Below the pieces are notes generated by a model that did no database searches, was not told the origin of the DNA, and saw only the letters and a program-made list of their open reading frames with translations. Below, in pieces: positions 1 to 64,000 of a stretch of DNA of 64,000 nucleotides. The DNA lies in assembly GCF_900163785.1 (NCBI RefSeq), contig NZ_FUKN01000005.1, forward strand, positions 1 to 64,000, written 5' to 3'. How positions within the stretch are numbered: the stretch's first letter is position 1; each line of letters begins with the position of its first letter. This stretch comes from Psychrobacter sp. JB385. GTDB lineage: Bacteria > Pseudomonadota > Gammaproteobacteria > Pseudomonadales > Moraxellaceae. A program made the position numbers and the translations under genes.

Positions 1-298
1 CATCAGCGTCTGCATCAGCATCAGCATCGGCATCAGCATCAGCATCAGCATCAGCATCAGCATCGGCATCGGCGTCAGCATCGGCATCTGCGTCTGCGTC
101 TGCATCAGCGTCTGCATCAGCGTCGGCATCAGCATCAGCATCAGCATCAGCATCGGCATCGGCATCAGCGTCTGCATCGGCATCAGCGTCTGCATCGGCG
201 TCAGCATCTGCATCGGCATCAGCATCAGCGTCTGCATCAGCATCAGCATCGGCGTCAGCATCAGCATCAGCATCAGCGTCTGCATCGGCATCTGCATC
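1..298 (-). repeat. Asp-Ala dipeptide repeat tract (hexanucleotide-like GATGCN)
   Basis: The whole stretch is built of GAT/GAC plus GCT/GCC/GCA codons on the minus strand, encoding about 49 consecutive Asp-Ala dipeptides, and it continues past base 1. Synonymous codons are shuffled (atcagc, atcggc, gtcagc, gtctgc on the plus strand), so it is not a perfect DNA repeat, although the protein repeat is perfect. It is an acidic, probably extended linker between the adhesin prefix domain and its passenger repeats. Confidence 0.9.
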
Positions 299-811
299 GC
301 TGTCATCGTTATCATTATCGTCATTAGAGAAGGCAGCGGCAGCAAGGCCTATGCCTGCAAGACCTGCTAACCAAGGCAACGCATTAAAAGCGCCAGATTC
401 TGCAGCCCCTATCCACCAAGGCGAAACCTGCGCATCTCCGCCCAATGATTGTCCTTGTATTTCACCTGCTTCCAATTCAGTAACATAATCAGTAACTTCA
501 CCAGTATCAGGAACATAGTAGTAATAACTACCATCTTCTGCGACCCCGATAAGCGCACTCTCAGTAGCGTCGTAGAATCCCTCAATAATCAGGTCAGGAT
601 CAACACTATCACTTTCAAAAGAGATCTGAAGATCTTGACCGATACGTTTAGTGATAATGTTATTTGGGGCGTAACCCGTCGACTCATCAAGAAACTCGTA
701 GTTAATTTTATCGGTAGCTTGGATCACCGTAGGAGTACCGTCTTGTGTCACGACTGTATGTTCAGCAACGGTTGCGGTTTGGCCGTTTACCTTAATATTT
801 ATAGTGCTCAT
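1..811 (-). CDS. Giant BapA-type surface adhesin, N-terminal part (runs off the window)
   Basis: Reading from an ATG at 809-811 with an AAGGA ribosome site 8 bases upstream, the frame stays open to base 1, so only the first ~270 residues are seen. Residues 1-125 (MSTINIKVNGQ...) resemble the prefix domain of BapA/Bap/LapF-type adhesins. A Gly/Ala-rich hydrophobic stretch follows near residues 150-163, then an acidic Asn/Asp run, then pure Asp-Ala repeats. Proteins of this layout are usually thousands of residues long, with Ig-like repeats and type I secretion signals; that part lies outside. It probably shares a transcript with the OmpA-like lipoprotein 59 bases upstream. Expected role: cell-surface attachment and biofilm (family knowledge). 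Confidence 0.8.
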   Translation of the reverse strand, partial: MSTINIKVNGQTATVAEHTVVTQDGTPTVIQATDKINYEFLDESTGYAPNNIITKRIGQDLQISFESDSVDPDLIIEGFYDATESALIGVAEDGSYYYYVPDTGEVTDYVTELEAGEIQGQSLGGDAQVSPWWIGAAESGAFNALPWLAGLAGIGLAAAAFSNDDNDNDDSDADADADADADADADADADADADADADADADADADADADADADADADADADADADADADADADADADADADADADADADADADADADADADADADADAD

Positions 812-870
812 AACATCATCCTTAATTAATTCTAAATAAAATAAATATCGACTTAGAATAAAGCGTTAAT

Positions 871-1860
871 TCAGTTGCCTTTTTCACTAACAGTGGCGAC
901 AACTCGACGGTTGTTTTGACGTCCTTCTTCAGTACTATTGGTATCAATTGGCATCGCCTCTCCGTACCCTACGGCACGTAAACGTGAAGGCGGCATACCA
1001 TATTTATCTACTAAAATGTTTTTCACTGTATCTGCACGCTTCTGAGAAAGCTGTAAGTTATAGCTTTCAGAACCACGATTATCTGTATGACCTTCCACAG
1101 TAATATTGGTTCTTGGATAAGACTGGATAAAACTGGCCATGCCACCTAGCACAGCACTATTGTCGTTTTTCAAGTTCGCACTATCAAAATCAAATAACAC
1201 ACTGAACTGTTTTAATTCACTCGTATCTACTGGAGTATTTACTGTAGGTTTCTTAATTGGCTCTGTTGGTAGATTTTTATTTGATAAAGGCTGACTGGGT
1301 ATCGTTTGACTTGTCATGCTACAGTCTGATGGCATACGACTGATTTGATGTGTCTGACGATTCGCTTGGCTCAATGATAATAAAGCGTCATTGACTGATA
1401 CTTGCTGCAGAACAGGTTTTCCCATTGCTGCTAGGCTAACTTTTATATAAGTTGTTTTTTGAGGAAGGAATTGAAAACTTTCTGAATAAGAAACAATGTC
1501 GCCATTTTCTTTTAAGACCGACGCATTGATGATTTGTACGTTATCACAAATTATTTTTTCTGAGTAATGAGCGTTGTTTAGACTGGTTTGAAAAACATTG
1601 CCCCGCCCAATACCTATATTGATATTCTTTTTACTCTTATCATGGATATCACGAAAAAAAACAACTCTACGCTCATTTTCTTTTAGATCATTATCATTAG
1701 GCACACGAAATAATCCACCACTTTTTTCCCACCCAACTTGATTGACTCGCTGGGTATTCGCAGAGGAGAATTGCATTTTATCATTTGGTACAGTTTGACA
1801 GCCTACCAAACTTACCAATGTAAAAAATGTCGTCATTAATAGTGCATATTTACCATCCAT
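871..1860 (-). CDS. OmpA-family peptidoglycan-binding lipoprotein
   Basis: 329 residues. A lipoprotein signal ends at LVGC, with the lipidated Cys at residue 21. The last ~110 residues are an OmpA C-terminal domain (LFDFDSANL, EGHTDNRGS, LSQKRADTV, GYGEAMP, NNRRV) that in this family binds diaminopimelate in peptidoglycan. The middle is unassigned and Ser/Thr/Pro-rich around 190-210. The start is supported by AGGA nine bases upstream. The stop lies 59 bases before the BapA-type adhesin start on the same strand. Inference: an outer-membrane anchored accessory protein co-expressed with the adhesin, possibly helping its type I export or surface retention. Confidence 0.82.
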   Translation of the reverse strand: MDGKYALLMTTFFTLVSLVGCQTVPNDKMQFSSANTQRVNQVGWEKSGGLFRVPNDNDLKENERRVVFFRDIHDKSKKNINIGIGRGNVFQTSLNNAHYSEKIICDNVQIINASVLKENGDIVSYSESFQFLPQKTTYIKVSLAAMGKPVLQQVSVNDALLSLSQANRQTHQISRMPSDCSMTSQTIPSQPLSNKNLPTEPIKKPTVNTPVDTSELKQFSVLFDFDSANLKNDNSAVLGGMASFIQSYPRTNITVEGHTDNRGSESYNLQLSQKRADTVKNILVDKYGMPPSRLRAVGYGEAMPIDTNSTEEGRQNNRRVVATVSEKGN

Positions 1861-3152
1861 GGCTTCTCATCCTAATAAAAGTCTAGTTTATGGGCATTTA
1901 TTCTTATCTCATCCAATGTATTTTAAAAAAATATTTTCAGATAATACTTATAAAAAATATTGTAATATTTTTGTATCCTATTTTTTATAAATATAAACTG
2001 ATTAAATTTTATTATATTCACATCAATAAATAATGCAATTTTAAAATATTAAAAATAAATGCTTAGTTCTTATATATAAATTGAGTAGATACTAGGATTA
2101 TTAAGGCCTAAGGAACAAAAGAACTTATGTAAGGTAAATTGTAAAGAAACATTAAGACTACATTTCATATACTGAAGTCTTTAAATTATAATAAGTAAAT
2201 AATCATAATAAACTTGCTTTTATTAGATAAACTTAATTATGTAGGAATATTAATACATTACGAATAATTTTTTACAATAAAGAAGCTTAATCCTATAGCT
2301 AAAGCAGTCGTCTACTATAATGTCTATACTTATGCCTTACCTTTCTGATACACCTAGAAGCACGATCTGCTCATTCAGTCATTGATAAAAGTTCTGAATG
2401 CTTCCAACTTGTTGAGTAGATTGACCATCCAATTGCGTATTAATCTATGTAAAACAAAGATAGAGAAAAAGAATATTGGTGATTAAACTGATTATCATCT
2501 CAACGAGATTAAAAAATCTATCATCGAAAAAATTATCTATCCAAATATTAGGACGCCCCTAAATTAATGACCTTGAAGCTAATGTAAGTTACTAGTCATG
2601 TTTAAAATAGATGTATTTATCACAATGGAAACGATAGGGCTTGAGGTATATGCGCGAAAACTATATCTTTTCTTAGATTTGCAAAAGCTATAGCGTAGTT
2701 AGAATAACTGTCTTGAGCGCCTTAATTTATAGGGTTTATCTCGTAGCAAATAAAAAAATTATATCGATATTTCTTATTTCTATAACGTCTTTCCTCTTAG
2801 ACTTATGGTAGGAAAAAATATGGATTTAAAGTTACCGAAAGCCAGTCATTGACCGCTTTTTCTAATAATAGTTACATTTAAAAAAATAAGAAGCTCTGAC
2901 TAACTACTCAGATACAGATTTCAAAAATCGTAATATTTTGTCTATATAATACTAAGCAAGTAACTGCCCTATTTAACTAAAATCAACGATCATAAATAGT
3001 TGGTTATTTAGTGTTAGCCATTAAAAAAGGCTACTGCATATCTACCACCAAAAAACGATGAAAGATACAGTAGCCTTTTTATAAGAACATAATTTTTTAT
3101 AAGAATATATCTATACTTATTGTCGATCCTATTGATTTACATCATGCCAATA
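1861..3152 (-). other. 1.3 kb AT-rich spacer without genes
   Basis: No open frame of 60 residues or more exists on either strand. Bases 1910-2100 are extremely AT-rich and contain a 9-bp perfect inverted repeat (1953-1961/1964-1972). It presumably holds the promoter region of the lipoprotein-adhesin operon. The rest (2100-3020) shows nothing I can name; it could be decayed DNA. A hairpin next to the stress-protein gene is listed separately. Confidence 0.5.
3024..3080 (-). terminator. Long hairpin downstream of the universal stress protein gene
   Basis: A 13-bp perfect inverted repeat (aaaaaggctactg at 3024-3036, cagtagccttttt at 3068-3080) is extended by a 5-bp inner pairing (3039-3043/3063-3067) after a 2-base bulge. 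A-runs and T-runs flank it on both sides, so it could end transcripts from either direction. It lies 73 bases past the stop of the minus-strand stress protein gene. Confidence 0.6.
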
Positions 3153-4016
3153 TTAGCGCACTAAAATGATAGGAGACAAGGTGCTAGCAATAATTTCTGT
3201 TGTGGTGCTGCCCAAAAATAACTGCTGTAACTTTGAGTGCCCATAAGCACCCAACACCATCATATCAATGTCATTATCCATCTGAAATTCTAACAAGCCA
3301 TTCACAGCATCAGAAGCGGTGACATGGTGAGCCCCTACGGCATAGCCAGCGGCTTCTAGTTGCGCGCCTGCCGCACTTAGACTCTGTTTGGCAGCATCAT
3401 TGTGATTGCCCACCATGACGATATGACCTTGCATTCCCTTTAATACAGGGCTTCTTGCAACCATCCAAACGGCTTTGATGGCGGTTTTGCTACCATCAAA
3501 GGCAATCATATAAGAGCGTGGCTCTTTAAACGCTTCTGAACAAATTAAGATAGGCACCTCTGAAGCACGAGCAACCGTCTCTATTTGACTACCGATATTA
3601 ATACGGCTGTTCTTATGGTCTTCGCCGCGTCGGCCCATGACGATGGCGCGGTTTTCAGCTTTGAAGTGCTCGATGGCAGGCAGTAATTTGCCATGTCGCT
3701 GATAAAGACGAACATCAACGTGTGCAAACTTCTCTTGAATATGACTTCTTGCGTCTTCTACCAACGCATTGCTATAACTGTTTTCTATTTTTGCTCTTTG
3801 CTCATCCAGTTGGGTCAACTCTTCTAATAAAAACTGGCGGCTATTGATGCCGATTGCCCCTGATAAGTCTCGTCTGGTAGAGACAGGAACATTGCTAACA
3901 TGCATCAACCCAACGGGTAAATTCAGTTTGCTTGCATACCATGCTGCATAGTCACAAACCGATTCAGTCACTGCGGAGCCGTCAATACAAGCCAAAATGT
4001 GCTGTGAGGTTGTCAT
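3153..4016 (-). CDS. Tandem-domain universal stress protein (UspA family)
   Basis: 287 residues made of two Usp domains, roughly 1-140 and 150-287. Each carries the ATP-binding glycine motif of the family: VMGRRG...IGSQIETV in the first and VLGAYGH...LGSTTTEI in the second. Two-domain Usp proteins of this length resemble the UspE type and are cytoplasmic. An AAGGAT site lies just upstream of the ATG. It is a single-gene unit, with a hairpin 73 bases downstream and a 374-base spacer upstream separating it from a divergent gene. A role in stress survival is inferred from the family; the signal cannot be read from the sequence. Confidence 0.88.
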   Translation of the reverse strand: MTTSQHILACIDGSAVTESVCDYAAWYASKLNLPVGLMHVSNVPVSTRRDLSGAIGINSRQFLLEELTQLDEQRAKIENSYSNALVEDARSHIQEKFAHVDVRLYQRHGKLLPAIEHFKAENRAIVMGRRGEDHKNSRINIGSQIETVARASEVPILICSEAFKEPRSYMIAFDGSKTAIKAVWMVARSPVLKGMQGHIVMVGNHNDAAKQSLSAAGAQLEAAGYAVGAHHVTASDAVNGLLEFQMDNDIDMMVLGAYGHSKLQQLFLGSTTTEIIASTLSPIILVR

Positions 4017-4390
4017 AATTCATCCTTAAATATGGTTGGTTAATCCTATGTCACTTTTTAGGTTGTTTTAGTTTATGACCAATTTATTTCGTACGATCAA
4101 AGCGCCTCCCTCATACGCTCTATAAAATACATTTGTTTGTTAACTTGATATCTTATTTGATAATAACCAATTTAGGCTACTTCATCCAGTCATGTATGTG
4201 TGATTGTGGCACCCTATTTGGCTTGTCTCTATGACAGCTAAACTTGTCTATTGACCATTTAAGTTTGATTTATCAATCCCATTTTGTCTTCCCCTAACAA
4301 CATGCCATAACAAAGTTTGCTACAATGTGTTTTTTAATATTTATCATTCGATCATCAAGATTGAAGCATCGTTATTTAGGGGATAAAGAG
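4017..4390. other. Divergent intergenic spacer
   Basis: 374 bases between the stress protein (minus) and the DUF2058 gene (plus). Presumably it carries both promoters, but I see no convincing -35/-10 pair or palindrome. An upstream in-frame extension of the next gene (from 4325) lacks a good ribosome site and is not taken as coding. Confidence 0.4.
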
Positions 4391-4924
4391 ATGGCAAAAA
4401 ATGCCCTACAAGCTCAGTTATTAAAAGCAGGATTGGTGGACAGCAAAAAAGCCAAAAAAATCAGCAAGCAAACTGAGCATGCCAAGCGTACTGGCGACTC
4501 AGAAAGCATCGAGACAAAAAAAGCGTTGGCAGACGCACAGGCAAAAAAGCTAGAAAAAGATCAAAAGCTCAATCAAGAAAAGCAGCGGGTTTTAGAAGAG
4601 AAGATGCTCAAAGCCAATATCGTACAAATGATTAAGCAGCATCAAATCACCGACACAAGCGGTGAGGTCAGCTATCAGTTTGTAGATCATGCTAAGGTGA
4701 AGAAAATTGCAATCACTCAAAAGCTCTATGACCAAATTGTGGCTGGTCATGTGGTCATTGCACGATTAGAAGACAGCTATGCACTACTGCCTCGTCCACT
4801 GGCAGATCGCATAAATACAAAGATGGAAGGCTTTATTGTGGTCTCTAACGATACTTCAGAAGAAGCGTTGGCAGACGATGATCCTTATGCCGCTTATGTG
4901 ATTCCAGATGATTTGATGTGGTAA
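4391..4924 (+). CDS. DUF2058 family protein (YaiL-like)
   Basis: 177 residues from the ATG at 4391, which is preceded by AGGGGATAAAG. This start is preferred over an extended frame because homologues begin MAKNALQAQLLKAGL. The N-terminal half is a Lys/Glu/Gln-rich helical, likely coiled-coil segment (residues 15-75). The C-terminal half (residues 80-170) is the globular DUF2058 part, with YALLPRPLADRI. It is cytoplasmic and its function is unknown; the E. coli member YaiL has been described as nucleoprotein-like. A bidirectional terminator follows 26 bases after the stop. Confidence 0.85.
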   Translation: MAKNALQAQLLKAGLVDSKKAKKISKQTEHAKRTGDSESIETKKALADAQAKKLEKDQKLNQEKQRVLEEKMLKANIVQMIKQHQITDTSGEVSYQFVDHAKVKKIAITQKLYDQIVAGHVVIARLEDSYALLPRPLADRINTKMEGFIVVSNDTSEEALADDDPYAAYVIPDDLMW

Positions 4925-4950
4925 AAGTCTCCTCCGATATACAACATCAA

Positions 4951-4986
4951 AAAAACCCTTTATTGAATAATCGATAAAGGGTTTTT
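4951..4986. terminator. Bidirectional rho-independent terminator
   Basis: A 12-bp perfect stem (aaaaacccttta at 4951-4962, taaagggttttt at 4975-4986) with a 12-base loop. A-run and T-run sit on opposite sides, between the convergent DUF2058 and aldehyde dehydrogenase genes. It can serve both. Confidence 0.85.
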
Positions 4987-5028
4987 CTATATCTACAGCA
5001 TTGACTACTAATCGATATTTTTAATGTG

Positions 5029-6534
5029 TTAATGTGTGAGCAATACGTGTTTGCTTTTTTGATAGGCAGATAAGCCATCATTACCAAGCTCACGACCAAT
5101 CCCGCTTTGCTTAAACCCGCCCCATCCTGCTTGTGGTAATACAATTTGTTGCTCATTAATCCAAATATGACCTGCTTGAATTTGTAGCGCCATCTTGAGA
5201 GCAGCCGTCTCATCAGCGCTGACAATGGTTGCAGCCAAGGCAAATTTACTGTCATTGGCTAAGTGAATCGCATCCAGATCCTCTGTAAACGTTTTACTGA
5301 CTAAGACGGGACCAAAGATCTCTTCTGTCCACAGCTGACTGGTCACGGGCACATTGTGATAGATGGTTGGCGTGACAAAATACCCTGCTCGCGCCAATAC
5401 TTTGCCACCCGTTAGGCACTCTAAATTTTCAGTCATGGCAATATCGAAGTATCTTTTTACTTGATTGAGCTGCTGTTCACTGACCAGCGGCCCCATTTGC
5501 GTGTCTGTATCAAAACCATCACCGATGGACAAGGCTTCTGTTTTTATCTTTAACGTTTTAAATAACGCGTCGGCAATATCTTGATGAACAAGCAATCTAG
5601 ACGTCGCCGAACAGATCTGACCTGCGTTGGTAAAGATACCACTGATGATTAAATCGCAAGCATACTCAATGTCCGCATCCGCGCAGACAATGATGGCAGA
5701 CTTACCGCCCAGCTCTAAGCTGATATCTTTGATACCTTTTGCTGCTTGGCTCATGACCTTTTCACCCACCGCATTACTGCCTGTAAAAGACACTTTGTCA
5801 ATCATGGGATGACTGGTCATGCCAGCGCCCACCGCTGCCGCTCCCGGTAAAATATTCACCACGCCTTTTGGCAGATTAATAGCAGACAGTATGTTGCCCA
5901 GCATCAGCTCTGGTAATAGTGTCACCTCAGATGGTTTTAATACCAAGGTGCAGCCTGCCGCCAGTGCAGGTGCCAGTTTCCAAGCGGTAGTGACCATAGG
6001 GAAATTCCAAGGCACAATCAAGGCACAAACCCCAACAGGGGCATACGTTTTTAATAAGCGAATACCTGTTTCATTGGTCTCGACCTCAGCCCAAGTCTCT
6101 TGCTTGATAATGAGCTGAGCATAATAGCGATAACAAGCAATGGCATCGCTGACGTCTATCTTTGCCTCTTCAATCGGCTTACCGTTATTTAACACGGACA
6201 AACCCACCAAGGTATCAAACTGCTCTGTCATCGTGTCTGCAATGGCCTTTAGGTAATGCGCACGCTCACTTACGCTTGTCTGTGACCAACTGGCATAGGC
6301 GGTAGCAGCAGCGTTGGCAGCAGACTCTACATGTTCTTCGCTACACAAACGAGTGGTGGCAATCACCTCTCCTGAATTGGGATCATACAATGCATGTTCG
6401 CTATCAAAATCTGTATCAGATGCTTCAATAGTCACCCAAGCACCGTCTATATATGCTGCATTTAGGACAACATCGTCACGAACGGTTTGCGTTGCCATTT
6501 CTCTTGTTAGAGCGTTTGTGTCTGTTGTTTTCAT
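5029..6534 (-). CDS. NAD(P)-dependent aldehyde dehydrogenase, probable 4-guanidinobutyraldehyde dehydrogenase
   Basis: 501 residues with the full aldehyde dehydrogenase fold. Visible are PWNF with Asn177, the FTGS loop near 250, LELGGKSA with general base Glu274, the nucleophile Cys308 in NAGQICSA, and EIFGPV. The family oxidises aldehydes to acids. Taken alone it looks like a betaine-aldehyde or gamma-aminobutyraldehyde type enzyme. The neighbours (ThDP decarboxylase, ureohydrolase, LysR) suggest that its substrate is 4-guanidinobutyraldehyde made from 2-ketoarginine, the step done by KauB in Pseudomonas. That substrate assignment is an inference from context. It is the last gene of the unit and ends in a bidirectional terminator. 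Confidence 0.85.
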   Translation of the reverse strand: MKTTDTNALTREMATQTVRDDVVLNAAYIDGAWVTIEASDTDFDSEHALYDPNSGEVIATTRLCSEEHVESAANAAATAYASWSQTSVSERAHYLKAIADTMTEQFDTLVGLSVLNNGKPIEEAKIDVSDAIACYRYYAQLIIKQETWAEVETNETGIRLLKTYAPVGVCALIVPWNFPMVTTAWKLAPALAAGCTLVLKPSEVTLLPELMLGNILSAINLPKGVVNILPGAAAVGAGMTSHPMIDKVSFTGSNAVGEKVMSQAAKGIKDISLELGGKSAIIVCADADIEYACDLIISGIFTNAGQICSATSRLLVHQDIADALFKTLKIKTEALSIGDGFDTDTQMGPLVSEQQLNQVKRYFDIAMTENLECLTGGKVLARAGYFVTPTIYHNVPVTSQLWTEEIFGPVLVSKTFTEDLDAIHLANDSKFALAATIVSADETAALKMALQIQAGHIWINEQQIVLPQAGWGGFKQSGIGRELGNDGLSAYQKSKHVLLTH

Positions 6535-6630
6535 ATCATCGATTGCCTTATGTTATGTCATATTCAACCAGCTGGGTTGTGTAGACTATTTATACTTGTG
6601 CTGCTCATGTTCAAAGCGTTGATTGACCTA

Positions 6631-6800
6631 GAGCGTGTCATCATTTAGATGGCGAGTATTAAAATGAGAAAAATTGAAGCAAAACAAGGAAAAAATGACA
6701 GAGAATATAGGTATATTCACGGAGTTTTTGACGATGTTTGGCAAAATTTAGCCATTTTAAGGCCGCTAAATCATTAAATGTGCTAATTGATGACATGCCC
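6631..6800. mobile_element. MITE-like element with terminal inverted repeats and TA target duplication
   Basis: A 170-base stretch without an ORF. Its ends are imperfect inverted repeats: GAGCGTGTCATCATT on the left and GGGCATGTCATCAAT read inward from the right (12 of 15 identical). It is flanked on both sides by TA (6629-6630 and 6801-6802), as expected for TA-targeting elements of the IS630/mariner type. It sits between the aldehyde dehydrogenase and the YjiH-type transporter genes, its right edge inside the transporter's stop codon. The family assignment is an inference. Confidence 0.6.
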
Positions 6801-8206
6801 TAATACAACAGATGCGCAACTGAGGTAATCACGACCAAACTGATAAGCGTCCGCAGCATAAAAATCCCAAACAGCTCCAATATATTAAGCTTGATATTTG
6901 ATTTTAAAATAAGCGCGCCCACTTCAGACATATAGATAATCTGAGTGATAGAAGCAGCACCAACGATAAACCTTGTCATTTCACTCTCGATACTTTTGCC
7001 CACCAGTGCTGGCAGATACATATCAGCAAAACCCATAATCATCGCAGGCGCCGCTTTTGTGGCCTCTGGAATTTGCAACCATTCAAGCAAAGGCACAAGC
7101 GGCGTGGCTAACCAATTAAAGACAGGAGTGTATTCTGCTAACCCAAGACCAATCGTACCGATAGCGAAAACCACTGGAATCAGCCCAAAATAAATATCAA
7201 ATAAGTTTTTGGTGCTACTTTTGAATACTTGACCAAGCCTTGGCATAGACTGCGCACGAGTCACAGCACGATTGACCGCCCATTGATACGTGGTGTAATG
7301 CGCTGGTGTCTCTTCGTCCAGCATACTTTTGCCAGAATGGTACGTATCAGGCTTCGATGATAGTGGTGGTATACGCGGCATAATAATGGCAGCGATAAAC
7401 CCAGTGAGTGCAATGGTCAAATAAAAATAGACGAAGTTATTGTCCACGCCGATGGTCTTTGCCACCACATAAGTAAACGCGATCGAGGTGACGGAGAATG
7501 TCGTTGCGATAATTGCCGCTTCGCGTTGACTATAATAGCTTTTATCATACTGCTGCATCGTCACTAGCAAGCCAATGGACGCGGCACCAAACCAAGAGGA
7601 CATGGCATCCACTGCCGAACGCCCGGGCAGATTAAAGAGCTTAACAAAAAGCTTACTCGATAGCGTACCCAAAAACTCCATCAAACCAAAGTCAGTCAAA
7701 AACGGCAATAACAAAATGGCAAAAAAGAACAAAGGAATCAAAATAGGAATCAAATCTTCAAAAATCACACCGCCAGTATTACGGCTAATGATAAATTCAG
7801 GGCCGACTTGTAAAAAAATCATCCAAACAAAAGCCATCCCCAAAATCCGCGTCACCAACCAAAACCAATTCACATCAAAAAGGTTTTTGACCAAACTGCC
7901 TTCACGTAAATTGGGCTTTAATACCTTTACTGCCAACGCCCCTATACAAGAGGTCGTCACAAGCGCCATGACCACATAAACGACATAGCCACCCAGCAAT
8001 GCTTGCAGAGTATCTGTTAATACGCCCAATAAAATCGTGACTTTGCCATCCCACTGAAACGGTATAATAAATAAAGCAATACCGAATGCAGAAAACAGTA
8101 AAAACTTCCATAGTGATGCACGCCATTGCTTTTCACTTAGCGACTCTGAATCGACAGCATCTTTCTCTAAAATCGACTGTTGCGACTTATCCATATAGTT
8201 TGTCAT
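6800..8206 (-). CDS. YjiH-type membrane transporter with nucleoside-recognition (Gate) domains
   Basis: 468 residues with about ten to twelve hydrophobic helices spread along the protein. The start is fixed by AAGGAGG six bases before the ATG. The sequence resembles YjiH-family proteins, which carry the nucleoside-recognition/Gate fold (FMLRT near the end, FADMYLPALVG around 400). It is an inner-membrane protein whose substrate in this family is generally unknown. Its position between the dehydrogenase and the decarboxylase of a guanidino-compound unit suggests import of arginine, 2-ketoarginine or guanidinobutyrate (inference). The TAG stop lies exactly at the edge of a MITE-like element. 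Confidence 0.75.
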   Translation of the reverse strand: MTNYMDKSQQSILEKDAVDSESLSEKQWRASLWKFLLFSAFGIALFIIPFQWDGKVTILLGVLTDTLQALLGGYVVYVVMALVTTSCIGALAVKVLKPNLREGSLVKNLFDVNWFWLVTRILGMAFVWMIFLQVGPEFIISRNTGGVIFEDLIPILIPLFFFAILLLPFLTDFGLMEFLGTLSSKLFVKLFNLPGRSAVDAMSSWFGAASIGLLVTMQQYDKSYYSQREAAIIATTFSVTSIAFTYVVAKTIGVDNNFVYFYLTIALTGFIAAIIMPRIPPLSSKPDTYHSGKSMLDEETPAHYTTYQWAVNRAVTRAQSMPRLGQVFKSSTKNLFDIYFGLIPVVFAIGTIGLGLAEYTPVFNWLATPLVPLLEWLQIPEATKAAPAMIMGFADMYLPALVGKSIESEMTRFIVGAASITQIIYMSEVGALILKSNIKLNILELFGIFMLRTLISLVVITSVAHLLY

Positions 8207-8313
8207 TCAATTCCTCCTTGATAGGCGACCATCGCCAATTTATCCATCTTGCTGCCTGACCACTATCTAACGTTACTACTACTTAAAGATTGCTCCCAAA
8301 ACCTATCATCTCA

Positions 8314-10032
8314 TTAGGTAAAACACGCAAAATCCTTGCCCATTTCCGTCAGGAACGCATCCGATTCATCAATCTCATAAATAATCGGCTGCTTACCTTT
8401 GGTGTCTGTCTTCAGCGCATCCAGTAATTGCTGCTTATCTGTGATTCTGCGATATCCTGCCCCAAACCCTGCGGCTAATGACTCAAAGTTTGGCGTCTTA
8501 ATATTGACCCCGATCAGTGGCAATCCGCCCTCTTCCATATATCGTCGAATCTCGCCATAACCTTGGTTATTCCATAATAAGACAATCAATGGCAGCTCAA
8601 GCTCTGCCGCACAGATGAGCTCAGCAATGGTAAATTGAATACCGCCATCACCAATCAGGCTGACAACGGGCACCTTTGATCCAATCATTGCCCCAATGGC
8701 AGCTGGCAAGCCATAACCTAAGGTGCCAAACCCTGTCGATGAGTTGAACCATCTACGAGTCGAGAGCGCCTCAAAGCCAAGATTGCCACTATAAACAGGC
8801 TGGGTTGAGTCGCCGACGAAGATGACGTCTTCTACTTCATCTCGAATCAGCTGAAGCAGTGCATTTTGACCAGCGAAGTCTGGGGTTATCTCTTTCAAAA
8901 GTGCTTGTTTTGCGTTGTTTACTCGTGACAATGCCTTATGATCCAGTGCTTGATGATCGAATGCCTGTCCTTTTAGACGCGCACACAAACCACTGATGGC
9001 CAATTGTGCATCGCCCAATACGGCGATATCTGCTCTAAATGGACGCTGTAACTGGGCAGCGTCACAGTCGATACGTATCAGTGTGCCATTGATACGAAAC
9101 CCACCATTAAAAAACACGTCGTAATCGGTTTCGCCAAGCTCAGTGCCGATTGCCAATACCCAATCAGCCTCAGTAATCACAGCACGACCTGCTGCTAATG
9201 ACTGATTGCTGCCCAGACTTAATCGATGACGGGGTGGCAACAAACCTTTGGCATTGATGGTTAAAAACGTGGGCGCGTCTATCAGCTCGGCCAGTTTTTG
9301 TGCGTCCTGATCGACATCGACGCAGCCACCACCGTAGAGCAACACTGGGTTTTTCGCTGTTTTTAATGATTCGATAATCAGATCTAATTGCGCAGGATTT
9401 GGCAGTGGTCTCATGATCTGTGGTAAGGATACGTGGTCTGCTGACGTATTCGAGCGTGGCGGTTTTTCGACGTGACTGGCATCAGCAGTGATGACATCGA
9501 TGGGTAGCTGGATATGGACTGGCCCTGGACGTGCGCCGTTAAATAATGCAAAGGCTTCGGCTATGACTTTGGGTAATGATTCAGGCTGCCAGATGGTTTT
9601 GCTTGTGAGCGCGACCTTACTCACCATACCTTGCTGATCGTGCAGCTCATGCAAATGCCCTTCACCACTGCCTGTGTCTTTTACTTTATTCACACTAGAG
9701 ATGATGAGCATCGGTATTGAATCCGCCAAGGCTTGTGCCATTGCCGTCATGATATTGGTCATACCAGGGCCTGTGATGATAAAACACACGCCGATCTTGC
9801 CAGAGGCGCGGTAATAACCATCCGCCATAAACCCAGCCCCTTGCTCATGACGCGGTGTTATGTGGCGAATCTTAGTATTAGGTAGACCGCGATACAGCTC
9901 GACTGTGTGCACACCTGGTATGCCAAATACAGTCTCGACTCCGTAGTATTCTAACCACTGGACGAGCAGCTCACCGCAGGTCAAAGACGAGCGCGTAGAT
10001 GATAGCGAAGGCGATTTTATAGAGTGCGTCAT
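8314..10032 (-). CDS. aruI: ThDP-dependent 2-oxoacid decarboxylase, probable 2-ketoarginine decarboxylase
   Basis: 572 residues, close to AruI of Pseudomonas. It shows the three-domain acetolactate-synthase-like layout: an N-terminal PYR domain with catalytic Glu63 (RHEQGAGFMADGYYR), a central domain, and a C-terminal PP domain with the ThDP motif GDGGIQFT...WNNQGYGE. The family contains acetolactate synthases and 5-guanidino-2-oxopentanoate decarboxylases. No acetolactate synthase small subunit is nearby and a guanidinobutyrase-like gene follows 115 bases upstream, so the ketoarginine decarboxylase role is favoured: 2-ketoarginine to 4-guanidinobutyraldehyde plus CO2. Start supported by AGGAT. 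A general acetolactate-type enzyme is the alternative. Confidence 0.75.
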   Translation of the reverse strand: MTHSIKSPSLSSTRSSLTCGELLVQWLEYYGVETVFGIPGVHTVELYRGLPNTKIRHITPRHEQGAGFMADGYYRASGKIGVCFIITGPGMTNIMTAMAQALADSIPMLIISSVNKVKDTGSGEGHLHELHDQQGMVSKVALTSKTIWQPESLPKVIAEAFALFNGARPGPVHIQLPIDVITADASHVEKPPRSNTSADHVSLPQIMRPLPNPAQLDLIIESLKTAKNPVLLYGGGCVDVDQDAQKLAELIDAPTFLTINAKGLLPPRHRLSLGSNQSLAAGRAVITEADWVLAIGTELGETDYDVFFNGGFRINGTLIRIDCDAAQLQRPFRADIAVLGDAQLAISGLCARLKGQAFDHQALDHKALSRVNNAKQALLKEITPDFAGQNALLQLIRDEVEDVIFVGDSTQPVYSGNLGFEALSTRRWFNSSTGFGTLGYGLPAAIGAMIGSKVPVVSLIGDGGIQFTIAELICAAELELPLIVLLWNNQGYGEIRRYMEEGGLPLIGVNIKTPNFESLAAGFGAGYRRITDKQQLLDALKTDTKGKQPIIYEIDESDAFLTEMGKDFACFT

Positions 10033-10147
10033 GAGTCAGTCATCCTAAAAATTTTAATAGTGTTCAAATAACTTGTTTAGCGTCATAGCTGAACGACAAT
10101 TTATCTACTTATAAAAGGTCATTTACTGCCTTTATCACAAGGTACGA

Positions 10148-11116
10148 TTAATAAACGGCTTTAACCTTATCGTCATAGCGCACGCCCGGTAATATACATA
10201 GCATCTCAAACAGTAAATTTGCTGCCAGCACCGAGGTGTTTCCAAAAGGATCATAAGGCGGTGATACTTCCACCAAATCGCCGCCCACCACATCAAGACC
10301 ACGCATACCGCGAATGATTTCGATGCCTTGAGTGGAGGTAAGGCCACCGATTTCGGCAGTTCCAGTACCAGGGGCAAACGCGGGATCAATACCATCGATA
10401 TCGAAACTTAAATAAACAGGACCGTCACCTAGTTTTTCGCGTACTTCTGCCATCAAGGGCGCAAGCGATTTGTACCAGCACTCTTCAGCCGGTACAACTC
10501 GGAACCCTTGCTGCGTTGACCAATCAAACTCTTCGGCACTATAACCTGTACCGCGTAAGCCAATCTGTACTACGCGATTGCCGTCAATGAGATTTTCTTC
10601 AACAGCGCGGCGAAACGGTGTGCCGTGGGCAATTTTTTCACCAAACATATCATCGTTGATATCAGCATGGGCATCGATATGTACCATGCCAACTGGGCCA
10701 TGCTTTTTTGCAAGCGCCCGCAAGATAGGCAGTGCAATGGTATGATCGCCGCCTAGTGTCAGCGGGACAGCACCATGCTTGACGATTTTTTCAGAATAGA
10801 ATTTTTCGATGATATCGACGCTTTTTAGGAGGTTAAACGTATTGATAGGCACATCGCCGATATCAGCGACTTGTAAGGATTCAAAGGGCGCAGCACGCGT
10901 GGCTACGTTATAAGGACGAATCATGCGTGATTCATCGCGAATCTGTCTTGGGCCCAATCTAGCCCCGCTACGATTTGACGCGCCGATATCTAGAGGGACA
11001 CCCACAAAAGCAACATCTAGTCCTTCTGCATCCGCTTGCGTTGGCAGGCGCATCATGGAGGCGAAGCCGCCAAATCTTGGCATATCATTGCCGCTCAGTG
11101 GTTGATTAAATTTCAT
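10148..11116 (-). CDS. gbuA: Ureohydrolase, probable guanidinobutyrase (agmatinase family)
   Basis: 322 residues of the arginase/agmatinase family. The binuclear Mn ligands are all visible: His125 in GGDHTIALP, Asp148/His150/Asp152 in HIDAHAD, and Asp239/Asp241 in SFDIDGIDPAFAPG. The family hydrolyses guanidino compounds to amines and urea. Length and the N-terminal MPRFGGFASMMRLP segment match guanidinobutyrase/guanidinopropionase-like members rather than arginase. With a 2-ketoarginine-type decarboxylase and an aldehyde dehydrogenase in the same direction, 4-guanidinobutyrate to 4-aminobutyrate plus urea is the best guess. Agmatinase is the main alternative. AAGGATG precedes the start. It is the first gene of the unit, with a LysR gene divergent. 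Confidence 0.8.
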   Translation of the reverse strand: MKFNQPLSGNDMPRFGGFASMMRLPTQADAEGLDVAFVGVPLDIGASNRSGARLGPRQIRDESRMIRPYNVATRAAPFESLQVADIGDVPINTFNLLKSVDIIEKFYSEKIVKHGAVPLTLGGDHTIALPILRALAKKHGPVGMVHIDAHADINDDMFGEKIAHGTPFRRAVEENLIDGNRVVQIGLRGTGYSAEEFDWSTQQGFRVVPAEECWYKSLAPLMAEVREKLGDGPVYLSFDIDGIDPAFAPGTGTAEIGGLTSTQGIEIIRGMRGLDVVGGDLVEVSPPYDPFGNTSVLAANLLFEMLCILPGVRYDDKVKAVY

Positions 11117-11223
11117 AAATCACATCCTTGTTCAGGTTTTCGAAATAGACGATCTTTCGAGATAGACAATTTGTTGTATGTCTCGACAATACCTAAATAA
11201 TAGAAGGTAGACCATGGTAAAAT

Positions 11224-11241
11224 TCAGAAGTAAACTTCTGA
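11224..11241. promoter_or_regulatory. Perfect 8-bp inverted repeat, candidate LysR operator
   Basis: tcagaagt-aa-acttctga lies between the divergent ureohydrolase and LysR genes, about 80 bases before the LysR start. Its position fits an autoregulatory and activator site. The LysR-type T-N11-A rule is not tested beyond the palindrome. Confidence 0.5.
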
Positions 11242-11321
11242 TTTTTCGTAGTAAATCGGATTTAACCGTTATTATTAGAAGTTTATGCAACCAAATAAGC
11301 TGTGATAAGGCGCTATTATCA

Positions 11322-12221
11322 ATGCTAGATGAACTCATAAAAATAGACATCAAAACCCTGCGTAGCTTTATGGCCATCGTAGAATGTCAAGGAGTAACGG
11401 CCGCTCAAACGCGTTTGAATGTGACGCCCTCAGTGATTAGTGGTCATTTAACACACCTAGAAGATCGTTTAGGTATGACACTCTGTCATCGTGGTCGAGG
11501 AGGATTCAAGCTGACAGAAGATGGCGCGGCCGTCTACGAAGCTTGCTTGAGCTTCACTGAAGCGGTTGCCAGCTTTCAGCATCAATTACACTATATTCGG
11601 CAATTAGATTCTGTCCGTGGCGGTCACATTCGACTGTGTTTGACGGATCAAATGCCCACGTTTTTTTATGATGCACTCAGGCAATGCCTTGCTGGTAGCT
11701 ATCGCACCAATCCATTGATACATTTTTCTATTGATGTGCAAAGCCCAGAAAACATGCTGGATAAGCTGTTGGGCAATGAGAGTGATATTGGGGTAGGATA
11801 TTTTGGCAGTTTTCCGCCGTTACTGACTTTTCAGCCAGCTTTTATCGAAAAACAAGTCGTTTGCTGCGGTCACACGCATCGCTTATTTTATGAGTCAGAT
11901 ACGCTAACCTTTCACGAGTTGGAACAAGACTATCCATGGATCAAAAGAGGCTATGTGACTGATCACAGTATCAATCACATTCGCCCTAAGACGTTGAGTG
12001 CCACCACTTACCATATGGAGGCAACCGCGCAGCTGATTCTTGCAGGTCACCATGTTGGCTACCTACCGCATGATTTGGCAACGCGTTATGAAGAGATGGG
12101 CTTGATGAAAATCTTGCTGCCCAGTGAAGCAAGTTATGATGTCAAGCATCACTGGGCCTATCGAGAAAACCTGCACAAACAAGTCGCAGATTTTTTGAGT
12201 AAAATGATACATCTATTATAA
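11322..12221 (+). CDS. LysR-family regulator of the guanidino-compound unit
   Basis: 299 residues from the ATG at 11322 (AAGG 11 bases upstream). A longer frame from 11214 would add 36 residues not typical of the family and would cross the palindrome. The helix-turn-helix is at residues 5-65 (IKTLRSFMAIVECQGVTAAQTRLNV begins it) and a LysR substrate-binding fold follows. It is divergent from the ureohydrolase gene. In Pseudomonas a LysR protein, GbuR, responds to 4-guanidinobutyrate next to gbuA, so a matching role is inferred. It ends 7 bases from the convergent antiporter gene. Confidence 0.85.
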   Translation: MLDELIKIDIKTLRSFMAIVECQGVTAAQTRLNVTPSVISGHLTHLEDRLGMTLCHRGRGGFKLTEDGAAVYEACLSFTEAVASFQHQLHYIRQLDSVRGGHIRLCLTDQMPTFFYDALRQCLAGSYRTNPLIHFSIDVQSPENMLDKLLGNESDIGVGYFGSFPPLLTFQPAFIEKQVVCCGHTHRLFYESDTLTFHELEQDYPWIKRGYVTDHSINHIRPKTLSATTYHMEATAQLILAGHHVGYLPHDLATRYEEMGLMKILLPSEASYDVKHHWAYRENLHKQVADFLSKMIHLL

Positions 12222-12228
12222 ACAGTTG

Positions 12229-14040
12229 TTATACCGTTGCTGGTAATTCCGTATGCTTAAGACCAATGGTTCTTAGCTTGCCTTTATCATCGACCTCCTT
12301 GATGACCAACGCCCACTCTTCACTGATTGCCACGGTATCACCTGAGACTGGCGCGGTACCCAAACTCCCTTTGACATACTCAGCGACGGTTTGATCCCAC
12401 ATACTTTTTTGAAACGTTTCATCCTCTTGCTCGGCATGATTCGCCTGCGATTTTAAGCTTTCTACAAGCGTCTCAGACTCCATGATGTCAGTGAAGAATG
12501 GCAAATCGCCAAGTTTGACACTGGGTGATAACAACCAATCGCCATAAAAATCATCAATGACTTTTCGATCAAGCGTTGTGTCATTAAAAATATTGGCAAT
12601 TTTACTGGCATGATTACCGCGCATCGCATACCACACGCTATCACCAAACTTCAACTTCGTGTCTTCATTGACGACAACGATTTCTTGTTTACGCAACAAG
12701 GCAAACACGCTGATCTCGTCAGGGCTGATTCGACGCGAGACATCCATTGGATGACGACCAATCGCAAATGCTCCTGATTGAACCTCAAACTCATAAAGCG
12801 TAATACTTGCCTTATCTGATACCCACACCTCAAGCTCTTCTTTTGGATCCTTATTGGTTGGAATACGCACTCTGAAGAGATTGGCCATAAAAGGAATGGT
12901 CATGCCTTGTAAAATCAAGGACAACACTACCACCCCAAAGGCAATATCAAACAGCATAAAGGCATTATCTATTCCTGCCATGACAGGCAAAATAGCAAGG
13001 GTAATAGGCACCGCACCGCGCAAACCAACCCAAGAGATAAAACCAATTTCTCTGTCTTTAAACTTAAAAGGTTTGACACTTGTATAAACAGCAATCGGAC
13101 GCGCAACCAAAATCATAAAGGCGGCAATTGCCACTGAATAATGCCAGACATTCAGGACATTGGACGGCGTCGCCAACAGACCTAACACCACAAAAAGCAC
13201 TGCTTGCGACAACCATGCAAAGCTGTCCATCACTCGCATGACATGCTCTGTTGAGCGTACTTTGTGATTGCCAATCAGCACGCCTGTCAAATAAACCGCC
13301 AAAAACCCACTACCGCCAAGCAGATTGGTTGCGGCAAAGACCGCCAAACCTGCAGACAGTATCAAGATGGCATACATTCCTTCTGCCAAATGCAGTTTGG
13401 GCAATAAGCGCGCCAACAGATAACCGAATAGCAAACCCATCGCTAAACCGAAACCTAATTGTTGTAACAACAGTATTAAAAAGCCGACAGCCGTCTGACC
13501 TGCAGGATCGACATTTAGAGCAATTAAACCTGTGACTAACAGAATCGCCAACGGATCGTTGGCACCAGATTCTAATTCAAGCGTGGCTTGAACACGGTCA
13601 TTGAGCTTAACACCGCCATTACGTAACAAAGAAAAAACTGCTGCCGCATCGGTTGAGCCTACGATGGCTGCCATCAAAAGACCAAATCGCCAATCAACAT
13701 CGAGCAGCCAAGTGACAAATACCCCCAATACTACGACCGTTACCAGTACGCCCCACGTTGCTAGGGTAATCGCAGGCTTGAGACCGACGCGAAACGATTT
13801 AAAAGAAGTACGCAAACCACCATCTAGCAAAATACATGCTAAAGCCGCTTGTCCAACAAAATTGGCAAGTCCATACTGGGAAAACTCTATACCCAAGATG
13901 CCTTGCTCGCCCGCCAACATCCCTACTATTAAAAATAACAGTAATAGGGGTACGCCCAACCTTGCTGATAAAGTGCTTGCCATGATACTGGCAAAAATCA
14001 ACAATGCCCCTACGAGATATAGGATATTTAAGGTATCCAT
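12229..14040 (-). CDS. nhaP2: K+/H+ antiporter with RCK_C and CorC/HlyC domains (NhaP2/CvrA family)
   Basis: 603 residues. Residues 1-390 form about twelve membrane helices of a CPA-type cation/proton exchanger, including GSTDAAAVFSLLR and ESGANDPLA. A TrkA-C (RCK_C) domain follows around 400-480 (FAIGRHPMDVSRR) and a CorC/HlyC-like C-terminal domain around 505-590. This order is that of potassium/proton antiporters NhaP2 (CvrA), which remove K+ and help osmotic and pH control in the inner membrane. It is convergent with the LysR gene and transcribed alone. Confidence 0.88.
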   Translation of the reverse strand: MDTLNILYLVGALLIFASIMASTLSARLGVPLLLLFLIVGMLAGEQGILGIEFSQYGLANFVGQAALACILLDGGLRTSFKSFRVGLKPAITLATWGVLVTVVVLGVFVTWLLDVDWRFGLLMAAIVGSTDAAAVFSLLRNGGVKLNDRVQATLELESGANDPLAILLVTGLIALNVDPAGQTAVGFLILLLQQLGFGLAMGLLFGYLLARLLPKLHLAEGMYAILILSAGLAVFAATNLLGGSGFLAVYLTGVLIGNHKVRSTEHVMRVMDSFAWLSQAVLFVVLGLLATPSNVLNVWHYSVAIAAFMILVARPIAVYTSVKPFKFKDREIGFISWVGLRGAVPITLAILPVMAGIDNAFMLFDIAFGVVVLSLILQGMTIPFMANLFRVRIPTNKDPKEELEVWVSDKASITLYEFEVQSGAFAIGRHPMDVSRRISPDEISVFALLRKQEIVVVNEDTKLKFGDSVWYAMRGNHASKIANIFNDTTLDRKVIDDFYGDWLLSPSVKLGDLPFFTDIMESETLVESLKSQANHAEQEDETFQKSMWDQTVAEYVKGSLGTAPVSGDTVAISEEWALVIKEVDDKGKLRTIGLKHTELPATV

Positions 14041-14355
14041 TTTTTTAAGCCCTATTTTTATACATTATATTGCGTTGAATTATTACAATCAGGTCTGCTT
14101 TATTTTACGACTGATCATTTTCGCGTCTTAATACCAAGATGACAGTAGGGTTTGTATCCCACTATCAAAAATTTTATTATTATTTTGGAGTGTCCTTAAG
14201 AATAACACTTGCAACCAGATTTTGAGAAATTATCTATCTCAGATTCATACTTTCTTTTGCTCTGTTTGGTGCGCTGTGATTCAGCACTGACTCTGCGCTA
14301 ATCAAAATACAAATTAATGCCACTGTTTAATAGCATGGTATTGATTGCCATCAAG
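14041..14355. other. Intergenic spacer
   Basis: 315 bases between the antiporter start and the end of the glpM-like gene, both minus strand. It presumably contains the antiporter promoter. I see no RNA gene, strong hairpin or repeat. Confidence 0.4.
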
Positions 14356-14691
14356 TTAAGATTGAATATATTGCCACGTCATTACCAAAATCGCGGCAGC
14401 GATGATCCAAGCAATAACCCCTAGCATTAATGCTTTGTATAAGCTGATGTAGTTAATCCCCACAAAGACCACAAGCGTATAAACAAGATGCGGTATGACT
14501 CCCAATATACTAAAGATCAACGCAACCTTTAAATCAGCTTGGCTACGCTCAGTACCAACGATAAAGTGACTGATCAAAGCAAAGGTGGGGAAAAGCGGCG
14601 CAAGTGCTGCCAAATAAAAAAAGCGGGTTTGTGCAAATAGTTGAATCACCAATACCATCACAGCACCAATAAGCATTTTTAGCCAAATCAT
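14356..14691 (-). CDS. glpM: GlpM family small membrane protein
   Basis: 111 residues with four hydrophobic segments. It carries the family signature LAPLFPTFALISHFIVGTERS, with charged residues only around the short loops. Homologues are about 110 residues; in Pseudomonas GlpM was linked to alginate production near the glycerol operon, but no glycerol genes are visible here. An inner-membrane protein of uncertain biochemical function. Single gene; AGGAG lies just before the ATG (tcatctcctg on the plus strand). Confidence 0.78.
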   Translation of the reverse strand: MIWLKMLIGAVMVLVIQLFAQTRFFYLAALAPLFPTFALISHFIVGTERSQADLKVALIFSILGVIPHLVYTLVVFVGINYISLYKALMLGVIAWIIAAAILVMTWQYIQS

Positions 14692-14810
14692 AATGGGTCA
14701 TCTCCTGTTAAATGCCAAAGGCTAAAATATCCGAACTGCCATGATACTAAAGTATGCAAACTGACATAAGAGGCATATCGACTTAGTTGACCCGCATTGT
14801 AAAAATAATC

Positions 14811-14850
14811 AAAAACCCCCATCTGGTCTTCTAGCCAAATGGGGGTTTTG
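14811..14850 (-). terminator. Rho-independent terminator of the 2-oxoacid decarboxylase gene
   Basis: aaaaacccccat (14811-14822) pairs with atgggggttttg (14839-14850) around a 16-base loop. Read on the minus strand, the stem ends in a T-run. It lies 28 bases past the decarboxylase stop. Confidence 0.8.
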
Positions 14851-14877
14851 TTTTACAATTAAAGCGATTATCAGTGT

Positions 14878-16548
14878 TTAATCGGCTTTTGGTTTTAGCG
14901 CTGCGCTGATATCAGCCAGCAGTGGCGGGATATCGTGCTTATCTGCCATCACTTCTATCATAACCAGTTTGTCCGTGGTTTCAGAGGCTTTTATGAGAGC
15001 AGATTTTAACTCGCCAGCCGTTTCTACCTTTAGCATCAAGCTGTTGTCTTCTGTGGCACCAAAGGCTTGTGGGATTAGCTGCCAATTACATTTTGGAATG
15101 TCATTGTAGTGCTGGTTTTCACCATGGATCGCTCGTTCAACGGTATAGCCGTCATTATTTACCAGTACAATAACTGGATTGATACGCTCTTGAATCATCA
15201 CAGCGATTTCTTGCACAGTTAATAGGGCTGAGCCATCACCAATCAGTAGAACGCTACGTTTATCTGGTGAGGCAATAGCAGCACCCAAGCTGGCAGGCAA
15301 CGTGTAACCAATTGAGCCCCACATTGGCTGACCATAAGAGGTTACGCCTTCTGGCAAGCGCACATCGCTAATACCAAAATACGCTGTGCCTTGCTCAGAG
15401 AATACCAAGTTATTATGATCTAAACGCTCAGCAATAATATGCCAAAGATCATCTTGGCGAATAGGTTCATCGTCTTTGCCATTCTGCTCATGCGGTTTGA
15501 CTGGCTCACAGAAGGATTTTGGTACGATATTGATGCCAGAGGTCATCACTTCATGCACAGCTTGCAAGGCGTCTTTTAAAGCAATGGGTGCAAAATTTTG
15601 ACCACTGATAGAGGCGCGCTCATAATGCAGATCCACCACCACATTTTCATCAATGTCTTGGCTAAATCCTGCCGTGGTCGTATCGGTATATTGCACACCA
15701 ATTTTGATCAAACACTCACAGTTTTCTACAGCGTCCTTAACGATGGGACGGGATGCCACCCCAGCATATGTTCCTGCCCAACGATCGCTGTTTTCATCCA
15801 ATAGCGTCTTGCCCCACGACAGCGTTGTATAAGGAATATCAGTATCCGCAATCAGTGCTTTTAGCTGGTTTTGCAATCCCAAACGATGCACCATCAAATC
15901 TGCCATGAGTGTCGTGGTTTTGTTTGGTAAAAATTCTATCAGCGCTTTTTTAAAATCTGATAAAGCCGCTTGACTGGTGATGTCTTCTTGGCTGTCATCA
16001 AGTTTGGTCGTTGGTGGATAAATGGGCTGACGCGCCACATCAGGCGATAGTAATAAATAACCTGGACGATGCTTTTTGAGTATCACACGAATCACGCGGT
16101 CAATCTCTGAGGCCGCGTTTTCTGGTGTAATATGCGCCCGCGCGACCGTCACAGGCTCCACCATTTTGATAAAATGGTTAAATATGCCGTCACCCAAGGT
16201 ATGATGGATGCGGCTTTTTGAATCTTGCAATGCTGTATTGGGTGCACCTACCACGTGCAATACAGGAGCATACTCAGCAAAGGAACCAGCGGTGGCATTG
16301 ATAGCGGACAGCTCCCCTACCCCAAAAGTGGTTACCATCGCAGCAAACCCGCGCTCACGTGCGTAGCCATCAGCCGCATAACCTGCATTGAGCTCATTGG
16401 TGTTACCCACCCAGCGCAGCTTGTCAGAGGCGACAATGTTATCTAAAAAAGTTAGGTTAAAATCACCAGGGACACCGAATATTTCAGTCGCACCCGCTTC
16501 CGCGATACGATCAAACAGATAATCAGCGATGGTATATTGTTGGCTCAT
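14878..16548 (-). CDS. Pyruvate/indolepyruvate-type 2-oxoacid decarboxylase
   Basis: 556 residues from the ATG at 16548, chosen over an upstream ATG at 16569 because AAGGAT lies at good spacing before it. The ThDP fold of the Pdc/IpdC group is clear: FGVPGDFN, catalytic Glu in NELNAGYAADGYAR, the HHTLGDG His pair, and the ThDP motif GDGSALLTVQE...VNNDGYT. Members decarboxylate pyruvate, indolepyruvate, phenylpyruvate or branched oxoacids to aldehydes. Substrate cannot be settled by eye. No partner dehydrogenase is adjacent. Cytoplasmic tetramer in the family. A terminator follows 28 bases after the stop. Confidence 0.83.
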   Translation of the reverse strand: MSQQYTIADYLFDRIAEAGATEIFGVPGDFNLTFLDNIVASDKLRWVGNTNELNAGYAADGYARERGFAAMVTTFGVGELSAINATAGSFAEYAPVLHVVGAPNTALQDSKSRIHHTLGDGIFNHFIKMVEPVTVARAHITPENAASEIDRVIRVILKKHRPGYLLLSPDVARQPIYPPTTKLDDSQEDITSQAALSDFKKALIEFLPNKTTTLMADLMVHRLGLQNQLKALIADTDIPYTTLSWGKTLLDENSDRWAGTYAGVASRPIVKDAVENCECLIKIGVQYTDTTTAGFSQDIDENVVVDLHYERASISGQNFAPIALKDALQAVHEVMTSGINIVPKSFCEPVKPHEQNGKDDEPIRQDDLWHIIAERLDHNNLVFSEQGTAYFGISDVRLPEGVTSYGQPMWGSIGYTLPASLGAAIASPDKRSVLLIGDGSALLTVQEIAVMIQERINPVIVLVNNDGYTVERAIHGENQHYNDIPKCNWQLIPQAFGATEDNSLMLKVETAGELKSALIKASETTDKLVMIEVMADKHDIPPLLADISAALKPKAD

Positions 16549-16742
16549 TCCTTTATCCTTATGACTCATTATTATAGGGGTCGATATTGTTTATATAATT
16601 GAAGTGAATTATAAAAGGCATTCCAGCTTATTTATTTCCATCAAAGCTTTTGGAATACATAATATAATAAACTGTTATAACATATATCAAGCCTTGGATG
16701 ACATGCTTGTTTTACTAAGTTTATTTTTTTTCGTCATAAGTG

Positions 16743-16770
16743 TTGACACATAAAAAAAACTGCGTATAAT
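16743..16770 (+). promoter_or_regulatory. Consensus sigma-70 promoter of the tRNA-Gly gene
   Basis: A perfect TTGACA at 16743-16748 and a perfect TATAAT at 16765-16770 are separated by 16 bases, with start expected near 16777. This is about 38 bases before the tRNA. Both boxes match consensus fully, as expected for a strong stable-RNA promoter. Confidence 0.9.
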
Positions 16771-16814
16771 ACCTCGTCATCATCTAGACGATAGATTGTT
16801 TATCAGATGATTTA

Positions 16815-16889
16815 GCGGGAATAGCTCAGTGGTAGAGCATAACCTTGCCAAGGTTGGGGTCGAGAGTTCGAATCTCTTTTCCCGCTCCA
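16815..16889 (+). tRNA. tRNA-Gly (anticodon GCC)
   Basis: 75 bases including an encoded CCA end. The acceptor stem GCGGGAA pairs with TTCCCGC. The D-arm is AGCTCAGTGGTAGAGC, the anticodon arm ACCTTGCCAAGGT gives GCC, and the T-arm carries GTTCGAATC. It closely matches gamma-proteobacterial tRNA-Gly(GCC). It has its own promoter and terminator, so it is a single-tRNA unit. Confidence 0.97.
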
Positions 16890-16910
16890 AATATGGCTTG
16901 AAAAAGCACT

Positions 16911-16945
16911 AAAAGCCTCACTACTTATCAAGTAGCGAGGCTTTT
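16911..16945 (+). terminator. Terminator of the tRNA-Gly unit
   Basis: aaaagcctcactactt (16911-16926) pairs with aagtagcgaggctttt (16930-16945) with one mismatch and a 3-base loop. A run of T follows. It lies 22 bases past the tRNA end. Confidence 0.88.
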
Positions 16946-16974
16946 TTTTATCTAATTTTTAAGGGGTGTTCAGT

Positions 16975-17007
16975 TTCCTGCATGAGTTAGGGCAACTCAC
17001 GCAGGAA
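16975..17007. terminator. Hairpin after the sugar dehydrogenase gene
   Basis: ttcctgcatgagtt (16975-16988) pairs with aactcacgcaggaa (16994-17007), 13 of 14 pairs, loop agggc. The T-run lies on the plus-strand side, so it works best as a second plus-strand stop. It also sits 18 bases past the end of the minus-strand dehydrogenase gene and may form in its message. Confidence 0.55.
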
Positions 17008-17024
17008 GTTTTTTCATATACCAC

Positions 17025-18320
17025 TTATCGTGTTGGTGTTACTCGCCAGATGGTATTAGACAGATCATCAGCGACAATGAGTGCTCCTTTCGGATCAACA
17101 GTCACCCCCACTGGTCGACCAAAAGTCTTGTCATTTTCACCCTGAAAGCCCGTAACAAAGTCAATCGGATCTCCAGCGGGTTTGCCATTACTAAATGGCA
17201 CAAAGACAACATTGTAACCCGCTGGGTCTGAACGGTTCCAACTACCATGCTGACCAATGAATGCCCCTTCTGTGAATTTGCCACCCATGGTTGCCGTTGA
17301 GAACGCTAGGCCTAAAGGCGCTTTGTGCGATCCAAGGCTATAGTCTGGAGCAATTGCAGCAGCGACCATATCAGGTTGCTGCGGTTTAACTCGCGTATCG
17401 ACATTTTGTCCCCAATAGCTGTAAGGCCAACCATAAAACTTACCTTCCTGAACCGAGGTCAAGTAATCGGGTACCAGTCGTGGGCCAAGCTCATCACGCT
17501 CGTTGATGACCGCCCATAACTGGTCAGTGCCAGGCAGGATAGCCAACGCCGTTGGATTACGCAGTCCTGTTGCGTATGGCCTGTGAGCGCCAGTCTTGGC
17601 ATCAATCTCCCAAACTCTAGCGCGATCCGCCTCTACATCCAATCCGTTTTCAGTAATGTTACTATTGGAACCAATGCCCACGTACAGGAATCTACCATCT
17701 GGGCTGGCCGTCATTGCCTTAGTCCAGTGATGATTGACCATGCTAGGCAGGTCGGTGAGTTTGCGTGGCGCCCCACTAGCAGTCGTCTGACCCGTCTGAT
17801 AATCGAACTGTACCACCGCATCCTGATTGGCGACGTACAGTTGATTACCGATTAGCGCAAGACCATAAGGCGCGTTTAAATTCTCAGCAAATACAGAACG
17901 TGTCTCGTAAGTACCATCACCATCCTTGTCACGCAGCAGAGTCAGACGATTACCGCTTTTGACCGAAGTCGTCCCCTTTCCTTTAAGATAACCTGCAATG
18001 AAGTCCTTGGGACGCAGCTTGGGCGCGTTACCGCCCTTGCCCTCAGCTACTAGAATGTCACCATTAGGCAAGATCAGCGTCTGCCGCGGAATCTGCAAAT
18101 CAGTGGCAATGGCTTCGATTTTGTAGCCTGACGGTACGACAGGTCTATGATCACCCCAACCTGCGGGCTTAGCAATTTTCAAGGTGGGTACTAGGCCACG
18201 TTGCGCTTCAGGCAAAGTCGGATTGGCACCCAACTGTTCTGCATCGCTTACATTATTTTCGCCACATGCACTTAAAAGAGCAGCGACTAAAGCGATCGAT
18301 AAAAGATTGAGTGGTTTCAT
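17025..18320 (-). CDS. PQQ-type sugar (sorbosone-like) dehydrogenase lipoprotein
   Basis: 431 residues. A lipoprotein signal ends at LLSAC with Cys19, so the protein is likely anchored in the periplasm-facing membrane. The rest is a beta-propeller of the glucose/sorbosone dehydrogenase family: PNGDILVAEG, LRNPTALA, GWPYSYWGQ, HKAPLGLAF and GQHGSWNRSDPAGYNV. These enzymes oxidise sugars or related compounds in the periplasm using PQQ; no PQQ synthesis genes are in this window. The start overlaps the end of the DUF2231-like gene by 4 bases (ATGA), so the two form an operon. Confidence 0.82.
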   Translation of the reverse strand: MKPLNLLSIALVAALLSACGENNVSDAEQLGANPTLPEAQRGLVPTLKIAKPAGWGDHRPVVPSGYKIEAIATDLQIPRQTLILPNGDILVAEGKGGNAPKLRPKDFIAGYLKGKGTTSVKSGNRLTLLRDKDGDGTYETRSVFAENLNAPYGLALIGNQLYVANQDAVVQFDYQTGQTTASGAPRKLTDLPSMVNHHWTKAMTASPDGRFLYVGIGSNSNITENGLDVEADRARVWEIDAKTGAHRPYATGLRNPTALAILPGTDQLWAVINERDELGPRLVPDYLTSVQEGKFYGWPYSYWGQNVDTRVKPQQPDMVAAAIAPDYSLGSHKAPLGLAFSTATMGGKFTEGAFIGQHGSWNRSDPAGYNVVFVPFSNGKPAGDPIDFVTGFQGENDKTFGRPVGVTVDPKGALIVADDLSNTIWRVTPTR

Positions 18321-18745
18321 CTTGCACCTCCAACACGCCAGCTAGCAAGGCCAATCCAAGTGGCAATACAGGCTAAGACAACAGTGATAACAGATAGAAT
18401 CAGCCCGGTCGGCATGCTGGCCCAGACATCCTTTGCATGAATGAACGAGTTGATGATACCCAGCACGAAGGTCGCCAGCAGCAACAGAAAATAGATAATT
18501 GGTTTACCCATACGATCATCAGCGCGAACCAGAGAAAAAATTGAGCCTAGCCAAGCTAAGCCATTGAACACTAACGCACCTATCAGCATCCAAGAAGCGA
18601 AGTTCTTCCATTGCAGCTCATAGCTTGACCAATAGGCATAATCGTTGAGTAAGACTCCAATAAACAGAGGCACCATTCCAGCCAAAAAAAACGCATACAA
18701 CGGGTGCAGCGTTGTGCCGGAGTGGCGGGCATCAGCACGAATCAT
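18317..18745 (-). CDS. DUF2231-like four-helix membrane protein
   Basis: 142 residues from the ATG at 18745, preferred over an upstream start because AAGGAAA precedes it. It starts with LHPLYAFFLAG, resembling DUF2231 proteins, and has four hydrophobic helices. It overlaps the sugar dehydrogenase start by 4 bases. Such pairs of a small membrane protein and a PQQ-type dehydrogenase are common, which suggests a membrane partner, perhaps for electron transfer. That role is inferred. Confidence 0.7.
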   Translation of the reverse strand: MIRADARHSGTTLHPLYAFFLAGMVPLFIGVLLNDYAYWSSYELQWKNFASWMLIGALVFNGLAWLGSIFSLVRADDRMGKPIIYFLLLLATFVLGIINSFIHAKDVWASMPTGLILSVITVVLACIATWIGLASWRVGGAR

Positions 18746-19431
18746 GGCAGTTTCCTTATTTCTTATAAACGAGGATCGATTGACCACAATTGCTTTATCG
18801 GTTCGAACCACGCTTGAGGGAATATAAATTCTACGAAATAAAAACGTACCTTAAAACTTATCCAAGCCAATAGCACTCTTTAGCCTTTTTTCAAACTGCT
18901 TCCTGAAAATCAGTCATTTATTAGCTCTTAGGTCTGTCATTGGTTTTTAGGCCAGTTATTAGTTCCTAGATAGGTACCAAATATAGTGAGCGCTTCTGAA
19001 GACCCTGTAAAGTTAAACTTGGTAAGCTAATAGCTCGATGGTGAGGTTATTATGTACAGAAAACGTGTATAGCTTCTATCTTGCATTTAAATTAGCAACC
19101 ATTAAAAAGACAAAGATAGCGAACCAAAACGGTACTATTTTTGCCACTGTAAATTAGCGCTGCGTAACGGCGCAAACGTGATCTGATTGGGAAAATAAAA
19201 CCAGTCAAGGAAGCTTATTGTCCTACTATTTTAAACCCTAAGCGCTGATTTTGAGAGTTATTACTCAAGTATCTACAGTTGCAAAATCCCTCCCACACCC
19301 ACCTTCGAAAGTATTAAATTACTTGACCAACACCATCAAATTGCAAAAAAAATCCAAACAACGTAACTTGTTTGGATTTTTTGTAGCATCTCTAAAAATA
19401 GAGCTTACACATTTGACGAGCATATACTAAC
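18746..19431. other. 686-base spacer, mostly without recognisable content
   Basis: No credible gene on either strand. It contains the promoter region of the membrane protein-sugar dehydrogenase pair on the left and the rluF terminator at 19347-19382 on the right. Bases 19000-19270 are noticeably less AT-rich than other spacers in places (for example gcgctgcgtaacggcgc) and may be a remnant of a lost gene; I could not identify it. Confidence 0.4.
19347..19382 (-). terminator. Terminator of the rluF-like gene
   Basis: aaaaaatccaaaca (19347-19360) and tgtttggatttttt (19369-19382) form a 14-bp perfect stem with an 8-base loop. It lies about 50 bases past the rluF stop and has T-runs on both strands. 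Confidence 0.85.
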
Positions 19432-20430
19432 CTATGGTTTTGAAGACCGCTTCGTCCCTCGGCCTTTTGCAGGACGCTTGCCATTTGTAGTAGGCCTACC
19501 ATTGCCACCAGTCTTTTTACCATTACCAAAAGGACGACCAGCACTCCCTTTAGACCCTGCTGGTTTTTTAGCACCGTCATTGGGACGTTTGCCACCTGTC
19601 TTTGCTGCTCCCTTAGATTTTGCCGAGCCTTTTGATTTTGAAGAGTTGTCATTGTGAGTATTTTTTCGGGGAGCATGACGAGATTTCTTCCCTGGATTGC
19701 CGACATCAGAAGAAGAATCTTCCACAGCTTTTAGCAGGACAGACAACTCTTTTGGCGTCAGGTCACGCCAATCTCCAACTGGGAGACCTTTAAGGCTGAC
19801 ATTCATAATCCGCGTACGCTCAAGCTTGACAACTTCGTAACCAAAGTGCTCACACATACGCCTGATTTGACGGTTCAAACCTTGCACTAGCGTGATGTTA
19901 AATACGGTGGGCGCCACCTTAGTCACTGGGCACTTTTTTGTCATCTTGCCAAGCATGGGCACGCCGCCTGCCAAACCTTCAATAAAACTATCCGTGATCG
20001 GCTTATTCACCGTCACCAAGTATTCTTTTTCATGATTATTGCCAGCACGCAGTACCTTATTTACCAAGTCGCCATTGTTGGTCAAAAAAATCAAACCTTG
20101 GGAGTCTTTATCCAAGCGACCAATCGGAAAGATACGTACGCCATGTCTCACAAAATCAACGATGTTGTTTCTCTCAGAGCTTTCTGTCGTGCTCACAATA
20201 CCCACGGGTTTATTTAGTGCAATAAAAACAAAATCATCGGCCTCGCGTGGCTCAATAAGCTGTCCATTCACTTTTACCGCATCTCCAGCCACCACTTGCG
20301 CGCCTACTTGAGCACGCTTGCCATTGATGTACACATTGCCTTGTTCGATAAAGCGATCAGCATCGCGGCGAGAACAAATACCGCTCTCGCTGATGTATTT
20401 ATTTAAACGAGTCGAGGAATTGTTAAACAT
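19432..20430 (-). CDS. rluF: 23S rRNA pseudouridine(2604) synthase RluF
   Basis: 332 residues. An S4 RNA-binding domain (residues 7-60, [19 protein letters not shown] begins it) is followed by an RsuA/RluB-type synthase domain. The catalytic Asp is in [10 protein letters not shown] near residue 104, and [16 protein letters not shown] and [11 protein letters not shown] are visible. These match E. coli RluF closely, so the target U2604 of 23S rRNA is assigned with confidence. Residues 245-332 are a basic, low-complexity tail rich in Lys/Ser/Gly/Arg ([17 protein letters not shown]), longer than in E. coli, likely disordered and RNA-binding. Confidence 0.93.
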
Positions 20431-20680
20431 AAAACACCGTTTTTACCTTATAAAAAGCTTGTTTTGCTAAAAAAAAGCCTGAATTAAATGGATTATTAGC
20501 AACAAAATGGCTCACACTAGATGGGAAGTTTAGCCCCTATTTTTGAAAGAAATGCGCATCAAATTAAAAATATACTCACAATTGCATGAATTAGTATGGC
20601 GTCAAAAGCCATTATTTATGACGTCAAAGATTCAAAAAACGCATTTCAACTCAAAAATCTTCACCAGTTTGGATTTGGCA

Positions 20681-21385
20681 CTATTCCGCATCATCTAATA
20701 ACTTGTTCAGCGCTTCCACCATGGCATCATCTATGATGTTGTTTTCTACATAGCTTACGATCTCATCCATGGTCGTTAGATCCATTTCACGAATACCTAA
20801 GCTCGTGAGCTGCGCATTAATAGACGTTAAGCTGTCATTATCTTCAGAACTCTCTAATAGATTCTCTTCGAATCTGGCTCTGACGAACCAATACATTTTT
20901 TCTAATACTGTTTCTTTTTTGGTCAACGTAGAATAACCATCGCCATAAATGAACAAATTAAAATGATAAGGTATTTCTACCTCATTAATAAAAAAGGTAC
21001 GCTGACATTCTAACGTATAGGCTTGAAGCTCTTCATTCTGAGCCTCTTCGCCCTCTGCATGATCTTCATCATATTCAATCGACTCTTCTATCAACCCGCC
21101 AAATAGCTGATAACCACCTACTTTGATTTTGTGATTATAAATGATACTCGCATCTGCGATCGCATCAAAAATCACAGCGCTAACATCCAAGGTATGATTG
21201 TCAATATCATAAAAGGCTTTTAGCGCTGGCAAAAACTCAGTCAGCCTATCTTCAGGAACTTCAATCAGAAATTGCTGCTCATATATTTTGACCATATCCT
21301 CAGGTGCGTAAGTGTTGGCCGTATTAGTCTCGTTTCTGCCTGTCGGCTGTAGTGGTAAAAAATTATATGGATTGCTATCGGTCAT
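20681..21385 (-). CDS. Unrecognised acidic protein
   Basis: 234 residues. I do not recognise the family. It is strongly acidic, with Glu/Asp clusters at 100-120 and in the last 15 residues, no signal peptide and no membrane segment, so it is probably cytoplasmic. Residues 30-185 look like a folded alpha/beta unit (KIYEQQFLIEVPEDRL, YHFNLFIYGDGYSTL, KMYWFVRARFEE). The codon use looks like that of its neighbours. It stands alone between rluF and a LysR gene, with 250-base spacers on both sides. Confidence 0.7.
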   Translation of the reverse strand: MTDSNPYNFLPLQPTGRNETNTANTYAPEDMVKIYEQQFLIEVPEDRLTEFLPALKAFYDIDNHTLDVSAVIFDAIADASIIYNHKIKVGGYQLFGGLIEESIEYDEDHAEGEEAQNEELQAYTLECQRTFFINEVEIPYHFNLFIYGDGYSTLTKKETVLEKMYWFVRARFEENLLESSEDNDSLTSINAQLTSLGIREMDLTTMDEIVSYVENNIIDDAMVEALNKLLDDAE

Positions 21386-21631
21386 TTGATACTGCCTTTT
21401 TATATGATGAGCTTATGAGCGTATTGTCTCTTATTCAGACACTTTTGGATATACCGTTATCAAAACACAAGGATAATATCTCTCATTTAATGACTAGTCG
21501 CTGAGTATATTTACATTTGGAGTATGACGTTTAAGAAGTAGGACGAAACCTAAAGATAAATGACAAAAATTTTCGTCAGCGCTTTTGCGAGATGTTTTAT
21601 GATTAATCAGTGTTTTATTGATGATAAAACG

Positions 21632-22510
21632 CTACCCTGAAAAAGTTATCGCTGCCTGCTTTAACCAAGTAGTCGCCTTACCTAAAGGACGATCTTTATG
21701 CCATATCACATCTAAGGGGACTAAAAAGTCATGGTTATCAAACGCCAAAGCAGGTGCAACCAGTGAGCCTCTGTTTAATGCACTAGCAACCGCACTTTTT
21801 GGCAGCAAAGCCCAACCCAAATTACGCTGTAACAGATCGATCGCCACAGATTGGGTCTGAATCCACCAAACATCAGCTGCCATACGGAATCGTATTTTTT
21901 CATTGTTATCATGGCAGCTTGCAACCACGATTTGTCTATAGCGTTTGAGGTCTTCCCAACTGACTTGCCCGCGGGTCAATTCATGAGTCGGTGCACAGAC
22001 AACCTTGAACGGTATTGATCTAAGCGTATGAAAGTTCAATGCAGACAGTATGTCATCTTGGCTCAAAGTAATGCCCAAATCCACTTTTTGCTCTAATACC
22101 AAACGACTGATGTCTTCCATAAGCGGAAATAAAACCTCAAGCTCCACAGTAGGAAAAGTCTTTGAGAATCTATCCAGTATATCAGTCAGCCACTCAGATG
22201 GATAAAGCTCATCAACAGCCAAAACCAATCGGGCTTCAATCCCTTCTCCCAAGTTCTTTGCTACGCCGCGAAAATACTCACAGCGCTCAAGGATCAATCT
22301 TGCTTCAGCATATAACCTCTCTCCCTCTGGCGTCAAAACAGGATAACGGCCACTACGTACAAATAGCGTATTGTCTAAATCGACTTCTAAATTTGCCACG
22401 GCTGCGCTGATTGATGATTGGGCTTTGCCAAGACGACGACCAGCACCAGAAAACGATCCTGTCTCTACGGTGACGACAAACGCTTGAATTTGATCTAATG
22501 AAAGATTCAT
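21632..22510 (-). CDS. LysR-family regulator next to a MATE pump
   Basis: 292 residues. The helix-turn-helix is at the N-terminus (LDQIQAFVVTVETGSFSGAGRRLGKA opens the domain, at most 65 residues), and the effector-binding fold fills 90-290. It is divergent from the MATE transporter gene, with 111 bases between them. By the usual LysR arrangement it probably controls that pump; its ligand is unknown. AGGA sits 11 bases before the ATG. Confidence 0.86.
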   Translation of the reverse strand: MNLSLDQIQAFVVTVETGSFSGAGRRLGKAQSSISAAVANLEVDLDNTLFVRSGRYPVLTPEGERLYAEARLILERCEYFRGVAKNLGEGIEARLVLAVDELYPSEWLTDILDRFSKTFPTVELEVLFPLMEDISRLVLEQKVDLGITLSQDDILSALNFHTLRSIPFKVVCAPTHELTRGQVSWEDLKRYRQIVVASCHDNNEKIRFRMAADVWWIQTQSVAIDLLQRNLGWALLPKSAVASALNRGSLVAPALAFDNHDFLVPLDVIWHKDRPLGKATTWLKQAAITFSG

Positions 22511-22621
22511 CTATCGGAAAATCCTATACTTAGTAACTTTTATATTAAAGCACATCAGATAGAATACCACCTCAAAAAAATCTCACACAAACCATAATTT
22601 TGATACATCACCTTTTGCCAA

Positions 22622-23956
22622 ATGAGCAATACCATGCAACTTTCTGATCATTTTACTTATAAACAGCTTTTGAAATATGCGCTCCCTGCGATTGTCATGT
22701 TGGTTTTTACCTCTATCTATATGGTGGTAGATGGATTTTTTGTGTCCAATTATGTGGGAAAAACTGCTTTTGCCGCGGTCAATTTCATCATGCCAGTGAT
22801 CATGATTTTTGGGTTTGTCGGTTTTATGTTTGGCAGTGGTGGCAGTGCCTTAATTGGCAAAACCATGGGAGAAGGAGCACCTGAAAAAGCCAACCAAATA
22901 TTCTCATTATTGGTTTATACCTCAATCGGTATGGGCGTAGTTTTAAGTATTTTTGGGGTCATATTTATTCGCCACATTGCCTCAGCACTGGGGGCTGAAG
23001 GACAGATGCTCGAAGACTGCGTGACTTATGGGCGCATCATTTTGATGGTTCTACCCGCTACTATTTTGCAGTTTGAGTTCAATATGCTGTTTGCAGCGGC
23101 AGGCAAGCCTATGGTGGGTATGTTCGTCATTATTGCGGCTGGCATTACGAATATCGCTCTTGATTGGGTATTGATCATTGAGTTCTCACTGGGGCTTGAG
23201 GGCGCTGCTGCTGCCACAGCCATCAGTCAATTGGTCGCCGCTATCGTTCCGCTCATTTATTTTGGCCGTCAAAACAACAGTCTGTTACGACTCACCAAAA
23301 CCAGTTTTGATATACAAGCGTTACTCAAAACGTGCAGTAATGGCGTCTCTGAGCTGGTGACGACCTTGTCGATGTCTATCGTGAGTATGCTCTACAACAT
23401 GCAGCTACTCAAAATCTCAGGCGAAAATGGCGTCGCAGCTTATGGTGTACTGATGTACGTCTCTATGATATTTCTCACTATTTTTATCGGTTATTCAATG
23501 GGGACGGCACCCATTATTAGCTACCACTTTGGTGCCAAAAACCATACGGAGTTAAAAAGTCTGCTCAGAAAAGGGCTAACCATTGTGACGGTTTTTGCGA
23601 TCGTTATGTTTGGCACAGCGCAGTTGTTTGCGCCTTTATTGTCGAAACTGTTCGTCGGCTACGATCCTGAGCTGATGGCAATGACAGAACGTGCGTTTGA
23701 GCTTTACTCATTCTCCTTTTTATTTGCAGGATTTGCCATCTTTGGCTCAGCGTTTTTCACCGCACTCAATGATGGTTTAGTCTCAGGTACTATTTCATTT
23801 TTGCGTACCTTGGTGTTTGAGGTGGGGGCAGTATTGACGTTTCCTATATTGTGGGGCGTGGATGGTATTTGGCTGTCAGTAGTGATTGCAGAGATGCTGG
23901 CTGTCATTGTGTTTTTATTATTTCTCAAGGCCAACCGCAATAAATATCAGTACTAA
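22622..23956 (+). CDS. MATE-family multidrug efflux transporter
   Basis: 444 residues, twelve hydrophobic helices in two MATE halves. Helix 1 starts near residue 15. VDGFFVSNYVG and PIISYHFGAKNH are family landmarks. MATE proteins export cationic drugs or metabolites in exchange for Na+ or H+ across the inner membrane. Residues 1-12 contain a second in-frame ATG (residue 5); neither start has a clear ribosome site. A LysR gene is divergent, and a terminator lies 42 bases downstream. Confidence 0.86.
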   Translation: MSNTMQLSDHFTYKQLLKYALPAIVMLVFTSIYMVVDGFFVSNYVGKTAFAAVNFIMPVIMIFGFVGFMFGSGGSALIGKTMGEGAPEKANQIFSLLVYTSIGMGVVLSIFGVIFIRHIASALGAEGQMLEDCVTYGRIILMVLPATILQFEFNMLFAAAGKPMVGMFVIIAAGITNIALDWVLIIEFSLGLEGAAAATAISQLVAAIVPLIYFGRQNNSLLRLTKTSFDIQALLKTCSNGVSELVTTLSMSIVSMLYNMQLLKISGENGVAAYGVLMYVSMIFLTIFIGYSMGTAPIISYHFGAKNHTELKSLLRKGLTIVTVFAIVMFGTAQLFAPLLSKLFVGYDPELMAMTERAFELYSFSFLFAGFAIFGSAFFTALNDGLVSGTISFLRTLVFEVGAVLTFPILWGVDGIWLSVVIAEMLAVIVFLLFLKANRNKYQY

Positions 23957-23997
23957 CCGTATTTAATTAGTATTAAGCGAAATAATAATGCACAAAA

Positions 23998-24035
23998 AAA
24001 AGCGACGGTACATAAGCTTTTGTATCGCCGCTTTT
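23998..24035. terminator. Bidirectional terminator between MATE and NADAR-like genes
   Basis: aaaagcgacggtaca (23998-24012) pairs with tgtatcgccgctttt (24021-24035) at 13 of 15 positions, with an A-run before it and T-run after. It lies between two convergent genes. Confidence 0.8.
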
Positions 24036-24067
24036 GATAGATTCAATTTTTATCAAGGGTCTAATAA

Positions 24068-24799
24068 TCAGACCCAACCTGCTTCTAAAAGGTTCTCGGT
24101 ATTACTGATTTTAAATTCATGATATAAGTTAAAAAATGTCATTGGGTCTTCAACATTATCAAGCAATTCGCGTTTGTTAAGCGCCACAAACATGGCTAGC
24201 GCATAAGCGGCGCAGTGAATTCTTTTTTTAGGATTGAACTCAAGATCCGTAAAAGCCTGATACTGCATCACTTCTTCATGCAGCTGAGGATTTTGTTTTA
24301 GAGCATTTACATACAGCCAATCATAAAACGTGGTTAATGGCTCGACACTCCATTCCATACCAAGATAATTATAGCCAATCAGTTCACCCGAGGTCATTAA
24401 GCGCTCGTCCTTTCTGGCCTGTCTTGGTGGAGCACTGAGCAAGTCAGTATAAGGGCCACCGTCCTCAAAAATCATACTGCTTTGAAAGGCATTTTCAACA
24501 CTGTACTGACTACCATCCTCATTTGTAAGCTTCAAGCTCAAAGGACTTAGCAGAAAACTTAACTTGTTGCCAGACTTACTGGACAGCTCTAAAACATGAC
24601 TGAAGCCGTATTTTTTGCGGATAACTTGATGCATATCATTGATAGATTTTTTCTTTTGTCTACTCGCGAATCCCACATGCCGCTCAAACCTCACCATGTC
24701 CGTTTTTACCAAGTTGTCACTGTTGACGCGAGGCATGAATACCGGTCTGTGTTCTACAGCATCTGATGTTGGTTGCGTAGGGTTCCGTCTTTGTTCCAT
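24068..24799 (-). CDS. NADAR-family protein like DarT1-associated antitoxins (no toxin adjacent)
   Basis: 243 residues from the ATG at 24799 (AAGG 11 bases upstream). A longer TTG-initiated frame from 24886 is less likely. Landmarks from memory of the DarT1-associated NADAR antitoxin family: RPVFMPRV, ELSSKSGNKL, SVENAFQSSMIFEDGGPYTDL, PRQARKDERL, LIGYNYLG, TTFYDWLYVNAL and FTDLEFNPKKRIHC. NADAR enzymes remove ADP-ribose from guanine in DNA and so neutralise DarT toxins. Neither neighbour (MATE pump, GST) is a DarT-like ADP-ribosyltransferase, so it is an orphan or a free-standing defence or repair enzyme. Family call by eye, not by search. Confidence 0.65.
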   Translation of the reverse strand: MEQRRNPTQPTSDAVEHRPVFMPRVNSDNLVKTDMVRFERHVGFASRQKKKSINDMHQVIRKKYGFSHVLELSSKSGNKLSFLLSPLSLKLTNEDGSQYSVENAFQSSMIFEDGGPYTDLLSAPPRQARKDERLMTSGELIGYNYLGMEWSVEPLTTFYDWLYVNALKQNPQLHEEVMQYQAFTDLEFNPKKRIHCAAYALAMFVALNKRELLDNVEDPMTFFNLYHEFKISNTENLLEAGWV

Positions 24800-25010
24800 A
24801 GCGATGTGCCTTATATCAATAATCTTGCATAAATGTTCTTTTTTTAACAGGTTTGCTTCACTGTATTTTGCATCTTTATAATGCAATGCTCTATTGCCAC
24901 TGCCCTTATGAGATGCTGGTGAATGCTACTGTATATTTCTGAATAACGCCATCGAATAACGTTTTTTCCTACCCATGTTTATATTCAATACTCCCATTAT
25001 CTCAACCCTA

Positions 25011-25667
25011 TCACTCAGGGTTGGAGGGAAAAATAACAACCTCATCTTCCTCTTGCCATGGTTGAAACTTGACCATGGCTTGCAAAAATAAGGGATGCGC
25101 TAACCAATCTTGTAGCCATTGTTGCAATTTTGGATACGGCAAATCATAAAAAGTATCGCGATCCACATGGGCGAATTGGCGCACAAAGGGCATGATACCG
25201 ATATCGGCAACGGTCACACTATCGCCTAATAAGTAGCGACTTTTAGTCAGCCGCGCTTCTAATACCTGTAAAAACACTTCTCCGCGCTGCCGATACTCAG
25301 TTTGGGTCATTTCAGTGTGGCGATCGGCATACTTGTAGCGATCCAGCCAATATTTGAACTCATTGTCATTTTGCGCGATCAGAGCCTCAGCTTGCGACAA
25401 GACAGCTGTGTCCAATAGTCCCTGCGGATCATTTTGCTCAAGCGCCCACATCATGATCTCTCGGCTTTCTTCGATGACAGTACCATCTATTAGCTGTAAG
25501 ACAGGAACCGTACCTTTTGGACTGATTGCTAGCATCTGCGTCGGTTTGTTTTTTAGCGTTATCTCTCGCAGCTCGACAGACAGCTCGGCAAATAAAAGAC
25601 CAAGACGCGCACGCATGGCATAAGGACAACGGCGGAATGAGTATAGGCGATGAAGGGATAATGTCAT
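25011..25667 (-). CDS. Glutathione S-transferase family protein
   Basis: 218 residues. The N-terminal thioredoxin-like domain (1-80) begins LYSFRRCPYAMRARLG, with Cys14 as likely glutathione-contacting residue. It contains GTVPVLQL and the EESREIMMWAL helix, which carries the glutathione-binding Glu-Ser pair. The all-helical C-terminal domain spans about 90-210 (YLLGDSVTVADIGIMPFVRQ). Cytosolic; the substrate is unknown. Monocistronic as far as can be seen. Confidence 0.87.
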   Translation of the reverse strand: MTLSLHRLYSFRRCPYAMRARLGLLFAELSVELREITLKNKPTQMLAISPKGTVPVLQLIDGTVIEESREIMMWALEQNDPQGLLDTAVLSQAEALIAQNDNEFKYWLDRYKYADRHTEMTQTEYRQRGEVFLQVLEARLTKSRYLLGDSVTVADIGIMPFVRQFAHVDRDTFYDLPYPKLQQWLQDWLAHPLFLQAMVKFQPWQEEDEVVIFPSNPE

Positions 25668-25823
25668 AGATATTTTACGCAGTTAGATGAGCACCCAAAG
25701 TCATTGGTGCTAGTGATTATGAGATATTATTCTGAGCTTGGTTATATATCCAAGCCGATAGGAGAATGCAGCCAATCAGACAAATACTGTCGAAAGCTGC
25801 ATCAATGTTGACAAAAAATAGTG

Positions 25824-26630
25824 TTAGATGACGCCCAAACCACTTAATAACAATTGACTACCCGCGAATACGAGCAAAATGCCAAAAGCACGTTTTAGCA
25901 TCAATGCAGGCAGTTGATGGGCAAGTTTCGCACCAATTTTTGCTGTGATAAAGCTGGCAACCGAAATACAGAAAAAACCAGTGATATGCACGAATCCTAT
26001 CGTACCCTCAGGCAGATTGGTCATGTCTTTACCAAACCACGCAAAACCTGCTGCGCCTGCCAAGGCTATCGGCAAACCACATGCGGCGGCTGTCCCTACC
26101 GACTGCTTCATGGACAAACCTGCCCAATTCAAGAACGGAACCGTTAAGCTACCACCGCCAATACCAAAGATAGACGAAGCCAAACCAATACCTGTACCTG
26201 CACCAAACTGAACGCTTGGCGGCGTTAAAGGTTTTTTTGGCTGCTCCTTATTCGAAAAGAAGAGCATTTTTAGGGCAATCGTTAAGGCACCAACCCCAAT
26301 GATGGCTTGTAAAGAGTCGCCATCAATCGCATCAGCGACGCCCGCACCCACAAGACTACCGATAACCAAGCCCAATGCCATATTGCGCCAGATATCCCAG
26401 CGTACACCGCCGCGTTTATTATGGGCTGTCAAGGAGCTGATCGAGGTCACAACAATGGTGGCAAGAGACGTCCCAACGGCTAGATGAGTCACCACTTCAG
26501 GCGAAAACTGGTAAGAGGTAAAAATCCATACCAAGACGGGCACGATAACCATGCCCCCGCCCACTCCGAACAAACCTGCACAAAGACCAGCAAATGCTCC
26601 TGCAATAACAAACCATACATATAACAACAT
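25824..26630 (-). CDS. TauE/SafE family sulfite/organosulfonate exporter
   Basis: 268 residues, about eight hydrophobic helices arranged as two repeats, each opening with the family's glycine motif: GLFGVGGGMVIVPVL near residue 20 and IFGIGGGSLTVPFL near 160. The family moves sulfite, sulfoacetate and similar anions across the inner membrane. No sulfur metabolism genes are adjacent. It lies directly downstream of the malonate decarboxylase operon in the same direction, about 70 bases past mdcH's end, but is read as a separate gene on its upstream side. Confidence 0.85.
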   Translation of the reverse strand: MLLYVWFVIAGAFAGLCAGLFGVGGGMVIVPVLVWIFTSYQFSPEVVTHLAVGTSLATIVVTSISSLTAHNKRGGVRWDIWRNMALGLVIGSLVGAGVADAIDGDSLQAIIGVGALTIALKMLFFSNKEQPKKPLTPPSVQFGAGTGIGLASSIFGIGGGSLTVPFLNWAGLSMKQSVGTAAACGLPIALAGAAGFAWFGKDMTNLPEGTIGFVHITGFFCISVASFITAKIGAKLAHQLPALMLKRAFGILLVFAGSQLLLSGLGVI

Positions 26631-26702
26631 CGAACCTGCCTTTTATTTACCCATCTTTGGTGGTGCTTATTTTTGACTTCGCTTACATCAATTTGCTTGC
26701 GT

Positions 26703-27623
26703 CTATTTATTTTTTGCTACCCATTCTAACAAGCCATCAACATGGCGAAAGTCATCCCAGCTTCGACAAGGCAGATGCGGCATCAAATTATTTATCATCT
26801 TAGACAATGCATTGCCAGGACCCATCTCGATAATCATACTGGGCTGATACTCTTGAATGGTTTCCATACACGTATACCAGTCCAACGAATGATCAATTTG
26901 ACTTGAAAGAATCTGTAGACCTTGCTTGGCAGTGTAGTATTTTATACCCTCAGTCGCGCTAATAATAGGGGTTTGCATCACTGGCATGGTCATTGCGTCA
27001 GTATATGCTCGGAATTTCTCGGCAGCGGCTTGCATCATTTTGGTATGAGAAGGAACAGAGACGTTAAGTAACTTGGTATTTCGTGCGCCGAGCGTTTGCG
27101 CCAGTTGTTCCGCCTGACTCAGATTTTCATTGTGCCCAGCAATGATGAATTGGTCTTCACCAATTTTAATAGACAAGTAGGTATGGGTTTCTAAAAGTAA
27201 TTTTTCAAGTTCGCTACTGTGTAGCCCTTGTACCGATAATAAACCACTAGACGCCGAGACGTCTTCTTCCATGAGCTTGGCCCTTTGCTGAACCAGTGTC
27301 AATCCTGCCTCAAAATCCAGCTCTGCACTACAGCAGAACGCATTGATTTCGCCCAAGGAATAGCCAGCAAAAGCAATGGGTTTTTCAATCATCTGGCGCA
27401 GCTTCTGCCAACGATGATACTGCAAGGTATAAATAAAGGGCTGCGCAATCTCGTTGTTGAATATTGTCTCGCCAGCAAAAGCACTATCAATCTCGTTTGC
27501 GAATAGATCTGGCATCATATCTTTTAGCAATGCTTGCTCGTGTTCGCTGGTGTCATTTAACACCTCTTCTATGTGCCGCTGACCTTGTAGACCTTGCCCA
27601 CTAAACAGAAGGATTAAACTCAT
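26703..27623 (-). CDS. mdcH: Malonate decarboxylase epsilon subunit, malonyl-CoA:ACP transacylase
   Basis: 306 residues from the ATG at 27623, preceded by AAGG. A longer upstream frame overlaps mdcB and is rejected. It begins LILLFSGQGLQGQ and shows the acyltransferase elbow GYSLGEINAF. It primes or reloads the decarboxylase by moving malonyl to the acetyl-S-ACP subunit MdcC. The start overlaps the end of mdcB by 23 bases, and it is the last gene of the malonate operon. Confidence 0.9.
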   Translation of the reverse strand: MSLILLFSGQGLQGQRHIEEVLNDTSEHEQALLKDMMPDLFANEIDSAFAGETIFNNEIAQPFIYTLQYHRWQKLRQMIEKPIAFAGYSLGEINAFCCSAELDFEAGLTLVQQRAKLMEEDVSASSGLLSVQGLHSSELEKLLLETHTYLSIKIGEDQFIIAGHNENLSQAEQLAQTLGARNTKLLNVSVPSHTKMMQAAAEKFRAYTDAMTMPVMQTPIISATEGIKYYTAKQGLQILSSQIDHSLDWYTCMETIQEYQPSMIIEMGPGNALSKMINNLMPHLPCRSWDDFRHVDGLLEWVAKNK

Positions 27624-28488
27624 TTTCGACCTTATAAAAGAAAATCGTAACCGCCAACAAATCTGCACTGCCGCCTGGGCTAAGGTTACGGTGAATGAAA
27701 TAGTCATTGATCGTACTGACTGCTTGACGCCATTTAGGTTGATGGACGCCCCCTGCTTGTAAGAACTGTGTTGCCATGGTCTGGGCATTGGTCAAGTCAG
27801 CCATGCCGCCGCGCCAGACCAGATTGGTGTCCGATAAAGACGCTATTAATGTCATTAAGGTTTGCATGGCGGCTTTTTCAAAGTCTTGAGTACGATAAAG
27901 CGTCTCATAAAAACAAGGCAATGCTGTGTTTTGAATGATTTGAAAACCCGTTGCGACCATTTCTATCGCGCCTGTCACGCCATATTTTTTATACATTTGC
28001 TGCCCATGGCTGTCAGCTTTGCGCTCTAGCCGATGCGTCAAGTCATACTGCCAGCTTTCGACGATTTGTGCACAAATATTTTGCGTGGTCAGTGTTTGGT
28101 TGTCTTGTAGACATTTACCAATCGCGGCGCTAGCAAAGCCCAAATTAAAGATAGCGCCTTTGTGCGTATTTATATTGTTGGTCGCTTGGCGCATCTTTAT
28201 TTCTTGCTCGATGCCTGCTTTTTTTATATCGTCAAAATCTTTGTTGTCATGACCATAGGCGCTGAGGGTCGCAAAATACCCGCGCAGCGATTGGATACTG
28301 GCGATAAACGTACCATAATCCATATCTGCATGGCTACCATTGCCTGAAGGGCAAACCAATCCCGGTTTGTTTTCAAGGTTGATCTCTTCATATAACGCAT
28401 CAAGCGCAAAATCATCGATTTGCTGCCAAATGACCTGTTTAGAAAATAAGACGTCGCTTGTGGGCGTCGATAAAACGTTCACACTCAT
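27601..28488 (-). CDS. mdcB: Triphosphoribosyl-dephospho-CoA synthase
   Basis: 295 residues of the CitG/MdcB family: NKPGLVCPSGNGSHADMDY, THKGAIFNLG and LSPGGSADLLAVTIF are visible. It makes the precursor of the 2'-(5''-phosphoribosyl)-3'-dephospho-CoA prosthetic group of MdcC from ATP and dephospho-CoA. It overlaps mdcG by 50 bases upstream and mdcH by 23 bases downstream, so translation is tightly coupled. Confidence 0.92.
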   Translation of the reverse strand: MSVNVLSTPTSDVLFSKQVIWQQIDDFALDALYEEINLENKPGLVCPSGNGSHADMDYGTFIASIQSLRGYFATLSAYGHDNKDFDDIKKAGIEQEIKMRQATNNINTHKGAIFNLGFASAAIGKCLQDNQTLTTQNICAQIVESWQYDLTHRLERKADSHGQQMYKKYGVTGAIEMVATGFQIIQNTALPCFYETLYRTQDFEKAAMQTLMTLIASLSDTNLVWRGGMADLTNAQTMATQFLQAGGVHQPKWRQAVSTINDYFIHRNLSPGGSADLLAVTIFFYKVENEFNPSV

Positions 28489-29143
28489 CTGTATTCCATC
28501 CTAGTAATACGTCTATTGTTTGTAGCTCAACCTCATGAAGCGTTTTGATAACCACGGTCGGTATATCAGACACCAAGGCTTGACTAAGCTCATTAAATGA
28601 CACGTCTTTCTGTCCATGCAATCTGACTTCCCCATCGACTCGCAAGTTCGCTACGGATAAGGCAAATTGCTTAAAGGTTTCAATTTTTATTAATAGTTCT
28701 GCTAGCCTATCCATCTCATGAACAATGATTAAAATATCAAGATCTGATGTGGGCGTGACAAAAGGCAGATTGGTAAAGTATTGATTGGCAAAAGAGCCGT
28801 ACACATAAGCATTGGCTTTCAAATCACAACACTGTCTGACAAAAGACCGCGTCTGTTCTTGAAGGTTTTTAGGAAGGCTGGATATCGTCGTCTCAAGTGC
28901 TAATGGTAAAGTAGTGATTTGAGGCGGCGCAGACAACTCAAGCGCAAGTCTATATTTGCAGTGGTTTTCTATGTGGCTGGTGGCGACTTTTGAGACGTGC
29001 GGTGTGTTTTGCCGACAGACTGTGAAAGGCTGTTTGGCTTCAATCATGTGGTTAATGGCTTGAATGACAGATAAAGGCACAGAAGCATTTAACAAGGTAA
29101 ATGCTTCTTTTGGTTGTAAGTAGACTAAGTCATGACGATGCAT
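28439..29143 (-). CDS. mdcG: Phosphoribosyl-dephospho-CoA transferase (holo-ACP synthase)
   Basis: 234 residues from the ATG at 29143 (AGGTGG upstream), preferred over a GTG three codons earlier. The nucleotidyltransferase core shows VYGSFANQYFTNLPFVTPTSD-type features: GSFANQ near 120 and SDLDILI near 140 with two Asp residues. It attaches the special CoA-like group to the serine of MdcC. It is the first gene after a 223-base gap that contains a dispersed repeat, and overlaps mdcB by 50 bases. Confidence 0.9.
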   Translation of the reverse strand: MHRHDLVYLQPKEAFTLLNASVPLSVIQAINHMIEAKQPFTVCRQNTPHVSKVATSHIENHCKYRLALELSAPPQITTLPLALETTISSLPKNLQEQTRSFVRQCCDLKANAYVYGSFANQYFTNLPFVTPTSDLDILIIVHEMDRLAELLIKIETFKQFALSVANLRVDGEVRLHGQKDVSFNELSQALVSDIPTVVIKTLHEVELQTIDVLLGWNTDECERFIDAHKRRLIF

Positions 29144-29206
29144 GCAAACCACCTATTTGTCTATTTATTCAGCCATTTCTTTAGCTATCTATTTATTGGC
29201 CTACAG

Positions 29207-29343
29207 TTAATCCAACATAAAAATGGTATAGAAAGCAATCATGTTCTACTGGTATAAATTTTCCTTGCTGGCTGTTCGCAAGCGTGACAGAGGCTTCGTA
29301 AAATTTACTCCAGTAGAACTTTACTCTTTTTAAATTGGATTAA
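29207..29343. repeat. Dispersed palindromic repeat, copy A (inside the malonate operon)
   Basis: 137 bases ending in TTAATCCAA on the left and its inverse TTGGATTAA on the right. A 20-base inner arm GTTCTACTGGTATAAATTTT (29243-29262) mirrors 29300-29319 at all but two positions. The central part (aaattttcc...agaggcttcg) matches copies B and C in reverse orientation. It lies between mdcE and mdcG and has no ORF. Confidence 0.7.
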
Positions 29344-29366
29344 ATATATCCAATAGACGGATTAAT

Positions 29367-30086
29367 TTAAGCACTTAAAACCTTATCAACCACTTCATTG
29401 CACAGTAGACGACCCTCTCTTTCTTTGGCGACCTGACGACGATTGTCCGTCAAAAAATCCTGAATATGCGTCTGTTGCGATTCAATGGCATTTTCTACCA
29501 ACTGCTCATCAAGATTGACCCATATCTCATCCACTGCGCCCATTTTATAGAAATTTTCTACACCAGGGGCAAAGATTGCCGAGGTCTTGGACAAAGACTG
29601 AAGCTTGTCTAGTGGTATCTTGGTCACTCTTGACATGGCGTTGAGATCCATGACTTTGACTTGGCTCGACTGAAGAGCAAAGATTTGGTTCGCCATCAGA
29701 CCATAAGATAAGAAGCCACCACTGACCGCCTCGCCCAAAATAATGGCCAAGTTAGGATGCTCACTGCGTCTGAGCAAATCGACACACGCCGCCAAATGCG
29801 CAAACGTTCTGTTTAGACACAGCAGCTCATCGGCGCGAGAAGAATCCTGCCCTTGGGTATCAACAATAAAGACAATCGGTGTTTTTTTGCCTTGAGCAAT
29901 GACGTCCAAGACCTCATTGGCGAGTCTGATGGCGATGGCTTGGTTAATGGCTGCTGAATCCACCGTCCCGATAATCTCGACCTTACCTATTTTGGTTTTG
30001 GCACTGCCGCGTATGACCCAATTATCGATTTGATACTCAAGCTCATTGGGAAACAATTCGGCTAAAATAGTTTGTGTTTGCATCAT
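29367..30086 (-). CDS. mdcE: Malonate decarboxylase gamma subunit (carboxyltransferase/decarboxylase)
   Basis: 239 residues of the crotonase-like carboxyltransferase fold, with GEAVSGGFLSYGLMANQ as oxyanion region and VDTQGQDSS. With MdcD it decarboxylates malonyl-S-ACP to acetyl-S-ACP plus CO2 without biotin. The frame begins ATGATG; the second ATG has better spacing from AAGGAT. The start lies one base past the mdcD stop. Soluble complex subunit. Confidence 0.9.
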   Translation of the reverse strand: MMQTQTILAELFPNELEYQIDNWVIRGSAKTKIGKVEIIGTVDSAAINQAIAIRLANEVLDVIAQGKKTPIVFIVDTQGQDSSRADELLCLNRTFAHLAACVDLLRRSEHPNLAIILGEAVSGGFLSYGLMANQIFALQSSQVKVMDLNAMSRVTKIPLDKLQSLSKTSAIFAPGVENFYKMGAVDEIWVNLDEQLVENAIESQQTHIQDFLTDNRRQVAKEREGRLLCNEVVDKVLSA

Positions 30087-30087
30087 A

Positions 30088-31005
30088 TTATCCTTGTTTA
30101 ATGGCTCTAATTTGCTTGGCGCTCAGCATAGAAATAGATTCAGGATTTTTTATATTCATGGCTTCCCAAATGGCGATACTGTCTTTTTCACCAAACCATT
30201 GATCATATTGTTGTTGCAAGCCATCCTGTTGTTGCTGCAAATAGGCCAAATCTATAGTGGCAACTGGTAGACCAATACTATCCGCCACGGCTTGCGTAAT
30301 CTCATCGATATCGTCTTCGACCAACACTTGCACATGGTCAAGCAGATAACGAGTCTTACCGCCCGTCACTCGCCACACTAGCGCGCGGTCTTTAGAGTCA
30401 AACTCTTCCACGCCTTTTAGGGTTTCAATCACTTCAGGCCCTGACAGTGCCAAGCGTCCCTCTTCCGTCATGATAATGTGCGTACTCAAGCAAGAACAAA
30501 TACCCATCCCACCAAATGCGCCATTCGTACCGCCGATAACAGTAATAATAGGTATGCCTGCATTACGAACCTTAAGCATCGCGCGCATAATCTCAGAGAT
30601 GGTAATCAAGCCTGCATTGGCTTCATGCAAACGCACGCCACCAGAATCTACCAAAAACACCACCGCTTTTGGCTGCTCTTCAAGCGCTTTGAGTAGCATG
30701 CCAACGATTTTTGCGCCATGCATCTCGCCCACAGCGCCGCCCATAAAGCGACCTTCTTGAGCGATGACATAAACGGCATCTTCTTTGATGGTTGCCTTAC
30801 CGATGATGACCCCATCATCAAAACTGCCCGTAATATCTAATGAAGCAAGATTGGGACTGGTCGGCACGCTGCCGGGTTTGAGAATTTCTACAAAACTGCC
30901 GTTATCGACGATACTGGCAATGCGATTACGAGCAGTCTTTTCATAGAAACTTTTTTGAATGTGTGAATTTTCTTGGTGTGAGTCTTTATTATTGGAATTA
31001 CTCAT
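30088..31005 (-). CDS. mdcD: Malonate decarboxylase beta subunit
   Basis: 305 residues. Landmarks of the carboxyltransferase beta subunit are FLVDSGGVRLHEANAG near 115-130, IGGTNGAFGGMGI near 160 and LALSGPEVIE near 195. It forms the decarboxylase pair with MdcE. The gene starts 8 bases inside the end of mdcC and stops just before mdcE. Confidence 0.93.
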   Translation of the reverse strand: MSNSNNKDSHQENSHIQKSFYEKTARNRIASIVDNGSFVEILKPGSVPTSPNLASLDITGSFDDGVIIGKATIKEDAVYVIAQEGRFMGGAVGEMHGAKIVGMLLKALEEQPKAVVFLVDSGGVRLHEANAGLITISEIMRAMLKVRNAGIPIITVIGGTNGAFGGMGICSCLSTHIIMTEEGRLALSGPEVIETLKGVEEFDSKDRALVWRVTGGKTRYLLDHVQVLVEDDIDEITQAVADSIGLPVATIDLAYLQQQQDGLQQQYDQWFGEKDSIAIWEAMNIKNPESISMLSAKQIRAIKQG

Positions 31006-31315
31006 GTGCTTCCCCCTCTAAAATGTTAATCGCTTGGCTCAGGCGCAGGCTCACGACCGCAGGCGTTGCACCCATATCGTTGATTTCAAACTGTAAGCCG
31101 CCCACCGCATAACGATTGACAAATTCTTGGATAACGGCTTCCCAAATATGATCAAAACCTGCGACTGAAGTGTTGATCATAAACTTGCTTTGCTCATTGT
31201 CGTCCAATGCTGAGACCAATATCTCTAGATTGCCTGAGCCAACCACACCGCAAATAACGTCTTTTGTGGTCACATCAAAGGGTTCTGATTTAAATGTATA
31301 ATTAATTAAGTTCAT
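30998..31315 (-). CDS. mdcC: Malonate decarboxylase acyl carrier protein (delta subunit)
   Basis: 105 residues from the ATG at 31315, with AAGGAT six bases upstream. A longer frame running into mdcA is a shadow. The prosthetic-group attachment site is Ser27 in GVVGSGNLE. The protein carries acetyl/malonyl thioesters between MdcA and MdcDE. It overlaps mdcD by 8 bases. Confidence 0.92.
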   Translation of the reverse strand: MNLINYTFKSEPFDVTTKDVICGVVGSGNLEILVSALDDNEQSKFMINTSVAGFDHIWEAVIQEFVNRYAVGGLQFEINDMGATPAVVSLRLSQAINILEGEAHE

Positions 31316-31358
31316 AGTTGTATCCTTAGCAGTTTTGTTCGCCTTTTTTAAAACCTGA

Positions 31359-33014
31359 TTACCAGTTTCTAAAACGACTTGGCGGCGCATAAGTGCCGTT
31401 AGACCATCTGACCAAATCCTTGACCGATTTTGCTGCCAACAAGTCTCTATTTGCTTTTGAGATATCGATGCCAAAGTCTTCTGGACGCTGGATGATGCCG
31501 CGCGCGCGTAATTCTTTTACTTTTTCATGATCGCGCTCCATACCGATCGCGGTATAGCCTGCAACCCCCCGAATCGCTTGCTCTCGCTCCTCTGGTGTGC
31601 GGCACAGCAATAAGTTGGCGATACCTTCTTCGGTCACAATGTGGGTCACATCATCGCCATAAATCATGATAGGCGGAAAATCACTGCCCATTTTTTCTTG
31701 TAATTGCCACGCATCAAGCTCTTCGACAAAGACAGGATTCATGTTTTCACGGAAGGTTTCGACCAGCTGTACCACAAGCTTACGACCTTTAATCACGCGT
31801 CCGTCAGTCGCTTCTTGTCCCGCTTTTAGATAGCCGTAGCTCGAATGTCTACGTCCGTGCGGGTCTGAGCCCATGTTTGGCGCACCACCAAACCCAGCAA
31901 TGCGGTCAACAGTCGCCGTCGAGCTATTGCCTTGCAAGTCAATTTGCAGGGTAGAACCAATGAATAAATCACAAGCGTATAAGCCTGCTGTTTGGCTAAA
32001 GGCTCGGTTAGAGCGCATACTGCCATCACTGCCTGTAAAAAAGACATCTGGACGCTGCTGAATATAGTCATCCATACCCACTTCTGAGCCAAAGCTATGA
32101 ATACTTTCAACAAAGCCACTCTCAATCGCAGGAATCATCGTTGGATGCGGATTGAGCGCCCAGTTCGTGCATATTTTGCCTTTTAAGTTTAACTCTTCAG
32201 CATAAGTGGGCAGCAACAGCTCGATAGCAGCGGTATTAAAACCAATACCGTGATTAAGACGCTTAATCTGATACGGTGCATAAATGCCTTTAATCACCAT
32301 CATGGCCATTAAAATCTGTACATCAGTAATCTGAGCAGGATCACGCGTAAACAGCGGCTCAATGTAGTTGGGTCTAGGCGCTACAATGACAAAATCCACC
32401 CAATCTGCGGGAATATCAACGCGCGGCACGTCATCTACCAACTCATTGACCTGTGCGATGACGATACCGCTTTTGAATGCGGTGGACTCTACAATAGCAG
32501 GCGTATCTTCGGTATTTGAGCCAGTGTACAGATTGCCATTGGCATCTGCTGAATGGGCTGTGATTAGGCAGACGTTTGGCGTCAAATCAATAAAATATCT
32601 GCCGTATAATTCAAGATACGTATGAATTGAGCCAATGTGAATCTGCTGTTTTTGAACCAATTTTGCCAATCGTAAGGCTTGCGGGCCTGCAAAAGAAAAA
32701 TCGACTTTGCTGGCAATCCCTTTTTCAAATATGTCGATGTGACTGGGTAAGGCCAATACCGATTGCAAAATATGCAAGTTGTTCAGGACATCAGGATTAC
32801 ATTGAGAGAGACATTCGGACAAAAAGTCAGCTTGTTTTTGATTGTTACCTTCTATACAGACTTTGTCTTCACGAGCAATGACGGTTTCGAGCAGCTCAAC
32901 CACTCTATCATTTGGGACCAGTTTTTTTAATCCCTTTTCGGCCGCCGCATGAATCTTTGCCAGCCGTTTGGTTTTTTGTGTGTCCCATGTGGTTTCGTTT
33001 ATGGTCGTGTTCAT
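31359..33014 (-). CDS. mdcA: Malonate decarboxylase alpha subunit (acetyl-S-ACP:malonate ACP transferase)
   Basis: 551 residues, the usual length. It shows the CoA-transferase-like fold with NHGIGFNTAAIELLLPTYAEE, GSDGSMRSNRAF and GFGGAPNMGSDPHGRRH. It exchanges acetyl for malonyl on MdcC. AAGGGA precedes the ATG. It follows the madLM transporter genes in the same direction, with 80 bases between, and starts the enzymatic part of the operon. Confidence 0.95.
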   Translation of the reverse strand: MNTTINETTWDTQKTKRLAKIHAAAEKGLKKLVPNDRVVELLETVIAREDKVCIEGNNQKQADFLSECLSQCNPDVLNNLHILQSVLALPSHIDIFEKGIASKVDFSFAGPQALRLAKLVQKQQIHIGSIHTYLELYGRYFIDLTPNVCLITAHSADANGNLYTGSNTEDTPAIVESTAFKSGIVIAQVNELVDDVPRVDIPADWVDFVIVAPRPNYIEPLFTRDPAQITDVQILMAMMVIKGIYAPYQIKRLNHGIGFNTAAIELLLPTYAEELNLKGKICTNWALNPHPTMIPAIESGFVESIHSFGSEVGMDDYIQQRPDVFFTGSDGSMRSNRAFSQTAGLYACDLFIGSTLQIDLQGNSSTATVDRIAGFGGAPNMGSDPHGRRHSSYGYLKAGQEATDGRVIKGRKLVVQLVETFRENMNPVFVEELDAWQLQEKMGSDFPPIMIYGDDVTHIVTEEGIANLLLCRTPEEREQAIRGVAGYTAIGMERDHEKVKELRARGIIQRPEDFGIDISKANRDLLAAKSVKDLVRWSNGTYAPPSRFRNW

Positions 33015-33094
33015 AAGATTCCCTTTTTCTATTTATCAAAAACTGGTTATCAAAAGTCGAGCTATTAAAAATTTGGTTATTAAAAGACTATTTA

Positions 33095-33853
33095 TTAAAA
33101 GAAGGCATTTAGCGTTAAAAAGAATATAGACGGTCCTAATAAAGCACCGAGTCCTGTGTAAAAAGTAGCGACCAAAGCACCATATGGTACCAATCGTACA
33201 TCTGTACCTGCCAATCCAGCTGCCACGCCACTAGTCGTTCCTACCAAACCACCAAAAATCATGGCTGAGCGAGGGCTTTTGAGATACATGAATCGAGCAA
33301 GCAGAGGGGTTGCAATCATAAAAAATACGGCCTTGATCAAACCAATGGCAATAGATAAAGCGATCACATCAGAGCTTGCTCCAATTGCCGTCCCTGTAAT
33401 AGGTCCTACAATATAAGTCATCGCGCCTGCACCAATGGTGGTCATAGAGACAGCATCTTTATACCCTAACGACCAGGCGACACCAGCCCCTACCACAAAT
33501 GGTATGACGCAACCTAATATCAAGGCAACAATACCAATCTTTCCAGCATTTTTTATCTCTTTTACATCGACTTCAAAAGCGGTTGATGAGATAGCAAGAT
33601 CACGAAGCATCGATCCCCCTAACAGAGCAAAACCAGAAAAAATTGCTATGTCAGAGATACCCTTTTCACCGCCAGTATATAAACCAGCAAAATAGGCGGC
33701 AACTAACCCAAGCGTAATGGCAATAGCAGAGGCTTGCAGTTTATTGTTAGTGAGGTACTTTGATAATAATTGGGAGAAAAGCATCACAAGACCTGTGATT
33801 GCAAGTGCCGTGACAAAGGCATTTTTAGTGAGCGTCTCTATAATTAAGTCCAT
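33095..33853 (-). CDS. madM: Malonate transporter subunit MadM
   Basis: 252 residues, about nine hydrophobic helices; GAGAMTYIVGPITGTAIGASSDV begins the most conserved region around 145-165. With MadL it imports malonate together with Na+ in studied homologues. It follows madL by 74 bases and precedes mdcA by 80 bases, all in one direction. Confidence 0.9.
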   Translation of the reverse strand: MDLIIETLTKNAFVTALAITGLVMLFSQLLSKYLTNNKLQASAIAITLGLVAAYFAGLYTGGEKGISDIAIFSGFALLGGSMLRDLAISSTAFEVDVKEIKNAGKIGIVALILGCVIPFVVGAGVAWSLGYKDAVSMTTIGAGAMTYIVGPITGTAIGASSDVIALSIAIGLIKAVFFMIATPLLARFMYLKSPRSAMIFGGLVGTTSGVAAGLAGTDVRLVPYGALVATFYTGLGALLGPSIFFLTLNAFF

Positions 33854-33927
33854 TTAATTACTCCATTGCGCTATTAAATTAGTGGTTTTAGTTCTCTTAT
33901 GACATGATAATAATACTGATGAAACAC

Positions 33928-34332
33928 TCATAATTGTTCACGAGGTTCTTCAGTCTCATCCCAAGTAAAGGTATCGTAATCATTTCCGATGTTATTGAGT
34001 AAGCGTACGACCAAGATAGTTGCAATAAGCGCAATAACAGAGACAACTGCTGCTACCATGCCACCAGACAATGCAGCGACCACGTTTTGACCCGCCGCCA
34101 TAGCAACAACGATAGGGATATACATCCCTGCCCAATATAGAACACCGAATTGAGTCGCCTTAGGAAGGTAGCCTCTTTTGGCAAGCATCTCTTTACCAAC
34201 AATGAGTAGAATCATTGCGATAGCGACACCACCAATATTGGCATCAACGCCTAATAATTTTCCTAACAGTCCACCAAGAAAAACGCCGAGAAGATAACTA
34301 ACTGCTAATAAAGCAGTGCCATATATGATCAT
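33928..34332 (-). CDS. madL: Malonate transporter subunit MadL
   Basis: 134 residues with four hydrophobic helices and an acidic C-terminal tail (DTFTWDETEEPREQL). GVDANIGGVAIAMILL is the family landmark near 28-43. It is the first gene of the malonate operon, facing the divergent GntR regulator across a 256-base spacer. Confidence 0.9.
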   Translation of the reverse strand: MIIYGTALLAVSYLLGVFLGGLLGKLLGVDANIGGVAIAMILLIVGKEMLAKRGYLPKATQFGVLYWAGMYIPIVVAMAAGQNVVAALSGGMVAAVVSVIALIATILVVRLLNNIGNDYDTFTWDETEEPREQL

Positions 34333-34565
34333 AATAATCGTCCTTGATTATAGTTACAGAGTCTCTATCAACAATCCGTTTGAGATAGAGGTCGCATTAG
34401 ATAAGAGCGAGCGGCAAGCAGAGGTAAAAACGGTCTTTTATTCCTGTAACGTCACAAATCGTGATAAAACTTGTCCGTTTAAAAGACTGCTTATTTCCGC
34501 TGACTTGCTATAATCTAAAACAATTTATTGAAAAGCGCAACGAAATTGTATTTATTATCTATGTA

Positions 34566-34579
34566 TTTTGTATACAAAA
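34566..34579. promoter_or_regulatory. Perfect palindrome TTTTGTATACAAAA, candidate GntR (MdcY) operator
   Basis: A 14-bp perfect palindrome 9 bases before the regulator's ATG, in the divergent spacer. TTGTATACAA matches the GT-N-AC rule of FadR-subfamily GntR operators and the type of site reported for MdcY in Acinetobacter. A TATAAT at 34509-34514 upstream could serve the regulator, placing the palindrome over its transcript start region. Confidence 0.8.
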
Positions 34580-34588
34580 AGGGTTTTT

Positions 34589-35269
34589 ATGAGTTTAATC
34601 GATGATCTGCCTCTATTTTTGCAAATCAGTAAAAAAATAGAAGATGATATTATTTACGGGCATTTTCCGCCTGGTACAAAACTGAATGAAGCAGATTTGT
34701 GTGAGAGATATGGGGTATCAAGAACCCCGATTCGCGAGGCATTGAAGCTGTTGTCTTCTGAAGGATTGGTAGAGATTCGTCCGCGCAGAGGCGCCATTGT
34801 CCCTACTCTAGATGTCGTGACGCTTTGTGAGATGTTTGAGGTCATGGCGCAGCTTGAGGGCATGTGTGGCAGATTGGCTGCAAGAAGAATCAGTGAATCA
34901 GAAAAAGCAGAGCTTTTAGCGTTGCACAATCTTTGCGAAGAGTACTTGTTAGAAGACAATTCCGAGGATTACTATGAAGCCAATCGTAAGTTTCATTTTT
35001 TTCTCTATCGGCTCAGTCATAACGGATTTTTGATAGAGCAAGCGATTAACTTGCACAATCGACTCCACCCTTATAGACGGCTACAATTGCGGGTGAGCAA
35101 TCGGATGCGACATTCTTTTAAAGAACATCAAGACATCTTGGATGCTATCATCAATCATGATGAAGAGTTGGCTGAAACCATATTAAAAGCCCACGTCTCA
35201 GTGCAGGGACATAAATTCACAGATTTGATCGCAACCATGAATCTCAATGAGAGTGAGCAAAACCAATAA
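34589..35269 (+). CDS. mdcY: GntR/FCD regulator of the malonate operon
   Basis: 226 residues from the ATG at 34589 (AGGG upstream). An upstream TTG frame would overlap the operator. The winged helix is at 10-70 (GTKLNEADLCERYGVSRTPI begins the recognition part). The all-helical FCD ligand domain follows (EANRKFHFFLYR, metal-type His residues visible). It is divergent from madL and probably represses the operon until malonate or malonyl-CoA binds. Confidence 0.88.
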   Translation: MSLIDDLPLFLQISKKIEDDIIYGHFPPGTKLNEADLCERYGVSRTPIREALKLLSSEGLVEIRPRRGAIVPTLDVVTLCEMFEVMAQLEGMCGRLAARRISESEKAELLALHNLCEEYLLEDNSEDYYEANRKFHFFLYRLSHNGFLIEQAINLHNRLHPYRRLQLRVSNRMRHSFKEHQDILDAIINHDEELAETILKAHVSVQGHKFTDLIATMNLNESEQNQ

Positions 35270-35339
35270 TAAGCACAGAGCTGATAATAAAAGCAAAGCT
35301 GATGACAAAAGTAGGTATTAGATTCAATGGCCATTGACA

Positions 35340-36434
35340 CTATTGAACTTGTTGCCATCCCAAGGTCGCTTCATACTCATCTTGATGGGCAAACAACGGA
35401 TGCTTTTTGGCTTCGCTTAAGCTGAGCACAGGAGTGACGCACACATCAGTATTTGCAAATACGCGTTGCCAATGAGCAAACGTTTGACTGGCAAATGTTT
35501 CTGCCATTATCTTGATGGCTGATTGACTCTTGTCAGTATTTGGCATAACACCAAGTTGCCAGTGGCTGTTTTTGAGTTCGGTTAATTCCAGCACCTCGCA
35601 CAGCCCTTGCCAAAACTTTAGCTCCAGCGACCCCACTGCCATATAACGATGATCGGCTGTTTGGTACAAACGATAGCAAGGTAGTACCCCGCCTACAAGG
35701 TCGTGTTGCGGCATGGGCCACTTACCTGAAATGCTTTGGATAAATGCGCCAGTTGCCTTTGTCATGACCAAATGCTGGTATAAGCTGTGAGTCATACTGA
35801 TGGCAATATGGCGACCTTTGCCAGTACGCTGCGCGGCAAATACAGCAGCAAGTATGGCAATAACGGCAGTATCGCTGCCACCTGCCAAGTCCGCAAACTG
35901 AACATTCGGCATCGCCTGCTCGCCTTGCGCCGTCTTTAACTGGTCAAGGACACCGCTCATGGCCATAAAGTTAATATCATGACCCGCATTATGTGCCCAG
36001 TTATGATTGATGCTGTTCTTAGTGTTTGCAGTCCCATATGTTACGCCGTACCCTGTAATCGATACAATCACCAATTTAGGATTAATCGCGTGAAGCGTTG
36101 AGGCGTCTAGTCCCATACCTTTTAGCACCTCAGGTCGAAAACTATCCAACATGACATCTGCTTGTTTCAAGTGTGCCTTAATAAGATCAATGTCTTTAGC
36201 GTCACGAAAGTCATATTGTTTAATGGTTTTGCCATGATTTAAAGCCTCAAACATTTTACCAAAAGCCCTAGCCGGATCACCACTTTTGGGTTCAATCTTG
36301 ATAATATCTGCACCCAAATCTGCCAATAGACGTGTGGCAAACGGTCCCGGTAGATTACGAGTCAGATCGATCACTCGCAACCCTTGTAGACAGTCCGCCA
36401 TTTGATCATGATTTGATAAATGCGCATCAGTCAT
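35340..36434 (-). CDS. Class III CoA-transferase / acyl-CoA racemase family protein
   Basis: 364 residues of the CaiB/BaiF family: LPGPFATRLLADLGADIIKIE at the N-terminus and NAGHDINFMAMSGVL near 150, the latter typical of alpha-methylacyl-CoA racemases. It either moves CoA between acids or epimerises 2-methylacyl-CoA, preparing branched acids for beta-oxidation. It overlaps the multifunctional FadJ-like gene by 8 bases, so it belongs to the same operon. Confidence 0.83.
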   Translation of the reverse strand: MTDAHLSNHDQMADCLQGLRVIDLTRNLPGPFATRLLADLGADIIKIEPKSGDPARAFGKMFEALNHGKTIKQYDFRDAKDIDLIKAHLKQADVMLDSFRPEVLKGMGLDASTLHAINPKLVIVSITGYGVTYGTANTKNSINHNWAHNAGHDINFMAMSGVLDQLKTAQGEQAMPNVQFADLAGGSDTAVIAILAAVFAAQRTGKGRHIAISMTHSLYQHLVMTKATGAFIQSISGKWPMPQHDLVGGVLPCYRLYQTADHRYMAVGSLELKFWQGLCEVLELTELKNSHWQLGVMPNTDKSQSAIKIMAETFASQTFAHWQRVFANTDVCVTPVLSLSEAKKHPLFAHQDEYEATLGWQQVQ

Positions 36435-38616
36435 CAGAGAACGCCTCGTCTTTGGCTGCCATATCTAACAAAATTTGAGCTGGCTCAAACCGTTCGCCGT
36501 ATTTTGCCGCAAGCTCGCGACTACGTTTGATGAATTCATTGACGCCCATCGCATTGATAAACTGTAGCGTGCCCCCGTGCTGCGGTGCGAATCCCCAACC
36601 AAAGATAGACCCTATATTGGTATCGGCAACTGAGCGCACAACATTTTCTTCATAGCATTTGGCAGATTCATTGGCTTGAATAAACATCAAACGATCCACC
36701 AAATCTTGCTGCGAGGTTTGCTCTGACTTTGGTGGATATAGATTTATCAGCTCAGGCCATAGATGCTTATCACCGTCTTCTGGATAATCATAAAACCCTT
36801 TGCCATTTTTCTTGCCCTCGCGCCCATGGTCATTGACCAGCGTCTTTAGTATCTCGTAAGAAGGGCGCACAGCAACGGACTTGCCTTCGGCTGCCATATC
36901 TACCTGTTGTTGCTCGCTGACATGCAACGCCAAGCTCAATGACACTTCATCTTGTAATGCTAAGGGCGGCATCGGCATGCCTGTTTTTAGTCCAGCGACT
37001 TCGATGCTACGCGGATGCACACCCTCTCCTAGCATTGCGATACCCTCTGATACATAGGTGCCAAATACCCGCGAGGTATAAAATCCATGACTATCATTGA
37101 CGACGATAGGCGTTTTACCTATTTGCACAACATAGTCGAAAGCTTTGGCCAATGTCGCATCGTCGGTTTGCTCGCCCATGATAATCTCAACGAGCGGCAT
37201 CTTATCTACTGGCGAGAAGAAATGCAGACCGATAAACTGGTTTGGTCGCGTGCTGACTTTTGCTAGCCCAGTAATCGGTAGCGTTGAGGTATTAGATGCA
37301 TAGATGGCCGTGTTTGAAATCACCGCTTCACTTTGCTGGGTACACTTGGCTTTGATTTCTCGGTTTTCAAATACCGCTTCGATGATGAGAGCACTATCAG
37401 CTAAATCATCGTAAGAGACGGTTGGTGTGATGCGTTCTAGGAGAGCTTGCTTTTTCTCTTCGGTAGCGCGCTTTCCGCTGATGGCTTTATCCAAAATATT
37501 GGCAGAATACGCTTTGCCTTTTTCAGCATTGACAATATCCGTGTCCAATAGCACGACGTCTATACCTGCTTTGGCAGTGACATAAGCAATTCCTGCGCCC
37601 ATCATACCAGCCCCCAAAATACCAACTTTTCTGGTTTGGGTCTGCTCAAATCCTTGAGGCCGAGACTGACCTTTTTTGATACTATTTAGCTGAGTCCATA
37701 AGGTGTTGATCATGTTCTTTGATTCAGTCGACATCACGCAAGCGGCAAAATAACGCGACTCAATCTCAAGCCCTGTATCAATGTCTACGAGGCACCCTTC
37801 AAACACACAAGACATAATATGAGTAATCGCTGGATAGTTGCCATGTGACTTTTGATTGGCCATGGCTGGGGCGATAGAGAATATAGGCACTATCTTTGGA
37901 TGCTTGCTATCGCCGCCAGGAATTTTAAAACCTTTCTTATCCCACGGCTGCTGAGCACTTGGATTATTTCGAATCCAGTCTTTAGCCTGTACCAGCATGT
38001 CTGCTTTATCAGTGGCCGTTGCATCAATAAGTCCAATATCTTTTGCCGCAGATGGTCGTAATTCTTTACCTTGAGTCATCAGCTCCAGTGCTGCTTGAAT
38101 ACCGACCAATCGAGGCAAACGCTGAGTACCGCCGCCGCCAGGTAATAAGCCCAGTTTCACCTCAGGCAAACCAAGCTTGGTCTTAGGCATGTCAATGGCA
38201 ATACGACAATGACAGGCCAGTGCCAACTCTAAACCACCGCCTAGTGCGGTTCCTGTCATAGCAGCGACCACAGGTTTACCTGACATTTCAAGCTTACGCA
38301 AACTACCTTTTAATTCTTCAGTCAGTGCAAATGCTTGCTCGGCTGTTTTTATCTGGTTCAATTGATCGATATCTGCGCCAACCACAAAGGTTTCTTTGGC
38401 CGATGTGAGAATTAAGCCTTTGGCTGCATCATCATTGATAAAACTATCGACTATCGTGGCGAATGCCTCCGTAAAGCCATCACCAATGACATTCATTTTG
38501 CGTTTACTTTGGTCAATCGTGACAGTGACGATACCATCGTCATCACGCTGAGCAGAGAAATTTTCTAGTGCGTTAATTGCTGTTACGCAATCTGCTGTCT
38601 GGTTATTTGTCATCAT
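36427..38616 (-). CDS. Bifunctional enoyl-CoA hydratase / 3-hydroxyacyl-CoA dehydrogenase (FadJ/FadB-like)
   Basis: 729 residues. The N-terminal crotonase domain covers 1-190 (VVAAMTGTALGGGLELALACH part, KLGLPEVKLGLLPGGGGTQRL). The NAD-binding 3-hydroxyacyl-CoA dehydrogenase domain starts near 325 (VGILGAGMMGAGIAYV), with FIGLHFFSPVDKM and the C-terminal domain from 505 on (GFGWGFAPQHGG). It does two beta-oxidation steps. Its length is that of FadJ-type proteins. The operon continues upstream with thiolase. Confidence 0.92.
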   Translation of the reverse strand: MMTNNQTADCVTAINALENFSAQRDDDGIVTVTIDQSKRKMNVIGDGFTEAFATIVDSFINDDAAKGLILTSAKETFVVGADIDQLNQIKTAEQAFALTEELKGSLRKLEMSGKPVVAAMTGTALGGGLELALACHCRIAIDMPKTKLGLPEVKLGLLPGGGGTQRLPRLVGIQAALELMTQGKELRPSAAKDIGLIDATATDKADMLVQAKDWIRNNPSAQQPWDKKGFKIPGGDSKHPKIVPIFSIAPAMANQKSHGNYPAITHIMSCVFEGCLVDIDTGLEIESRYFAACVMSTESKNMINTLWTQLNSIKKGQSRPQGFEQTQTRKVGILGAGMMGAGIAYVTAKAGIDVVLLDTDIVNAEKGKAYSANILDKAISGKRATEEKKQALLERITPTVSYDDLADSALIIEAVFENREIKAKCTQQSEAVISNTAIYASNTSTLPITGLAKVSTRPNQFIGLHFFSPVDKMPLVEIIMGEQTDDATLAKAFDYVVQIGKTPIVVNDSHGFYTSRVFGTYVSEGIAMLGEGVHPRSIEVAGLKTGMPMPPLALQDEVSLSLALHVSEQQQVDMAAEGKSVAVRPSYEILKTLVNDHGREGKKNGKGFYDYPEDGDKHLWPELINLYPPKSEQTSQQDLVDRLMFIQANESAKCYEENVVRSVADTNIGSIFGWGFAPQHGGTLQFINAMGVNEFIKRSRELAAKYGERFEPAQILLDMAAKDEAFSDD

Positions 38617-38689
38617 TTCTATCCCTTAAATGATTCTTTATATATTGCGTTTTAGTCTAATTGGTTTTCAGGTCTATTTTAGAAAAAAG

Positions 38690-39898
38690 TTAAACACGCT
38701 CGATAATAGTGGCAATTCCCATACCACCGCCCACGCATAGCGTAATCATTGCGGTCTGTAGATCACGTCGTTCTAACTCATCAAGGACAGTCGTCATTAG
38801 CATCGCGCCAGTTGCCCCAAGCGGATGACCCATAGCGATTGCACCACCATTGACATTGACAATATCAAGCGAGATGCCAAAATCATCAGCGGTATTCATC
38901 GGCACAGCAGCGAAGGCTTCGTTAATTTCCCAAAGGTCTATATCAGAAGCTTGCATGCCTGCTTTATTAAGGGCCTTTTGGCAAGCGGGTGTCGGACCTG
39001 TCAGCATAATGGCAGGCTCTGAGCCAATGACTGAGGCCATCGTGATTTTGGCGCGTGGTTTTAGCCCTGCTTTTTGACCAGCCACCGCGCTACCAACCAA
39101 ACAAATAGCAGCGCCGTCGACGATGCCTGAAGAGTTACCTGCATGATGTACATGATTGACGGTTTCAATCGTCGTATATCTATCCAAAATAACGCTATCG
39201 AAGCCCATTTTGCCTGGCATAATAAAAGAAGGTTTAAGACCCGCTAAAGTCTCGACATTGGTATTAGGGCGGATAGTTTCATCTTTATCCAACAGCATCA
39301 TACCGTTGAGATCGGTGACAGGGACGACAGATTTGTCGTAATAACCGTGCTCCCAAGCCTGTGCAGCGCGGCGATGCGACTCAGTGGCAAAGGCATCGAC
39401 ATCACTACGACTAAAGCCTTTGAGCGTTGCAATGGTATCTGCACCGACACCTTGCGGTACGAAATGCGTCGCTTCATTGACTCGCGGATCCATGTACCAA
39501 GCACCGCCATCAGAGCCCATCGGCACGCGGCTCATAGACTCAACGCCGCCCGCCACGACCATATCCTCCATTCCTGACATGACTTTGGCAGCCGCCAGAT
39601 TGATAGATTCCAGACCAGAGGCACAAAAACGAGACAAGGTAAGACCTGCCACACTTTGTGCCCAACCAGCGTCAATAACGGCAATGCGGGCAATATCAGA
39701 GCCTTGCTCGCCCACTGGGGTCACGCAGCCAAGCACCACATCATCGACCAAACTGGTATCCAAGTTGTGACGCTGCTCCATCTCTTTTAACAAAGTGCGT
39801 GTTAGCCAAATTGGTGACGCTTGATACAAGGAGCCGTCCTTTTTACCTTTGCCACGTGGCGTGCGGATCGCATCATAAATATAAGCAGTCTCAGTCAT
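38690..39898 (-). CDS. Acetyl-CoA C-acyltransferase (thiolase)
   Basis: 402 residues from the ATG at 39898, preceded by AAAGGA. A TTG/ATG extension of 11 residues is rejected. Thiolase signatures are complete: nucleophile Cys92 in [30 protein letters not shown] with the His, and C-terminal CVGGGMG. It cleaves 3-ketoacyl-CoA to acetyl-CoA. It lies between the FadJ-like gene and the acyl-CoA dehydrogenase. Confidence 0.92.
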
Positions 39899-39960
39899 AA
39901 AAAATCCTTTTTTTATTTTTCGAATAAACAATAATTATTGTAGTCTTATAATATAAGCGT

Positions 39961-41112
39961 CTACATAAAGCGTGAAGCCAACTCTTTCATAATCTCATTG
40001 GTGCCGCCATAGATTTTTTGCACGCGCGCATCAGCATATAAGCGGGCGATAGGATACTCGGTCATATAGCCATAGCCACCAAACAGCTGCACGCATTCAT
40101 CGATGACTTCGCATTGTTTTTCGGTGACCCAGTATTTGATCAATGAGGCATGCGGTACAGACAGTTTGCCATCTAACATTGCATCTACTGCCACATCACA
40201 CATGGTGCTGGCAGCAAGATAATCGGCATAGCATTCAGCCATTTTAAAACGCGTGTTTTGAAACTTCCAAATAGGTTTGCCAAAGGCTTCACGGCCCTTT
40301 ACATAATCTAGTGTTAGATTGATAGCAAGCTTCATCGAGCCAACCCCAGATAACGCAATAATTAAACGCTCACGCGGCAACTCCTGCATCATTTGGATAA
40401 ACCCCATGCCTTCTACCGTACCCAGTAGATTTTTTTGTGGCACACGTACATTGCTAAAGAACAGTTCTGAGGTATCCTGCGATGTTAAACCAATTTTATC
40501 CAGATTGCGTCCACGCTCAAACCCTTCTACGTTGTCCGTTTCTACGATGATAAGTGAGACACCTTGTGCGCCTTGTTCACGGTCTGTTTTGCATGCTAAT
40601 AGGATAAGATTGGCGTGCTGACCATTGGTAATAAAAGTCTTAGAACCATTGATAATGTAGTCATCACCGTCTTTTACTGCATAGGTTTTGATGTTTTGTA
40701 GGTCGGATCCAGTGCCAGGCTCGGTCATGGCGATAGCTCCGATATATTCACCTGTTGCCATTTTGGGTAGCCACGCTTGTTTTTGTTCTTCAGTACCATG
40801 GGCTAAAATATAAGGCGCGACAATACCTGAATGCACCATACCCCCAAATCCTGACTGATTGGCCTCGGTTTGAGCGTAGATGAGCGCGGCTTCATGACCA
40901 AAATCGCCACCACCGCCGCCATACTCGCTTGGTATTGCCGCACACAAAAACCCCATCTCGCCTGCTTCTTCCCACGCAGCACGATCGATCATGCCGTTTT
41001 TGCGCCACTCCTCATCCTTTGGCTCCCACGATTGAAACATTTTCAAGGCGCTGTCGTGCACCATCTGATGTTCTTCGGTCATCCAGTTTGGGGTGAATTT
41101 TTCGATACTCAT
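39961..41112 (-). CDS. Acyl-CoA dehydrogenase
   Basis: 383 residues from the ATG at 41112 (AAGGATAG upstream). The fold is standard: MTEPGTGSDLQ near 145, INGSKTFITNG near 168, and C-terminal YADARVQKIYGGTNEIMKEL carrying the usual catalytic Glu region. It oxidises acyl-CoA to enoyl-CoA with FAD, the first step of the operon's beta-oxidation cycle. A TetR gene is divergent upstream. Confidence 0.91.
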   Translation of the reverse strand: MSIEKFTPNWMTEEHQMVHDSALKMFQSWEPKDEEWRKNGMIDRAAWEEAGEMGFLCAAIPSEYGGGGGDFGHEAALIYAQTEANQSGFGGMVHSGIVAPYILAHGTEEQKQAWLPKMATGEYIGAIAMTEPGTGSDLQNIKTYAVKDGDDYIINGSKTFITNGQHANLILLACKTDREQGAQGVSLIIVETDNVEGFERGRNLDKIGLTSQDTSELFFSNVRVPQKNLLGTVEGMGFIQMMQELPRERLIIALSGVGSMKLAINLTLDYVKGREAFGKPIWKFQNTRFKMAECYADYLAASTMCDVAVDAMLDGKLSVPHASLIKYWVTEKQCEVIDECVQLFGGYGYMTEYPIARLYADARVQKIYGGTNEIMKELASRFM

Positions 41113-41278
41113 GATGTCTATCCTTGACAAGGTGGAGTGAATAACAACTATATAGACAAGTCTATATAAATCCGCTACATCGTCATCCTCGCTAAGCATA
41201 CTAATGTATAACTTGCACTCGGTTTCCTTGTATCGAAATTATATTGAATTGACTATAGCTAAGTCATTTTAAAAAATT

Positions 41279-41298
41279 ACGGTAATTTATATTACCGT
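41279..41298. promoter_or_regulatory. Palindrome ACGGTAAT-N4-ATTACCGT, candidate TetR operator 1
   Basis: 8-bp perfect arms with a 4-base spacer (ttat), about 165 bases before the acyl-CoA dehydrogenase ATG and about 190 before the TetR ATG. It lies in the divergent spacer. A related, weaker palindrome lies 93 bases further right. Confidence 0.6.
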
Positions 41299-41389
41299 TA
41301 TAGATATACTATAAATTCTTTGTACTTATTAATATATGAGTCTTATACTAGGCTACGAAAAACTACTTCGCAATCCATTAAATAAAAAT

Positions 41390-41405
41390 GGTAATTCAAA
41401 TTACT
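41390..41405. promoter_or_regulatory. Palindrome GTAATT-CA-AATTAC, candidate TetR operator 2
   Basis: 6-bp arms sharing GGTAAT with the first site (ggtaattcaaattact). It is closer to the TetR gene and may serve its autoregulation. Confidence 0.45.
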
Positions 41406-41484
41406 CATTAATTTAATGATGAGAATTAGTCAGCAATTTATTCAATTGGTAGGACGTATCAAATAGCCAATACTTTAAGAAGCA

Positions 41485-42129
41485 ATGAATATGAAAACCT
41501 TTACTCAGTCAGATAGCCTCACGCAAATTCGATCTTTAGCCCCACTATCCGATATGCGGCCCGCAACTTTGGATAAAATTGAACAGGCCGTTCGTAAAGT
41601 CTTTGCAGGACTTGATGCGAATGAGGTGACGATGGCGCAGATTGCAAAGTCTGCAAACGTCTCTTTGCAAACGCTCTACAAGTATTTCGGAGACAAGCAA
41701 ACGCTGTTTTATACCATTATGGATATCGTGCTCGGCAGATTAGCGGCTCGGATTATGGATCATTTGCAAGGGATTGATAGCGTACAAGATCGTCTACGTA
41801 AGACGCTGTGGGTCTGCTTTGATTTTGTAGACTCGCATCCAGATGCGGTGATGGTGCTGTCTTCTGTCTCAGCCTCGCGGATACGTAATATCGCAATCTA
41901 TGAAAACAAAGAGTTAATTGGCGCGTTTTTGGCGGTATTAGAAGACGGGCAAAATCGTGGGGTACTCAACGACACTGTTCCCTTGCATATACTTTTTGAT
42001 GTGTTTATGGGCTTTATCAGTCGTCTTGGCTTAATGCATACCATTCGCCAGACAGAGACGCCTATTAATGCAGAATTTGATGCGCTATTTGTGATTTTAT
42101 GGCGCGCTATTTCTAAACCTGAAACATAA
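41485..42129 (+). CDS. TetR/AcrR-family regulator of the beta-oxidation operon
   Basis: 214 residues. The helix-turn-helix lies at 28-75 (TMAQIAKSANVSLQTLYKYFGDK is the recognition region), and the rest is the helical ligand domain, probably binding an acyl-CoA or fatty acid. The start choice is between M1 and M3. Divergent from the acyl-CoA dehydrogenase gene, with two palindromes between. A terminator follows 25 bases after the stop. Confidence 0.85.
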   Translation: MNMKTFTQSDSLTQIRSLAPLSDMRPATLDKIEQAVRKVFAGLDANEVTMAQIAKSANVSLQTLYKYFGDKQTLFYTIMDIVLGRLAARIMDHLQGIDSVQDRLRKTLWVCFDFVDSHPDAVMVLSSVSASRIRNIAIYENKELIGAFLAVLEDGQNRGVLNDTVPLHILFDVFMGFISRLGLMHTIRQTETPINAEFDALFVILWRAISKPET

Positions 42130-42154
42130 GACAAAAAATCTAATATCAAAAACT

Positions 42155-42184
42155 AAAAGGCCCCACGATAAAGTGAGGCCTTTT
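42155..42184. terminator. Rho-independent terminator after the TetR gene
   Basis: aaaaggccccac (42155-42166) pairs with gtgaggcctttt (42173-42184) with one mismatch and a 6-base loop, followed by T. Confidence 0.85.
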
Positions 42185-42264
42185 TGACTTAACATATCTG
42201 TATTTATAAGATTTTATCAAAATTTATAGCATAACCGAATCAGTCTTTCATACTGTTGAAACCA

Positions 42265-42897
42265 TTAAACGCTACTCGATTTTGGCAATCCATATTCTAA
42301 GCTATCCACCACTTTATTATTCTGCTCAGTCATCAGCTCATAGCCTTTGATGATGCCGTCAAAAGGCAAATTACCTTCATAACGCTGATAGTGCTCACAG
42401 ATACTTTCTTTCACAACCACATGGCGCTCTGCTTCTTCTAATTCGGCAAATCCATCTGGGAGACGTATATGAGCCAAACGTGCAGCATTACCACGCGCCA
42501 TCCAATTGGCATCATTGAATTCAAACTCAACCTGCGCTCGTAAGCTATATTTGGGCACAGGATTGGCAGAATGTATCAAATCATATTTAATCTGAGCGAT
42601 GTCTTCTGCAAACGGCTCATAAGGGATTTGAAGCACCGAAAACAGCGTTGCCAAAAACTCATCGGCTGTAAAATACTTATCACTATAGCTACCATCAAGT
42701 CCCAAGTATTTGCTAGACAGTACATGACGCAGTCGATCACATGCCGGTATCGTATGCTTCAACGGATAATGCATGGCTTTGATAATATCTTGCGAGCGCA
42801 GTTTCAGCGTATCTATTTGAGCGATGGCATAGTGTGCAAGAAGATGACGTGGCTGATAACGACGAGTATATGGGGATTGATTGACAGTGTAATTCAT
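42265..42897 (-). CDS. Unrecognised protein
   Basis: 210 residues from the ATG at 42897 (AAAGGTG upstream); a longer frame to 42954 is less likely. I do not recognise the family. It starts with a basic stretch (YTRRYQPRHLLAHYAI), has no signal or membrane segment and looks mainly helical. Residues 20-65 (IAQIDTLKLRSQDIIKAM) could be a small DNA- or protein-binding helical unit. It stands alone, opposite to the SotB-like gene. Confidence 0.65.
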   Translation of the reverse strand: MNYTVNQSPYTRRYQPRHLLAHYAIAQIDTLKLRSQDIIKAMHYPLKHTIPACDRLRHVLSSKYLGLDGSYSDKYFTADEFLATLFSVLQIPYEPFAEDIAQIKYDLIHSANPVPKYSLRAQVEFEFNDANWMARGNAARLAHIRLPDGFAELEEAERHVVVKESICEHYQRYEGNLPFDGIIKGYELMTEQNNKVVDSLEYGLPKSSSV

Positions 42898-43346
42898 AGT
42901 ATTAAACACCTTTGGCTCCTGTAACTCCGACGAAAAAGTATGAAATAAGCCCAAATAGGCAAATAAATTGGCACAAATGAGGTGTCGGAGTACAGGCTCA
43001 TGCGCTTTACCAGAATTGTTTTATATCGTGCTGGAAGTTGCAAGGTTTGTACGTTTTCATTAAATGATAATAATGAGTGGCAATACAAAACTGTTAAACC
43101 CACGATGGATGCTGCACTGATGATAGCATATTAGCCAATAAAAAATAAATACTGAGATAAGGGCTGTTTTTAAAATTCATACAATTGGCCATTTAAGATA
43201 AAAGAAACCCACCCGAAATAGCAAAAAACTACTTTAACTTATGCTTTTGACTTGGTATCTTCCCCTCCACTCTTATATTCCCTAATATTTTTACACCGCT
43301 TTTTGGCTTATTTTGCTGTATTAGCCCCTTCTTTGTATTGGATCTT
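42898..43346. other. Divergent spacer
   Basis: 449 bases between the unrecognised protein and the SotB-like gene. No credible gene or RNA. Presumably both promoters; no clear palindrome seen. Confidence 0.4.
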
Positions 43347-44546
43347 ATGAAAAATAACATTGAGACGAGCGCAAACGCTCGCCGCACTCAGTATTTTCAA
43401 GTATTTTTAATGGGCGTTAGCGCATTTATCATGAATACCACAGAATTCGTTCCTGTCGCATTATTAAGTGACATTGCACAAGATTTCTCGATCACCACGG
43501 CAGAAACGGGCTGGATGTTGACACTCTACGCTTGGATTGTCGCGGCGATGTCACTGCCACTGATGTTGATGACCAGTCGATTTGAGCGCAAGCGTTTGCT
43601 TTTGGGCTTGTTTGCGGTGTTCATTGTCAGTCACGTCCTCTCTGTGTTTGCTTGGAGTTTTAATGTCTTGCTAATCAGCCGCGTTGGTATCGCGCTATCT
43701 CATGCAATATTTTGGTCAATCACGGCAGCGATTGCCATACGTGTGGCACCCGAAGGCAAAAAAGCGATGGCGCTTAGTGTGCTGGCAACTGGTACCTCAT
43801 TGGCGATGGTACTGGGTGTGCCTTTAGGACGAGTGATTGGTCAATGGTTTGGCTGGCGCGCGACCTTCGGTGGTATTGGTGTGATTGCGCTCATCGTTTT
43901 TATTCTCCAAGCAAGGCTTTTACCAACCCTACCAAGTATGTTTGAAGGATCTTTTAGAAAAATCCCAGAATTGCTCAAAAACCCATTATTGGTCTGCTTG
44001 TATTTGCTTATCTTACTCGTTTTTACGGCACACTACACCGCTTACTCTTATATCGAACCGTTTATGCGTCAGGTCGGATCCATCAGTGAGAATTTAGCCA
44101 CTTTTGTCCTGCTACTGTTCGGTGCTGCTGGTATTTTAGGCAGTTGGATATTTAGTCGCTGGGGAGATCGTTTAAATACTCAGTTAATGCTGATGTCGAC
44201 GATACTGATGCTCGGCTCGATGCTTGTGCTCTTGCTTGCCGTCACCTCAGTGTGGGCGCTTAGTTTGATTGCGTTGCTTTGGGGTGCTTCGCTGATGTTG
44301 CTTATCATCACCATGCAAGCCAAAGTCATCATGGTGGATGTGAATGCGCAAGACATGCTGATGTCGATGTTCTCAGGTATTATCAATTTAGGTATCGGTG
44401 CGGGCGCATTATTCGGTGGTTATGCAGTGACGCACATTTCTATATCCAGCGTGGGCTACGTTGGGGCAGCGATTGCTAGCATCGCGCTACTATTGATGTT
44501 ATTTATGATAAAGCGCTTCCCTGAGCTGAGTAAAAGACTTGGCTAA
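43347..44546 (+). CDS. MFS sugar/drug efflux transporter, SotB-like
   Basis: 399 residues from the ATG at 43347; a TTG three codons earlier is less likely. Twelve hydrophobic helices. The N-terminus FLMGVSAFIMNTTEFVPVAL and TGTSLAMVLGVPLGRVIGQ are typical of the SotB/YdeA branch that exports sugars or arabinose-like compounds with proton exchange. No regulator adjacent. Convergent with arfB. Confidence 0.83.
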   Translation: MKNNIETSANARRTQYFQVFLMGVSAFIMNTTEFVPVALLSDIAQDFSITTAETGWMLTLYAWIVAAMSLPLMLMTSRFERKRLLLGLFAVFIVSHVLSVFAWSFNVLLISRVGIALSHAIFWSITAAIAIRVAPEGKKAMALSVLATGTSLAMVLGVPLGRVIGQWFGWRATFGGIGVIALIVFILQARLLPTLPSMFEGSFRKIPELLKNPLLVCLYLLILLVFTAHYTAYSYIEPFMRQVGSISENLATFVLLLFGAAGILGSWIFSRWGDRLNTQLMLMSTILMLGSMLVLLLAVTSVWALSLIALLWGASLMLLIITMQAKVIMVDVNAQDMLMSMFSGIINLGIGAGALFGGYAVTHISISSVGYVGAAIASIALLLMLFMIKRFPELSKRLG

Positions 44547-44589
44547 GTGCCACACGTAGTTAATCCACTGTAGAATAAATAGACTACAT

Positions 44590-45003
44590 TTAGTAGTCCA
44601 CTTTGCCGCGCAAGGCTTTGGTCTTGCCGCGCTGGGTCTTTTGATCCACGCGTTTGCGCTTGGCATTTCTGCTCGGTTTGGTGGGTTTGCGGGTTTTATT
44701 CACATGAGTGGCTTGTATGATAAAGCTCTGCAAGCGCTCAAACGCATCTATTTTATTGCGCTCTTGCGTACGAAACTGCTGGGCTTTGATGATCAGAACC
44801 CCGTCTTTGGTGATTCGGCTGTCCTTACTGTCCAGCAAACGCTGTTTTTGAGCGTCGCTCAAACTTGAACCAAGGATATCAAAGCGCAGATGAATCGCAG
44901 ACGAAACTTTATTGACATTTTGCCCGCCTGCGCCTTGCGCACGCATGGCACTTATGTCCACGTCATTATCATTTAAGCTAATAGTATTACTGATAAAAAT
45001 CAT
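44590..45003 (-). CDS. arfB: Alternative ribosome-rescue factor ArfB (peptidyl-tRNA hydrolase)
   Basis: 137 residues, the usual length of YaeJ/ArfB. The catalytic GGQ is at residues 26-28 (AGGQNVNK). The C-terminal tail (from about 105) is strongly basic and unstructured (KPSRNAKRKRVDQKTQ), as needed to enter the empty mRNA channel of stalled ribosomes. It frees ribosomes lacking a stop codon. Convergent with the MFS gene. Confidence 0.93.
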   Translation of the reverse strand: MIFISNTISLNDNDVDISAMRAQGAGGQNVNKVSSAIHLRFDILGSSLSDAQKQRLLDSKDSRITKDGVLIIKAQQFRTQERNKIDAFERLQSFIIQATHVNKTRKPTKPSRNAKRKRVDQKTQRGKTKALRGKVDY

Positions 45004-45046
45004 AGAGTTCTTTTATAAATCGTAATATATGTGGTTTTTGATAGAT

Positions 45047-45160
45047 CTATAGTCGATCCATTTTGAAAGCGATGCAGTAAGACTGGGATGAATTTTTTGC
45101 AGCCTCTGTGTTAGCAGCACGCAAAGAAAATTTGTACCAGTCTCACGTGACTATCAACGT
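45047..45160. repeat. Dispersed palindromic repeat, copy B
   Basis: Begins CTATAGTCGATCCA, has inverted core arms AGACTGG (45080-45086) and CCAGTCT (45137-45143) with AATTTTTTGC/GCAAAGAAAATT inside. The centre GCAGCCTCTG matches copy C and, in reverse, copy A. The right boundary is uncertain. It lies upstream of arfB. Confidence 0.6.
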
Positions 45161-45205
45161 ACTAATTTAACTTCGAACTGATCGTAGGTGGCTGATGATA
45201 AAGCA

Positions 45206-46075
45206 TTATTCTTTTATCTGCCACTGGTTCAATAACTGACGGCAGCGCTCAATGACTGGTGCATCGACCATCTCGCCATCTATTTCAAATACCGCCTGAC
45301 CGCTTCGCTCATATTCTTCAATCACACGCTTAGCAAACTCAAGCGCCTTGTCGGTCGGCTGCAAGGCTTGCTGCACACTAGCCACTTGCTTGGGATGGAT
45401 ACATAACATTCCTGACATGCCCATTTGTGACCACAATTGTACTCGGGCGCGTAGTCCTACTTCATTATTAAAGTCAGGATAAATGGTATCGATAGGCGGC
45501 GCTAGCTTGTGTACCTTTGAGACTACAATAAACTGATAACGAATTTGATTGGCAATAAGGTCGGCTGAAGGCGTGCCAACTTGTACTTGCAGATCATTAT
45601 ACAGATCCAAAAACCCATAGCTAAAAGCGACCAAGCCTACTGCTTTTGCCATACTATCGATTTGGTATAACCCAACAGCACTCTCTATCAAAGCAATTAC
45701 AGGTAGACCTGTCAGCTGATATACGCTTTCGATATCTTCGGCGCGCTCAGCCTTAGCCAATAGCACTCCAGCCAAGTTAGGCATTTCTTGACAAAGCACT
45801 GTGTCTTTAAAAAACTCTTCGCTACCTGCTTGATTGATACGCAGCCAAATGGGCTGATAAGTTTGCTTTGAATTTTGCTCATCGTAGTAGTTTTTTAATG
45901 CGTCTCGAGCCGCTGCTTTGTCTTGCTTGGCAACGGCATCTTCCAAATCTACGATGACGGCATCTGCGCCACTAACAAAGGCCTTCTCTACTCTGTCGAT
46001 GCGAGTCGCTGGCACGAATAACCATGTCTTATTGTGAGCAATGCTATTTATTTTATGATTAGTCAATGAGTCCAC
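45206..46075 (-). CDS. HpcH/HpaI aldolase / CitE-like citrate lyase beta family protein
   Basis: 289 residues of a TIM barrel: TWLFVPATRIDRVEKAF at the N-terminus, AVIVDLEDAV with acidic Mg-site residues, ALIESAVGL near 140, and GMLCIHPKQV near 230. Members cleave citryl-CoA, malyl-CoA or related acyl-CoA thioesters; no citF or citD is near, so it is a lone CitE-type lyase, perhaps methylmalyl- or 3-hydroxyacyl-CoA specific. It lies downstream of the second acyl/carbonyl operon, separated by a terminator. Confidence 0.83.
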   Translation of the reverse strand: MDSLTNHKINSIAHNKTWLFVPATRIDRVEKAFVSGADAVIVDLEDAVAKQDKAAARDALKNYYDEQNSKQTYQPIWLRINQAGSEEFFKDTVLCQEMPNLAGVLLAKAERAEDIESVYQLTGLPVIALIESAVGLYQIDSMAKAVGLVAFSYGFLDLYNDLQVQVGTPSADLIANQIRYQFIVVSKVHKLAPPIDTIYPDFNNEVGLRARVQLWSQMGMSGMLCIHPKQVASVQQALQPTDKALEFAKRVIEEYERSGQAVFEIDGEMVDAPVIERCRQLLNQWQIKE

Positions 46076-46204
46076 GATTCACTCCTTTTAATTATTTGGA
46101 CTTATTATGCCACGGTGCAGCCTGTTCTTGCTTCCCACTAGCAGCCAATTCAATGGCAAAGTACGCAGAATAGCTATGCACTTCATTAAAAATACAATCC
46201 AAAA

Positions 46205-46233
46205 AACCGCATGAAAGTGATTCTCATGCGGTT
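46205..46233 (-). terminator. Terminator of the SDR operon
   Basis: aaccgcatga (46205-46214) and tcatgcggtt (46224-46233) form a perfect 10-bp stem with a 9-base loop. Read on the minus strand it is followed by a T-run. It lies about 43 bases past the last SDR gene. Confidence 0.82.
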
Positions 46234-46275
46234 CTTAATAATCACGCTATTTTTAACTCGCAGTCTCTTGGCTGA

Positions 46276-47037
46276 TCAAGCCAACATACCACCGTCGACA
46301 ACGATAGTCGCACCTGTGGTATAGCTTGATGCATCCGACACGAGATACAATACCGTACCAGCCATTTCATCAGGCTCAGCTACGCGCCCTAGCGGAATCG
46401 AGTGTAGTGCCATTTTCAATACTTTATCATTGGTCGTCAGAGCTGAGGCAAACTTGGTATCCGTCAGACCTGGCAATAACGCATTCACACGGATATTGAG
46501 TGGGCCACATTCTTTGGCAAAGGCTTTAGTCATGCTAATAACCGCCGCTTTGGTGATTGAGTAAATACCTTGCTTATCGCCTGCCACTAATCCATTGACC
46601 GATGCGGTATTCAAAATCACACCGCCGCCTTGTTCTTTCATCATTTTGCCAGCGGCTGTCGACATAAAGAAGTAACCACGAATGTTTACCTCAACCGTTT
46701 TATCAAAAGCGGCTAAATCCGTATCTAGAATATGGCCATAATATGGGTTGGCTGCAGCATTATTGACCAAGATATCAATTTGACCAAACTCACTTTTGAT
46801 GTGTTCAAAAACCGCGTCAATTTGCTCCATGTCTCCCACATGACAAGCAAAGGCGCTGGCTTTATGACCGTCAGCTTTGATGCTATCTGCGACTTCTTGG
46901 CAGGCATCAATTTTACGGCTAGAGACAATCACGTGTGCCCCTCTTGAGGCCAATAAACGGGCAATAGACTCACCAATACCTCGACTGGCACCTGTCACTA
47001 GGGCAACCTTACCGGTTAAATCAAATAAATCCTTCAT
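46276..47037 (-). CDS. SDR family oxidoreductase
   Basis: 253 residues, classical short-chain dehydrogenase: TGASRGIG at 16-23, NNAA near 93, catalytic Tyr-Lys in YSITKAAV, and VNALLPGLTDT. It uses NAD(P) to interconvert alcohols and ketones, or 3-hydroxyacyl and 3-ketoacyl groups. It is the last gene of a five-protein-like operon (ACAD, MDR, SDR, SDR) read from 50710. Substrate unknown. Confidence 0.9.
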   Translation of the reverse strand: MKDLFDLTGKVALVTGASRGIGESIARLLASRGAHVIVSSRKIDACQEVADSIKADGHKASAFACHVGDMEQIDAVFEHIKSEFGQIDILVNNAAANPYYGHILDTDLAAFDKTVEVNIRGYFFMSTAAGKMMKEQGGGVILNTASVNGLVAGDKQGIYSITKAAVISMTKAFAKECGPLNIRVNALLPGLTDTKFASALTTNDKVLKMALHSIPLGRVAEPDEMAGTVLYLVSDASSYTTGATIVVDGGMLA

Positions 47038-47088
47038 CGTTATTCCTTATGTTTTTAAATACTATATACGTAAGCGTAAAAGTCAATA

Positions 47089-47871
47089 TTATGCCAACAT
47101 GCCACCATCTAAGGTAAATGCGTGACCATTCATAAAGCTGCTCTCATCACTAGCCAACCATGCAATCGCAGCAGACACCTCGTCCACCTCGCCCAAACGG
47201 CGTAACGGGCTGGCCTTAACGGTTGCTTGCTGCGCGCGTTCGTTCATCGTTGCCATGGTATTACGCACCATTGGTGTATCAATAAAACTTGGACATACCG
47301 CGTTAAAACGAATATTGGCACGTGCATATTCATGGGCCGCAGATTTGGTCAATCCCATTACGCCATGTTTGGCGGCACTGTAAGCCGATAACATGGGCGC
47401 AGAACGCAGACCGGCAATAGACGCTACGTTAATCACATGACCACCGCCATTCGGTATCATACAATTGACAGCAGCACGCATACAGTGCCAGACCCCTTTT
47501 AGGTTCACAGCGATATTACGGTCAAAGTCATCATCACTTAGCTCATGCATAGGCGAAGGTTTATGGTCGATACCTGCGTTGTTTACCACCACATCTATGC
47601 CACCTAATGTCTCCATCGCGAAGTCAAACAATGCACGCACTTCATCACCGCTGGTCACATTTACCTTTCTAAAAGTGATGCTATTGCCAGCATCTTGACC
47701 TTGTTTGGCAACCGCTTCACCTATTTCTTCGGCCATATCACCAATGACGACTTTTGCGCCGCGACTGGCTAGTAGTAATGCACTTGCTGCACCAATACCT
47801 GATGCCCCGCCAGTGATCAAAATACGTTTACCCGTTACATCTGATGCAATTCCGTTTGTATTCAGTGTCAT
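47089..47871 (-). CDS. SDR family oxidoreductase (3-hydroxyacyl-type)
   Basis: 260 residues with TGGASGIG at 20-27, NNAG, the Tyr-x3-Lys pair in YSAAKHGV and VCPSFIDTPMV. It is a second, distinct SDR beside the first; they share the fold but not close identity. It starts 3 bases after the MDR reductase stop, showing translational coupling. Likely substrates are 3-hydroxyacyl-CoA or related secondary alcohols. Confidence 0.9.
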   Translation of the reverse strand: MTLNTNGIASDVTGKRILITGGASGIGAASALLLASRGAKVVIGDMAEEIGEAVAKQGQDAGNSITFRKVNVTSGDEVRALFDFAMETLGGIDVVVNNAGIDHKPSPMHELSDDDFDRNIAVNLKGVWHCMRAAVNCMIPNGGGHVINVASIAGLRSAPMLSAYSAAKHGVMGLTKSAAHEYARANIRFNAVCPSFIDTPMVRNTMATMNERAQQATVKASPLRRLGEVDEVSAAIAWLASDESSFMNGHAFTLDGGMLA

Positions 47872-47874
47872 GAT

Positions 47875-48882
47875 TTATTCCTCTACCTTAAGTACCAGTT
47901 TGCCGAAGTTTTCACCTTTAAAGAGCATCATAAGCGTATCAGGAAAGGTCTCAATACCTTCAACGATATGGTCTTTTACTTTGATGTCACCTGATTGAAT
48001 CCAGCCAGCAATCTCTTTCATGGCGATTGGATATTCTTTAATATTATCGAACACCACAATACCTTCCATACGAGCACGATTGACCAATAGCGATAAATAG
48101 TTCGATGGGCCTTTTACCGCTGTCGTGTTGTTATACTGACTAATAGCACCGCAGATAACGATGCGTGCACGTAGATTAATTTGAGTCAGCACGTCATTTA
48201 AAATATCACCGCCAACGTTATCGAAATAGACATCAACGCCATTTGGACAGGTTTTCTTCAGTGCTTTTTTCACGTCTTCGTTTTTATAATCGATCGTCGC
48301 ATCAAACCCAAGCTCATCGACTAAGAATTTGCATTTCTCGCTACCGCCTGCGATACCAACGACGCGGCAGCCTTTGATTTTGGCAATCTGACCGACCAAG
48401 CTACCAACAGCACCTGCAGCACCTGATACCACGACGGTCTCGCCTGCTTTTGGCTGACCTGTTTTTAACAGACCAAAATACCCTGTCATGCCCGGCATCC
48501 CAAGTACGCCCAAATAGTAAGGTAGCGGTGCAAGATTTGGATCAACTTTATGCAATCCTGTGCCATCACTGACCGCATGTGATTGCACGCCATCGTGACC
48601 TGCAACATAATCCCCAACGGCGAATTTCTCATGCTTACTTTCAATCACTTCACCCACCGTACCAGCGCGCATGACGTCACCAATTTTTACTGGTGCGATA
48701 TAAGATTTGGCATCGTTTAGCCAGCCGCGCATCGCAGGATCGATAGAGATATAATCAACTCTAATCAGTAATTGACCATCGGTAATAGTCGGTATTTCTG
48801 TCTCAGTATAATCCCAAGTTTCAGCACTTGGTTCGCCGACTGGTCTTGCTTTTAGTCGCCACTGCTTATTTATGGTTGTCAT
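47875..48882 (-). CDS. NADP-dependent MDR-family oxidoreductase (CurA / 2-alkenal reductase type)
   Basis: 335 residues: zinc-free medium-chain reductase with AMRGWLND, GAAGAVGSLVGQIAK as nucleotide motif near 150, and a C-terminus LVLKVEE. Related members reduce alpha,beta-unsaturated carbonyls, leukotriene/prostaglandin-like or curcumin-like substrates. It sits between the acyl-CoA dehydrogenase and an SDR gene, with spacings of 22 and 3 bases. Confidence 0.88.
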   Translation of the reverse strand: MTTINKQWRLKARPVGEPSAETWDYTETEIPTITDGQLLIRVDYISIDPAMRGWLNDAKSYIAPVKIGDVMRAGTVGEVIESKHEKFAVGDYVAGHDGVQSHAVSDGTGLHKVDPNLAPLPYYLGVLGMPGMTGYFGLLKTGQPKAGETVVVSGAAGAVGSLVGQIAKIKGCRVVGIAGGSEKCKFLVDELGFDATIDYKNEDVKKALKKTCPNGVDVYFDNVGGDILNDVLTQINLRARIVICGAISQYNNTTAVKGPSNYLSLLVNRARMEGIVVFDNIKEYPIAMKEIAGWIQSGDIKVKDHIVEGIETFPDTLMMLFKGENFGKLVLKVEE

Positions 48883-48904
48883 TATTCTTTCCTTAGAATT
48901 GTTC

Positions 48905-50710
48905 TTAGAACCAGTCCGCTTGCATATCAGTGCAAACGGAATTGTTATTGTTTAAAATGGCAATATCACGGTTAATTAATGGTAGTTCCCAATCGATGAA
49001 GTACTTCGCCGCTTGTATCTTGCCTTTATAGAAATTCTGCTGTTCCACATCTTGCGTTGTACTTAGTAGTTGTTCGGCTTTACTTGCTTGGCGAATCCAA
49101 ATCCAGCTCAGCACAATTGAAGCAAAAATATTCATCAGCGCCTGCGCATTGCCCGTGAGCGTGATGGCTTCTTCTTTCTGCAACACTTTGCTTAGATGCA
49201 CCAATACTTCATGCAAATGACCCATATAAGGTGTTAATTTACCCGCCAGTGCCGCACTCTCAGGCGTAGTAATATTTTCTAGATCTTGAGTGATTTCACG
49301 TTTTAGTATCTGAATACCAAGACCACCCTTTTGCCACAATTTACGAAATGACAAATCTAGTGCCTGTACGCCATTTGTGCCTTCATGAATGGGGTTAAGA
49401 CGATTGTCACGCCAAAACTGCTCAGCATGATATTCACGCGTATAACCGGCACCGCCCAATACTTGAATACCCAAATCATTGGCTTTTGGCCCATATTCAG
49501 ACGGCCATGCTTTTAGCACTGGCGTTAGCAAATCTAATAGCTCTGTCAGCTCGTTTTTTAGGGTTTCGTCTTCACAGGTATTGATACGGTCAATTAGGTT
49601 TGAGCCGTATAAGCACAGGGAGATCCCGCCCTCAGAGTAGGCTTTTTGTGCCAATAGCATACGCTTTACGTCACCATGCTGAATAATGGCAGTCGCATCA
49701 TCTTCAGGTTTGTTGTTTGGCGCAATGCGACCTTGTGTTCTGTCTTTTGCGTAATCGAGCGAATACTGATAGCCACGATAGCCAATCATCGCCGCACCAA
49801 AACCAACCGCAATGCGTGCCTCATTCATCATTTTGAACATATAACGCAGACCAAAATGCTCATCACCGATCAAATAACCATGACAATCGCCCGCGTCACC
49901 GAAGCTCAATGCCGTGGAAGTCGCACCTCTATAACCAAGTTTGTGAATCAGACCAGTCAGATGTACATCGTTACGCTCGCCAACAGACATATCATCGTTC
50001 AAGCGATACTTAGGTACGGCAAATAAAGAGATGCCTTTTACCCCACTAGGGCCACCGGGAATCTTGGCCAATACCAGATGGACAATATTGTCAGACAGTT
50101 CATGATCCCCTGCTGAGATATAAATCTTGCTGCCTTTGACACGATAGGAGCCATCGTCTTGTTTAACTGCGGTGGTTTTGATGTCGGCAAGTGATGAACC
50201 AGCGTGCGGCTCTGTCAGCGCCATGGTTCCAGTAAACCCACCTGTCAGCATGCGCGGCATAAACGCCGCTTTGATATCCTCATTCGCAAAGTGAGAGATG
50301 ACATTGATTGCTGCTGTCGTCAAAAATGGATAGGCCGTCGTTGATGGGTTAGCAGCCATAAAATAGCCTGCCACAGCTGTCATAACCGTTTCGGGCAGTT
50401 GCATGCCGCCATCTTCAAAACTATAACGACCTGCAATAAAGCCCGACTCGCGAAACGCATCAAAAGCGACTTTGACATCGCTGATCATGCTGACCTTTTT
50501 ACCATCGAACTGCGGTTCGTTCTTATCTGCCAAGTGATTGTGCGGCAAAAATAAATCCGTCGCGATCTTGTTTGCCGTATCTAATACCGCATCGAAAGTC
50601 TCACGGCTGTGTTCTGAAAATTTCGAATGCTCAGTGAGGGTTTGTGTTCCCAATACATCGTACAGCTGGAACGGTAATTCAAAGTCGTTGATAAGGGTGT
50701 CTGCTGCCAT
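48905..50710 (-). CDS. Acyl-CoA dehydrogenase, large form with C-terminal extension
   Basis: 601 residues, longer than usual (about 380). The standard dehydrogenase fold covers 1-450, with TEPHAGSSLADIKTTA, YISAGDHEL, GGAGYTREYHAEQFWRDNRLNPIHEGTNGVQ, the latter with the catalytic region. Residues 460-601 are the extra helical domain seen in the long-chain and very-long-chain type of bacteria. It begins the operon. An AraC gene is divergent. Confidence 0.9.
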   Translation of the reverse strand: MAADTLINDFELPFQLYDVLGTQTLTEHSKFSEHSRETFDAVLDTANKIATDLFLPHNHLADKNEPQFDGKKVSMISDVKVAFDAFRESGFIAGRYSFEDGGMQLPETVMTAVAGYFMAANPSTTAYPFLTTAAINVISHFANEDIKAAFMPRMLTGGFTGTMALTEPHAGSSLADIKTTAVKQDDGSYRVKGSKIYISAGDHELSDNIVHLVLAKIPGGPSGVKGISLFAVPKYRLNDDMSVGERNDVHLTGLIHKLGYRGATSTALSFGDAGDCHGYLIGDEHFGLRYMFKMMNEARIAVGFGAAMIGYRGYQYSLDYAKDRTQGRIAPNNKPEDDATAIIQHGDVKRMLLAQKAYSEGGISLCLYGSNLIDRINTCEDETLKNELTELLDLLTPVLKAWPSEYGPKANDLGIQVLGGAGYTREYHAEQFWRDNRLNPIHEGTNGVQALDLSFRKLWQKGGLGIQILKREITQDLENITTPESAALAGKLTPYMGHLHEVLVHLSKVLQKEEAITLTGNAQALMNIFASIVLSWIWIRQASKAEQLLSTTQDVEQQNFYKGKIQAAKYFIDWELPLINRDIAILNNNNSVCTDMQADWF

Positions 50711-50982
50711 AGTCGTCTCTTTTAGTAAAGTTCAAATATCGTCAATCATGAAAATCCGTTTATCTTACTGCCATCTGTAATGGCTTTATCTCTTCTATTT
50801 ACTGCATCATTGAGAAGGCAAAATAAAGGGCATAAATGCTTATCAATTGATATTAAGCTAATTTAGCGCTTTGCCGTATTGTCATTTATGACATAATCAT
50901 GGTCAAATGAGACAAAATTTTAAGAAAAATTCATCAAAAACACCCTATTTTTGACAAACGTACCTAAAGACACGAAAGACTT

Positions 50983-51993
50983 ATGCCTTATTTCAAACCG
51001 TTTAAAGTAATCATTCTTGGCTTCGATGGTGTGCTTGGTAGTGTGCTCGCTGGCGCCTTAGATCTGTTTTCATTTACAGGGGTCAGCTGGCAGCGATTTT
51101 TAGATGAGGACGTAGAGCCACGATTTAAGGTACAGATCGCAAGCTTGGGTGGCGGTGCTATCAGATGTAGTAATCGCTTAATGGTTCATGCCCATTGTGA
51201 TATTCAAGACGTGACAGAGTGTGACTTATTGCTAGTACCTACCATTGGCGATTCTATTGATAAGGTATTGAAGCAAAACAGTGAGCTGCTCCCGCATTTA
51301 AAGCGACTGGCCAATACCAACGCTGATATTGCGAGCAACTGTAGCGGGGCTTTTTTTCTGGCGGAGGCAGGGTTGTTAGATCATAAAGTCGCCACCACCC
51401 ATTGGGGCTATGCCAATAAATTTAAGGCAGACTTTCCACTGGTGGACTTACAAGAGAACCAGTTTGTTACTCATTCAAGTAACGATGCTGGCAATATATT
51501 TTGTGCGGCAGGCGGTAGTGCTTTTTATGACTTAGGATTGTTATTAATAGAGCGCTACTGCGGGCGGGAGATCTCGACACAAGTAGCAAAAACTCAGATT
51601 ATTGACAGCAAACGAGGTAATCAGAATAGCTATACCAACGTGACTTTGCACAAGCCGCATTCCGATCAGTTGGTCAAACAAGTTCAAGAATTTATCGAAC
51701 AAAACTTCCAGCAGCCAATACAAGTCAGTAGTTTGGCTGCTATGGTCAATATTACCCCACGCACCTTGAACAGACGCTTTCAAGCCAGCGTGGCGATGCG
51801 ACCCGTTGAATATATTCAGGCTGTCAGAATTGAGCAAGCCAAGCGCTTATTAGAATCGGGCGATGTGACGATAAAATCGCTGGCGGATCAAGTGGGTTAT
51901 GAGGACATCTCGTCATTCACACGCTTGTTCAAACGTACTACCGAGTTGACGCCTAAGGAGTACCAAGACAAGTTTTCACGGTTAGCGATTTAA
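50983..51993 (+). CDS. AraC-family regulator with DJ-1/PfpI-like N-terminus (GlxA-type)
   Basis: 336 residues. The N-terminal 1-200 region resembles the class I glutamine amidotransferase fold, with the elbow-like SNCSGAFFLAEAGLLD and ATTHWGYA. The C-terminal 230-336 has two helix-turn-helix motifs (PIQVSSLAAMVNITPRTLNRRF part, and LADQVGYEDISSFTRLFKR). It is divergent from the acyl-CoA dehydrogenase operon and probably activates it. The signal is unknown. Confidence 0.87.
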   Translation: MPYFKPFKVIILGFDGVLGSVLAGALDLFSFTGVSWQRFLDEDVEPRFKVQIASLGGGAIRCSNRLMVHAHCDIQDVTECDLLLVPTIGDSIDKVLKQNSELLPHLKRLANTNADIASNCSGAFFLAEAGLLDHKVATTHWGYANKFKADFPLVDLQENQFVTHSSNDAGNIFCAAGGSAFYDLGLLLIERYCGREISTQVAKTQIIDSKRGNQNSYTNVTLHKPHSDQLVKQVQEFIEQNFQQPIQVSSLAAMVNITPRTLNRRFQASVAMRPVEYIQAVRIEQAKRLLESGDVTIKSLADQVGYEDISSFTRLFKRTTELTPKEYQDKFSRLAI

Positions 51994-52004
51994 TGACTTA
52001 ATAA

Positions 52005-52167
52005 TATAGTGAATGTAGTATAAAAACGAGTCAGTGGGACTGGAGCAAATTTTTCTTAGCCTCTGCCTGCGAAGGCACAGCAAGCAAGCAAGCAAGCAAG
52101 CAAGCAAAATGTACTTCAGTTCAGCGTTGAAATGTAGCGTCTCTGTTCTATTTTGAATCGACTATAG
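52005..52167. repeat. Dispersed palindromic repeat, copy C, with a CAAG microsatellite
   Basis: Ends are TATAGTGAAT on the left and, inverted, CTATAGTCGATTCA on the right. The core ACTGGAGCAAATTTTTCTTA and GCCTCTG matches copies A (reverse) and B (forward). It includes a 27-base (CAAG)n tract at 52081-52107. It lies between the AraC and LD-carboxypeptidase genes. Confidence 0.65.
52081..52107. repeat. Tetranucleotide microsatellite (CAAG)6-7
   Basis: Six full CAAG units plus CAA. It is not in a gene, and replaces the corresponding core bases of the dispersed repeat. Such tracts change length by slippage. Confidence 0.9.
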
Positions 52168-52180
52168 TATTGTTTAGCTC

Positions 52181-53458
52181 TTAAGCCTTCTGCCACAACC
52201 CTTCGACATGAATCGTATCGGCTTCAATCGTGGGATAATCAGTAAATGACAATTGATAGCCGCCCACTGTGTTAGGAGTCAGCTGACAAGTCGCTCCAAG
52301 CGGAAAGCTGTGTTTTTTGCCAATATGACCAAAACGCATCCCACTATAAATGGGCAGTCCTGTCAATTTGTGCAACTGACGGACCACAGTAGCGACATCA
52401 TAACGCTTATCGTAGCTGTCCTCGCCCGAACCAGACAATGCGCCAAATACAATCGCTTGCTGACCCTTAAACATGCCCGCTAAGTACAAGTCATATAACA
52501 TGCGCTCAATGCGATAAGCCTGCTCGCCCACATCTTCCAAAAACACAATACCGCCCTTAATGCGCGGCAAATACTCACTGCCAGCCAGCGCTGAGACCAC
52601 ACTCAGGTTGCCACCCCAAATGGTGCCGCGCACTGCCTTCGGTTCACCTATTGTCAGAATACTGGGTAACTGCGGGCTGGTTAAAGACGCATCCTTGATG
52701 CTGATCGTCAGATTAGGGTTGCTCAAGGCATTGGCAAATTGTTGGCACGTTACTTGATCGGTATTGATTTTGCCAAACTCACTATAAAGCATGGGAGCCG
52801 CAAGTGAGCTCATCCCCCCTTTTGCCAATAGTGCACATTGAATAGCGGTCACATCACTAAACCCTGCGAGTATCGTGCCGCGTTCTTTCATAATACGCCC
52901 AAGCGTTGACCAATCAACCATCGGTAATAAACGCATCGCGCCATAGCCACCACGTACGCCCAATAGCAATTTAGGGGCCGCTATGGCACCAGTCGCGATA
53001 TTTTGAAGATCACTGGCGCGTTGCGCGTCCGTACCTGCAAAGCGCAAATATTGTCGACTGGTGATGGTAGGATTACTTATTTTAAACCCCGCACAAGCCA
53101 CACGATCCAGCGCCAATTGATTGCGCTCATCACTGCCGCCCACATTGGAGCTGGCAAAAAGCTGCGTTTCGATAGTGGGCGTAATACAGTTTATGGTGAG
53201 AGATGTCTGCGATGACGCATCATTTTGCACCAATGGCAGATCATCTTTGGTCAGTGACGTGCTGTTATCTTTGTCCGCTGTATTGGCAGCCAGAACTTGA
53301 GAGATGCTTTGAGTGGCTAACAATCCTGTGCCCGCACTTACTCCCAATTGCCGCAAAAACTGCCTGCGATTCAGTCCAGTTTTTGCATTCGTCACTGAAG
53401 CGGATTTTTGGCTATTGGCAGCGGTAGCGTCCTGTGTCCACGGTGTCTTTGAGACCAT
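52181..53458 (-). CDS. Tat-exported LD-carboxypeptidase (peptidase S66, LdcA family)
   Basis: 425 residues from the ATG at 53458, favoured because AAGGAAG lies upstream; an ATG at 53503 lacks a site. The N-terminus has a twin-arginine signal (NRRQFLRQLGVSAG). The S66 triad is present: Ser in GFSDVTA, Glu in FLEDVGEQAYRIERML, and His in GMRFGHIGKKHSFPLG, plus RGGYGAMRLL. LdcA removes the terminal D-Ala from muropeptide tetrapeptides during wall recycling. In E. coli it is cytoplasmic; this one is probably periplasmic, which is a real difference. Confidence 0.85.
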   Translation of the reverse strand: MVSKTPWTQDATAANSQKSASVTNAKTGLNRRQFLRQLGVSAGTGLLATQSISQVLAANTADKDNSTSLTKDDLPLVQNDASSQTSLTINCITPTIETQLFASSNVGGSDERNQLALDRVACAGFKISNPTITSRQYLRFAGTDAQRASDLQNIATGAIAAPKLLLGVRGGYGAMRLLPMVDWSTLGRIMKERGTILAGFSDVTAIQCALLAKGGMSSLAAPMLYSEFGKINTDQVTCQQFANALSNPNLTISIKDASLTSPQLPSILTIGEPKAVRGTIWGGNLSVVSALAGSEYLPRIKGGIVFLEDVGEQAYRIERMLYDLYLAGMFKGQQAIVFGALSGSGEDSYDKRYDVATVVRQLHKLTGLPIYSGMRFGHIGKKHSFPLGATCQLTPNTVGGYQLSFTDYPTIEADTIHVEGLWQKA

Positions 53459-53667
53459 ATCTTGCGACTTCCTTCTTACTTTTGTCTGAGTTGTTATTTT
53501 CATCAGCTATAAAAGACAAGATTATAACGTGCCTGCTCATAGATATGGTTGCCCAACCCTTGCCCGTATTTACTTTTTCGCTACTGTGCCGATAATGATG
53601 CTTGAATTGTCATATCCAACATAAAAAAGGCCGCTCTTGACGTAAACTTCATAACGCTTAAATAGCA

Positions 53668-53709
53668 AAAAAGCCAAGATCGATAACCTAGTATCGGTCG
53701 TGGCTTTTT
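53668..53709. terminator. Bidirectional terminator before the small membrane protein gene's end
   Basis: aaaaagcca-agatcgata (53668-53685) pairs with tatcggtcg-tggcttttt (53692-53709), 16 of 18 positions, 6-base loop, T-runs both ways. It lies 67 bases past the stop of the small membrane protein gene. Confidence 0.8.
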
Positions 53710-53776
53710 ATTGGTTATTTATCATATTCAATTGATTGTGCGTTATTAACTGCCTACGATTAACTGCCTACAAATA

Positions 53777-54082
53777 TCAATCAGGCACATCATAACTGGC
53801 TTTTTCGGGATTGAGACCGAATGAGCAGACAAAGGTAGCAACGAGACTATTCACAATAATGAAAGGCAGATCAATGGTGGCGTGTCCCAGCGCATAGCGA
53901 CCGATGAGCCATGATACAATCAGCATAACGATAAAAAACAGACCCAAACACGCCAAAATCGTCGGATGTTTTAGATTGTAAGGCTGGTCGGGTTTGGGTT
54001 TTTTGTCCAAAACATAGGTTCTTATTGCCCAACCTGCTGCATAAGAAAACCCGCCCAACACCACATAACTAAAAAAATTCAT
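53777..54082 (-). CDS. Small membrane protein of unknown function
   Basis: 101 residues, three hydrophobic segments (5-22, 45-63, 70-88) with a basic loop (DKKPKPDQPYN) between the first two. I do not recognise a family. It is followed by a terminator and preceded by a lipoprotein gene in the same direction, so the two may be one transcript and act in the envelope together. Confidence 0.65.
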   Translation of the reverse strand: MNFFSYVVLGGFSYAAGWAIRTYVLDKKPKPDQPYNLKHPTILACLGLFFIVMLIVSWLIGRYALGHATIDLPFIIVNSLVATFVCSFGLNPEKASYDVPD

Positions 54083-54152
54083 ATTGCCTGACTCTGATGA
54101 CGGTTTATAACAAACGATGATTGATGTTTAACAAGGCTTAATTGCCAATTAT

Positions 54153-54704
54153 TCACACACTTTCATTCACATTATCGACGATAATATCGGCATGAGGATT
54201 GGCCAAAATATCGGTATTAACCTCATCACACTCAACGCGATAGATCGTATTGGCACCGCGATAGATATAAGATAAATACTCACTGTCTAACAATGGGTCG
54301 ATGTTGGCGTACGCAGATTTGACATGAGCCAGTACCAGTACTCTATCAGGACGCCCAAGCACGGCATCGACATTGTTTGGGTCAATAGAAAAGAATTTTG
54401 AGACATCACGGTTTTCAATCACTTCTAATGGCTCAGGATTGTCCCAAACACGCTTGGCACTGGCAGGCTCTTTCATTTGCATCACCCAAGCCCCATCTTG
54501 TTGGCTGACTTTTATTTGGGCAGGCTCATCATTACTTACTGTATAACAGCCTTCAAAAATAGACAAATCGACTGCCTCAGCCACCTGTGTCTCGGTTTGT
54601 TTACTATTATCATTACAAGCTGTCAAAAATAACGCGCTGCTCACCGCCAAGCTAACGATAAGGTGCGTCAATCTGTTTGAAACAACGTTTGTGCCTAAGG
54701 ACAT
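54153..54704 (-). CDS. Putative lipoprotein of unknown function
   Basis: 183 residues from the ATG at 54704 (AGGAT upstream); an ATG six codons earlier is possible. A lipoprotein signal ends at LFLTAC with Cys30. The mature part has a Cys pair (EGCYTV and RVECDE) that may form a disulfide. No catalytic motif is seen. Probably outer-membrane-associated in the periplasm. Confidence 0.68.
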   Translation of the reverse strand: MSLGTNVVSNRLTHLIVSLAVSSALFLTACNDNSKQTETQVAEAVDLSIFEGCYTVSNDEPAQIKVSQQDGAWVMQMKEPASAKRVWDNPEPLEVIENRDVSKFFSIDPNNVDAVLGRPDRVLVLAHVKSAYANIDPLLDSEYLSYIYRGANTIYRVECDEVNTDILANPHADIIVDNVNESV

Positions 54705-54931
54705 AATCGGATTATCCTGCATTCATGCGTTAAGAGCGTGTGTTGAGAGCATTACTATTGAAGCGCATTGCTATTAAACAGTACAGTAACTAAAGCATTG
54801 TGGCACAAACAAACATACTGCCATTTATGGTGACTGTTTTTGTCCAAAACTTCCATTTTCATAGGAAGATTTTAGTAGCTGGCGCTATTTTAACAGAAAA
54901 CCAGCAGGTTACTATTATCCTTTGACTTCCT

Positions 54932-54952
54932 CCCCGCCCTCGAAGGACGGGG
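54932..54952 (-). repeat. Right-end hairpin of the TnpB element, likely guide-RNA scaffold region
   Basis: Minus-strand CCCCGTCC-TTCGA-GGGCGGGG: an 8-bp stem with one G-T pair and a 5-base loop, 8 bases past the tnpB stop. In this family the 3' end of the tnpB message forms the omega-RNA, whose guide is taken from the flank beyond the right end. Confidence 0.75.
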
Positions 54953-54959
54953 ATTCCTA

Positions 54960-56036
54960 CTAAAGACGGTCAAGCCCGACCGCGAGTATGTTTTTAGCTC
55001 CATTAACGTCGCGTTGATGGACAGTTTGACAAGAACTGCAAAACCATACTCTGACACCAAGATCTGCTCTACCTTTCGGACTGTCTTGGCGTGAGCCGCA
55101 ACACGAGCAGGTTTGGGTTGTGTACGCTTCATTTACTTCAATATAGTGACAACCTGCATTCTTGCATTTGTAATCCAGTTGCCGCTTAATTTCAAACCAA
55201 CCAGCGTCATAGACGGATTTGGCTAGATTTGTTGACGTGAATGATTTTGATTTTATCTTTCCAACAACGATTAAATTATTGGCTTTGACTAATGTATTGG
55301 TAAATTTATGAATTAGGTCTTGGCGGGTGTTTTTAATCTTGGCGTGAATGGCTCTGACTCGCTTTTTATGCTTAGCGCGTTGGGCGATTGCTAGCTTTTC
55401 AGCGTACTTATGAGTCAGCTTAGTGGTCAAAACATCACCATCACTGGTGACTGCTGACTCTTTACAGCCCAAATCAATACCAACTTGACCAGTACCACAA
55501 ACGGTTTTTGGAAACTCTTTAACGGTGATACAGGCGTACCAGTTACCACGAGAATCTTGCACTAGCTCACACGTATTGATGCTGTAGAGCGCTAGATTAT
55601 AGCTGTCCCACAAATCAATGATCAGCTTTTGACCTTTGGCTAAGCTGAGTTGCAGGGTGGTTTTCAAGCTTTTCTTACCTGATTGACGGGTTGCCAAGTG
55701 TTTGATAGCCGTCTTTTTAAAAGGAATCCACCCTAAGTTTCTACGTTTGGCTTTTGGGTTGTTGGTACGCCAATTGAGTTTGTCTTTTTTAAACTGTTTA
55801 CGAGACTTAGCGTGGGTTTCAGTGATGGCTTGTAAGGTTTGGCTGTGCAGGTTCAGGTATTCACCTGCGCCTTTGATGTAAGCAGCTAGATCGTAGGCTG
55901 AGAAGAAGTGACCTGTACGCTGCAAGTGTTTAAAACTCAACTCATTGACGTAATTCCAGACAAAATTAACCGCACCAGCCAATATATTTAGCTGACCTGC
56001 GTGTTTGTCTTTGATGCGTAGTTTGAGTGTTTTCAT
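54960..56036 (-). CDS. tnpB: TnpB (IS605 OrfB) RNA-guided nuclease, RuvC-II glutamate missing
   Basis: 358 residues. The N-terminal helix-turn-helix/REC-like part spans 1-180. RuvC-I Asp188 is in VGIDLGCKE, RuvC-III Asp343 in RDVNGAKNIL. A zinc ribbon uses Cys310/Cys313 and Cys333/Cys336. Canonical TnpB has Glu in an IEDL-like motif; here the matching segment reads LIVVGKIKS with Gly259, so that Glu is absent. Glu303 in NEAYTTQTC is a possible relocated carboxylate. Family role: cuts DNA at the donor site to promote element retention. Confidence 0.85.
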   Translation of the reverse strand: MKTLKLRIKDKHAGQLNILAGAVNFVWNYVNELSFKHLQRTGHFFSAYDLAAYIKGAGEYLNLHSQTLQAITETHAKSRKQFKKDKLNWRTNNPKAKRRNLGWIPFKKTAIKHLATRQSGKKSLKTTLQLSLAKGQKLIIDLWDSYNLALYSINTCELVQDSRGNWYACITVKEFPKTVCGTGQVGIDLGCKESAVTSDGDVLTTKLTHKYAEKLAIAQRAKHKKRVRAIHAKIKNTRQDLIHKFTNTLVKANNLIVVGKIKSKSFTSTNLAKSVYDAGWFEIKRQLDYKCKNAGCHYIEVNEAYTTQTCSCCGSRQDSPKGRADLGVRVWFCSSCQTVHQRDVNGAKNILAVGLDRL

Positions 56037-56334
56037 GAGCTAAGTATGGTTGTGTGTTATATTAAAATCAACAGCCATTAACAGCTATGCGACAGCTGCT
56101 GACGCCTGATATCCACGCCCATCGACGTGACGTGGTTTTACGGCGCTAGGTGATAAATTGCCATACAATAGGGTATCTATGAGTTCGCGATTTTGTACAT
56201 GACGACTGCCCATATCAGCGATAGATTTGTTATACTCAAACCCAGCATCTAGATGGGTCGTTATGGTCATCCTCACCGTAGCACCGCTTTTCTTTCTCTC
56301 CCTTATTCAGCACTTATCAGGTCAATATATTTTT

Positions 56335-57978
56335 ATGTCAGACAATCGCAACACACCTTCATTGAACCCACATAGCGCGATGAACCCATTGGCTGCCAAA
56401 GCGAATACCACTGTGGCCTATACCGATGGCGCCTGTAAAGGCAACCCTGGTGCTGGCGGCTGGGGTGCCCATCTTATTTTTAGTGATGGACGTACGCAGG
56501 ATCTATACGGTGGTGATAAAGAGACCACCAATAATCGTATGGAATTGATGGGTGCCATACAAGCACTGATGCACAGTCCTCTTGAGCACAGACTTGAGAT
56601 TTGGACCGACTCAAGTTATGTCCAAAAAGGGATTACAGAATGGATTGAGGGCTGGAAAAAAAGAGGCTGGAAAACAGCCGGCAAAAAGCCTGTGGCCAAT
56701 CAGGACCTGTGGCAACAATTGGATGCGTTGACTCAAAAACGTGATGTTGATTGGCACTGGGTGAAAGGTCATGCTGGACATGCTGGCAACGAAAAAGCGG
56801 ATGAGTTAGCCAACCTAGGCGTTACCTCCAGTAGCGACCATTCATCAGCCCTGCACACACAAGATTTATCTAAAAAAAAAGTGCCTTTAACGACTGACGA
56901 GACATCAACGGCTTCTGGGCACGATTGGCTAAGTTTTGACCCGCTAGGTCTTGATATGAGCGACGATGAGCTTGATGACGAACTTGATAATGAGTCACTA
57001 GAAAGTCATAACAATGACAATAACATGATGGCTAAAGACGCTATAATAGACACAAATCGTTATGAGGCACACACTCATACACCGTCTCATACGACCAAAC
57101 CAATGAGTACTATAGATATGCCAGAAGCCCATGTACCAATGAATGTAACAACATCTGTACCAATGACCGATACAATGAATGAAGACAAGCTGCCAGAGAT
57201 AGCGGATGATGGTGTCAAATTCGATGGTGATACCAGTCGTGCCAATCCACACTTTAAGCCACTACTGCCTGAGCCAAAGCACCGTCATGAATTTGATCGT
57301 CAATTGATTATGGATACCGAGACCACAGGACTTGATGCGCTAAAAGGCGATCGTGTCATCGAAGTCGGTATCGTTGAGATGGTTGGTCGTAAATTTACTG
57401 GCGAAAAACTGCATGTCTATATCAATCCACAGCGCGGCATGGATGAAGAAGTCATTCGCATTCATGGTATCTCTGAAGCATTTTTGGCGGATAAGCCAAC
57501 CTTTGATCAAGTAGCAAAATCGCTATATGACTTTATGGATGGGGCAGAAATCATCGCTCATAATGCCTCGTTTGATATGAACTTCTTAAATATGGAGTTT
57601 GCCAAAGTTGGTCTCAATGACTTTGCCGAGCGGGTGCGAGTGACTGACTCTTTGGCCATGGCAAAACAGCAGTATCCGGGGCAAAAAAACACCCTGGATG
57701 CTTTGGTAAGGCGCTTAGATGTTGGTAAGCAAGATCGTACTTTTCACGGTGCTTTACTTGACTCAGAGATTTTGGCTGAAGTATATTTAGCGATGACAGG
57801 TGGGCAGGTCACGCTCGCCATTGAAGAAGATACACAAACTGAGGGCGGACAAACTGCCCATGCCAACTTTGCCGATCTAGCCGCTTTATTACTGGCGTCA
57901 AGTACAGACGAAGACGCAAACCAACAATGGTACACCTCGCTTTCAGAGGACTACCCTGAGCTTAAAGCCAATATGTAG
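56335..57978 (+). CDS. RNase HI - DNA polymerase III epsilon (DnaQ) fusion protein
   Basis: 547 residues from the ATG at 56335; a TTG frame upstream is rejected. Residues 25-163 are a complete RNase HI: Asp31, Glu70, Asp92, His146, Asp156. Residues 164-320 are an acidic, Asp/Ser/Thr/His-rich, probably flexible linker. Residues 321-490 are the DnaQ 3'-5' exonuclease: Asp327/Glu329 in DTET, Asp414, His471 and Asp476. One polypeptide would combine RNA:DNA hybrid removal and replicative proofreading. rnhA and dnaQ are adjacent separate genes in many relatives. Confidence 0.92.
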
Positions 57979-58122
57979 TTATTAATCGTCATCGTTTTTG
58001 ACATTGCCAATGCTACAGTACAGTATTCATGATTACAGTCAGCGTTAAAACAGCACCCATACCTACTTTTAGCATTATCTAACCCATCGCCATTCTCATC
58101 AGTACATTATGGAAAAATAACT

Positions 58123-59805
58123 ATGGACCAGTCTGCGCAAATGAAGTTAACCGCTCCCACGCTTAGTATTACTGATTTCAATTTACCCTCACTACATTTG
58201 CTGCATGATGAGATTGTCGTAACGCTAAAAGATGCCGAAATTCATCTGGGCGAGTTCAATGACGATGACAGTCAGGCACCTTTACTACTAGATTCTATTG
58301 TTGTCCTAAAGCAACTATCCTATATTTTTAAACTGATCTCTTTGGTCGGTGCCGAAGTCTTAAATACCGCAATTGTCAATGGATTACAGCGCCTTTATGA
58401 CAATGGTGACAATAACGACATTCATTTGATTATGGATCTATCAGAAGCCATTATGACCCTAGAGCGTTATGTCGAATTTGTGCTATTGACGGAGTCGGTA
58501 GAGCCTATTTTATTATTGCCAGTGATCAACAAACTGAACGCTCATAGTCACCAAAACCTTATTTCAGCGGACTATTTTTCTGCTTTTGGTAGCAGTAGTG
58601 TCATCATTGCCAACCCTGAAAGCAATTTTCAGCCACTCAAAGAGCTGGATGTGAACAACGAACTACTGACCTCCGCTTATCGTAGCGGGCTTAGTGTGGT
58701 TTTGCTCAATCAAAATGGCAATGTCAGCCCAGATGAGCAACAAAAAATCGATGCCATGAGTGCGGCCTGTGCACTGATCGCCTCAAAGACCGATAGTTTA
58801 TTTTGGCAAGCAGCCAATGCCGCTGTCACGGATATCGCCACTCTATTGCCGCTAACCTTGAGTCAAAAACATATCTTTATTTATTTGGAACAACAATTCC
58901 AAAGCTATCTGCCAGTGATGGATAGACGTTTTGCTGATTTGGTCAGCTTTGCATGTCAGCGTGACACGACTGAGGCGCAGCAACTGCGTGAACTGTACGC
59001 TGACAACCAGTTGGAAGGGCCTCAGATTGAACAGATGAAGCGCTTCTTATTTGGGCCAAATCGTGCGCTGACCGATACTTTGAATACCATTATTCAGACC
59101 CAAATCAACACAATCAAAGAAGATGTAGACAGCTACGCACGCGGTGACTCCATCAATCCTGCTGACATGCAGACAGCGCAGATCATTGACGAGCTCACTA
59201 CCTTGAGCTCAGCACTACGTTTGCTTGGCCTCACAAATGCTGCCAGCAGTCTGAGTACCGCAGCACAAGCGGTCAAGCATTGGCGAGCGCCTGCACCTGA
59301 AGACTTTGATCATTTATTATTGGCATTGATGCATGCAGAAAACGCCACCATCGCAATGGCAGAGACACACACGCCAGGGGCTATTTATTTACCATTGAAC
59401 AACCCTCATATCTCACTGCACCAGCTCAATACTGCCAATGATACCTTGATTCAAGAAAGTCGCACTGCGATTGCCAGTGCCGAACAAGCCATCACTGATT
59501 ATTTGGACGAGCCAGAGCGAGATTTACTGAATATTCAAAACGTACCCGAAATGATGCGCCAAGTATCAGGAGCTGTACGCTTTTTGCAACTGCCGACTCC
59601 TGCCAGCATGCTCAGTCAATTGGCTAATTATATTGAGCAACGCATCGAAAGTGGACAACGCATAGACGATGATACCCTGTCCTATATTGCTGATATTATT
59701 ATGGCCGTTGATTATCATTTAGAAGGGTTTGAACACAATCGTCCTGTCAGTAAACAGGCGCTCAATGTGGGTCAACAAAGCTTAAGTGCGTTACTGGCGG
59801 CTTAA
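58123..59805 (+). CDS. Free-standing ChpA N-terminal-like (Hpt-region) protein
   Basis: 560 residues, all helical, without signal or membrane segment. The sequence resembles the first ~550 residues of the type IV pilus chemosensor ChpA: LLLPVINKLNAHSHQNLISA, FLFGPNRALTDTLN and IQNVPEMMRQVSGAVRFLQL are near the matching points, compared from memory. No CheA kinase core, receiver or other pil-chp gene follows; the next gene is nudC. So it is either a split ChpA or an independent scaffold. Gene starts 144 bases after the fusion gene's stop. Confidence 0.6.
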   Translation: MDQSAQMKLTAPTLSITDFNLPSLHLLHDEIVVTLKDAEIHLGEFNDDDSQAPLLLDSIVVLKQLSYIFKLISLVGAEVLNTAIVNGLQRLYDNGDNNDIHLIMDLSEAIMTLERYVEFVLLTESVEPILLLPVINKLNAHSHQNLISADYFSAFGSSSVIIANPESNFQPLKELDVNNELLTSAYRSGLSVVLLNQNGNVSPDEQQKIDAMSAACALIASKTDSLFWQAANAAVTDIATLLPLTLSQKHIFIYLEQQFQSYLPVMDRRFADLVSFACQRDTTEAQQLRELYADNQLEGPQIEQMKRFLFGPNRALTDTLNTIIQTQINTIKEDVDSYARGDSINPADMQTAQIIDELTTLSSALRLLGLTNAASSLSTAAQAVKHWRAPAPEDFDHLLLALMHAENATIAMAETHTPGAIYLPLNNPHISLHQLNTANDTLIQESRTAIASAEQAITDYLDEPERDLLNIQNVPEMMRQVSGAVRFLQLPTPASMLSQLANYIEQRIESGQRIDDDTLSYIADIIMAVDYHLEGFEHNRPVSKQALNVGQQSLSALLAA

Positions 59806-59946
59806 TGACGATACGGTTTGATCGTGATGACCATCGTTATGTGCATGATGTTTCATTACGATAGAATTCTCTACATTTTTATTACTTCAAACAGGTTTGT
59901 ATGTCATGTACTACAAACTTGTTTTTAATGCTTTGGAATGTCGTAT

Positions 59947-60906
59947 ATGACCCATGCTTTTGTATTTCGTGATGACACGCTTTTATGTCGTCAAACATCT
60001 GATGGCTGGTGGCCATTGCAGGTTCAATTACCGCAGTCTACTCCACAATCAGAAGATGGCGAGCGTTCACCAACCTATCAAGTGGGTCGAGTCGCGCTAC
60101 TTGAGAGCCTAGCACCCAGTCATTGGTTGTCTGATAGTTTGCCAAAGAGCTCCGTTGAGTCTGGACATCAAGCGATTGAGACTGATAGTGTTGACACTTT
60201 CACAGCACAAAGCACCAATGCCGTTACTGATACCTACGCTCTAGCGCACAATATGGTATTGCCAGCGATTACCGACCATAGCGGATACGATTTTTTGCCT
60301 TATCGACAGCTGATTACCCAGCTGCCTATCGCATTATCTACGCAAATCAGTCAAGCCATACAGCTACTGCGTTGGCAACAAGATACGCAGTTTTGTAGTC
60401 GCTGTGCCACACCTGCTGTTCATACCAAAACAGATGAACGCGCAATGGTTTGTCCTGTGTGCCAGTTGCGCCAGTATCCTCGTGTCCAGCCATGTGTCAT
60501 CACCGCGATCACTCGTCCCAACCCAACAACAGGTGAGATGCAAATTTTACTGGCTCAGCATCGACGCCATGGTGTACAAAAGCAACCGGCGATGTATGGT
60601 TTGATTGCCGGCTTCGTCGAAGTGGGTGAAAGTCTAGAGCATGCTGTGGTACGCGAAGTTGCAGAAGAGGTCAACATCAGTGTGACCGACATACGCTACG
60701 TAAGCAGTCAGCCTTGGCCATTTCCTTCTAACTTGATGCTGGGTTTTAGAGCCACTTATGCAGAGGGCGACATTGTTATTCAAGAAGAAGAGCTGACCCA
60801 CGCGGATTTTTTTGATATCTCAAACCTGCCCCAAATTCCTTTTAAGGGCAGTATTGCTTATGAATTGATTGCACTCGTCGCTCATGAGCAGGGCCTGAGC
60901 TTATAA
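59947..60906 (+). CDS. nudC: NAD+ diphosphatase NudC (NAD-cap decapping)
   Basis: 319 residues from the ATG at 59947, with GGA nine bases upstream; an ATG three codons earlier is possible. The zinc ribbon is CSRC and CPVC (around 155-180). The Nudix box spans GFVEVGESLEHAVVREVAEE near 215-240, followed by the NudC signature SQPWPFPSNLMLGF. It cleaves NAD(H) to NMN and AMP and removes NAD caps from RNA. Confidence 0.93.
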   Translation: MTHAFVFRDDTLLCRQTSDGWWPLQVQLPQSTPQSEDGERSPTYQVGRVALLESLAPSHWLSDSLPKSSVESGHQAIETDSVDTFTAQSTNAVTDTYALAHNMVLPAITDHSGYDFLPYRQLITQLPIALSTQISQAIQLLRWQQDTQFCSRCATPAVHTKTDERAMVCPVCQLRQYPRVQPCVITAITRPNPTTGEMQILLAQHRRHGVQKQPAMYGLIAGFVEVGESLEHAVVREVAEEVNISVTDIRYVSSQPWPFPSNLMLGFRATYAEGDIVIQEEELTHADFFDISNLPQIPFKGSIAYELIALVAHEQGLSL

Positions 60907-60928
60907 GGGTTTGGTTTGTCTATCTTAC

Positions 60929-61864
60929 TTAGACAGTCGCTTTACGGTTTGCCAAACGTGCCTGCTGCCATTTGAACAATCTGGGTATTAATAGTCCAGC
61001 AATGACAATCATCATGCCAACCAATTGTAAAACAGTGACTTGTTGACCGTAAGCGAATGCGGTCAGCGCTGCAAAAACAGGCACAAAATTAAAGAACAAA
61101 GACGCATTGGCAGCACCCAATTGCTTCACGCCAGAAATCCATAACAGGTAACCACCAACCGTGCCAAAGACCCCAATAAATATCAAATCAACAAGCACGC
61201 CTCGACTGATTACTAGGCTTTCTTGTATTGGGTGTACCTCTGCACTAAACAGTACCATCAGCGAGATGACGCCTAGACCCGACAGCATACCCACCAAGGT
61301 ATAAGGAATCATTGGCATCCAGCGACTAATGCCTTGGGTCAGATAAGTATAAAGACTCCAGCACAACATGCCCAAAAAGATCATTTGATCGCCGTGATTA
61401 AACTCAAAACCCAACAGTTTGGTAAATGCGCCATCGGTCAGTACCAGTAGCACGCCAGAGAGACAAACCACCAAACTAAACAGCGCGCCCTTGGTAGGAA
61501 ATTGACGCTGCGCCACAGAACCAATCAATGACGTGACCAGCGGGCTGAGTGCCATGATTAACGCACCATTATTGGCATTGGTCTGAGCCAAGCCTGTGAA
61601 CAGACCCAGATTCAAACCACCAACACCGATGATGGACACACCAATTGCCCATGCCCATTGTTTTGGCGTGAGAGTCGGCATTGGCATGTGCTTGTATTTT
61701 GCATAAAAATACAGACATATAGCGGCAATACTAAAGCGCCACATGACTAAGGTTAAGGCATTGACCTCGCCCAAAGCATGTTTGCCAACAGGAAAGCTTG
61801 CCCCCCAAAAAAACGTGCACAATAACAGACATAGTACGGCATTGGTATTCGCGGAACGGCTCAT
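60929..61864 (-). CDS. EamA/DMT family transporter
   Basis: 311 residues from the ATG at 61864; a longer frame over the divergent LysR gene is rejected. Ten hydrophobic helices form two EamA repeats: FFWGASFPVGKHALGEV and FNFVPVFAALTAFAYG. Members export amino acids or other metabolites. The divergent LysR gene 93 bases away probably controls it. Confidence 0.85.
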   Translation of the reverse strand: MSRSANTNAVLCLLLCTFFWGASFPVGKHALGEVNALTLVMWRFSIAAICLYFYAKYKHMPMPTLTPKQWAWAIGVSIIGVGGLNLGLFTGLAQTNANNGALIMALSPLVTSLIGSVAQRQFPTKGALFSLVVCLSGVLLVLTDGAFTKLLGFEFNHGDQMIFLGMLCWSLYTYLTQGISRWMPMIPYTLVGMLSGLGVISLMVLFSAEVHPIQESLVISRGVLVDLIFIGVFGTVGGYLLWISGVKQLGAANASLFFNFVPVFAALTAFAYGQQVTVLQLVGMMIVIAGLLIPRLFKWQQARLANRKATV

Positions 61865-61957
61865 ATTACATCCAAAAAACTTGCGAAAAGATAACCACCA
61901 GTGTATATATTTTAAATACGGTATAAACAAGCAATAACGAGAGCATAGATTCCGAAT

Positions 61958-62848
61958 ATGAAATTTAACTACTCCCTCGATGACATGCGCAGCTTTTGCG
62001 CGGTTGTCCGTTACGGCAGCTTTCGTCAAGCCTCTGTCATGCTAGATATGCCACTATCCACATTGAGCCGCCGTGTTGCCAAATTAGAATCCGATCTGGC
62101 ACTCAGACTGCTCAATCGTGATGCGCACCGCGTGCAGCTAACCCATGCAGGACAACAGTATTACAAAAGTAGCGCCCATCTGTTTGACGAGTTAGAAAAC
62201 GTCGCGGTTTGCTTATTACAAGATAAAAATCAAGCCAAAGGTACGATTAGAGTCAGTGCTCCTGTCAACTTTGGTAGCGATATTTTGGCACCCTATTTCA
62301 ATGCCTTTTTAAAGCGATATCCAGATATCCATTTGGATTTACGACTATCCAATCAAACCATTGATATAGAAGCACAGGCCATTGATATCGCTTTTCGCAT
62401 TGGTGAGCACAGTGCTGATCACTGGATTGGACGACAGCTGACCAATATTCGCTTTATGATTTGTGCCTCAAGTATTACCGATATCTCTGCTATTCATGTG
62501 CCCAATGATTTGGCGGGTTACCCTACCGTATTGTGCACGCCTATGTCGACTTGGCATCTGCAACATCGCACGACAGGTGAGGTGCACACGCATCAGCCAA
62601 CGCACAATGTTCGTTTAAAGGTCGATAACATCAGCTTGCTGACAAAGGCTATTGCGGATGGTATCGGGTTGGGTTTTATTCCCGATTATGATGCTGAGCC
62701 TTTGATTGCATCAGGACATTTGCAGCAAGTATTGCCTGATTGGCACAACCAACCTAGAGGCTGTCAGATGCTCTACCGCGACCGTGATAACATGCCTTAT
62801 CGTATGCATTTATTGATCAATTTTATGCTCAAGTGCTTTGATAAGTAG
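61958..62848 (+). CDS. LysR-family regulator divergent from an EamA transporter
   Basis: 296 residues. The helix-turn-helix is at 6-65 (MRSFCAVVRYGSFRQASVML region) and the substrate-binding fold at 90-290. It has the look of the CrgA/DsdC branch, for example LRLLNRDAHRVQLT and GRQLTNIRFMICAS. Divergent from the EamA gene. Confidence 0.87.
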   Translation: MKFNYSLDDMRSFCAVVRYGSFRQASVMLDMPLSTLSRRVAKLESDLALRLLNRDAHRVQLTHAGQQYYKSSAHLFDELENVAVCLLQDKNQAKGTIRVSAPVNFGSDILAPYFNAFLKRYPDIHLDLRLSNQTIDIEAQAIDIAFRIGEHSADHWIGRQLTNIRFMICASSITDISAIHVPNDLAGYPTVLCTPMSTWHLQHRTTGEVHTHQPTHNVRLKVDNISLLTKAIADGIGLGFIPDYDAEPLIASGHLQQVLPDWHNQPRGCQMLYRDRDNMPYRMHLLINFMLKCFDK

Positions 62849-63169
62849 TCGCTTCGCTAATGATTGTTTTCTTATGCTGATGATCTGTGCCACATTTAAA
62901 CCAAATACTGCATGCTGTCACCGCTATTTTTTAACGCTTACCTCATAGCCTTAGTATTTGACTATACTGTTTTGGGGCTGCAAATGTGTTAATCTTTCGC
63001 GGCAAAAGAGCAGTCACTCCTCGGTTTGTTGCCATAGAACATATAGCGTCTATACACAAACTTGTGATATGCCGATAAAATGCTCAATTAATAGCCTCTT
63101 ATAAATAGCCCTTTATAATAGTCACTTGTCTGTCTCTTTATTAATAGAGATAGAAGACGACCTTTGATA
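62849..63169. other. Intergenic spacer
   Basis: 321 bases between the LysR gene and the RnfB-like gene. It presumably holds the RnfB promoter; no RNA gene, repeat or clear terminator was seen. Confidence 0.4.
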
Positions 63170-64000
63170 ATGACCGATATTAAGGCCTGCAATACCATGT
63201 CCCAAACCGACACCCATTCTCAAGATACGCCACAAACTCGCTTGGCAGACCTGCCTATCTTGTTTACGTCATTGCATATTGATACCTTGCCCGCTGACGT
63301 ACAAACAAAAATCTCACGTATTGATGCTTGTTTACCGCAAACCCAATGTGGTCTTTGTGAACATCCAGATGGCTGTTTGCCCTACGCGGCTGCCATCGTT
63401 TTAGAGGACGAGCCACACAACAAATGCGTACCTGGTGGGCAGCCCGTTACTGATGCCATCGCACAGATTCTGTATCCTGATACTCATAAAATACCCCTCA
63501 TAGCCGCTCCCTCTCAATGGCCAATAGACACTGCCTCTGGAAGACCTACCGAGGTGCGCGCAGTGATTCGTGAGGACGATTGTATTGGCTGCACCAAGTG
63601 TATTCCCGCTTGTCCCGTGGATGCTATCGTTGGTACAGGCAAACACATGCATACCATCTTTACTGACCTCTGTACTGGCTGCGAGCTATGTATTGCGCCT
63701 TGCCCCGTTGATTGTATTGACTTGGTCACAATAGAGCGCGAGGTTTCTGTCTCTGAACGAGAAGTCGAGCAAGAAGATTTGAGGCTGCGCTATCACACGC
63801 ATTTAAGACGAGTGACCGAACAGCTTGCAGATAGCAGCAATAGCAGACCAGTCGTCAGTATGGTAGAGGCCAAACTGAACAATGTAGCGAGCCAATCTCT
63901 CAATATCAGTGAGTCTCAAGCGAAAAACACCATTGCCGCGGCCAAGTTGCGTACTAAGATTAAGAAACTGGAAAAACAACTGAGCGTTCGTGCCAATGAG
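63170..64000 (+). CDS. RnfB-like [4Fe-4S] ferredoxin protein (partial, runs off the window)
   Basis: 277 residues seen from the ATG at 63170 to the window end. An Fe-S motif CGLCEHPDGC starts at Cys60, with Cys86. Two ferredoxin clusters follow: Cys138/141/144/148 (CIGCTKCIPACP) and Cys168/171/174/178 (CTGCELCIAPCP). The usual N-terminal membrane helix of RnfB is absent, and no other rnf gene is in view, so this is a soluble, stand-alone form. The seen C-terminal part is basic and helical. A second ATG at 63197 is a possible start. Confidence 0.85.
   Translation, partial: MTDIKACNTMSQTDTHSQDTPQTRLADLPILFTSLHIDTLPADVQTKISRIDACLPQTQCGLCEHPDGCLPYAAAIVLEDEPHNKCVPGGQPVTDAIAQILYPDTHKIPLIAAPSQWPIDTASGRPTEVRAVIREDDCIGCTKCIPACPVDAIVGTGKHMHTIFTDLCTGCELCIAPCPVDCIDLVTIEREVSVSEREVEQEDLRLRYHTHLRRVTEQLADSSNSRPVVSMVEAKLNNVASQSLNISESQAKNTIAAAKLRTKIKKLEKQLSVRANE

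Follow-up and report, generated by a model that had tools for sequence, protein, structure and literature searches.

A stand-alone protein of Psychrobacter sp. JB385 is very probably FimL, an old paralogue of the ChpA N-terminus

The window, by which we mean the whole stretch of 64,000 nucleotides analysed here (positions 1 to 64,000 of the forward strand of contig NZ_FUKN01000005.1 from Psychrobacter sp. JB385), belongs to a genome of 3.3 Mb in 14 contigs. On its plus strand, at 58123..59805, lies an open reading frame that begins with an ATG at 58123, stops at 59805 and is translated without internal stops into 560 amino acids; the coordinates, strand and length given for it in an earlier note, written from the sequence alone, proved exact. 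The single frame translated from the opposite strand contains many stops, and the window's ORF list holds no frame of at least 80 amino acids opposite the gene. At a cut-off of E ≤ 1e-3, and with the own genome counted both times, the protein was matched in 34 of 38 genomes and in 224 of 249 genomes sampled from the family. In addition, 50 loci on contigs named Psychrobacter were 79-85% identical to it, in a search that reaches close relatives only. The ORF is a real gene; since the frame is conserved across genomes, a chance ORF is excluded. We refer to it as fimL, on grounds that include its conservation, its match to the ChpA N-terminus, a phylogenetic tree and a helical structure model.

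Upstream of fimL, at 56227..57978 on the plus strand, is a 583-amino-acid protein in which RNase H (rnhA) and a DnaQ-type exonuclease are fused (Pfam RNase_H and RNase_T). Downstream, at 59938..60906 on the same strand, lies a 322-amino-acid NudC-like NUDIX hydrolase with an NADH-pyrophosphatase zinc ribbon (Pfam), followed by ORFs which by eye look transporter-like and LysR-like, and by an RnfB-like ferredoxin. The earlier remark that the frame is followed by neither a CheA core nor a receiver or pilus gene is therefore accurate. Relatives of the two flanking genes were sought by phmmer (E ≤ 1e-5) in 18 fimL loci, some of which stop early at contig ends: an rnhA/dnaQ relative was near fimL in 16 (12/12 within the family, 4/6 in other families) and a nudC relative in nine (8/12 and 1/6, respectively). 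The rnhA and dnaQ parts were two separate frames in three loci of order relatives (L071, L073, L074) and in three from the same genus (L081, L082, L083). In P. aeruginosa, nudC presumably adjoins fimL, with rnhA-dnaQ nearby. A promoter scan found 8 candidates against a mean of 6.3 in shuffled sequence, which is near chance, and a terminator scan found 5 against a mean of 2.5, a little above chance; neither scan supports an operon. Two further genes lie on the minus strand. One (54960-56036) encodes a TnpB/OrfB-like protein of 358 amino acids, with Cas12f1-like_TNB above the cut-off and OrfB_IS605 just under it, and the other (52181-53503) encodes an LD-carboxypeptidase with both Peptidase_S66 domains and an N-terminal stretch that by eye resembles a twin-arginine signal.

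Searches of the protein against Pfam, NCBIfam and PHROGs returned no family match, and phmmer against the PDB gave one chance match. We relied on a profile, A1, made from 22 free-standing proteins and containing no ChpA sequences. With hmmsearch, A1 recognised residues ~4-560 in all five order-level ChpAs scanned (domain E-values of 4.7e-59 to 4e-101). In a profile-profile comparison with the N-termini of order-level ChpAs, the two aligned over 541 columns with a probability of 100% and an E-value of 1.7e-62; here and below, E-values of such comparisons are those of single pairs. The earlier note had likened the protein to the N-terminal part of ChpA, and against order-level ChpAs this likeness is strong; the profile match, whose absence would have spoken against the idea, is a strong one. 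The homology fits what has been published on P. aeruginosa FimL, which is homologous, according to excerpts of PMC3019171, to residues 1-563 of ChpA, a protein of 2477 residues, and which is listed as 1822 in PMC8088505.

Free-standing copies also occur among the 13 order relatives. Five of these (G025, G027, G028, G029, and G030) have frames of 550-589 amino acids that are matched nearly end to end; in G025 the match extends upstream across one TGA, the ORF proper being 550 amino acids. When aligned, these five copies were 19-21% identical to the Psychrobacter protein. Four of the five genomes (G025, G027, G029, and G030) have, besides the free-standing copy, a second and separate frame, for ChpA, that exceeds 2000 amino acids and is matched in its N-terminal part, and in G028 no long ChpA frame was matched. 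In G032, the match covers the last ~540 residues of a 727-amino-acid frame, and a 2155-amino-acid frame is weakly matched. Three relatives (G026, G034, and G037) gave no match, and the remaining ones were matched only in long or short frames.

To place the protein, we used a maximum-likelihood tree of 31 rows, comprising the 22 free-standing proteins and nine ChpA N-termini, five of them from the order and four (out of 16 sequences) from the family. One branch, with support of 100/99, sets all 22 free-standing proteins opposite the nine ChpA N-termini, and the Psychrobacter protein grouped among its same-genus kin. The four family ChpA N-termini sit on a very long branch of 3.51 changes per column, and their exact place is unsure for this reason.

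The genome of Psychrobacter sp. JB385 has a ChpA of its own. This protein (P0002) is complete, with 2317 amino acids comprising five Hpt stretches, HATPase, CheW and receiver domains, and is encoded at a separate locus; the kinase-core search found a second, weaker match (E = 7.5e-26) in a 735-amino-acid frame. BLASTP of FimL against the own ChpA gave an E-value of 0.03, in a different Hpt region, and a search of the own ChpA with the FimL profile returned nothing at E ≤ 0.1. As BLASTP was uninformative, we chose a profile comparison, in which the N-terminal part of the own ChpA aligned with the FimL profile over 462 columns (probability 97%, pair E-value of 1.2e-10) and with the order-level ChpA N-termini over 477 columns (probability 95.7%). 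Judged by these profiles, the N-terminal part of the own ChpA is present, yet highly diverged.

The situation differs in g28, which is, apart from the own genus, the best-represented one in the family sample. Its size, and the lack of pilK between the MCP and ChpA genes, suggest that g28 is probably Acinetobacter, which we take to belong to the same bacterial family as Psychrobacter. In the excerpts of PMC9596432, pilK is likewise absent between these two genes in A. baylyi. In all five g28 loci that were fetched, ChpA is only 1496-1715 residues long and has no match to the FimL or the ChpA N-terminal profile at E ≤ 0.1 (L099:5989-10482, L100:5989-10485, L101:5989-10479, L134:268-5415, and L135:226-5367). 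Each of the five genomes with such an N-terminally short ChpA has a FimL match elsewhere. From stop to stop, the frames in G201 and G260 measure 1723 and 1721 amino acids.

One of the two readings offered in the earlier note was that the protein is half of a split ChpA, namely a detached N-terminal half that the remainder, encoded elsewhere, needs as a subunit. The match of FimL to residues ~1-560 of order-level ChpAs, together with the short g28 ChpAs, is what such a split might look like. However, the genome-wide check turned up the complete 2317-amino-acid ChpA with a diverged N-terminal part of its own, and this refutes the idea for the own genome. Moreover, in four order relatives, and in G066 from the same family, the separate copy exists in addition to a ChpA N-terminus, and the tree parts the two groups of sequences. 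We give a split ChpA scarcely any probability. As a very probable FimL in a genome that also has a whole ChpA, the protein is instead a regular representative of an established family.

Another idea is that ChpA has seen its N-terminal module decay in some lineages of the family, to a highly diverged form in Psychrobacter and to absence in g28, and that free-standing FimL was kept and, as the main or only carrier of the ancestral module, took over the holding of PilG. A module formerly present in two copies would then have passed from cis to trans. We consider this unlikely, although deserving of some weight. Its odds are lowered by G066 (genus g16, same family), which keeps a typical ChpA N-terminus (E-values of 2e-104 with the FimL profile and 5e-178 with the order-level ChpA N-terminal profile), and any such change is therefore not family-wide.

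The Hpt-like nature of the protein bears on its possible activity. In the alignment with the five order-level ChpAs, the first Hpt-like bundle has a histidine, within an HQ stretch, in 5/5 ChpAs; the corresponding residue in Psychrobacter FimL is Lys63 (codon 63, at 58309..58311, +). Only one of the 22 free-standing proteins has a histidine in this column, and 21 do not; Q64, next to Lys63, is nearly invariant among them. Within the family, H46 is kept in at least 90% of the 16 ChpA N-termini. At the equivalent position in the last bundle, where the alignment was read by eye, Psychrobacter FimL carries Arg479, and a histidine is missing from all 22 free-standing proteins; only one of the five order-level ChpAs has a histidine there. 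Eight of the 22 have a histidine a few residues before R479, at the position of N470 in Psychrobacter FimL. By this reading, the second part of which was made by eye, FimL has no acceptor histidine at its Hpt-like sites (Lys63 and Arg479).

Comparable observations have been published for P. aeruginosa FimL, which, in excerpts of PMC3019171, is described as having Gln rather than His at two putative acceptor sites and is argued to be unlikely to carry out canonical phosphotransfer. Q64 and Q480 of the Psychrobacter protein are each one residue past the aligned acceptor positions, in alignments that comprised the free-standing proteins and the order-level ChpAs. With the His of ChpA replaced by Lys in FimL, phosphotransfer at the first site is unlikely, and, from the aligned residues, canonical phosphotransfer by Psychrobacter FimL at either site seems unlikely as well.

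We also considered whether a FimL homologue might still serve in phosphotransfer by way of a different residue. An AlphaFold model of FimL is nearly all helix, with a mean pLDDT of 65 and a pTM of 0.34; given this moderate quality and poor pTM, we used it only for helix content. A Foldseek search of the model against the PDB yielded no match at E ≤ 0.001. Parts of the model nevertheless resemble CheA P1 domains (TM-scores by target mostly 0.75-0.85, with E-values of 0.13 to 2.2), and the FimL profile had three weak matches in the PDB, including CheA P1 (1i5n, E = 0.039), although a designed four-helix bundle scored better (E = 0.0051). These similarities favor a phosphotransfer role, but the lysine at the first site, the near-absence of histidine there in other free-standing proteins, its complete absence at the R479 position by eye, and the published argument from PMC3019171 weigh against it. 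We assign the idea a small probability, and rejected the label of phosphotransfer protein owing to the absence of histidine from the aligned sites. The term Hpt-containing, used in the earlier note, has to be qualified: parts of the moderate model do resemble CheA P1, but there is no Pfam Hpt match and the first-site histidine is missing.

Besides fimL, the genome has its partner genes. A Pil-Chp cluster of two receivers, CheW, MCP, CheR, ChpA and CheB lies on a contig other than that of fimL, a FimV_Cterm match above the cut-off lies at another locus, and the genome has a class III nucleotide cyclase as well as two adjacent matches to PilT-family ATPases above the cut-off. We asked how FimL (E ≤ 1e-3) and ChpA are distributed over the family, scoring ChpA as strong when the best E-value was < 1e-100, a threshold set after the list had been seen. 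The two agree in 243 of the 249 genomes (219 with both, 24 with neither), with five having FimL only and one ChpA only (Fisher p = 1.8e-27, uncorrected for relatedness among the 249 genomes). The one genome with a strong ChpA and no FimL, G052, is 68% complete.

The five genomes with FimL and no strong ChpA match are G040, G066, G120, G132, and G255. Since the first ChpA survey scored only two candidates per genome, we rechecked with a kinase-core search in which all candidates were scored. None of the 29 genomes with a weak or no ChpA match reached E < 1e-100, and the controls were strong in 3/3 cases; CheA-like cores with best E-values of ~1e-48 to 1e-51 were found in five of seven g15 genomes, in G040 and in G066. 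In G066, the frame bearing the ChpA N-terminus (855 amino acids) is cut by the contig end, and the assembly thus accounts for at least part of the failure of G066 to give a strong match. Some of the uncoupling is real, however, because G120 and G255 (both g28; loci L114 and L115) are nearly complete genomes without a match to the ChpA kinase core and keep full-length, albeit weakly matching, FimL frames of 557 and 543 amino acids, respectively. On the strength of these frames, it appears that FimL can persist where ChpA is gone, or can have another use.

These two genomes, along with the partly conserved neighbors of fimL and the location of the Pil-Chp genes on another contig, might suggest that FimL has moved away from type IV pili to some other function, such as one linked to rnhA-dnaQ or nudC. 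Yet FimL presence tracks that of ChpA in 243 of the 249 family genomes, and nudC was not found in half of the 18 loci. The probability that we attach to such a drift is very small.

Instead, we favor FimL as a scaffold without catalytic activity that would link FimV to PilG/ChpA, which by analogy is the likeliest role. It would be a soluble, helical adaptor built of degenerate Hpt-like helix bundles, and would most likely dock on the landmark protein FimV and keep PilG, a response regulator, close to the Pil-Chp complex of ChpA and PilJ, outside phosphotransfer. By holding PilG there, it would favor both the production of cAMP by the class III cyclase and the placement of type IV pili. What is proposed here about FimV and PilG as binding partners, about cAMP and about where the pili are placed is carried over from work on P. 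aeruginosa and Acinetobacter. In the excerpted literature, P. aeruginosa FimL promotes CyaB-dependent cAMP synthesis (PMC3019171), FimL together with ChpA recruits PilG to the poles (PMC10519157), and A. baylyi FimL brings down a FimV homologue in pull-downs and is required for the pili to form a line (PMC9596432). The second reading of the earlier note, an independent FimV/ChpA-like scaffold, came close to this, except that such a scaffold is already known as FimL, as the same excerpts make plain (PMC3019171, PMC9596432, and PMC10519157). The label of FimV-like protein we rejected, as no NCBIfam match to the FimV C-terminal domain was found in FimL.

Compared with the known systems, the Psychrobacter protein resembles P. 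aeruginosa FimL, which, as described in excerpts of PMC3019171, is likewise a stand-alone homologue of the ChpA N-terminus without the acceptor histidine, alongside a separate ChpA. The two differ, by description, in having Gln at the acceptor sites (PMC3019171) and Lys at the aligned first site, respectively. A. baylyi FimL is, according to PMC9596432, a Pil-Chp factor whose gene stands apart from the main operon and which the cell requires to localize its pili, and FimL of Acinetobacter (A. baylyi/A. baumannii) is listed in PMC8088505. The Acinetobacter-like free-standing proteins of g28 are about 19-26% identical to Psychrobacter FimL among the matches listed. The N-terminal region of ChpA is homologous to FimL over nearly the whole length; unlike FimL, ChpA continues into further Hpts, a kinase core, CheW and a receiver, and it keeps the first-site histidine that FimL does not, the two lying on opposite sides of the tree.

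Taken together, we have high confidence that the gene is Psychrobacter fimL, encoding a stand-alone protein, an ancient paralogue of ChpA residues ~1-560, that would act as a non-catalytic FimV/PilG adaptor. The name, which very probably applies, rests on the profile, the tree, the gene order and the published description of P. aeruginosa FimL. A literature search on both names, judged by titles, found no paper on FimL in Psychrobacter, and the protein is very probably an ordinary orthologue of one that is already known and named. The analysis thus provides a likely name for a gene left unnamed by Pfam and NCBIfam, and indicates that a Psychrobacter-like bacterium holds the set of Pil-Chp, FimL, FimV and cyclase known for pilus control. 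In some relatives, FimL is kept while the N-terminus of ChpA is diverged or missing, which would offer a natural test of what this module does.
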